Assembly: GCA_002898575.1 (NCBI GenBank)
Contig: BEHT01000038.1
Location: 1-33,150, forward strand
Length of the DNA stretch: 33,150 bases
Source of the DNA: a bacterium HR17
GTDB taxonomy: Bacteria > Armatimonadota > Fervidibacteria > Fervidibacterales > Fervidibacteraceae
Direction: 5' to 3'
The position numbers were made by a program, and so were the translations under genes. Positions 1 to 33,150 of the stretch are shown here, one piece after another (positions within the stretch are counted from its first letter, which is position 1; every line of letters starts with the position of its first letter). The notes below the pieces were generated by a model. That model saw only the letters and a list, made by a program, of their open reading frames with translations. It ran no database searches and was not told where the DNA came from.

Positions 1-2392
1 CCAACCGCGCCACCTGGATGCCGTAACTGCGGTCCGTCCCGCCTGGCACGATCCGATACAGGAACGTCACTTTGTCGCCTTCTTCCAACACAGCGGCACA
101 GTAGTTTTTGACACGGGGCAGCAAGTTTGCCAGTTCGTTGAGGTGATGGTAGTGGGTCGCAAACAGGCACTTGCACCCGATACGATGCAACTCTTCCGCG
201 ACCGCCCAAGCGATGGCGATGCCGTCGTAAGTAGAAGTGCCCCGTCCGATTTCGTCAATGAGCACCAAACTCCGTTCTGTCGCGTTGTGCAAGATGTTCG
301 CCGTCTCAGACATCTCCACCATGAAGGTGCTTTGCCCGCGCACAAGTTCGTCATGTGCCCCGACGCGGGTGAAGATGCGGTCTACGACCCCAATTTTCGC
401 CTCCTTTGCCGGCACGAAACTCCCCATTTGCGCCATCAAAACGATGAGGGCAACTTGACGGAGAAAAGTGCTTTTGCCCGCCGCGTTGGGACCTGTGATA
501 ATCAGCAGTTGGTTTTCGCGGTTATCTAAGCGGCAGTCGTTGGGAACAAAAGGTTTGTCCCGCTGCACTTGCTCAATGACGGGGTGGCGTCCCTCTTTGA
601 TGACGATTTCGTCACCGTCGTCCACGACGGGGCGTGTGTAGTGGTTTTTGGCGGCGACTTCCGCCAATGTCGCCAGCACATCCAACTCCCCCATCGCCCG
701 CGCCGCCTCCAACAGTTCATGGCTGCGTTGGGCAACTTCCCCCCTCAACTCCACGAACAACTGATACTCCAACTGCCCGATGCGTTCTTCCGCACCGAGC
801 ACCTTGCTCTCCAACTGCTTGAGTTCAGGCGTGATGAACCGCTCCACATCTGTCAGCGTTTGCTTACGGATGTAGTCTTTCGGGACAAGATGCAGGTTTG
901 CCTTCGTGACCTCAAGGTAGTAGCCGAAAACTTGGTTGTAGCCGACGCGCAAATTTTTGATGCCCGTTCGCTCCCGCTCTTTCGCTTCCAGCGCCGCAAT
1001 CAATTCCTTGCCGTGGCGAGCGATGTAACGCAGTTCGTCCAACTCCGGATGGTGGCCGTCGCGGAAGATTCCGCCTTCGGTCATACGGTGGGGTGGGTTG
1101 TCCACGAGGGCGCTCTCCAACCGCCGCCGCAAATCATCCGCCGTGTGCAAGCGGTCATGGATGTGCTGTAGCAAAGACGGAGCAGATTTTGCACCGACGA
1201 GGTCGCGCAGTTTGGGGATCACTTGCAGCGCCGAACGGATTTGCGCCACATCGCGCGGGTTTGCCGTGCCCGTCCCGACGCGCGCAATGAGGCGTTCCAA
1301 ATCGGGCACGCTCTTAAGCGTCTCACGAATTTCTCGCCGCCAAAGGGAGTCACGGTAGAGGGCTTCAACGGCGTCCAACCGCTCGTTGATGTGTTCAACG
1401 CTCAGCAGCGGTTGCAAAATCCAGCGGCGCAACAATCGCCCGCCCATCGGCGTTACCGCCTCATCCAAAACCCACAGCAAAGTGCCGTAGGCACCGCCGT
1501 CCCGCAGCGATTGCACCAACTCCAAATTGCGCCGCGTCGCGTTGTCCAGTAACATGAACTCGCCGACGCTGTAAGTGCTGAGGCTTTTGAGGTGTTCAAG
1601 GGCGGCAAGTTGCGTCCGCTGCAAGTAAGCGATGACGCACGCCGCGGCGCGCAGGGCAAGGGGCATTCCCGTCACACCGAAGCCGTCCAAGGTCGCGACT
1701 TGAAAGTGCAGGCACAGCAACCGCTCCGGCTCCGTGAAAGGGTCAAGGTCAAAGGGCGTGACGGTCGTCGTTTCGCAAACTTCTTTCAGGCGGGCGACAA
1801 AATTTTCGTCGTTTGCCAACTGCTCGGGCAGCAAGACTTCAGCGGGTTGCAGCCGCGCCAGTTCATGGCACAACTCCTTCGCCTTCAGCTCCGTCGCAGC
1901 AAATTCACCCGTTGAGACCTCAGCAACGGCTAACCCAAACCGCTGTTCCGTTTGTCCCGACCTTCGCCCTTCGTCCCGCGCCCCGCAAATGGCGACCAAA
2001 AAGTTGTAGCGTTTCGCCTCAAGGAACGCCTCTTCCACAAGGGTGCCGGGCGTCAGGACGCGGGTGACATCGCGGTGGACGAGGCGCTTTTTGGGGCTGG
2101 GCTCTTCCAGTTGGTCGCAGACGGCGACCTTGTAGCCCGCTTCCAGCAACTTGGCGATGTAGCGCTCAACGGCATGGTGCGGGACACCGCACATCGGGAC
2201 GCGGTTGCCCCGCCCGATTTCCCGCGAGGTCAGCACCAACTGCAACACCTGCGCCCCGATTTGGGCGTCCTCACCGAACATCTCGTAAAAGTCGCCCAAC
2301 CGAAAGAGCACCAAGACATCGGGGTAGCGCGCCTTAATCGCCTGATATTGCCGAAACATTGGCGTCAGCCTTTCACCGTGCCGATCCGCCAT
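1..2392 (-). CDS. mutS: DNA mismatch repair protein MutS (C-terminus beyond window)
   Basis: About 797 codons of MutS are visible; the 3' end lies beyond the left edge. The product recognises mismatched or looped-out bases and uses ATP to recruit the rest of the repair machinery. The N-terminal mismatch-recognition domain shows GDFYEMF, which carries the Phe-x-Glu mismatch-reading motif, followed by a typical MCGVPHH segment. Near the left edge the ATPase domain has a P-loop GPNAAGKST, the GAHDELVRGQSTFMVEM segment, Walker B LVLIDEIGRGTS and the ATHYHHL switch. The P-loop reads NAAGKS where many MutS have NMGGKS, an ordinary variant. I chose the ATG at 2392: an in-frame TGA lies just upstream, and AAGGTG is correctly spaced before it. 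It diverges from the oxidoreductase gene. Identification is certain; orthology to MutS1 rather than another long MutS rests on the FxE motif. Confidence 0.97.
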   Translation of the reverse strand, partial: MADRHGERLTPMFRQYQAIKARYPDVLVLFRLGDFYEMFGEDAQIGAQVLQLVLTSREIGRGNRVPMCGVPHHAVERYIAKLLEAGYKVAVCDQLEEPSPKKRLVHRDVTRVLTPGTLVEEAFLEAKRYNFLVAICGARDEGRRSGQTEQRFGLAVAEVSTGEFAATELKAKELCHELARLQPAEVLLPEQLANDENFVARLKEVCETTTVTPFDLDPFTEPERLLCLHFQVATLDGFGVTGMPLALRAAACVIAYLQRTQLAALEHLKSLSTYSVGEFMLLDNATRRNLELVQSLRDGGAYGTLLWVLDEAVTPMGGRLLRRWILQPLLSVEHINERLDAVEALYRDSLWRREIRETLKSVPDLERLIARVGTGTANPRDVAQIRSALQVIPKLRDLVGAKSAPSLLQHIHDRLHTADDLRRRLESALVDNPPHRMTEGGIFRDGHHPELDELRYIARHGKELIAALEAKERERTGIKNLRVGYNQVFGYYLEVTKANLHLVPKDYIRKQTLTDVERFITPELKQLESKVLGAEERIGQLEYQLFVELRGEVAQRSHELLEAARAMGELDVLATLAEVAAKNHYTRPVVDDGDEIVIKEGRHPVIEQVQRDKPFVPNDCRLDNRENQLLIITGPNAAGKSTFLRQVALIVLMAQMGSFVPAKEAKIGVVDRIFTRVGAHDELVRGQSTFMVEMSETANILHNATERSLVLIDEIGRGTSTYDGIAIAWAVAEELHRIGCKCLFATHYHHLNELANLLPRVKNYCAAVLEEGDKVTFLYRIVPGGTDRSYGIQVARL

Positions 2393-2646
2393 GATGACAC
2401 ACCTTCAACCCTCATTCGGTTTGTCCCCTCAAATTTTACCAGTTGCCGCGCCGATGGTGTCCGTTACTCGCCGGCACACAGAAAAAGTGAGCGGATCGCC
2501 CTCCTCCCAAGATGTGAGGGCGGGAAGGTCCCTCAGGGCTGCAACCCAGCGCTTTGCATATCGTTTAGGTGGCTGTCGGGAGGTGCCTCGTCGCAGAACG
2601 GTTGGGAGGCGGACGGGGGCAAACGGGACTTCGGTTCCCGCCTTAC

Positions 2647-2675
2647 TCGGAGGGCGGCTCTCCTGAGCCGCTGAA
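2647..2675 (+). repeat. Solo REP-like half element
   Basis: This is the same sequence as the left half of each 70-bp unit in the array at 7041-7352: a TCGGAGG foot, a 7-bp stem GCGGCTC/GAGCCGC and a TCCT loop, followed by TGAA. The partner half (GTGCGTC stem) is absent here. Its reappearance 4.4 kb away shows that the half element is the mobile or dispersed unit and not just part of a local tandem duplication. Confidence 0.8.
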
Positions 2676-2678
2676 GAA

Positions 2679-2704
2679 AAAGACAAAGGGGGGGCTTTGT
2701 CTTT
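2679..2704. repeat. Perfect 10-bp inverted repeat with G6 loop
   Basis: AAAGACAAAG at 2679-2688 pairs perfectly with CTTTGTCTTT at 2695-2704 around six G residues. It lies 3 bp after the solo REP-like element. It lies upstream of both flanking genes and has no T-tract, so a classical terminator role is unlikely. It may be part of the same inserted element or an independent hairpin. Confidence 0.6.
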
Positions 2705-2884
2705 CCACCTTATGAGGCGGGCGGAAAGGTTTAGATGTCGTCGGTGGCGAGGTGTGCGTGCCAAAATTGCCCATCGGGTCAAAGGCGTCCATGGTAATGT
2801 CGCGTTTTCCTGACGCTGTCGTCGCAACGACTGATGGTGCAAACGAGGTGAAACATCATAGCCGCTGCGATCGGTTTCGTTATT

Positions 2885-3838
2885 GTGGGATTGGGCATGG
2901 GACGCCACCGCGCCCGCACGGTCACCCAAACGCCCAACGCCCAACTCATCGGCGTCGCCGACATCAACCCTGAGCGGGCACAAAAAGTCGCCGACGAGTT
3001 GGGTTGTGAGTGGCAGACCGATTTTCGCGCTTTCCTTGACCGTCCCGATGTCCATGTCGTTTGGGTTATGACACCGTCAGGGTTGCACGCTGACATCGCT
3101 GTCCCGGCGTTGGAAGCGGGCAAGAATGTCATTGTCACTAAGCCGATGGAAGTGACTTTGGAACGCGCCGACGCGATGATTACAGCGGCGGAGCGCAACA
3201 ACCGCCTGTTGCTCGTGGACTTTGATATGCGTTACCTAAAAGGCGCATGGCAAATTCGCCAAGCCATCGTTGACGGGCTGTTTGGCAAACTCATCTTGCT
3301 GGAAGGGCGGCTCAAGTGGTTTCGGTCGCAGGACTACTACAGCCGCAGCGGCTGGCGGGGCACTTGGCGCTACGACGGCGGTGGCTCGTTGGCAAATCAG
3401 ACCATCCACCTGATTGACCAACTTGTTTGGCTGGGCGGTGAAGTGGAGCGAGTGGAAGCAGCGCGCATCGGCGTTTTCGCCCACGCCATTGAGACCGAAG
3501 ATCTGGGCGTGGCGATTTTCCGATACCGCAACGGTGCGTTGGGCACGGTGCTGGGCACGACAACTTTCCCTAAAGACGCCTACGCCGTCGTGGAAGTGCA
3601 CGGCGATAAAGGCGGGGCGATTTTGGATGTCAACGGGCAAGTGCGCTGGTTTTTCCGCGACGACAGTGTAGCGCCGCCTGAAGTTGCACCACCCTTTGCC
3701 AACTCCGCTGAGAACATGGTCGCTGCCATCCACAACGGTGCCCTGTTGGTGTGCGACGGGCGTGAAGGGCGCAAATCGCTGGCATTGCTTACCGCCATCT
3801 ACCGCGCCGCTCAAACGGGGCAACCAACTTCTCTGTAG
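2885..3838 (+). CDS. Gfo/Idh/MocA family NAD(P)-dependent oxidoreductase (start uncertain)
   Basis: The product belongs to the Gfo/Idh/MocA dehydrogenases, which oxidise or reduce sugars and cyclitols with NAD(P). Visible motifs are the dinucleotide loop GLGMGRHRA, the catalytic-lysine segment VTKPM (families usually read EKP), and GGGSLANQTIHLIDQL, which holds the conserved H-x-x-D of the catalytic C-terminal half. Length (317 aa from here) is slightly short. The only canonical in-frame start is this GTG at 2885, which would delete the first Rossmann strand. The frame stays open upstream to a TGA at 2849 and would encode IIAAAIGFVIV, exactly the missing strand. A GAGGTG at 2845-2850 sits 4 and 7 nt before ATC (2855) and ATA (2858). 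The real start is therefore probably a near-cognate codon, unless the base call is wrong. Substrate is not predictable. Confidence 0.85.
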   Translation: MGLGMGRHRARTVTQTPNAQLIGVADINPERAQKVADELGCEWQTDFRAFLDRPDVHVVWVMTPSGLHADIAVPALEAGKNVIVTKPMEVTLERADAMITAAERNNRLLLVDFDMRYLKGAWQIRQAIVDGLFGKLILLEGRLKWFRSQDYYSRSGWRGTWRYDGGGSLANQTIHLIDQLVWLGGEVERVEAARIGVFAHAIETEDLGVAIFRYRNGALGTVLGTTTFPKDAYAVVEVHGDKGGAILDVNGQVRWFFRDDSVAPPEVAPPFANSAENMVAAIHNGALLVCDGREGRKSLALLTAIYRAAQTGQPTSL

Positions 3839-3884
3839 GGCGCGTCCCAACCCCTCTGCGCCGATGCGCTTGGCGGCAGGCATA

Positions 3885-4280
3885 TCACTTCAGCGATTGC
3901 AGGTAGGCGACAAGCGCGTTCAGGTCTTCTTCACTGCCTTCAAAAGCAGGCATCGTCGTGTTGGGGTTGAGCGTTTGCGGGTTGAGCAAAATCCTCCGCA
4001 ACTTGGCGGCATCATATTTCTTGCCGACGCCGTCCAAACTTGGTCCGATTGTTCCCCCGATACCACCGATGGCGTGGCAAGTGGCGCATCCCGTCTCGTC
4101 ATAAACCGTTTTGCCCCGTTCCACCAAACCGCTGGGTGACGAACGCGCAACGATCGGGTTGTTGCGGGTTGGACTTCGTTTGCTGACCGTCGGTCGTTCA
4201 GACGGTTGCGTTTCCTGGTGCCGACACGCCGACACACAAACTGCCAATGAGAGCGCCAAGCCCATCGCCGTCATCCGCAT
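3885..4280 (-). CDS. Lipoprotein c-type cytochrome
   Basis: This is a 131-aa monohaem class I cytochrome c exported across the cytoplasmic membrane and probably lipid-anchored. Residues 1-19 form a lipoprotein signal ending VSAC, with Cys19 as the lipidation site. A polar Pro/Ser/Thr-rich linker of about 30 residues follows. The haem site is CATCH (Cys65, Cys68, His69) and the likely sixth ligand is Met110 in TTMPAF. ATG 4280 is preferred because AGGTG lies 6 nt before it; an upstream in-frame GTG at 4289 would overlap that ribosome site. It converges on the oxidoreductase gene, with 46 bp between their ends. The electron partner is unknown; no oxidase or other cytochrome gene is nearby. Confidence 0.9.
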   Translation of the reverse strand: MRMTAMGLALSLAVCVSACRHQETQPSERPTVSKRSPTRNNPIVARSSPSGLVERGKTVYDETGCATCHAIGGIGGTIGPSLDGVGKKYDAAKLRRILLNPQTLNPNTTMPAFEGSEEDLNALVAYLQSLK

Positions 4281-4388
4281 GCTTATCACCTCTCGCTTGT
4301 CCGGCTATCAAGTTTTCAGCGCCATCGCCCTCGTGGGCGACAGTCATTAAAACGCCGTCGTTACCTGAACGCGTGGCGGTTAGTGACG

Positions 4389-4634
4389 CTAACCGACTCG
4401 CACTTCAAATTCTTCCACTACGGGGTTTGCCAACAATTGGCGACACATCTGTTCGGCTTGTTGGCGGGCTTGGTCGGGTGAAAGCATGTCGTCCAACCAC
4501 AGTTCAATGAGTTTGCCGATACGCACCTTGTGCACACTCTCAAAGCCCAACTGGCGCAAGGCGCGCTCCACGACCCGCCCTTGTGCGTCGTCCAAACTGG
4601 CTTTCAACCGCACCAAAACCGTCACCTTCGGCAA
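4389..4634 (-). CDS. purS: Phosphoribosylformylglycinamidine synthase subunit PurS
   Basis: PurS is the small structural subunit that bridges PurL and the glutaminase PurQ when FGAR is converted to FGAM in purine synthesis. The 81-aa length and the pattern KVTVLVRLKASLDDAQGRVV, ALRQLGFESVHKVRIGK and IELWL match the family closely. An ATG at 4640 abuts GGGGGAG with no spacer. The in-frame TTG at 4634 lies 6 nt after it and gives the usual family start MPKVTV, so I chose the TTG. No purQ or purL adjoins it here, although they are usual neighbours. The next gene, on the opposite strand, starts 65 bp away. Confidence 0.9.
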   Translation of the reverse strand: MPKVTVLVRLKASLDDAQGRVVERALRQLGFESVHKVRIGKLIELWLDDMLSPDQARQQAEQMCRQLLANPVVEEFEVRVG

Positions 4635-4699
4635 GGTCATCTCCCCCGTTTTTCAGAGCGTCCCTTCAACTGTGCCACACTTTAATGGCGGTGACGCTG

Positions 4700-5362
4700 A
4701 TGGCGACTTTCGTCTACCTTGTGCGACACGGCGAAACGGTGTGGAACGCAGAGGGGCGACTGTGCGGTAGCAGTGACATCCCGCTGAGCCCTATCGGACA
4801 ACAGCAAGCCCAAAGGTTAGCGCAGCGGTTGCGCTCCGTCCCGCTGGCTGCCATTTACAGCAGTCCGTTGCGGCGCACCCGTCAAACGGCTGAAACGATT
4901 GCGGCGCTGCACAATTTACCCGTGCACCCTGTGCCGGAACTGAGCGAAATTGACTACGGCGATTGGGAGGGAATGGCGGTTGACGAACTGGCGCGCCGCT
5001 TTCCTGAGGCGGAGCGCTGTCGCACTGATGACCCGTTGCGGTTCGTCGCGCCCAACGGCGAACCGTTTGCCCACTTTGTTGAGCGGGTCACGACAACCGT
5101 GCAGCGCATCGCTGCCTGCCATGCGAATGAGACCATAGCCGTCGTGGCGCACCAAGGGGTCAACCGCATCGTTTTGTGTTGGGTGCTGCAGGCGGAGTTC
5201 TCCCTTTGGCGCCGATTGCGCCAAGACCCTGCCTGCGTCAACCTTTTGCAAGTGCGGGACGACGGACAGTGGCGGGTGTGGCTCGCTAACGATACTTGCC
5301 ACCTGCAGGATGCGTCGTTGGAGTCAGAAAAACCCGTGCAAGCGTCTGAGGTGAACCGTTGA
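4700..5362 (+). CDS. Histidine phosphatase (phosphoglycerate mutase family)
   Basis: This 220-aa protein belongs to the cobalamin-phosphatase/phosphoglycerate-mutase branch of the histidine phosphatases. Catalytic features are LVRHGET (Arg9, phospho-acceptor His10), SSPLRRTRQTAE (phosphate-binding Arg near 58-59), EIDYGDWEG with the acid residue, and VVAHQGVNR with His151. Such proteins may be alpha-ribazole phosphatase, a phosphosugar phosphatase or a cofactor-independent mutase-like enzyme; the sequence alone does not decide. ATG 4700 follows GGTGA by 6 nt and gives the usual MATFVYLVRHGET start; ATG 4685 has no ribosome site. Its TGA overlaps the ATG of the foldase gene by one base, so the two are probably translationally coupled. 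Confidence 0.9.
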   Translation: MATFVYLVRHGETVWNAEGRLCGSSDIPLSPIGQQQAQRLAQRLRSVPLAAIYSSPLRRTRQTAETIAALHNLPVHPVPELSEIDYGDWEGMAVDELARRFPEAERCRTDDPLRFVAPNGEPFAHFVERVTTTVQRIAACHANETIAVVAHQGVNRIVLCWVLQAEFSLWRRLRQDPACVNLLQVRDDGQWRVWLANDTCHLQDASLESEKPVQASEVNR

Positions 5363-7005
5363 TGCCGTCCTTGCGCCGAACGCGCCACAAGTTGCAAAAG
5401 CAAGCCGTCCGCTGGACGATTTGGGGCGGTGTTTTCGTCATCTTTCTCGTGGGCACTTTCACGGGGTTCAGTTGGTGGACGGGGCGCTCGGAACTGTCCA
5501 GCCAACTACCGCGTGTTGTCGCCCGCGTCAACGGCGAGGAAATTTCTCGCGCGACTTACGAACAATTTTTGGCGCAGGCAGCACAATTCATGCATCCGAC
5601 AGTCGCCGATTGGGCAACGGTCAAAGAAATCGCTTTCGGACAGTTGCTGGAAACCGTCGTGTTAAAGCAAGAAGCCCAACGGCGCGGGTTGCGAGTTACA
5701 CAGAGGGACATAGACAAACACGTCAACGCGATGGTCGCGGCGGAGTTGGACAGCGCCCGCCAGCGTTACCAGCGGGAGAAATCTTTTCGCGATTACATCC
5801 GCAAAGAGTTCGGTTCGTTGGACAACTACGCCGCCGCACTGCGCCGTCAAGCCCAACAACAAGTTAACGAGTTGCAAGACGCCTTGTTGCAAGAAAAATT
5901 GCGGGAAAGCGTGGAGCAAAGTGTCAAAGTCACGGAGAAAGACTTACGCATGGCTTACACCCAATTTCGCATCCGCCATATTCTTGTCAGTTTCGCCCGT
6001 TTCTTTCCCAAAGGCAAAACGCCTACCCTTCAAGACCAACAAACTGCCCGCCGAAAAGCGCGCGAACGCGCCCAGCAACTCCGTCAACGCCTGCTGAAAG
6101 GAGAAGACTTTCAAGCGTTAGCGCGCAAGGAATCGGACGATACACCGACGGCGTCTAAAGGCGGCGACTTAGGAGTGATGACATTGGATATGGTGCGGGG
6201 GCGTTTGGGTGAGGCTATTGCCCAAGCCCTGCCTCGCCTGAAAGTCGGCGAGATTTCGGAGCCCTTAGAGGGTTGGATGGGCTACCACCTCCTGCAAGTG
6301 GAAAGTAAGCGGGTTGTGTTGCCCCCCGATTACGATAAAGTGCGCTACCGCTGCGAAAACACAAAATGTGCCTACCAGTGGTTAGGGGAGAAAGGGGAAA
6401 CGCAATGCCCCAAGTGCAAGGGCAAAGCCATCAAAGTCGTCGGGACGCGGCGGTCTGAACTGCTGCGGCAGTTGCGCATGCAACGCCAACAGGAAGCGTG
6501 GGACCGTTTGCGCACCGATTTGCGCCAAAGGGCGCAAGTGGACATCCAAGACCCCGAATTGCGCGGGTTGTGGGCAGCCCGCAACGGCGATGCAGAGGAA
6601 GCCCGCCGGGCGTTGGGCGAAGCCCTTAAAATCGCCCTGCGATCGCCGGACGCCCGCCGCCATTTTCTTTACCCCGAAGTCATTTTGCTGGAGTTGGCGC
6701 GGTTGGAGCAAGGACAAGGCAAACTTGCGGAGGCTGAGCGGCATTTGCAGGAAGCCCTCAAATACTCCGACGATAACAGCCTCCATCTGCAACTCGGCAC
6801 CGTCTTCATGCTGCGCAATAAAAAAGACGCCGCGCTGAAAGAGTTCATGAAAGTCGCCAACAGTTCGCCCACACCCGTTCAGCGGCAAGTGCTGGCAAAT
6901 TACTTGGAACAGTTAGGGCGCAAGGATTTGGCGGAGCAACAACGCCGCTTAGCGCAAAAAGAGCAAGCCGCCAGCGGGATGACGCTCCCTCTCAACCTCC
7001 AATAA
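5362..7005 (+). CDS. Membrane-anchored PpiC-type peptidyl-prolyl isomerase with zinc ribbon and C-terminal repeats
   Basis: A 547-aa SurA/PrsA-like foldase. Residues about 15-38 form one membrane segment after a basic N-terminus, so the bulk is extracytoplasmic. Residues 50-190 resemble the SurA N-terminal chaperone helices (ARVNGEEISRATYEQFL, coiled Gln/Arg-rich helices). The parvulin domain spans about 201-318, with RIRHILVSF, a KGGDLGVM loop and a GYHLLQVESK end. Immediately after it come four cysteines (331, 336, 349, 352; C-X4-C-X12-C-X2-C), a predicted zinc ribbon that is unusual in this family. Residues 390-530 are helical repeats resembling TPR (ARNGDAEEARRALGEAL and following). ATG 5362 lies 8 nt after GAGGTG and overlaps the upstream stop. 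It probably assists folding of secreted proteins, which fits a genome exporting many lyases. Confidence 0.88.
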   Translation: MPSLRRTRHKLQKQAVRWTIWGGVFVIFLVGTFTGFSWWTGRSELSSQLPRVVARVNGEEISRATYEQFLAQAAQFMHPTVADWATVKEIAFGQLLETVVLKQEAQRRGLRVTQRDIDKHVNAMVAAELDSARQRYQREKSFRDYIRKEFGSLDNYAAALRRQAQQQVNELQDALLQEKLRESVEQSVKVTEKDLRMAYTQFRIRHILVSFARFFPKGKTPTLQDQQTARRKARERAQQLRQRLLKGEDFQALARKESDDTPTASKGGDLGVMTLDMVRGRLGEAIAQALPRLKVGEISEPLEGWMGYHLLQVESKRVVLPPDYDKVRYRCENTKCAYQWLGEKGETQCPKCKGKAIKVVGTRRSELLRQLRMQRQQEAWDRLRTDLRQRAQVDIQDPELRGLWAARNGDAEEARRALGEALKIALRSPDARRHFLYPEVILLELARLEQGQGKLAEAERHLQEALKYSDDNSLHLQLGTVFMLRNKKDAALKEFMKVANSSPTPVQRQVLANYLEQLGRKDLAEQQRRLAQKEQAASGMTLPLNLQ

Positions 7006-7040
7006 CGCTGCCATATGCAGCGTTGAAGAATGGGGTTCAT

Positions 7041-7352
7041 TCGGAGGGCGGCTCTCCTGAGCCGCTGAAAAACGGTGCGTCAGGAGACGCACCCTCCGAA
7101 TAACGAACTCTCGGAGGGCGGCTCTCCTGAGCCGCTGAAAAACGGTGCGTCAGGAGACGCACCCTCCGAATAACGAACTCTCGGAGGGCGGCTCTCCTGA
7201 GCCGCTGAAAAACGGTGCGTCAGGAGACGCACCCTCCGAATAACGAACTCTCGGAGGGCGGCTCTCCTGAGCCGCTGAAAAACGGTGCGTCAGGAGACGC
7301 ACCCTCCGAATAACAAACTCTCGGAGGGCGGCTCTCCTGAGCCGCCGAAAAA
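7041..7352 (+). repeat. Tandem array of 70-bp paired REP-like hairpin units (four full, one partial)
   Basis: Units start at 7041, 7111, 7181, 7251 and 7321; the last is cut off after its first hairpin and has one substitution in its tail. Each unit has a TCGGAGG foot, hairpin A (7-bp stem GCGGCTC/GAGCCGC, loop TCCT), a short A-rich linker, hairpin B in inverted orientation, a complementary CCTCCGA foot and an 11-bp spacer. Read on the other strand, hairpin B is again TCGGAGG plus a 7-bp stem (GTGCGTC/GACGCAC) around TCCT. The two stems differ by three compensating base pairs, while foot and loop are invariant. Copies are almost identical, which indicates recent amplification. The array fills the 370-bp gap between the foldase and kinase genes; the kinase ribosome site lies just past the final half unit. 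Confidence 0.93.
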
Positions 7353-7376
7353 CTGCCCTGCGGAGGTCTGGCACGC

Positions 7377-8339
7377 ATGGAACCGCTGACCCGTGAACGG
7401 CTCTTGGAACTGGCAGCGCAGTGGCGCGGTCAACGGATATTGGTCGTGGGGGATTTAATGCTGGACGAATACATCCTCGGAACAGCTGAGCGCATCTCAC
7501 CAGAAGCTCCGGTGCCCGTGATCATGTGCGAGCGACGCACCTACGGTGCCGGCGGTGCTGCCAACACCGCGATGAACTTGCTGGCGTTAGGGGCGCAAGT
7601 GAGCGTGTGCGGGATCGTCGGTAGCGATTGGGCAGGTGAGAGACTGCGGACTTTATTGACCGAACAGGGAGCGGACACGACGGGGGTTTTGACCGACCCG
7701 TCGCGCCCGACGACCGTCAAAACGCGCATCGTCGCTCAAAGTCAACAGGTTGCCCGTGTGGATGTGGAAAGTCGCACACCTCTGAACGGTTCATTGGAGG
7801 CATCCTTGCGCGGCATCGCTAAAGAACTCGGGCGCGAGTGCGCGGCGATCGTTGTCTCGGATTACGCAAAGGGGGTTGTCACGGCAGGGTTGTGCGCTGG
7901 GCTGCGGGACCTTCGTGGGCAAACGCTGTTATGTGCCGGACCGAAACCCGCCAACATCGCGCACTTTCGCGGGTTTGACTTTTTGAGCCTGAACCGCAGC
8001 GAAGCCCTGGCGTCTGTGACCGCCGCCCGCACCGTTCCCGAAGCAGGGCGTGAGCTCTCCGCTCGCTTGGAGGTTCGCGGCTTGGTCATCACCCTCGGTG
8101 GCGACGGATGTGCGTTGTTCAGTGAAGGCGAGGAGATCGCACATTTGCCCGCCTTACGGGTGCAGGTTTACGATGTAGCGGGAGCAGGGGATACTTTTTT
8201 GGCGGCGCTGACGCTGGCGCTCTTGGCGGGCGCACCATTTGTGAGCGCCGCGCAAATCGCGACGGTCGCCTCCGCTGCCGTCGTGCGCAAAAGTGGCGTG
8301 GCTACCACAACGCCAGAGGAGATGGTGGTGTTGTTGTAA
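7377..8339 (+). CDS. PfkB-family sugar kinase resembling HldE/RfaE heptose-7-phosphate kinase domain
   Basis: A 320-aa ribokinase-fold (PfkB) kinase. The N-terminus GDLMLDEYILGTAERISPEAPVPV is the signature of D-glycero-beta-D-manno-heptose-7-phosphate kinase, the first half of HldE/RfaE, which makes the ADP-heptose precursor for lipopolysaccharide. The GAGGAANTAMNL glycine motif and the C-terminal anion-hole/catalytic-base motif DVAGAGDTF (Asp base; families usually read DVTGAGDT) are present. The middle is less typical: the family's VDPKG and TPN segments read LCAGPKP and SLNRSE here. No nucleotidyltransferase half is fused or adjacent. ATG 7377 follows GGAGG by 9 nt. Kinase assignment is firm; heptose as substrate is likely but not proven. 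Confidence 0.8.
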   Translation: MEPLTRERLLELAAQWRGQRILVVGDLMLDEYILGTAERISPEAPVPVIMCERRTYGAGGAANTAMNLLALGAQVSVCGIVGSDWAGERLRTLLTEQGADTTGVLTDPSRPTTVKTRIVAQSQQVARVDVESRTPLNGSLEASLRGIAKELGRECAAIVVSDYAKGVVTAGLCAGLRDLRGQTLLCAGPKPANIAHFRGFDFLSLNRSEALASVTAARTVPEAGRELSARLEVRGLVITLGGDGCALFSEGEEIAHLPALRVQVYDVAGAGDTFLAALTLALLAGAPFVSAAQIATVASAAVVRKSGVATTTPEEMVVLL

Positions 8340-8365
8340 ACGCCCCACACGGAGGGCAGGGTGCA

Positions 8366-9325
8366 ATGGTCACTGACCGCGATGCTTGGTATGTGCTGCT
8401 GGTCAGCATGGGGCTGTTCCTCCTCCTCGCTCTCGGTATGGGAGCGGTCGCTGTGGGGTGGATATGGTTGCAACGCACGACGGGCGAACCGATTGTTTTG
8501 TCCCTTGACCGTTTGCTTTTGCTCAACGCATTGCTTTCAGGGACGGTGCTCTTGGCGCCAATTGTGGCGCGCGGCTACAAATGTGGCTGGCAATGGCGCG
8601 CAGTCTTTCGCTGGTGCCCCGTGCCGAGCAACATCATCCTTTTGACAGTGTTGGCGACCTTAACGCTGAACCTCGCCGTCTCGCAGCTGATGATTGGGCT
8701 GATGCAGTCGTTGGTGGATTACGCGCCGGCTTTTCAAGCAGTCACAAAGGAAAGTCGCCTTGTTCAGTTCCTTGAACTGGTCACTCACCGCAACCAATCG
8801 GTACCCCTTCTCATTTTGGGAGTTATGCTGCCGGCGTTGCCCGAAGAATTAGCCTTCCGAGGCGTTATCCAACAAGGTTTTGAGCACCGCTATTCCCCTG
8901 CGGTGGCGATTCTCCTGACCAGCATCGCCTTTGCGATGTTCCACTTGGATCCAGTGCAAAGTGTGAGTGTGTTGCCGACGAGCCTCTTTTGGAGTTGGGT
9001 GGCACTCCGCAGCCATAGCGTTTTGCCGACCGTCATCGCCCACGCGTGCCAAAACGGGTTAACCCTTGCTTCGCTGTTGACCGTCGGATCCGCTGAAGGG
9101 CAAACGGTTTCAACGGTTTTGACCCAACCGCCCGATTGGCGCGTCGCAGCCGGTGCGTTGTTGCTTTGGATTGCGTTCACTTGGCAGTTAATGCGCCGTT
9201 TTGGTACTTTCAACCGAGGTGTTAGTAGCGATGGAGGGGATAACGCAAATCAAGTTGGGACTGCCAATGGGTGCGACGGAAGCGGAAGTGCTGACCTTGA
9301 TGGAATCAGCCGACCTGCGGGTTGA
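8366..9325 (+). CDS. CPBP-family intramembrane metalloprotease
   Basis: A 319-aa polytopic membrane protein of the CPBP (CAAX protease/bacteriocin-processing) family. Motif 1 is LPEELAFRG (Glu160, Glu161, Arg165), motif 2 contains FAMFHLDP, and a later helix carries PTVIAHACQN; these supply the Glu and His residues of the family's active site. About seven to eight hydrophobic segments are visible. After the last helix (LLLWIAFTWQLMRRF) comes a Gly/Asn/Asp/Ser-rich tail of about 35 residues that is simply the next gene read in another frame; the coding regions overlap by 95 bp. That suggests loss of an earlier stop codon or a frameshift near 9215. The start at 8366 follows a GGAGG-type site. 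Substrate unknown. Confidence 0.85.
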   Translation: MVTDRDAWYVLLVSMGLFLLLALGMGAVAVGWIWLQRTTGEPIVLSLDRLLLLNALLSGTVLLAPIVARGYKCGWQWRAVFRWCPVPSNIILLTVLATLTLNLAVSQLMIGLMQSLVDYAPAFQAVTKESRLVQFLELVTHRNQSVPLLILGVMLPALPEELAFRGVIQQGFEHRYSPAVAILLTSIAFAMFHLDPVQSVSVLPTSLFWSWVALRSHSVLPTVIAHACQNGLTLASLLTVGSAEGQTVSTVLTQPPDWRVAAGALLLWIAFTWQLMRRFGTFNRGVSSDGGDNANQVGTANGCDGSGSADLDGISRPAG

Positions 9326-9854
9326 CCGGCTCACCCCACACTACGCCGTCGTGGACGACCCGCGCGTCGCCGATTGCGTTTTCGGCGACCCCCGCGACCT
9401 GTGGACGATGGTGGCGAAAGGCGATTTAGACGCCGCTATCGTGCCGTTTGACGATATCGCCGAAGAGATGCGCAAACGCCCCATCGTCAAAAGACTGCAC
9501 ATTCAACCCTTAACCGGGGAACTGCTTTTTATCGTGAATGCCGATAGCCAAGGCTTGCATGCGGAATCGCTGCAGGACTTGCTCATGCTTTTGCAGGGCG
9601 CAGCCGAAGCACGAGGACGCGTGCTGCTCATCTTGAATGTGAGCGGCGACCGTTTACAAAATGTGTTGGCGCTTTTGCCCGCCTTGAAAGCCCCGACTGT
9701 TGCCCCGTTGGCGGGCGAAACGCCACAGATGTTTTCCGTCATGTCGGTTGTACCGCGCACGGAAGTCAACCGTCTCATCCCTCAACTGTTACGCGCAGGT
9801 GCAACGGACATCGTAGAAATCCCCATCACCAAACTCATCCGGGGCAACTTGTGA
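9231..9854 (+). CDS. HisG-like protein lacking the PRPP-binding domain II
   Basis: A 207-aa protein alignable by eye to long-form ATP phosphoribosyltransferase (HisG). Residues 1-80 match domain I: IKLGLPMGATEAEV at the start, then GDPRDLWTMVAKGDLDAAIVPFDDIAEE, equivalent to the HisG segment ending in DxGITGxD. Residues 125-205 match the ACT-like regulatory domain: GRVLLILNVSGDRLQNVL, LPALKAPTVAPLAGE, and VPRTEVNRLIPQLLRAGATDIVEIPITKLI. The intervening domain II, which in HisG carries the PRPP loop, is absent, so catalysis in the histidine pathway is not expected. A regulatory or ligand-sensing role is inference. ATG 9231 is chosen because GAGGTG lies 9 nt before it; a TTG at 9201 has no such site. 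It overlaps the end of the protease gene. Confidence 0.72.
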   Translation: MEGITQIKLGLPMGATEAEVLTLMESADLRVDRLTPHYAVVDDPRVADCVFGDPRDLWTMVAKGDLDAAIVPFDDIAEEMRKRPIVKRLHIQPLTGELLFIVNADSQGLHAESLQDLLMLLQGAAEARGRVLLILNVSGDRLQNVLALLPALKAPTVAPLAGETPQMFSVMSVVPRTEVNRLIPQLLRAGATDIVEIPITKLIRGNL

Positions 9855-9856
9855 GC

Positions 9857-9871
9857 GAGCCGCGACGGCTC
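9857..9871. terminator. Short hairpin between convergent genes
   Basis: GAGCCG and CGGCTC pair perfectly around a CGA loop in the 29-bp gap between the convergent HisG-like and lyase-like genes. There is no T-tract on either strand, so it is at best a weak or bidirectional transcript-end hairpin. Confidence 0.3.
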
Positions 9872-9883
9872 AAGGGTGACGCG

Positions 9884-11692
9884 TTAGTTCCCTGCTGACA
9901 GGTGCAGCGTGTAAACGACGCGCTTACCGACAATTTCGCCTTCTATGGGCTCAAGGTAGCCGTTGCGGCACCGCACCCAGCGCCCTGTTCGCCGCAGTAT
10001 AGCGCCGTTTGGTGCGTCTACCCGAAAAATGTGCTGGCTATCACCTAACTGCACTGTCGCCGCGTCACCGTGCACGCAGATTTGGCTTGCTCGTTGCCCA
10101 TCAAACGCCAATGCGGGGAAACGCACCAAAACCCTGTCCACTGCACCATCCACTTCTACCGTCACCCGCACTTGCTCCGGCGTCAGTTCGTAAGTTTCCG
10201 CGACAGCGCGCGCCGTCGGTCGGTTCACCTCGTAGCGGACGGTGAAAGCGACCCGTTTGGGCGTTTGTTCGTGGACGGTCAACGCAACGCGGGCAATTTG
10301 CCCTTGCCCCAACCCTGCCAGCGGTTGCCATCTGTCGCCCTCCTGCCACGCAATGCCGATAGCCAGCGGTTCGTCTTTGATGGCGGCGCCGTCGCTCGGT
10401 CCTACCAAAGGGTCAACGCCTGCTTTGTGAACTCGCAACAGCCCCGTGCTGTTGTAGTTCGGATCTGCGGCAGTGTCAATTTCCACATACAAGCCACTTG
10501 CGTTGGCGATAACTTTGTGGAAATCGGGCAGGTGGACGACGAAGCCGCCGACATCGGCAGGGCAAGTTCCTTCGGGAATTTGCTCGTCGGCGAACAGCCA
10601 CGCCGTTGCCAACATGCTGGCAGCAAGTAAGTTGTATTGCGAATGGAACGAATAACCTTCAAAGCCGTGCCTCAATGCGGGGTCAAAACAGTTCTTGACA
10701 ATCCACAATTCACCCGAAGGTCGCACCCAACGCTTGACAGATTGCAACGCTAAATGCGCCGCTCGCTTGAAGGCTTGTGCTGCAACTTTATCGCCTTCGC
10801 GCCATTTGCGTTTCGCCCAAATTTCGTAAGTGACGCATTGCATCGCTTCGTTCCATTGATGTTGAGCGCTTCGTCCACCCGTGGGCAATTCACCCCATGG
10901 CGACTGTATCAGCAACGAAGTCCACGCGGAGCGCTCTAAAAGTTCGTTAAGCACTGCTTCATGCTTGCCATCATATCCGCGCTCCAACATTGCAGCGAGG
11001 AAATGACGAGGGAAGTGGTCGTAAGCCATCGGGACATTTGGGTCGCGATACAAACCTTCAGCGGTGAAGTGCTGCAGTTGCACTTCTAAATGTCGCTCAA
11101 CGAAACTCAAATCGGTGAAGCCGTGCTGATGGCGCACGAATTCACCTGCAATGGCGACGACATTCCAGTTGTGCACCGTGCGCCTCGTTTCTGTCAGCAC
11201 ATCGCGATAAGCCCGATAGGGGTCAATAGTGCGCAAGAGTTGATCCCACTTCTGCCGTCGCTCCGATGGCACACGGTCGCGCAAGTGTTCATAAGCAAGC
11301 ATTGCGGGGAAGGTGAAGAAGTCGCCGTGACGGTCAGCGGGTTTTGCTTCCGCTAATTGCTGCAACGCACTTTCCAAAGCGGCAATGGCGCTGTCAAGCA
11401 AATCGGGGCGTTTGCCGCTGACAACCAACGCAGTCGCTGCCCACGCATAACACGGTGTGCTGTATTGGACTTCCCGATGAACGAACGGGTCAATGATGCG
11501 CCCATCTGGTGCTTGAAAGTGGCGAAAGTAGGAGACGATGCCGTTGATGACATCAAGGTAATCGTTACCGCTCAATTTCGTCGGCGTCACCGAAGCAGTT
11601 GTCAGGTTAGTGCGAAGCGTGTTGATTGTGCCGGCAAAGGGAAACGGTGCATTCCACACACTTAGCAAAGTCATCGTCACCCAAAAGGTCAT
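9884..11692 (-). CDS. Secreted alpha/alpha-toroid lyase-like protein (heparinase II/III-like layout)
   Basis: A 602-aa exported protein, last gene of the minus-strand polysaccharide operon. Residues 1-20 form a signal peptide (MTFWVTMTLLSVWNAPFPFAG). Residues about 40-390 are helical and rich in Trp, Tyr, His and Arg, with segments such as TRRTVHNWNVVAIAGEF, AYDHFPRHFLAAML and GFEGYSFHSQYNLLAASMLATAW, which suggests an alpha/alpha toroid. Residues 400-602 are beta-rich, ending in VVYTLHLS, as in polysaccharide lyases with a C-terminal beta-sandwich. I do not recognise a named family; the layout resembles heparinase II/III or alginate lyases, and candidate catalytic residues lie in HNWN and HSQYN. 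ATG 11692 follows GAGGGA by 7 nt; the frame is open to 11734 without a ribosome site. Context argues for attack on an acidic polysaccharide. Confidence 0.6.
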   Translation of the reverse strand: MTFWVTMTLLSVWNAPFPFAGTINTLRTNLTTASVTPTKLSGNDYLDVINGIVSYFRHFQAPDGRIIDPFVHREVQYSTPCYAWAATALVVSGKRPDLLDSAIAALESALQQLAEAKPADRHGDFFTFPAMLAYEHLRDRVPSERRQKWDQLLRTIDPYRAYRDVLTETRRTVHNWNVVAIAGEFVRHQHGFTDLSFVERHLEVQLQHFTAEGLYRDPNVPMAYDHFPRHFLAAMLERGYDGKHEAVLNELLERSAWTSLLIQSPWGELPTGGRSAQHQWNEAMQCVTYEIWAKRKWREGDKVAAQAFKRAAHLALQSVKRWVRPSGELWIVKNCFDPALRHGFEGYSFHSQYNLLAASMLATAWLFADEQIPEGTCPADVGGFVVHLPDFHKVIANASGLYVEIDTAADPNYNSTGLLRVHKAGVDPLVGPSDGAAIKDEPLAIGIAWQEGDRWQPLAGLGQGQIARVALTVHEQTPKRVAFTVRYEVNRPTARAVAETYELTPEQVRVTVEVDGAVDRVLVRFPALAFDGQRASQICVHGDAATVQLGDSQHIFRVDAPNGAILRRTGRWVRCRNGYLEPIEGEIVGKRVVYTLHLSAGN

Positions 11693-11737
11693 TGAGCGTC
11701 CCTCGCTCTTATCCGTAAGGCGTTGAGGCACCAAGCG

Positions 11738-11911
11738 TCAATAGCGGGTACCTTCCCGTTGCATTTGTTGGAGCACTTCCTGCTGGGCTTGCTCTGCCTG
11801 TTGTTGGAGAGCGCGGTGTCGCCATGCCCAGATACCTGCCACGACCGCCACCAGCATGACCAACAAGACGACAATGTGGAAAGGGCGGACAGGTTGCCGC
11901 AAAAAGTCCAT
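11738..11911 (-). CDS. Small single-TM protein, paralogue A
   Basis: A 57-aa protein too short for most gene finders. A short basic N-terminus (MDFLRQPVRPF) precedes one membrane helix (IVVLLVMLVAVVAGIWAW). The motif WAWRHRA follows, then a Gln/Glu-rich helical tail (QQQAEQAQQEVLQQMQ). It shares helix, WAWRH and Gln-rich tail with the 52-aa protein at 13920-14078, so the two are paralogues; such conservation across two places in one operon supports real coding. ATG 11911 follows GGTGAAAGG. It lies between prepilin 1 (stop 62 bp upstream) and the lyase-like gene (start 45 bp downstream). Family and function unknown. An accessory role with the prepilins, perhaps tethering or assembly, is inference. 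Confidence 0.72.
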   Translation of the reverse strand: MDFLRQPVRPFHIVVLLVMLVAVVAGIWAWRHRALQQQAEQAQQEVLQQMQREGTRY

Positions 11912-11973
11912 GCCCCTTTCACCCCCTTAAGGCGCGTTTGCGACGGCTTTGGCGGTTCACGCGCGACACTAAA

Positions 11974-12831
11974 TCAGTTGTTCCCGCACCATTGACCTGT
12001 CGGGGAGTTGCCTGTGCCTGTCGTGTTCATCGGGTTGCAACCGAGCGTCGCAGGGTCAGTTACCTTCCGCACGCCTGCGGGCATGGACGGCACCCATGCG
12101 TGGCAATCTTCCGGGAAGACTTTCTGCCACTTGGCATGCCCGTCGGCAAAAATGAGGTTCAGCCCTTCCATGTGGTGTGGTCCTAACCGTCCACCTGTGC
12201 CGCGACTGGGTTGAACGTTCCAACGAGAGTGGTAAGTGGCATGGACGGCGATGCGACAGGGAGATACCGCCATCTGCCCTGTCATGGAGAGGATGTTGGG
12301 CGGGTCGTTAATGGCACCTTCGCGAGGTGGCCAGTTGTCATTTTCAGCGAGCATAACCGTTCCTGCGGGTTCCTGCACACGAACGAGAGATTTCGGCGGC
12401 CAATTGTCCCAGCCCCCAAACACATCTGAGTTGGCAAGCCAGCCAGTGATGACACGCCCTAAAGGCGGTGGTTCCACAGGGATGTTTGAACAGCCAGCAG
12501 CGTTGTTTACCCAGAAACAGATACGGACAGTGTAAACACCAGAATAGGACGGACAACGCCACATCTCAAAATTGCGGGTATAAGGCTGCACTAAGGTAAG
12601 GTAGATGCCCCAGTGGGCGGATGGATACATCTCGTCGTAATCCTGCTGATATTGTGTGACCGCCAGGCTGACCTGCTTGGCGTTGGACAAGCAGGAGGTT
12701 TGTCGCGCTTTATCGCGAGCCTGGCTGAACACCGGGAACAGGATCGCCGCCAAGATCGCGATGATCGCGATCACCACCAGCAATTCAATGAGTGTGAAGC
12801 CGCTACGAATTCGTCCTTGTTGCGTCATCAT
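11974..12831 (-). CDS. Prepilin-like DUF1559 (H-X9-DG) protein 1
   Basis: A 285-aa type II/IV pseudopilin-like protein. A short leader ([11 protein letters not shown]) ends in Gly before the class III cleavage and methylation site GFTLIELL, followed by the hydrophobic helix [17 protein letters not shown]. Further segments are [25 protein letters not shown], the WRCPSY strand and the diagnostic H-x9-DG motif (H then MEGLNLIFA then DGHAKW). These proteins are processed by a prepilin peptidase, not seen in this window, and are expected on the cell surface or in a secretion pseudopilus. ATG 12831 lies 5 nt after AGGAGGGA; a second ATG directly follows. The gene begins 47 bp after prepilin 2 ends. 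The exact role of DUF1559 proteins is not established. Confidence 0.9.
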
Positions 12832-12878
12832 CAGTCCCTCCTTTTCCTGCCTCTTGTGGGGCTGAGTTTTTCTTTCCT

Positions 12879-13796
12879 TCATTGAGACTTACGCCTATCC
12901 CACATCGTCCAATTGACGACGCCGGAGCCCACACAAGGGCTTCCGGAAGGCACGGTGGATGGGTCAATGTCAAATGAACCGCTAAAGGTGGCTTCGTATC
13001 GCAACCACTTGGCGTGTCCATCGGCAAAAGCATAGTTGGAGCCTTTTTGGTGAGGTGGGTCGTAATTTTGTCCGGCAAGCGCGCTGAAAAATCGGGATTT
13101 CTTTGCGATTGCGTAGTAAGTTCCCGTTGCCGTATCCTGGATGCAACAGTAGTCGGCGTTGTTGCTCTGGCAACTGATGTTGGCGTGGACGAAGAAAGGT
13201 GTGTCTTGATTGTGTCCGTTTTCCCACCGCTCATAAGTGGCAATAACACTCGCAGGTTTGTCCACTTGGGCGAGGCTCACACCCCAATTGGGACCAGCAA
13301 TGCCGTTGCGATATTCGCCGGTGCTTGGGACATAAATGCCGAGGGCAGAAGTCGTTGGACCTGCTAAGATGGTGTAACTGCGCTTCCGCTTGGGGTCAGT
13401 GGGTGCCCATGTGTATTGCCCTACGAACCACCATCCTCGCTGTCCGCCTGGTCCAAAACAACCATCCCCTGTAGATGTGAAGTCTGAGGGGCACTTGAGT
13501 ATATCTTCGTTGCGCAAATAAGGTTGGATGACATAGTTCCATTGAGAGCCACAAATTACTCCTGAAGGAGCAACTTGGCGGGTAGGCACCCATCGTTCGT
13601 CATAATCTTGCACATACTGGTTGAACGCCAAGCCCAATTGCCGGTTGTTGCTCAAGCAAGCCGTCTGCCGCGCCTTGTCCCGCGCCGCTGAAAACACCGG
13701 GAACAGAATCGCCGCCAGGATCGCGATGATCGCGATCACTACCAGCAATTCAATGAGGGTGAAGCCGACCGATGTGAAATTGCGATGCCCTGTCAT
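12879..13796 (-). CDS. Prepilin-like DUF1559 (H-X9-DG) protein 2
   Basis: A 305-aa paralogue in the same operon. The leader [11 protein letters not shown] precedes [33 protein letters not shown], then [16 protein letters not shown] and the H-x9-DG motif with [16 protein letters not shown]. The central region, rich in Gly, Trp and Cys, differs completely from its paralogues, so only the pilin helix and the C-terminal motif are held constant. ATG 13796 is chosen because GGAGGGAGGG lies just before it; the frame is open for 39 further codons, but those read through an intergenic hairpin. Five cysteines in the soluble part (GVICGS, CPSD, GCFG, CQSN, YCCI region) allow disulphides. Confidence 0.9.
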
Positions 13797-13919
13797 CAGC
13801 CCTCCCTCCTTTGCTTTCGGGCTTTGGGTAAAGGGGCGAGGGTGCAACGAACGGTACCCCCGCCCCATTCCCCTCCCCGCTTGGGCGGAGAGGAGAGCGA
13901 CACCGCACCGCAAAGACGC
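13797..13919 (-). promoter_or_regulatory. Intergenic hairpin before prepilin 2
   Basis: CCTCCCCGC (13872-13880) pairs with GCGGAGAGG (13885-13893) around TTGG, with one mismatch. There is no T-tract on the transcribed strand, so it is more likely an mRNA-stability or processing element than a terminator. The flanking G/C-rich runs look like dispersed-repeat sequence. Confidence 0.45.
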
Positions 13920-14078
13920 TCATGAGCCTTCCTGTTGTTGGGTCTTGACGGCTTCTTGGCGGTAGAGTTCCACCTGGGCTTGCTCCGCGTGATGCCGCCA
14001 CGCCCATAACCCTGCGGCAATCCCGACAACGACGACGACAGCAACGATGAGCCAAAGCCAATGGATGGAGCGGCTCAT
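13920..14078 (-). CDS. Small single-TM protein, paralogue B
   Basis: A 52-aa protein with a short N-terminus (MSRSIHW), one strongly hydrophobic helix (LWLIVAVVVVVGIAAGLWAW), the WAWRHHAEQAQ motif and a Gln/Glu-rich tail ending KTQQQEGS. It is paralogous to the 57-aa protein at 11738-11911; the shared core is W-A-W-R-H followed by an amphipathic Gln-rich helix. ATG 14078 follows GGAGG by 8 nt. The gene starts 14 bp after prepilin 3 ends, indicating tight co-transcription. Orientation is probably N-in with the tail outside, by inference. No family recognised. Confidence 0.78.
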   Translation of the reverse strand: MSRSIHWLWLIVAVVVVVGIAAGLWAWRHHAEQAQVELYRQEAVKTQQQEGS

Positions 14079-14092
14079 GCCTTTCGCCTCCT

Positions 14093-15010
14093 TCACTGCG
14101 GCAGACCCAAGCACTCTCGGCGGCACCGAACGGCATTGTCACTGGTGCCCGTTAGGATACGCTGCATGTAGGCTTGGGCGACAAGGGTTTGCCCCTGCGG
14201 GTCGGAATCGTCTACCCATAAGCACTTGGGTTGCAGCGTCTGGGCTAAGCGTAGCCACTTGGCGTGCCCGTCCACAAAGACATAAGTAGAGCCTTGCAGA
14301 TGCACACCGCAGTCCATGTTCTCTATAACATTGCGGAGGTCGGGACAGGAACCGAAAACTTCTACGACAGCGATCAGGTTCGCAGGTGCGGTGAACTTGG
14401 CGATGGAAGCACCGACAGCCGTCCAACTGTTGTAAGGCGAAGTGCCACTGCCCCAGCGAATTTGGTTAGCCTGGACATAGTGATTGGCACCATAAGTCCA
14501 TCGCAGGTTCTCCCAACTTCCTTGAGGGGGTTGGCAGGCGGCAGGTTGGTTGTTAATAAAGGGCTGGTAGCCTCGGTTAGATTTAGAGGGGCAAAGGAGC
14601 ATCTGGTAGTTGCGCATGTAGGGCATCACTTGGTCGCTCCACCCCGCATAAGGCGCCCCACAGTCCAAGTTCCAGGGATTGTTAGGTGAAAACCCTCCGA
14701 CGCAGTCCAGCCGCCCTGGCGGAGGAGCACCGACGCAGGTAGCAGCGCCACGGTTACACACCTTCGCGGGAGGCGTGTGCTCGTCATAGTCCTGCGTATA
14801 CATTGCCCATGCCGTGCCCAGTTGACGCATGTTGGCGAGACACGAAGCCTGCCGTGCTTTCTCGCGAGCCTGGCTGAACACCGGGAACAGAATTGCTGCC
14901 AGGATCGCGATGATCGCGATCACCACCAGCAATTCAATGAGTGTGAAGCCGCTGCGCGTGGGGGCGACGCCCCCGATACCGGTTTGTGTCCGAACAGCGA
15001 CACCCATCAT
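14093..15010 (-). CDS. Prepilin-like DUF1559 (H-X9-DG) protein 3
   Basis: A 305-aa pseudopilin-like protein with the longest leader of the set (about 19 residues, [21 protein letters not shown]) before [13 protein letters not shown]. It continues with [10 protein letters not shown], a Cys-rich insert ([12 protein letters not shown]), the LLCPSKSN strand and the H-x9-DG motif as [16 protein letters not shown]. The start is ambiguous among three nearby ATGs (15016, 15010, 15007). I chose 15010 because it is 7 nt from GGGAGG; 15016 would be almost in contact with it. The frame is open further upstream through a strong hairpin, which is unlikely to be coding. It is followed 14 bp later by small TM protein B. 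Confidence 0.9.
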
Positions 15011-15042
15011 AAACATCCCTCCCTTCACGGGTTTTTTGTCAG

Positions 15043-15075
15043 CGGTGGGCGCAGCGGTCAACGCTGTGCCCACCG
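15043..15075 (-). promoter_or_regulatory. Strong intergenic hairpin before prepilin 3
   Basis: A 14-bp stem, with one G-T (or A-C, by strand) position, joins 15043-15056 to 15062-15075 around a 5-nt loop. On the transcribed minus strand it is followed by CTGAC and an A-run, not by T residues, so intrinsic termination is unlikely. Its place between two prepilin genes suggests transcript processing or stabilisation. Confidence 0.6.
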
Positions 15076-15163
15076 TTTCTCCCATGTTTGGGCGGCTGGC
15101 GCGCCTCCCCCAAATGCCCTCAATTTGCGATAGGATAGGTTCGCGTTTCCTCACACAGCGGTA

Positions 15164-15955
15164 TTACTCGTAGCCGCAACTGGCTGGATTGGGGTCAGGA
15201 CCGACGACGCCATCTACATCCCAATCTAAGCCTTGCATCGGCAGGTTGATCTGTAACTCCATCGGGTCAACAGGTTGGGGCTGGACACAGTTGTTATAGC
15301 GCACACCCGTTCCTTTCAACCATTTGGCATGTCCGTCAGCAAAAGTGTAGTTGGCACCATCCGTGTGGATGAACGCCCGCACTCGCCCTTCAGGGCGGTC
15401 AGTGTAACTGCCGAGCGGTGGGTTATCGGGACGAGCCAACCGACGCCCCAAGTGCGTCGCTGTCCCACCTGTGCCGCTGTTGGGAATGAAGACCAGCGCC
15501 TGGCGGGGATCAGGGTCGCCGTTGGCATCGGCAAAAGACGGTGATTGTGCCGGTAGCGGAATGGCAGCCAAAGGTAAACCGCCGCTCGCCCCAAAATGAA
15601 ATTCGTAGGTGTAAGCGATGATGTTCTGGTTACTTGGGCAACGGAACAGCTGGTCGTTTTTGATGTAGGGCTGCATGATGGCGATCCAGTTGAACGCCGG
15701 AGAACCTGCCCCACCGATTCGGTGCGGGACACACCTCTCGTCGTAATCCTGCGAATATTGGGCAGCCCCCAGCCCAATTTGCCGAAGGTTGGAAAGGCAG
15801 GACGCTTGCCGCGCCTTCTCTCGCGCCCGACTGAACACTGGGAACAAGATGGCAGCGAGGATCGCGATGATCGCGATCACCACCAGCAATTCAATGAGGG
15901 TGAAGCCGACGGACATGCCCTTTGCGGGGCGCAGCGACCAAACGCGTAGCGACAT
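15164..15955 (-). CDS. Prepilin-like DUF1559 (H-X9-DG) protein 4
   Basis: A 263-aa pseudopilin-like protein, first prepilin after LacI 1 on the minus strand. The leader [17 protein letters not shown] precedes [42 protein letters not shown]. It has [18 protein letters not shown] and H-x9-DG as [16 protein letters not shown], and ends in a short Asp/Pro-rich tail with a final Cys. ATG 15955 lies 9 nt after AAGGAGG; an in-frame TTG at 15964 would abut the ribosome site. Nearly all sequence outside the pilin helix and C-terminal motif differs from its neighbours. Confidence 0.9.
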
Positions 15956-15989
15956 AGCACACAACCTCCTTTTGGCGTGATTTGTTCGG

Positions 15990-16014
15990 CTGCGGGCGAC
16001 TTTTATGCCCGCAG
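15990..16014 (-). promoter_or_regulatory. Hairpin directly after LacI 1 stop codon
   Basis: CTGCGGGC (15990-15997) and GCCCGCAG (16007-16014) pair perfectly around a 9-nt loop, starting 2 nt after the regulator's stop codon on the minus strand. There is no T-tract. It could lower read-through from the regulator into the prepilins or protect the 3' end of the regulator message. Confidence 0.5.
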
Positions 16015-16016
16015 GT

Positions 16017-17042
16017 TCATTGGCTCACCGATGTCGTGGACGCCCGCACAACCAACCGGCAGGGCAAGACGAGCACCTTAGGCGGCTCAAGAGGGGCACT
16101 GAGACGCTCCTGCAACAATTGCGCCGCTAACGCGCCTAACTGGTCAAAGGGTTGTTGAACGGTTGTGAGCGGTGGATCTAACAATTCGGCGTAGGGGGCA
16201 TCGTCAAACCCGACAACCGAAATGTCGTCTGGCACCCGCAACCCCATCCGCCGCAGGCACTTAATCGCTATACCTGCCAGACGGTCGTTGTAGCAAAAGA
16301 GGGCTGTGAACGCCAGTTTGCCCCGCTTGGGTTGCACAAACGGGGGCAACCGCTCCATCAATTCGCTTTCGGCGTCGGAACTTAGGCGCAACACCCATTC
16401 ATCGGGGAAGTCCATGCCCCGCTCCTGCCACACTTTGCGTAGCCCCTGCAGGCGCTTCATGCTGGGCAGCGGATTGGCTTCAGAAAAGACCATCCCAACC
16501 CGCCGATGCCCCAGTGCCCACAAGTGCTCGCCGACCAATCGCCCTCCACCTTCGTTGTCCACACCGACGCGCCAAACCGCCACACTTTCCGGCACTTCAC
16601 CAACCACAACGCAGGGCACTTCTCCGACCGCCACCTCTTCAGGGTGATTGCGTGACCCGACGAAAATCGCACCGTCAACTTCTTGTCGTCGGTAAAGGTG
16701 CTGGACCACTTCACAGGCTTGTCTGCGGTCGTGGCTTATATGAACCAACACACGAAACCCTTGTTGGCTGAGCAAGTGGGATAACTCCAGCACGGTGCCG
16801 CTGATGAGCAGGGAGTCAGGGCGAGGCGGGCAAAAGAGCGCCACCCGTTGTAACTGGGGCGTGCGCGCCCGCAGGCGTTCTAGCGGGTAACCTAGTTCGC
16901 GCGCGACCTCCCAAACCCGGCGCTTCGTCTCCTCGCTCACGAACACACCGTTGCGGCGCCCTGTCAGCGCCGTGGAGACCGTGGCAGGTGAAACTCCTAG
17001 CCGCTTGGCGATGTCCCGAATCGTCACCCGATTTGAACTCAA
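16017..17042 (-). CDS. LacI-family transcriptional regulator 1
   Basis: A 341-aa repressor-type regulator. Residues 5-28 form the LacI helix-turn-helix ([23 protein letters not shown]). The hinge ([11 protein letters not shown]) and a periplasmic-binding-protein-like sensor domain follow, with [39 protein letters not shown] and [26 protein letters not shown]. It should bind a sugar or oligosaccharide effector; the operon suggests a pectin breakdown product, by inference. TTG 17042 lies 8 nt after GGAGG. It heads the minus-strand operon of prepilins and lyase-like gene, is divergent from the PL10-like gene, and has a LacI-type half-palindrome in its own upstream region. Confidence 0.92.
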
Positions 17043-17068
17043 TCCCAGTCCCTCCTGACGACAGCGAC

Positions 17069-17100
17069 ATCATATGAACGCTCACCAGAAATTATGTCAA
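17069..17100 (-). promoter_or_regulatory. Putative promoter and LacI-type operator of the minus-strand operon
   Basis: Read on the minus strand, TTGACA (17100-17095) and TATGAT (17074-17069) flank a 10-bp near-palindrome TGAGCGTTCA (17084-17075) with the central CG pair typical of LacI operators and a single mismatched pair. The 20-nt spacing between the boxes is longer than ideal, so the -10 call is weak. Autoregulation or shared control with the divergent lyase gene is inference. Confidence 0.4.
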
Positions 17101-17194
17101 AATGTTTGGGGGCGTCAAGGGGGCAAAGGATGTCGGTCTCAAGGTGCGACTTAACCGACGACAAACCCAATCCCGCAAAGGAGCGAACAGGCAA

Positions 17195-18652
17195 ATGACG
17201 CTGCGGGTGTGTGTCGGTGGCGCAGCGGCAATGGTGCTGATCGTTGCGCCGGTCGCAGCAGCGCAGTCGTTGGAGCGGCAAGCGCGTGAGGCGCTGTTCC
17301 GTGCCGTCCGTTTCCTGCGGACAAAAGTCGCCGTCAACGGCAGTTACCTTTGGCGCTACTCATCAGACTTGACAAAGCGTTGGGGTGAAGGGGAGGCGAC
17401 GGCAACGCAAGGATGGGTGCAACCGCCAGGCACGCCCGCCGTCGGTATGGCATTTCTGCGAGCCCATGAGGCGACGGGCGACAAGTTTTTCCTTGACGCT
17501 GCCGTTGAAACCGCTCACGCCCTTACCGAAACGCAATTGGGGTCGGGTGGATGGGACTACCGTATTGAGTTTCATCCCGAACAGCGCAAGCGCTGGTTTT
17601 ACCGCAAGGATGTGGAAGCGGGTGAACGCGACCCAAAAGGGCGACGCAACTTCAGCGTTTACGACGACGACAACACGCAGAGTGCTCTGCGCTTTTTGAT
17701 GCAGGTGGACAAAGCCCTCAAGGGGCGCGACGCCGAAATCCGCAAGGCAATTGACTATGGGCTGGCGAAATTGATGGAGGCGCAATACCCCAACGGGGCG
17801 TGGGCACAAGTCTACGACGGTGTCCCTCCGGACCCGAAAAAGTTTCCCGTCTTGCCCGCCCGATTTCCCGAAAACTGGTCGCGCACGCACCCTGGCAAGG
17901 GCTACGACTACCATCGCTTTTACACGCTTAACGACGGCGTGATGCTGAACAACATCCGCACACTGCTACAAGCCTACGAGGTTTACGGTAAACCCGCTTA
18001 CTTGCACGCAGCGAAAAAGGGCGGCGACTTTTTGGTGCTGGCACAAATGCCTGACCCGCAACCCGCGTGGGCACAGCAATACAACTTCGCCATGGAACCT
18101 GCGTGGGCGCGGCGGTTTGAACCGCCGGCAATCTCCGCCGCCGAAACGGCGGGCGCTATCCGAGCGTTGCTGGACCTCTACCTCGTCACGGGTGACGAGC
18201 GTTACTGGCGCCCTATCCCGAAAGCTGCCATTTGGCTGCAACGGTCACGATTGCCCGATGGGCAATGGGCGCGGTTTTATGAGTTGAAAACGAACCGCCC
18301 GCTTTATGTCAACCGCCGCTACGAACTCGTCTACACCGACGACGATTTGCCCCGCCATTACGCCTTCAAGGGCGAATTCGGCATCCCGTCGCTACTCCAG
18401 GATGTGGAACGGCTGCAGCGGGGAGGGCGAGAACAACGGCTCGCCCACCGCAACCGCCAGTCTGGCGCTGAGGGTCTGCGGGAACGATTGAGCGAACTGG
18501 AAGGACAAGTGCGACGCATCATCGCCGCTCAAGACGCTGAAGGGCGTTGGGTAGAAGACGGAGAAATCCGCACCCGCACCTTCATCCGCTATGTAGAAAC
18601 GCTGGCGAACTACCTGCTGACTTTGCGCGCCTTGCAGCGCCCACAAAAGTAG
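17195..18652 (+). CDS. Secreted pectate lyase, PL10-like
   Basis: A 485-aa exported protein with signal peptide MTLRVCVGGAAAMVLIVAPVAAAQS. The body is an alpha/alpha barrel with segments typical of polysaccharide lyase family 10, which cleaves polygalacturonate by beta-elimination: YDDDNTQSALRFL, NGAWAQVYDG, YTLNDGVMLNNIRTLLQAYEVYG and, most diagnostic, AWAQQYNFAMEPAWARRFEPPAISAAET, equivalent to the PL10 W-C-x-Q-x-D...P..AR.FEPP segment. An Arg/Glu-rich helix lies near residues 410-440. ATG 17195 follows AAAGGAG by 11 nt; the frame is open back to 17102 but lacks a signal peptide there. Pectate as exact substrate is likely but not proven. It is divergent from LacI 1 and 130 bp ahead of LacI 2. 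Confidence 0.78.
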   Translation: MTLRVCVGGAAAMVLIVAPVAAAQSLERQAREALFRAVRFLRTKVAVNGSYLWRYSSDLTKRWGEGEATATQGWVQPPGTPAVGMAFLRAHEATGDKFFLDAAVETAHALTETQLGSGGWDYRIEFHPEQRKRWFYRKDVEAGERDPKGRRNFSVYDDDNTQSALRFLMQVDKALKGRDAEIRKAIDYGLAKLMEAQYPNGAWAQVYDGVPPDPKKFPVLPARFPENWSRTHPGKGYDYHRFYTLNDGVMLNNIRTLLQAYEVYGKPAYLHAAKKGGDFLVLAQMPDPQPAWAQQYNFAMEPAWARRFEPPAISAAETAGAIRALLDLYLVTGDERYWRPIPKAAIWLQRSRLPDGQWARFYELKTNRPLYVNRRYELVYTDDDLPRHYAFKGEFGIPSLLQDVERLQRGGREQRLAHRNRQSGAEGLRERLSELEGQVRRIIAAQDAEGRWVEDGEIRTRTFIRYVETLANYLLTLRALQRPQK

Positions 18653-18705
18653 CGCATATATGAACACTGACACTGCGGCTCTTCTCCCACTCTTTCCGCA
18701 GGCTA

Positions 18706-18734
18706 TTGACACGGTGGACATTTTGCACCACAAT
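18706..18734 (+). promoter_or_regulatory. Putative sigma70-type promoter for LacI 2 operon
   Basis: TTGACA (18706-18711), a 17-nt spacer and CACAAT (18729-18734) form a good housekeeping-type promoter 45 nt before the LacI 2 start. The operator palindrome overlaps the -10 box and start region, consistent with repression. Confidence 0.55.
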
Positions 18735-18750
18735 ATGAAGCGCTCCATAT
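18733..18750. promoter_or_regulatory. LacI-type operator palindrome
   Basis: ATATGAAGCGCTCCATAT is an 18-bp palindrome with a single mismatched pair, centred on CG inside AGCGCT, as LacI-family operators usually are. A second ATATGAAGCGC half copy follows at 18747-18757. It overlaps the end of the putative -10 box and lies 30 nt before the LacI 2 start codon, so autoregulation is likely. Confidence 0.65.
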
Positions 18751-18779
18751 GAAGCGCATCACAAGGCGGGTGGCGATGA

Positions 18780-19793
18780 ATGGCGACTTTAGCCGATGTG
18801 GCAAAGCGGGCAGGCGTGGCGTTGTCTACGGTCTCGGCGGTGTTGAACAACCGGCCTGACTGCTTTGTGTCTGCGGAGACGCGCCAACGCATTTTGAAAG
18901 CGGCAGCGGAACTGGGCTATCGTCCTCACTACCTTGCGCGGTCGTTGGCAAGGGGCAAGACTGACACGCTGGGCTTGGTTATTTACGAGGTCACCAACCC
19001 CTATTTTGCCCGCATCGCCGACGAGGTGGAACGAGCGGCACGGGAAGCGGGCTACCAATTGCTGCTATGCACCAACCGCGACGAACCTGAATGCAGCGAC
19101 CGCGCGAACTTGGAACTGCTGAGCCAGCGGCGGGTGGACGGGATTTTACTGTGGGCGAGCCGCTATCCCCCAGAAGGCTACACTGTCCCCTTGCCGGACG
19201 AAGCCAAGGGGCGGGTCGTCGTGCTGGGCTACCACACAGCAGATGGGACGGACTATGTGTCCGTGAACCGTGCAGAAGGCACCTATCGCGCCACGCAGCA
19301 TTTGATTGCCTTGGGGCATCGGCAGTTGGGCTACCTTGCCCCTTATGGGGATTTGCATCCTGACCATCCCAAGTTGGCGGGGGTGCTGCAGGCGGTGCAG
19401 GAAGCGGGGTTGCCCGAACCGCTGCTTATCCCGACGGACGGGCATTTTCGGGGAGACGGCTACCGTGCTGTGCAGCGGGCACGCGAGTGGCAACCCCGTC
19501 CGACGGCGTTGGTCTGCTACAATGACCTGCTCGCCATTGGCGCTCACAAGGGCTTGCGCGAATTGGGTTGGCGCATACCCGAAGACATTGCCTTTGTCGG
19601 CTTTGACGGCATCGAAGAAGGCGCGTTTTTAGAAGTCCCATTGACGACCGTTGCTGTGCCCATCGCCGAGATGAGCCAAACGGCAGTGCAGTTTCTCATC
19701 AACCGCCTTGAAGGGCGGGCGGAGCGACCACAGCAATTGACCCTTGCCCCACGGTTGGTCGTGCGCCGGTCTTGTGGGGCGAAGGAGGCGTAA
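18780..19793 (+). CDS. LacI-family transcriptional regulator 2
   Basis: A 337-aa LacI-type regulator. The helix-turn-helix is [22 protein letters not shown] (residues 2-23), then the hinge [24 protein letters not shown]. The sensor domain shows [66 protein letters not shown] and [15 protein letters not shown]. It is only distantly similar to LacI 1, so the two probably see different effectors or operators. It heads a plus-strand operon with two prepilins and a PL11 lyase; prepilin 5 begins 31 bp after its stop. ATG 18780 follows GGCGGGTGG. The palindrome at 18733-18750 is its probable binding site. Confidence 0.93.
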
Positions 19794-19824
19794 AACCCTT
19801 TCTACTCAAAGGAGGCGAGTCGTC

Positions 19825-20604
19825 ATGGTCGTGCAGCGTGGCTTCACCCTCATTGAGTTGCTGGTGGTGATCGCGATCATCGCGATCCTCGCGGCGATTT
19901 TGTTCCCTGTGTTCAGTCAGGCGCGGGAAAAGGCGCGGCAGTCAGCGTGCTTAGCCAACACGCGCCAGTTGGCTTTGGGCGTCTCCATGTATGCCCAAGA
20001 TTGGGACGAAACTTTGCCGACATTAGGCACCATTAACGAATGCCGTGGGCGTTGGATGTTCCAGATCAATCCGTATGTGCGCAACCGACAGATTTTCACT
20101 TGTCCCAACGCCCCACGCAACGAGTGGGACGGAACGATGTACAGCGACACGACGGGTTACGGTTGGGCAGAGCACATTTGGTCTAAGTGGGACGGCAGCT
20201 GGGTTGGCAGTTGTCAGCGGACGACGGGCTACAGTTTGGCAGAAATTCGTAAGCCCGCAGAAACGATAGCCATCGGCGACACGGGGTTCAACGCGACGGG
20301 ATGGACGCCGACGCAAGGGCGCCCGGGATGGGCGATGTATCGGCGCCCGCCTTGGGTGGGCGATAGCGACCCACGCCCTGGCTACTACCCGCAGTTCCGC
20401 CACCTTGCCAGCCAATTTCGTCCCTTCCGCGACACGCAGTTCAATGACACTCTCCAGATGCCCGTGGACGGGTTGTGCAACTTCGTGTTGTTAGACGGGC
20501 ACGCCAAAGCCTACAAGGCGACGGTAGCCTTCCAACAAGCCAACGCTGAAGACGGCACCCCGTTGACAGGTGGTGATCAGTATGTGATGTGGAACCTCTA
20601 CTGA
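19825..20604 (+). CDS. Prepilin-like DUF1559-type protein 5 (His of H-X9-DG missing)
   Basis: A 259-aa pseudopilin-like protein with the shortest leader (MVVQRG) before [42 protein letters not shown]. It has AQDWDETLP where its paralogues read QDYDE, FTCPNAP, a Trp/Arg/Pro-rich centre ([13 protein letters not shown]) and the C-terminal DGHAK. The conserved His nine residues before DG is Val here ([12 protein letters not shown]), and the usual Trp after HAK is Ala, so this is the divergent member of the set. ATG 19825 lies 9 nt after AAAGGAGG. It is the second gene of the LacI 2 operon. Confidence 0.88.
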
Positions 20605-20635
20605 AGCGCAGGCAGTGACGGCGTAAAGTAAAAAA

Positions 20636-20665
20636 GCGGGTGGGGCACCTGCAACCCCGACCCGC
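20636..20665 (+). promoter_or_regulatory. Intergenic hairpin before prepilin 6
   Basis: GCGGGTGGGG (20636-20645) pairs with CCCC-g-ACCCGC (20655-20665), a 10-bp stem with one bulged G and a 9-nt loop, just before the AGGAGG of prepilin 6. It is preceded by six A residues and not followed by T residues. It occupies the same kind of position as the hairpins in the minus-strand prepilin operon. Confidence 0.5.
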
Positions 20666-20685
20666 GTGAGAGGAGGGAACCAAGG

Positions 20686-21432
20686 ATGTCGGCTTACCGA
20701 CGCCCTTCATTTTGTCGCTCTTTGTCGCGGCACGCGTTTACGCTCATTGAGTTGCTGGTGGTGATCGCGATCATCGCGATCCTCGCGGCGATCTTGCTGC
20801 CGGTGTTCAGCCAAGTGCGCGAAAAGGCGCGAGCGGCTTCATGTTTGAGCAACTCCCGCCAAATCGCCCTCGCATTGCAGCAATACACACAAGACTATGA
20901 TGAGCGCTTTCCCGTTTTCTACCCGCGTGCGCCGATATGTGTCCATTGGCTCGGCGATGTGGGGCAAGCGAATGTCGGTTCGTGCGCCTACCTCTACGGG
21001 TGCCTCTACACCTACCTCAAAAACACCCAAGTTTACGATTGCCCGTCCACGCGCATGTGGCATATGGGCAACTATGCGCTGGTCGGTGTCGGCATCACGA
21101 TGCCCTCCGGCGTTCCGTCCCGTCCGGTCGCCATGCCCGACTTGGATGAGCCATCCGTCACCATTTTGGCGGCTGAGCCCACCAACCAAAACAACTGCAA
21201 CGGTTCGTGCGATGGACGGCGGGTAGGGTTTGCCCAGCGAGGCAACCCTGGACGCTTGTCCGTTTTGTGGAACCGTTGGGGCTTTCTGCATCAAGGCGGG
21301 CAAAACCTCGTTTTTTGCGACGGGCATGCCAAATGGTGGAAGCAGGAAAAAGCCCTCGGCGACCTGACGACCAACTTTCCCAACTACGCTTTACTCGTTT
21401 CGCCCAAGCGAGGCGTCCCGCAGGACCCATGA
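20686..21432 (+). CDS. Prepilin-like DUF1559 (H-X9-DG) protein 6
   Basis: A 248-aa pseudopilin-like protein. The leader [17 protein letters not shown] ends in Ala before FTLIELL, where the other five have Gly; bacterial prepilin peptidases tolerate Ala. The helix reads [16 protein letters not shown] where most paralogues have [24 protein letters not shown], a Cys-rich centre and H-x9-DG as [16 protein letters not shown] follow. ATG 20686 is preceded by AGAGGAGGGAACCAAGG. It lies between prepilin 5 (81 bp upstream) and the PL11 lyase (60 bp downstream). Confidence 0.9.
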
Positions 21433-21492
21433 TAAAGCGTTAGCCAGGAGCGCCTCCTGCCGTGTTTTGTGAGTTCAAAGAGGGATGGGACA

Positions 21493-23427
21493 ATGACTAC
21501 GCCCAAGTCGTTTTTTTACCAAACGGCGCTCGCTTTGGCGGGTGCGACAACTCTGCTGGCAACAGCCCTCCAAAAAGCGGAAAGCGGGCACGCGTTGACC
21601 ACCACGCCACCGGCGCAGCCGCTTCGCCAAATGGAACGGTTAGGACGGGGCATCGTGGCAGTGCGCATCGGTGATGACCGCGCGTTTGTGGCGTGGCGAC
21701 TGTTGGCAACGGACCCTGAGGGCATCGCTTTCAACCTTTACCGACGCGTCGGTCACCGTGCGCCGGTGCGGGTCAACACCACGCCCATCACGCAAAGCAC
21801 TTGCTTTGTGGACAACGGCGTGGATTTCCGTCACCCTGTCGCCTATTTCGTTCGTCCCGTCGTCAACGGTAAAGAGGTGGCTGCCAGTGCCTCGTTTCAC
21901 TTGCCTGCCAATGTGCCCGTTCGCCCCTATATCACTGTCCCGATGCGCCAAGTGCCCGGCGACACAGCGTGGGTGTATGCGCCCAACGACGCCAGCGTGG
22001 GCGATTTAGACGGCGATGGCGAATACGAACTCGTCGTCAAGCGTGAATGGGACGCTTACGACCCCGCACAAAACGGTATCTGTCGGGGCACGACAAAGTT
22101 GGAAGCCTACAAACTAGACGGCACTTTCCTGTGGCGCATTGACCTTGGACCCAACATCCGTTCGGGGGCTCACTACACGCCCTTTCTCGTTTATGACTTT
22201 GACGGTGACGGCAAAGCGGAAGTCGTTGCCCGCACGGCAGAGTTGACCGTTGACGGCACGGGCAATGTGATTGGCGATGTGGACGGTGACGGGCGCACCA
22301 ACTATGTCAACCCCCAAACGGGGCGCATCTTGGAAGGACCAGAGTTCTTGTCGGTTTTTGACGGGCGGACAGGGCGTGAAATTGCCCGCACCCGTTACAT
22401 CCCGCGCGGGAAGGTGTCTGAGTGGGGCGACAACTACGGCAATCGCTGTGACCGCTTCCTGATGGCGATCGCTTACCTAGATGGCGTTCACCCCAGCATC
22501 GTCATGTGCCGTGGCTATTACGCCAAAACGGTCTTGGAGGCGTGGGACTTTCACGACGGCAAACTGGTGCACCGTTGGACTTTTGACACGACAGCAAACG
22601 GCGGGCGCTTCCGCACTTACGAAGGACAAGGTAACCACAACCTGTTTGTCGGTGATGTGGACGGAGACGGCAAGGACGAAATCATCTACGGTGCTTGCGC
22701 CGTTGACGACAATGGCAGCGGACTTTACTCGACGGGTTGGGGGCATGGTGACGCAATGCACCTTTCCGACATTGACCCTGACCGCGCGGGCTTGGAAGTG
22801 TTCCAATGCCACGAGCGCCCCCACCCTTACGGCGTGACGCTGCGAGACGCAGCGACAGGCAAGTTGCTGTGGGGTTTTCCTGCGCCCCGCGATGTCGGAC
22901 GAGCGTTGGCAGCGGACATTGACCCGCGTTTTCGGGGTTACGAGTGCTGGGCAGCAGGGGGTGGGTTGTGGGGCAAGGTGTGGAACTGCAAAGGCGAGAG
23001 AATTGCCGACGCCCAGTTGCCCGTCAACATGGCGGTTTGGTGGGACGACGATTTGCTCCGGGAGTTGTTGGACGACACGGTGATTGCTAAGTGGGATTGG
23101 CAAGCGGGCAAACTCGTTCGCCTGTTTGACGCCCGCAAATGGGGGTGCGTCTCCAACAACGGCACGAAAGCCAACCCGTGTCTGGTCGCCGACATCCTCG
23201 GCGATTGGCGCGAAGAAGTGCTCTGGCGCACCGCTGACAACCGCGCATTGCGATTGTTCGTCAGCACCGTCCCGACACCTTATCGCCTTTACACGCTGAT
23301 GCACGACCCCGTTTATCGGCTTAGCGTCGCCCACCAAAATGTCGGCTACAACATGCCGACGCAAACAGGCTTTTACTTGGGCGACGGGATGACCCATCTA
23401 CCCAAACCCCGCATCCTCTGCCGCTGA
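21493..23427 (+). CDS. Secreted rhamnogalacturonan endolyase, family PL11
   Basis: A 644-aa exported enzyme that cleaves rhamnogalacturonan I, the rhamnose-galacturonate backbone of pectin, by beta-elimination. After a signal segment (FFYQTALALAGATTLLATALQ) comes QMERLGRGIVAVR, the usual PL11 start, then a beta-propeller with calcium-binding DxDGDG loops: DLDGDGEYELVV, DFDGDGKAEVVAR, DVDGDGRTNYVN and DVDGDGKDEIIYG. GWGHGDAMHLSDIDPDRAGLEVF, YECWAAGGGLW and FNLYRR are also typical. Length matches YesW/YesX-type lyases plus a signal peptide. ATG 21493 follows AGAGGGA; an upstream GTG at 21469 is less well placed. It is the last gene of the LacI 2 operon; its stop lies 1 bp from that of the convergent thiI. 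Confidence 0.93.
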   Translation: MTTPKSFFYQTALALAGATTLLATALQKAESGHALTTTPPAQPLRQMERLGRGIVAVRIGDDRAFVAWRLLATDPEGIAFNLYRRVGHRAPVRVNTTPITQSTCFVDNGVDFRHPVAYFVRPVVNGKEVAASASFHLPANVPVRPYITVPMRQVPGDTAWVYAPNDASVGDLDGDGEYELVVKREWDAYDPAQNGICRGTTKLEAYKLDGTFLWRIDLGPNIRSGAHYTPFLVYDFDGDGKAEVVARTAELTVDGTGNVIGDVDGDGRTNYVNPQTGRILEGPEFLSVFDGRTGREIARTRYIPRGKVSEWGDNYGNRCDRFLMAIAYLDGVHPSIVMCRGYYAKTVLEAWDFHDGKLVHRWTFDTTANGGRFRTYEGQGNHNLFVGDVDGDGKDEIIYGACAVDDNGSGLYSTGWGHGDAMHLSDIDPDRAGLEVFQCHERPHPYGVTLRDAATGKLLWGFPAPRDVGRALAADIDPRFRGYECWAAGGGLWGKVWNCKGERIADAQLPVNMAVWWDDDLLRELLDDTVIAKWDWQAGKLVRLFDARKWGCVSNNGTKANPCLVADILGDWREEVLWRTADNRALRLFVSTVPTPYRLYTLMHDPVYRLSVAHQNVGYNMPTQTGFYLGDGMTHLPKPRILCR

Positions 23428-23428
23428 G

Positions 23429-24646
23429 TTATCCGATTTGCCAGACGACCAATTCCGACAAGGTGCGTTCCACGAGGGCGTCAACGGGCAACCGCGCTTC
23501 TGCCCCTCGGACGGCGTCCAACTTAGGGCGTGTTTCAGGGTGGCGGGCGATCAGCGAGCAACAGTCCTTGTAGGGCAACAGCGACAAATCGTAGGTGCCG
23601 ATTCGCTGCGCCAAGGCGATGATTTCCGCCTTGTCGTAGGTCAGCAACGGACGGAAAACGGGCACACTGGCGGCGTCGTCTAACGCCCGCAAGTTCTCCA
23701 GCGTCTGCGACGCCACTTGCCCCAAGTTATCGCCGGTCACGAGGGCGTGATACCAACGGGTTTGCGCGATGCGGCACGCAACCTTGACCATGAAGCGGCG
23801 GAAAAGCACTAACTCCAGCGCTGCCGGCACCTTTGCCATCAGCAACGCCACTTGAAACGCATGGTAAGGGACCAACAGCAACCGTGCCCGAACGCCTTGC
23901 GGTTTGACCAAGCGTTCCACCAGCGCAACGATTTTGCTGGTGCGCACTTCGTCAGCGGACGGAAAGGCATGAAAATGTAGGAAGTCGGTGACACAACCCC
24001 GCCGCATAATGAGCCAGGCGGCGACCGCTGAATCAATCCCCCCCGAAAGGAGCGTCAGGACCCGTCCCGTCACGCCGACGGGTAAACCGCCGACGCCTGG
24101 CACTTTGGGACCAACCAAATAGGCGCAATCGGTGTAGATGCGAAAGCGCAACGCCACCGCCGGCGCTTTCAGGTCAACGGGCGCCCGCGTGGCGGCGACG
24201 ATGTGCTCGCCGATTATTCGTTCCACCTGTTGGGAAGTAAGCGGGAAATTTTTGTCCACGCGCCGCACCTGCACGGCGAAAGTTGCCCCAGCGTCAGCGA
24301 CGGTGCGGTAAGTTTCAACGGCTGCCGCAATCAATGCGTCCATATCGCGGGGCAAAATGCGCACGGGTGCTGCGTAAGCGACCCCGAACACTTGCGCTGC
24401 GGCGCTGAGCGTCTCTTTGAGCCACGCAGTTGTCGGTGCACCGCTGACGGGCACCACCAGTAAGCGGTCAAAGCAGTCTTGGACACCGGCGCTCAAGGGC
24501 GCCAAGACCCGCTGCAAGTTAAACTGAAGCGCCCGTGTGAAGGGGCGACGGTTGCCTCCCTTCAAGGCGATCTCATGGAAATGGACGACGACAGCGTCCC
24601 ACGACAACGCGAGCCACCGTTCCAGTTCAGGTGGGAGTGTCACCAT
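23429..24646 (-). CDS. thiI: tRNA 4-thiouridine synthase ThiI (no rhodanese domain)
   Basis: A 405-aa protein with the ThiI order: N-terminal ferredoxin-like region (AVVVHFHEIALKGGNRRPF), THUMP domain (about 60-170, with VQVRRVDKNFPLTSQQVERIIG) and a PP-loop adenylating domain with LLSGGIDSAVAAW (SGGIDS at 201-206). Near the end PYKDCCSLIARHPETRP matches the Cys-containing segment of the family. The C-terminal rhodanese domain of enterobacterial ThiI is absent, as in many other bacteria. It adenylates U8 of tRNA for sulphur transfer and can also serve thiamine thiazole synthesis. ATG 24646 lies 5 nt after AAAGG; a TTG at 24670 is less likely. Confidence 0.92.
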   Translation of the reverse strand: MVTLPPELERWLALSWDAVVVHFHEIALKGGNRRPFTRALQFNLQRVLAPLSAGVQDCFDRLLVVPVSGAPTTAWLKETLSAAAQVFGVAYAAPVRILPRDMDALIAAAVETYRTVADAGATFAVQVRRVDKNFPLTSQQVERIIGEHIVAATRAPVDLKAPAVALRFRIYTDCAYLVGPKVPGVGGLPVGVTGRVLTLLSGGIDSAVAAWLIMRRGCVTDFLHFHAFPSADEVRTSKIVALVERLVKPQGVRARLLLVPYHAFQVALLMAKVPAALELVLFRRFMVKVACRIAQTRWYHALVTGDNLGQVASQTLENLRALDDAASVPVFRPLLTYDKAEIIALAQRIGTYDLSLLPYKDCCSLIARHPETRPKLDAVRGAEARLPVDALVERTLSELVVWQIG

Positions 24647-24777
24647 CGCAACCTTTCGCCTCACTGCCAATCAGTGTGCCCCTTTAACGACTTACATTTT
24701 ATCAGACCGTTGCGGTCGGAAATCTGCAAGTTGTTGTGCCAACCAGGTGATGGCACGATTTTAAGGGGTGATGACTG

Positions 24778-27105
24778 ATGCGGCGATGGGCTGTCGCGTT
24801 TTTCCTTGCTGTCTTGGCGGGCACCGTCTTTTCGGCGCAATCCCAACGGGGGCAGGAACCGTTTTGGCTGATGGCGGCAAACGGGCTGCGCAACCCAGAC
24901 GATGTGCCGCTCTATCGGCAAACAGGCATGACGGTGCTATGGGTAACCGTGTTTTACCGCAACGATGGGGATTTGTCAGGCTACGACGCGCTACTGACCG
25001 CTGCCGACCGCGCCAATTTACCTTACATCATTGCGTTGGATGTGTGCCCACCGCGATCGTTGCGACCGCGTTTACGGTGCGCTCCCCACGATGCCGACTA
25101 TGTTGCCTGGCTGCGGCGTTGGTTGGACATCGTCGTCACGCATTTTCGCACCCGCTCCAATTTGTTGGGTTACGCCGTCGGGGGTGCGGTGGACGAATCT
25201 GTCAGTTACGATGATGCGGGGTTTGCCCTGTTCCTGCAGCGCCAATATGGGACGCTGGAACAGTTGCGGCAAACGTGGCAACTGCCCGTGCAAACTTGGC
25301 AAATTCCCCAATTGTGGGCACTCCAAGCGGATGACGGGCAGTCACCGCTACGCTATGGGCGCCCCTCATTGGATGTAGCGCTGTATCGCTGGGTCACCTT
25401 GCGCAACCTGTTCGTGCTGTGGGCGGACGAACTGCGCCGCCGCGATCCGCAGCGATGGTTGATTGCCGGACCGTTGACGACTTACCGCAGCCTCGCAGTT
25501 GTCCCACCCAGCTATGACGCTATCGTGCCTTACTTGTCCCCTGAGCAAGCGGAACCTGACTGGCTAACGCACAACTGCCACGCCGTCGCAATTGCCCGAC
25601 GCGGTGGGCGCTTTCGTGCCGTTCCCATGCTTACGACCCGCTTGAAAGACGGTCGCACCGTCACTGCCGAAACCCTATGGCGATGGGCAGTGGTAGGTGC
25701 AATGCAAGGCGCGACAGGGTTTGTGCTCAGTGATTGGTCAGCGCTGAAAGAAAATGAAGCCTTACGGGTCAATGTGTCAGCCCTTGCCTATCGCCTTCGG
25801 ACGGAAGTGCCTGCCGACGCTGCCCCTCAATCTCAAACGGCTATCCTTTACACACCTTTTGCTGAAGGCGTCCTCACCGCGAACGGCTTTCCTCTCTACG
25901 GCTTCGCTATCGCGCACGGCAATCAACAAGCCTTCCCGTTACGGTTAGGTGTCAACGAGCCGGGGTCGCTGTTTTGGTGGTTGCGGTTTCATCCATGGGG
26001 CACCGTAGATTCGCTGACCCCTGAGGAGTTAACGCCAGACTTTGTGAGCCGCTACCGTATGTTGTTGGCGCCAATGCCAGCATATTTGGATGCACCCATG
26101 CAAATGACACTGGCGAATTTTGTCCAAAGCGGCGGCGTCCTTGTCGCCGACTTCGGCGTCGGCGCTTTTCAATCGGAAGCGCCGTTTTTGGCGATGCCGC
26201 GAGGGCTTTGGGAACTGTTCGGAGTCCCGCTCTTACGACAGGTGCTCTTCAACGGACAGTTGCGAACGGGGTTAACGGTCTATGCGCCCCATGCGTTGTT
26301 CCCTGATTTGCCGGCGGGAACGGAGTTGGGAAGCCCGCAGGGCTCTTTCGGAATCATCTTAGGGTTCGCCGTAGGGTTCCGCGCCCAACCGTGGGCGATC
26401 GCCTTAGCGACGCGCACTGCACGGCGGGCGTTGCGGGACAGCGACCGTTCCCGCACTGTGCCTGGTCCTGCCCAAATTGCCGGGCTGTTCATCAACCCCT
26501 TCGGGCGCGGTTACGCGCTCTTTGCGTCCACATTGCTGTGGGCTCTGTGGTCGCCTCACGACCCCGGTTTCGTTCGCTTTCACGCGGATTTGTTGGGCCG
26601 CTTCGCACCCATGCAGGTCATGGACCTACGGTTCCCCCCGTCTGCGTGGATCAGTCCCACCCAGCGGGGCATTTGGGTTGTGAACCCAACGGCTCAACCG
26701 ATGACGACGAGGCTTCAGGTGCGCGCGCCGATTTTCTACGCCTACAACGATGCGACCGTCCGCCCCTTGGAGGGCGTGCCGGCGCGGCAAGAGGTTAGCG
26801 TCCCATTGCGGGGAGGTGACTGGGTGTTTTTACGCCCGGTCGCTGAAGTGGCGCCTCCCACAGCGGTTCAAGTGGAGCGGCTAACCCCTGAAATAGTGAC
26901 CCTGCGGCTGGACGCCCCGACGCACACACAAATTGCCCTGCGCCTCATCACCGACCGCTATCGCCTCTCTGCCCGCCGCCACCGCGTCACCATCGCGACG
27001 CCACAAGGCACCGACGAGCGCACCGTTGAACCTGACCGCTGGGGTTTCGTTGCCGTTGACCGCGTGCCTGTCCCGTCAACGGTCACCGTCACACCCGCTC
27101 CGTAG
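24778..27105 (+). CDS. Secreted GH42-like (beta-galactosidase-type) protein
   Basis: A 775-aa exported protein. Signal peptide MRRWAVAFFLAVLAGTVFSAQS is followed by a TIM-barrel-like region (about 25-330: WVTVFYRNDGDLSGYDALLTAADRANLPYIIALDV, GYAVGGAVDESVSYDD, GATGFVLSDWSAL). A class I amidotransferase-like domain follows (about 340-560: YRMLLAPMPAYLDAPMQMTLANFVQSGGVLVADFGVG), then C-terminal beta-rich parts. This is the layout of GH42 beta-galactosidases and related clan-A hydrolases. Candidate acid/base Glu lies in VDESVS, but I could not fix the nucleophile with confidence. ATG 24778 follows AAGGGGTG. It starts divergently from thiI and stands just outside the pectin operons; a role in removing pectin side chains is inference. 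Confidence 0.68.
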   Translation: MRRWAVAFFLAVLAGTVFSAQSQRGQEPFWLMAANGLRNPDDVPLYRQTGMTVLWVTVFYRNDGDLSGYDALLTAADRANLPYIIALDVCPPRSLRPRLRCAPHDADYVAWLRRWLDIVVTHFRTRSNLLGYAVGGAVDESVSYDDAGFALFLQRQYGTLEQLRQTWQLPVQTWQIPQLWALQADDGQSPLRYGRPSLDVALYRWVTLRNLFVLWADELRRRDPQRWLIAGPLTTYRSLAVVPPSYDAIVPYLSPEQAEPDWLTHNCHAVAIARRGGRFRAVPMLTTRLKDGRTVTAETLWRWAVVGAMQGATGFVLSDWSALKENEALRVNVSALAYRLRTEVPADAAPQSQTAILYTPFAEGVLTANGFPLYGFAIAHGNQQAFPLRLGVNEPGSLFWWLRFHPWGTVDSLTPEELTPDFVSRYRMLLAPMPAYLDAPMQMTLANFVQSGGVLVADFGVGAFQSEAPFLAMPRGLWELFGVPLLRQVLFNGQLRTGLTVYAPHALFPDLPAGTELGSPQGSFGIILGFAVGFRAQPWAIALATRTARRALRDSDRSRTVPGPAQIAGLFINPFGRGYALFASTLLWALWSPHDPGFVRFHADLLGRFAPMQVMDLRFPPSAWISPTQRGIWVVNPTAQPMTTRLQVRAPIFYAYNDATVRPLEGVPARQEVSVPLRGGDWVFLRPVAEVAPPTAVQVERLTPEIVTLRLDAPTHTQIALRLITDRYRLSARRHRVTIATPQGTDERTVEPDRWGFVAVDRVPVPSTVTVTPAP

Positions 27106-27118
27106 TTGCCTCCCTCTT

Positions 27119-27922
27119 TCAGCCCGCGATGGGGCTGCCCTCCTCGGCGAACAGGCGTTTGAGCATTTGCGCGTTGATGAAGCCTTTGCCCTGCCAGTGG
27201 TTGTTGAAGATGGCGTAGCATTTCTCTGTTTGCGCCAAAAGGCTGCGCACCTTTGGCAGCCATTCGCGCAACTCGGCTTCATTGTAAAGGTAATCGTAGC
27301 GCTCCCATGCGTGTTCGTGGTGGTGCCACTTCTCGGCGTTGCGCCCGTGAAAGCGGATATACCCGATGGGGGCGGTAGCGACGACGACAGGCGGCATCAA
27401 GCCAGGCAAACGCGGTTCGTCCACGCATACAAAGCCGATTTGCCATTGCCGCAGCCAGTTAAACACCTCATCGCACACCCAACTGCTGTGCCGAAACTCC
27501 ACGACCAACGGGAAGACACGGAGCCACTCCGCGACCCGCTCTATATGGGCGCGGTTTTCGGGTGTGTTGTGGAATCGCTGTGGGAACTGGAGCAACACGC
27601 AGCCCAATTTGCCAGCATCCACCAGCGGGCGCAACGAGTCCTTAAACGGTCGCAAGACTTCGGCAGCGTTTTCAGGTTCATGCGTGAACGAGCGATGGGC
27701 TTTAACGATGAACTCAAAATCGGGGGGCGTTTTGCGCGCCATCGCCCGAAAAGTGAGGGGCGAAAGAAGGCTGTAAAAACTGGCATTGATTTCCACGCAG
27801 TCTACATGTTGCGCCAAGTAGGGCAAAAAATCCCGCTCCCGCAGCGTGGGCGGGTAAACGGGCCCAACCCAATCGTCGTATTTGTAACCCGCTGTCCCAA
27901 CCTTGAGCACACCCATAATCAT
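27119..27922 (-). CDS. DUF72 family protein (YecE-like)
   Basis: A 267-aa TIM-barrel-like protein of the DUF72 family, whose biochemical role is not established. Typical segments are KVGTAGYKYDDWVGPVYPP, VDCVEINASFYSL, DFEFIVKAHRSFTHE, LGCVLLQFPQRFHNT, VVEFRHSSWV and CYAIFNNHWQGKGFINA. Start is either ATG 27922, close to AAAGGG, or the in-frame ATG 27916 with better spacing. Its end is 13 bp from the end of the convergent GH42-like gene. It follows nadA on the same strand (45 bp gap) and may be co-transcribed. Confidence 0.9.
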   Translation of the reverse strand: MIMGVLKVGTAGYKYDDWVGPVYPPTLRERDFLPYLAQHVDCVEINASFYSLLSPLTFRAMARKTPPDFEFIVKAHRSFTHEPENAAEVLRPFKDSLRPLVDAGKLGCVLLQFPQRFHNTPENRAHIERVAEWLRVFPLVVEFRHSSWVCDEVFNWLRQWQIGFVCVDEPRLPGLMPPVVVATAPIGYIRFHGRNAEKWHHHEHAWERYDYLYNEAELREWLPKVRSLLAQTEKCYAIFNNHWQGKGFINAQMLKRLFAEEGSPIAG

Positions 27923-27967
27923 CGCACCCTTTGATACCCTTGAGGTTGCACAGGCATTCCCTCGCGC

Positions 27968-29008
27968 TCACACGGTCGCCAGCATCCGCTCAATGGCTTT
28001 GCGGGCGCGGTCAGCGATCTCGGGGGGAACGGTGACCTCGTAAACCATGTCCCGCAGGCTGCGGTAAACCTTGGGAAGGGTGATGGTCTTCATATATTCG
28101 CAGATGGCGTCTTCGCGGACAGGCACGAGGCGTTTGTTGGGGGCTTCCTTGTGCATCCGGTGCAAGATGCCGACCTCGGTGGCGACCAAGTGCGTGGAGC
28201 GAGGTGACTGCTTGACATGGCGCACCATCCCGCTGGTGCTGTGGATGAAAGTGCGTTCGGAAGGCAATTCGCCTTCCGCTAACGCAAACATACATTGGCT
28301 GATGCACCCGCATTCAGGATGCAGCAGCAAATCGGCGTCGGGGTAACGCTCCAAAAGTTCCGCGACCTCTTCCGCACGAAAACCGGCATGGACATGGCAC
28401 TCCCCTGGCCAGAGATGCATCTTGCGTCCCGTCATCCGCTGCACATACAAGCCTAAAAACATGTCGGGCAGGAACAAAATTTCGCGGTCGGGCGGCAGCG
28501 ATTGAACGACTTTTACGGCGTTGGCGGAAGTGCAGCAGTAGTCCGCTTCGGCTTTGACTTCTGCCGTCGTGTTGATGTAAGCGACGACGATGGCGTCAGG
28601 GTGCTTCGCCTTCCAGCGACGCACTTGCTCGGCGGTGACCGAGGCAGCCAGCGAGCAGCCCGCTTCGGGGTCAGGGATGAGCACTTTTTTGTCGGGGCAC
28701 AAAATCGCCGCGGTCTCCGCCATGAAGTGGACACCGCAGAAGACGATAACCTCGGCGTCTGTTTGCGCTGCTTGCCGCGACAACTCCAATGAGTCGCCGA
28801 CGAAATCGGCAAGGTCTTGGATAACGGGCAGTTGATAGTTGTGGGCTAAGATGACGGCGTTGCGCTCCTTGCGCAAGCGGTTGATGGCGTCAATGAGTTG
28901 CACTTCGGTCATTTGGCGGATTTCCTCATCTTCCTCAACTGCTTTGGTCGCTTCCGTGTAAGCGACAGACGGGCGCTGCTTGACGGGTAACAGTTCCGTT
29001 TCCTGCAC
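27968..29008 (-). CDS. nadA: Quinolinate synthase NadA
   Basis: A 346-aa enzyme that condenses iminoaspartate with dihydroxyacetone phosphate to quinolinate in NAD synthesis, using an oxygen-sensitive [4Fe-4S] cluster. The three cluster ligands are Cys118 (AGCSL), Cys204 (PGECHVH) and Cys303 (AICEYMKTI). AHNYQLPVIQDLADFVGDSLELSR, FCGVHFMAETA and LHPECGC are family segments. GTG 29008 lies 8 nt after GAGGTG. The N-terminal 35 residues are acidic and not conserved. No nadB or nadC is visible nearby; upstream is moeA, 77 bp away. Confidence 0.96.
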   Translation of the reverse strand: MQETELLPVKQRPSVAYTEATKAVEEDEEIRQMTEVQLIDAINRLRKERNAVILAHNYQLPVIQDLADFVGDSLELSRQAAQTDAEVIVFCGVHFMAETAAILCPDKKVLIPDPEAGCSLAASVTAEQVRRWKAKHPDAIVVAYINTTAEVKAEADYCCTSANAVKVVQSLPPDREILFLPDMFLGLYVQRMTGRKMHLWPGECHVHAGFRAEEVAELLERYPDADLLLHPECGCISQCMFALAEGELPSERTFIHSTSGMVRHVKQSPRSTHLVATEVGILHRMHKEAPNKRLVPVREDAICEYMKTITLPKVYRSLRDMVYEVTVPPEIADRARKAIERMLATV

Positions 29009-29085
29009 AGCAAAGTCACCTCGGTGGTCGCAAATATGCCTGATACCGCTTCAAAAACATAGCACTCGTTTCAGTCCGTTGGCGC

Positions 29086-30318
29086 TCACAGCAGCGTCAC
29101 CGCAACTGTCGTGCCGGCAGGGATGTGGGTGACCGTTTCGGGGATGACGATGAAGCCGTCGGCATCGGACAAACTGGTGATGGTGCCCGACTCTTTGTAG
29201 GCGCTGGCGGCGATGAGTTGTCCGTCCCGTTCGGCGAGCCGAACGGTCAAAAACTGGCGCAACCCCTCAGGCGAAATGACCTCATGGGCTAAGGTCGCTT
29301 GGACCGTCGGCGGGTGCCACGCGGGCAACCGCGCCATCTTCCGCCAGACAGGCACCAACATCACGACCGCCACCATCAAACAAGACGCGGGGAAGCCAGG
29401 CAAGTTGACGAGGAGTTTGCCGTCCACGACGGCAGCCAAAGTCGGGCGCCCAGGACGCACTGCCAACCCGTGAAACAGCACCGTGCCCCGTTCGCTCAGC
29501 AACCGGGGCAAAAGATCCCGTTCACCGACAGCGCTGCCGGCAGAAAAAATGACGCACTCGGCGGACGCAAGGGCAGCGTTTAAGGTCCGCTGCAGCGCTT
29601 CCGGTTCGTCTGGCACGATGTCCATTGGCAACGGCTCGCAGCCGTGCTGTGCCGCCAACGCAGCGACGGTGTAGGTGTTGATGTCGTAGACTTGCCCAAT
29701 GCGCAACGGTCTGCCCGGTTGGGCGATTTCGTTGCCTGTCGGCACGATCGCCACTTTGGGCTTAGCGTAAACGGGAACGCGGTCAATGCCTAACGCCGCC
29801 AGCACGCCGACTTTGGCGGGTGTCAACCACGCGCCGGCAGCCAGCACGCGGTCACCTTGACGGACATCCCATCCCCGTTGGGTGATGTTGTCGCGAGGCG
29901 GGACGGCTTTCAAAACCAGCACTGTTGCCCCCTCGCGCTGCGTGTCCTCAAAGGGCACGACACAATCGGCGCCCAATGGCATCGGTGCCCCTGTCGCAAT
30001 TTGGGCGCAAGTTCCTTCTGCCACCACCCAAGTGGGCGGCGGGTCTCCCGCGTAGACCGCACCGATGACCCGCAGCGGGACAGGGTGCTCCGGCGTCGCC
30101 GCTGCGATGTCCGCTGACCGCGCCGCATAACCGTCCATTGTCGCCCGGTCAAAGGGCGGCACATCAAAGGGGGCAGACACATCCACTGCCAGCACCCGAT
30201 AGGCTGCGTCCACCAACCCCACCGTTTCGGTGCGGGCAATAGGCTGGGTGGCGTCCAGCAACCGCTGCAACGCTTCGTCAAAGGCTGTCAAGGGTTTGCC
30301 GCCGTGATAGTGGCGCAT
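29086..30318 (-). CDS. moeA: Molybdopterin molybdenumtransferase MoeA
   Basis: A 410-aa MoeA that inserts molybdate (or tungstate) into adenylylated molybdopterin. FDVPPFDRATMDGYAARSADI is the conserved entry to the active site. EGTCAQIATGAPMPLGADCVVPFEDT follows in the family's domain order, then IVPTGNEIAQPG, GQVYDINTYTVAALAAQHGCE, FSAGSAVGERDLLP, VRPGRPTLAA and LVNLPGFPASCLM. ATG 30318 follows AAGGTG by 10 nt and starts 9 bp after rsmE ends, so the two are co-transcribed. No MogA or MoaB gene is visible. The nearby ModB-type permease supports a molybdenum or tungsten link. Confidence 0.95.
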   Translation of the reverse strand: MRHYHGGKPLTAFDEALQRLLDATQPIARTETVGLVDAAYRVLAVDVSAPFDVPPFDRATMDGYAARSADIAAATPEHPVPLRVIGAVYAGDPPPTWVVAEGTCAQIATGAPMPLGADCVVPFEDTQREGATVLVLKAVPPRDNITQRGWDVRQGDRVLAAGAWLTPAKVGVLAALGIDRVPVYAKPKVAIVPTGNEIAQPGRPLRIGQVYDINTYTVAALAAQHGCEPLPMDIVPDEPEALQRTLNAALASAECVIFSAGSAVGERDLLPRLLSERGTVLFHGLAVRPGRPTLAAVVDGKLLVNLPGFPASCLMVAVVMLVPVWRKMARLPAWHPPTVQATLAHEVISPEGLRQFLTVRLAERDGQLIAASAYKESGTITSLSDADGFIVIPETVTHIPAGTTVAVTLL

Positions 30319-30327
30319 TTTTCGCCA

Positions 30328-31119
30328 TCACCTTGCTGTTGCGGCTGAATCCTTATCATGGCATGCCCCTACACGCGGGGGCGAAGGCTCCAACGCACCC
30401 AGTTCGTAAAGCACCAGCGCCACCGCGACGATGGCAGCCGTTTCTGCCCGCAGGATGCGTTTGCCCAGACTGACGATGCGGGCACCGCGCTCCTGCGCCG
30501 ACATCACTTCGTCGGGGTCAAACCCGCCTTCGGGTCCAACCATCACCGCGATGCGGCTGGCGTGCGCGTGTTCCGCCAACACCGCCTTCAGCGGCTCTTC
30601 TGCCCCTTCGTAAAAGAGCAGCCAGACATCGGCTTGCGCTGCGTCCAGCACGGCGCGCTGGAAAGACACAGGGGCGTCCACGGTCGGGATGCGCTGGGCG
30701 CCGCATTGCTCAGCGGCGGCTTGGGCGACCCGCTGCCACCGGTGGCGTTTCGTCTCCGCTCGGTCCGCCGACAGTTGCACGACGGTGCGCCGCGTGACCA
30801 TCGGGACGATGCGGGCAACCCCTAACTCCGTCGCCTTCTGGACAACGAGGTCCATCCGTTCCCCTTTAGCGATGGCTTGGAAGAGGTGCACGCTGATAGG
30901 CACTTCACGGTCGTTCTCCAACGGTTCACAAAGATGCAATTGGACTGCGTCGCGCTCCGTGACGGTGACAACGGCTTTCCACGCGGTGCCGCGGGGGTCA
31001 AAAAGAATAGCGGCGTCGCCGACGCCGAGCCGCAGCACCCTTAGCAACCGATGAGCGAGTTGTCCCGTCAAACGCACGGTCGGCGGTGTCAACGGGAACG
31101 GGACAAAGACGCGTCGCAT
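30328..31119 (-). CDS. rsmE: 16S rRNA m3U1498 methyltransferase RsmE
   Basis: A 263-aa SPOUT-fold methyltransferase that methylates N3 of U1498 in 16S rRNA using S-adenosylmethionine. An N-terminal PUA-like part (FVPFPLTPPTVRLTGQLAHRLLRVLRLGVGD) precedes ERMDLVVQKATELGVARIVPMVTRRTV, EQCGAQRIPTV, and the knotted SAM site VMVGPEGGFDPDEV and SLGKRILRAETAA. ATG 31119 gives the usual MRR-F-V-P start; a TTG at 31131 abuts the AAAGG. The C-terminal 20 residues (Pro- and Asp-containing) extend past the fold. It is a housekeeping gene inserted between modB and moeA in the same direction. Confidence 0.94.
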   Translation of the reverse strand: MRRVFVPFPLTPPTVRLTGQLAHRLLRVLRLGVGDAAILFDPRGTAWKAVVTVTERDAVQLHLCEPLENDREVPISVHLFQAIAKGERMDLVVQKATELGVARIVPMVTRRTVVQLSADRAETKRHRWQRVAQAAAEQCGAQRIPTVDAPVSFQRAVLDAAQADVWLLFYEGAEEPLKAVLAEHAHASRIAVMVGPEGGFDPDEVMSAQERGARIVSLGKRILRAETAAIVAVALVLYELGALEPSPPRVGACHDKDSAATAR

Positions 31120-31148
31120 GGTTTCATGCAACCTTTCCCGTCGGCTCT

Positions 31149-31973
31149 TTAGGGCGTGAGGCGGCGGGCAAGTTGACGGAACGCAAACAGCGCCAACAAA
31201 GCGACGGCGATGAGCACGAACGCCGCCGCCAGCGCTGTGTCCACTTCGGCACGGTTAAGCGCCAGCCAGATGGCGATGGGCAACACCTCGGTCTTGAACG
31301 GTGTCGCGCCCGCCAACACGACGGTTGCGCCGAACTCGCCCATCGCCCGTGCCCACAGCAAAATCGTCGCCGCCACCAAACTAGGCAAAACCTGTGGCAA
31401 CTCTACCCAGACGAAAATTTGCCATCGCGACAAGCCTAAAGTGCGGGCGACGGCAGGCAATCGGCGATCTGTGCTTTCAAACGCTGCCTTGAGCACCCGC
31501 AGGGCGTAAATGGAGATGACGGCGAACTGAGCGACGACGATGGCAGGCACTTCAAACACGACGGGTGCGCCCAACTGCTGTAACCATCTGTCCACCGAGT
31601 GGTCTGGTGACGGGAACTGGGAAAACAGCACCAACAGTGCCACGCCGACGGCAACCGGCGGCAACACCAGCGCCATGTCCAAAAAGGTGTCCACCAATGT
31701 CTTGAACCGTCCGCGATAATATGCTAAGGCGTATGCGGAGGGAATGCCAAAGAGCAGGCTGAGGAAGGTGCTGACCGTTGCCGTCAGCACGGACAGACGA
31801 GCGGCGAAACGCATTTCGTCGGACATCAACGCAGCGACGATGTTGCCCGCTCGGACATATACGGCGCAGGCAATAACTACCAACGCCAACATGCCGATGT
31901 AAGCGCCGAAAGTGCCCCAGATCCACGCGTTAAACAGCCGGTTGCTCAACGGTTCCGTCGCAACCGCTTTCAC
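31149..31973 (-). CDS. modB: ModB-type molybdate/tungstate ABC transporter permease
   Basis: A 274-aa integral membrane permease with five to six helices. The binding-protein-dependent transport signature that docks with the ATPase is VARTLGLSRWQIFVWVELPQVLPSLVAATILLWARAMGEFGATVVLAG; the GEFGATVVLAG end is typical of ModB, WtpB and CysT. MoeA in the same run favours molybdate or tungstate over sulphate. GTG 31973 lies 9 nt after GGGGAG and is preferred; the frame is open to 32027, but those residues lack family similarity. No ModA or ModC is visible; they may lie elsewhere. It ends 29 bp before rsmE starts. Confidence 0.85.
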   Translation of the reverse strand: MKAVATEPLSNRLFNAWIWGTFGAYIGMLALVVIACAVYVRAGNIVAALMSDEMRFAARLSVLTATVSTFLSLLFGIPSAYALAYYRGRFKTLVDTFLDMALVLPPVAVGVALLVLFSQFPSPDHSVDRWLQQLGAPVVFEVPAIVVAQFAVISIYALRVLKAAFESTDRRLPAVARTLGLSRWQIFVWVELPQVLPSLVAATILLWARAMGEFGATVVLAGATPFKTEVLPIAIWLALNRAEVDTALAAAFVLIAVALLALFAFRQLARRLTP

Positions 31974-32051
31974 GGCGCTTCGCTCCCCCCTCACAAAGCA
32001 GGAGGACAAGGTTTTTGCTAAAGGCACGCCAGACGCTGTGGGCTTTGCCCC

Positions 32052-32855
32052 TCATGGTGCCGCTGGCTCTTTGGCGGCTGTCAGCGCCAGCAAATCGGCA
32101 GGTGCCCCTTGAGCAAACTCGCCCAGGCGCAAGAACTCATAGACGCGTGCGGCGATGGCGGCACCGACAACCGGCGCCACAAGGTAGATCCACACTTGCG
32201 CGAGGGCTTGTGGCTCCACACGGGACGCAAACACCGCCGGTGCTAACGACCGTGCAGGGTTCATGGACGCGCCCGTCCATACGCCGCCCATCAACATGCA
32301 CACCGTCACCACCAAACCTATCGCCAGACCGGCTGCACTGGATGGAAACCGCGTATCGGTGGCGACCGCCATCGCGACGAACCCCAACAAAAAAGTTAAC
32401 ATCATCTCCACAAGGAAGCCATAAAGGGGCGGGACATCTGGCGAAAGGACTGTCACCCCAAAGTTGACATTGACGGCTTCACCAGAAAAGAAGGCATAGT
32501 GGATAAGGCTGGCAAAGAATGCCCCCGCGCATTGAGCGACAAGGTAGTGGGGGACATAACGCCACGGAAAACGCCCCGCGACAGCGAAACCGATCGTGAC
32601 CGCCGGGTTGAAATGTGCCGCCGAAATATGCCCCGCTGCGTAAACCATCACGGCAACCGTTAAGCCGAACGCGAGGGCGACGGTGAGGTAGGCGATGGGG
32701 TTAACCTCCAGAACGACGGACGGTGTCGCGACGCCTTTGACGGCTGCGATCGCTTTGACGGTGCCCAAAGCGCTCTGGGCAATGATTGCCCCGCAGCCGA
32801 TGAACACCCACGCAAAAGTGCCGACGAATTCGGCGACCATCTTACGCCACACCAT
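32052..32855 (-). CDS. Aquaporin / MIP-family channel
   Basis: A 267-aa channel of the major intrinsic protein family with six helices and two re-entrant loops carrying AAHFNPAVTIG and GASMNPARSLAP. The N-terminal EFVGTFAWVFIGCGAI is typical. An unusual hydrophobic insert (SALGTVKAIAAVKGVATPSVVLEVNPIAY) lies between helices 1 and 2. Loop residues do not decide between water-only and glycerol transport. ATG 32855 is preferred over TTG 32888 because GGGGGTG is correctly placed before it. It is co-directional with modB (78 bp gap). Confidence 0.93.
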   Translation of the reverse strand: MVWRKMVAEFVGTFAWVFIGCGAIIAQSALGTVKAIAAVKGVATPSVVLEVNPIAYLTVALAFGLTVAVMVYAAGHISAAHFNPAVTIGFAVAGRFPWRYVPHYLVAQCAGAFFASLIHYAFFSGEAVNVNFGVTVLSPDVPPLYGFLVEMMLTFLLGFVAMAVATDTRFPSSAAGLAIGLVVTVCMLMGGVWTGASMNPARSLAPAVFASRVEPQALAQVWIYLVAPVVGAAIAARVYEFLRLGEFAQGAPADLLALTAAKEPAAP

Positions 32856-32916
32856 CACGCCCACCCCCTTTGCAGGAGTTAGAGCCAACTCATTGCCCCG
32901 TCAGTGCGGAGCAACG

Positions 32917-32957
32917 ATCGCCCTCCCTTAAGGCTACAATGCAAGAGCCCACTTGTC
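32917..32957 (-). promoter_or_regulatory. Possible promoter upstream of aquaporin
   Basis: On the minus strand a repeated TTGACA-GTTGACA lies upstream of the aquaporin; the second TTGACA is followed 17 nt later by TAGCCT, a poor -10 box. The -35 is good but the -10 is weak, so confidence is low. The stretch also overlaps the end of the unresolved open frame. Confidence 0.3.
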
Positions 32958-33150
32958 AACTGTCAACAGGCTCATTTAACCGGTAAGGTGGGCGTGGATA
33001 GGGTGGGCTGAAAGATTGCACATCCAGCACCTCGGCCTCAGCACCGATCGCTTGTTGCGAAAAATGTATCGCCATTTTTGCCGGAACACGCTGACGCCTT
33101 CGCCTGCGACAATTGCGAGCCGTTAGTGTCCACCCTTGCCGATGGCGTGT
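32958..33150. other. Unresolved right end
   Basis: No frame is convincing over this stretch. On the minus strand one open frame runs in from the edge to a TGA at 32956-32958 and ends in a Pro/Tyr-rich tail (SFSPPYPRPPYRLNE), but its upstream part is an unnatural Arg-rich run. Another minus-strand frame ends at a TAA near 33124 (HAIGKGGH). On the plus strand a frame reads FLPEHADAFACDNCEPLVS up to the edge without a clear ribosome site. The next gene may begin or end here, but direction cannot be decided from this window. Confidence 0.3.

Follow-up and report, generated by a model that had tools for sequence, protein, structure and literature searches.

Published REPs have been described with GT(A/G)G or CGTC heads (PMC2817692, PMC3733652, PMC6006769). 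Among them, the GTAG-headed REP/BIME/REPIN elements with TnpA_REP, such as the Y and Z REPs of E. coli, share with the family reported here a head, a short hairpin that is GC-rich and covaries, hundreds of dispersed copies, inverted heterodimers, and tandem arrays; our family, however, carries GGAG instead of GTAG or GTGG, has no cognate REP-type Y1 transposase (RAYT) in its genome, and has many copies inside an element with inverted ends. The GTAG-24 and Enterobacterial GTAG-3 families are likewise built of pairs of only two arm types, which differ in stem or loop (PMC3733652), whereas the family described here has a GG head, other sequences, and another host. CGTC-tagged REPs, described without a transposase, offer a precedent for a REP-like family that lacks an associated transposase gene (PMC3733652), but our family has another head, and other genomes contain related RAYTs that carry the matching one.

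RESULTS

The window, that is, the whole stretch of 33,150 nucleotides of the bacterium HR17 genome that was analyzed, holds a single tandem array detectable with TRF, at positions 7041 to 7353, with a period of 70, 4.5 copies, and 99% matches. Read directly, the 70-bp unit is TCGGAGG-GCGGCTC-TCCT-GAGCCGC-TGAAAAACG-GTGCGTC-AGGA-GACGCAC-CCTCCGA-ATAACGAACTC, as the first-pass annotation had claimed in describing units that each hold two inverted TCGGAGG-7bp-TCCT hairpins. Table 1 lists the array and its neighborhood. The two stems, A and B, differ at positions 2, 4, and 5, and all three differences are compensated on the other arm, again as proposed. The 59-nt A+B pair is predicted to fold as a three-way junction with its outer feet paired (z = -5.3 and -5.8, one value per strand), in agreement with the suggestion that the feet can pair and the unit fold as a junction. 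The two loops had also been described as mutually complementary. They are indeed complementary, but this is uninformative, because inverting a copy of a hairpin necessarily makes its loop complementary to that of the original; kissing loops were therefore rejected as evidence. The window contains 11 occurrences of the foot TCGGAGG, whereas 3.4 would be expected, and 0 of 100 shuffles reached 11. A Y1 search of the window found no transposase, consistent with the first reading. Elsewhere in the window, at 11974-15964 and 19744-21432, lie six paralogous genes in two groups, with a type IV pilin-like N terminus.

Table 1. Hairpin repeats and neighboring genes in the window
Feature	Position	Strand	Remarks
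mutS	1-2392	-	
Solitary A arm	2647-2671	+	mutS/oxidoreductase intergenic gap
Gfo/Idh/MocA oxidoreductase gene	2885-3838	+	
SurA/PpiC-type peptidyl-prolyl isomerase with TPRs	5359-7005	+	Upstream of array; Pfam Rotamase, SurA_N
Left end of longer element, TGCAGCGTTGAAGAATGGGGTTCAT type	7017-7040	+	Matches left-end consensus GTGTTGAATAATGGGGTTTGG
REP pair 1	7041-7099	+	A arm 7041-7065, linker 7066-7074, inverted B arm 7075-7099
Spacer between units, ATAACGAACTC	7100-7110	+	
REP pair 2	7111-7169	+	A + inverted B
REP pair 3	7181-7239	+	A + inverted B
REP pair 4	7251-7309	+	A + inverted B
Last, partial unit	7321-7353	+	A arm only
PfkB-family sugar kinase	7377-8339	+	Downstream of array; Pfam PfkB

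A search of the 3.15-Mb genome for TCGGAGG-N7-TCCTGA returned 354 exact, dispersed matches versus 1 for a reversed-pattern control. In a 421-kb sample composed of stretches picked because the element was present, we collected 147 arms, 137 of them with the exact foot TCGGAGG, while a mononucleotide shuffle of the sample gave 0. The arms fall into two types, A with GCGGYTC stems and B with GCGCRTC stems. Across the 45 distinct arm sequences of this sample, 95.9% of stem cells were paired, and double-sided stem changes numbered 45 versus 14.6 in shuffles (reached in 0 of 500 shuffles); when the partner was slid, they fell to near zero. Variation is concentrated at stem positions 4 and 5 (C-G, G-C, A-T, and T-A), and the foot, the stem top (TC/GA), and the loop are maintained, which is the pattern that would be expected if a protein reads the foot and the loop. 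Ninety-six of the 147 arms lie outside open reading frames of at least 120 aa in a sample that is 13% intergenic, by a crude gene rule under which several "ORFs" are the arrays themselves. The same pattern, searched in 60 relatives, was absent from the two congeners (61-63% complete) and gave two unrelated matches elsewhere.

These data bear directly on whether the repeat is confined to this locus. The first-pass annotation had named an array accompanied only by the copy at 2647, with no stem variants and no Y1 gene, as the outcome that would speak against a REP family; instead, we found 354 arms, 45 variants, and two RAYTs. The dispersal rules out local duplication as the whole explanation, because there are 354 exact arms genome-wide, 45 distinct sequences, and strong stem covariation. 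For the array itself, with its tandem units 99% identical, local duplication is the best account. An ordinary duplication, or a terminator or other RNA structure with no mobile origin, is very improbable as the source of the family. CGTTTTT comes after the B hairpin when the minus strand is read, as it might in a terminator, but the sense strand has no T run after the hairpin, Rfam gives no match for the family, and neither form of this explanation fits the dispersed, covarying arms. Thus, the hairpin family of the 70-bp unit is confirmed to be of the REP/BIME/REPIN kind, with TCGGAGG in place of the canonical head GT(A/G)G or CGTC.

Two further sightings were recorded. At L037 (5363-5387), two copies of GAACTTTGGCTGGAGACTGAAC, in direct repeat, bracket a solitary A arm. 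At L100 (5264-5406), an A+B pair and a right end of the GGAG family are found on a contig assigned to a Flavobacteriales MAG; rather than a third host group, this contig probably represents contamination of the bin by a relative of the organism studied here.

When the orientation of neighboring arms was tabulated, all feet-outward pairs proved heterotypic: 48/48 were A+B in the 421-kb sample, across 28/28 clusters having a pair, and 36/36 in 553 kb of later stretches picked regardless of the element. In both samples together, 84 of 84 feet-outward pairs thus join one A arm and one B arm. Since REP families made only of heterodimers are already known (PMC3733652), this exclusive A+B pairing is a familiar feature.

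A profile search of the genome found only two RAYTs, C41 and C45, both EH-type. The C41 RAYT (174 aa) scores 122 bits against NCBIfam REP_Tyr_transpos, above the cut-off. The C45 RAYT (208 aa; L119 1402-2028, minus strand) is divergent, scoring 60 bits, below the cut-off of 80, and was missed by Pfam Y1_Tnp at an E value of 0.001; it contains an in-frame, GTAG-headed inverted insert, GTAGGGGC...CCCCTAC, between its HUH and Y motifs. It adjoins a helicase-like gene cluster. The C41 RAYT is surrounded by a second REP family, GTAGCGTCG-headed (GTAG), at L031 1000-2140, which likewise has two arm types and inverted pairs. No GGAG arms flank either RAYT, and the nearest on the C41 contig is approximately 11 kb off. 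The expectation that a Y1/RAYT gene would be flanked by the same element therefore held in part: there are two RAYTs in the genome, but one lies within a GTAG family, the other has a GTAG insert, and neither is GGAG-flanked. Similarly, the broader reading of the repeat as a REP/BIME element with a TnpA-REP enzyme is borne out by dispersal, covariation, inverted pairs, and the RAYTs in the genome, but not by the surroundings of these RAYTs or by the published heads.

One of the resident enzymes might nonetheless move the GGAG family in trans. They are the sole Y1 REP transposases found in the genome, and the Sm and Mb enzymes accept some changes in the GTAG head (PMC8266576), a tolerance that favors such trans action. 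Against it, C41 sits amid its own GTAG family, C45 carries the GTAG-headed insert, both are His-type, and GG heads flank 0/31 His-type RAYTs (see below); we regard trans action by C41 or C45 as improbable. Because both local RAYTs carry His, the GGAG family looks orphan in the HR17 genome. No GG-type RAYT was found in the assembly. The ends of contigs C1, C2, C6, and C9 fall inside GGAG arms or immediately beyond them. The assembly is therefore probably interrupted by these repeats, which could conceal a RAYT.

Since the assembly has no GG-type RAYT, the mobilizing enzyme was inferred from other genomes. An exact-pattern scan over 84,980 species genomes identified an arm in Geminisphaera colitermitum TAV2, GGAGG-GCGGGTC-TCCT-GACCCGC, of 25 nt and one compensated pair off arm A, with which it shares the GGAGG foot, the GCG and TC/GA at the bottom and top of the stem, and the TCCT loop. 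Fourteen copies occur in 220 kb of TAV2 stretches, mostly picked around known copies. TAV2, a member of Verrucomicrobiota, is from another phylum (phylum-level placements are the kinship labels of the genome collection), and, unlike in HR17, a RAYT lies between its hairpins: at L113, three GGAGG arms (GGAGG-GCGGGTC-TCCY) flank one RAYT, on both sides. GGAG-headed hairpins flank RAYTs at L113 of TAV2 and also at L127, L152, L154, L157, and L175. Within the phylum of HR17, hairpins such as GGGAGC-GCGGGTG[TCCT] and GGGAGC-GCCGGTG[TCCT] flank DR-type RAYTs, and it is common there for RAYTs to have GGGAGC- or GGAGC-headed arms with loops of TCC, TCT, or TCCT at their sides (L151, L152, L154, L157, and L175).

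RAYTs beside GG heads carry Arg (or Thr) where E. coli TnpA_REP has His101, a column that belongs to the WQxx..[DE][H/R]xxR motif and aligns with WQPRFWEHAIR of the E. coli protein (4er8). The His101 residue, sometimes Arg, is among those involved in GTAG contact, and no link to the head was drawn (PMC6006769). Residue 101 agreed with the automatic head call at 41/44 His/Arg loci (Fisher P = 1.3e-9), under a head rule first spotted by eye in the data later scored and then coded; column 101 ranked first among all alignment columns in an unguided scan. At further loci, with the rule set in advance (threshold 75%), 16/20 were concordant (P = 0.005). Over the 67 RAYT loci combined, His occurred with a GT head in 31/31 and GG heads occurred without His in 29/29; seven Arg-type loci had GT-type head calls, among them L203 (GGAGCG), a calling artefact. 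The link amounts to about six changes on the tree, few of them on supported branches, and these are too few for it to reach significance when relatedness is taken into account. Residue 101 as a tracker of the head is thus a good lead, not an established rule.

Many of the GGAG pairs lie inside a longer element, missed by the first-pass annotation, of approximately 130 bp and with imperfect inverted ends, TGCTkTGTTGAAT. Read the same way, GCTGTGTTGAATAATGGGGTTTGG precedes many A arms and GCTTTGTTGAATTTTCCTTTCGGCAGTGCC many B arms; in the sample, an A arm adjoined the left end in 19/19 cases, and a B arm adjoined the right end in 13/14. Three copies are bordered by 9-bp target duplications matching at 8-9/9 bp (AGACCGCAA/AGACCGCAA, GTGTAAGGA/GTGCAAGGA, and GATGGGCAC/GATGGGCGC), with a permutation P of 0.0005 in the first sample and 0.001 with new stretches added, in a test covering nine both-ended copies in which duplications were absent or decayed outside these three and two new-stretch copies gave no signal. 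One 73-bp copy has the ends and a duplication with an A arm only. RAYTs are not known to generate 9-bp target duplications or to use a DDE route. The inverted ends and the 9-bp duplications in some copies therefore indicate that some of the dispersal was MITE-like, and they suggest that an inverted-end element carrying REP pairs was a second route of spread for the orphan REP. In its size, its inverted ends, and the duplications of some copies, the element resembles MITEs of DDE transposons with 9-bp target duplication; it differs in containing a conserved REP pair and in that 31% of the genome (0.98 Mb) yielded no parent transposon or IS with TGCTkTGTTGAAT ends. The left-end consensus was not found in viral contigs.

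These same observations could be taken further, to a nonautonomous DDE transposon of approximately 130 bp in which the GGAG hairpins are nothing but internal palindromes and RAYTs never played a part. The regular placement of the ends at the arms, the duplications, and the 73-bp copy with its lone A arm all agree with this account. However, many GGAG clusters have no TGCTkTGTTGAAT ends, the arm is nearly identical to the RAYT-flanking hairpins of TAV2, GGAG/TCC-loop hairpins flank RAYTs within the same phylum, and the parent is missing from the portion searched. We therefore consider a purely DDE-type origin unlikely.

DISCUSSION

Altogether, our data make it fairly probable that the array at 7041-7353 is a local tandem expansion within a genome-wide, GG-headed REP family whose cognate RAYT is lost or unassembled and which is partly MITE-borne. 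A REP-type HUH/Y1 transposase (TnpA_REP, RAYT) would act on the GGAG arm as single-stranded DNA, and this enzyme would be one of the RAYTs that lack His where E. coli has His101 and that may read heads starting with GG. It could have been lost from the HR17 genome or be present but unassembled, the resident RAYTs being His-type and GTAG-associated. The A+B pair was also carried in the approximately 130-bp element, as shown for three copies and presumed for more, so that part of its spread would have followed a DDE-type (MITE-like) route. Arrays such as the one described here would have grown later, by duplication of the inner 70-bp unit.

A wider interpretation is possible, and we offer it tentatively: a GG-headed REP branch may exist in whose RAYTs the head-contacting His101 has been replaced, mostly by Arg, so that one position tracks base 2 of the head. 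The window family might then be an orphan of this branch, surviving or spreading in a DDE-type carrier after loss of its RAYT. A GG-headed family with RAYT partners elsewhere, together with a head-tracking residue, would provide a simple rule for matching orphan REPs to enzymes, and the residue itself may offer a way to test how RAYTs read the DNA head.
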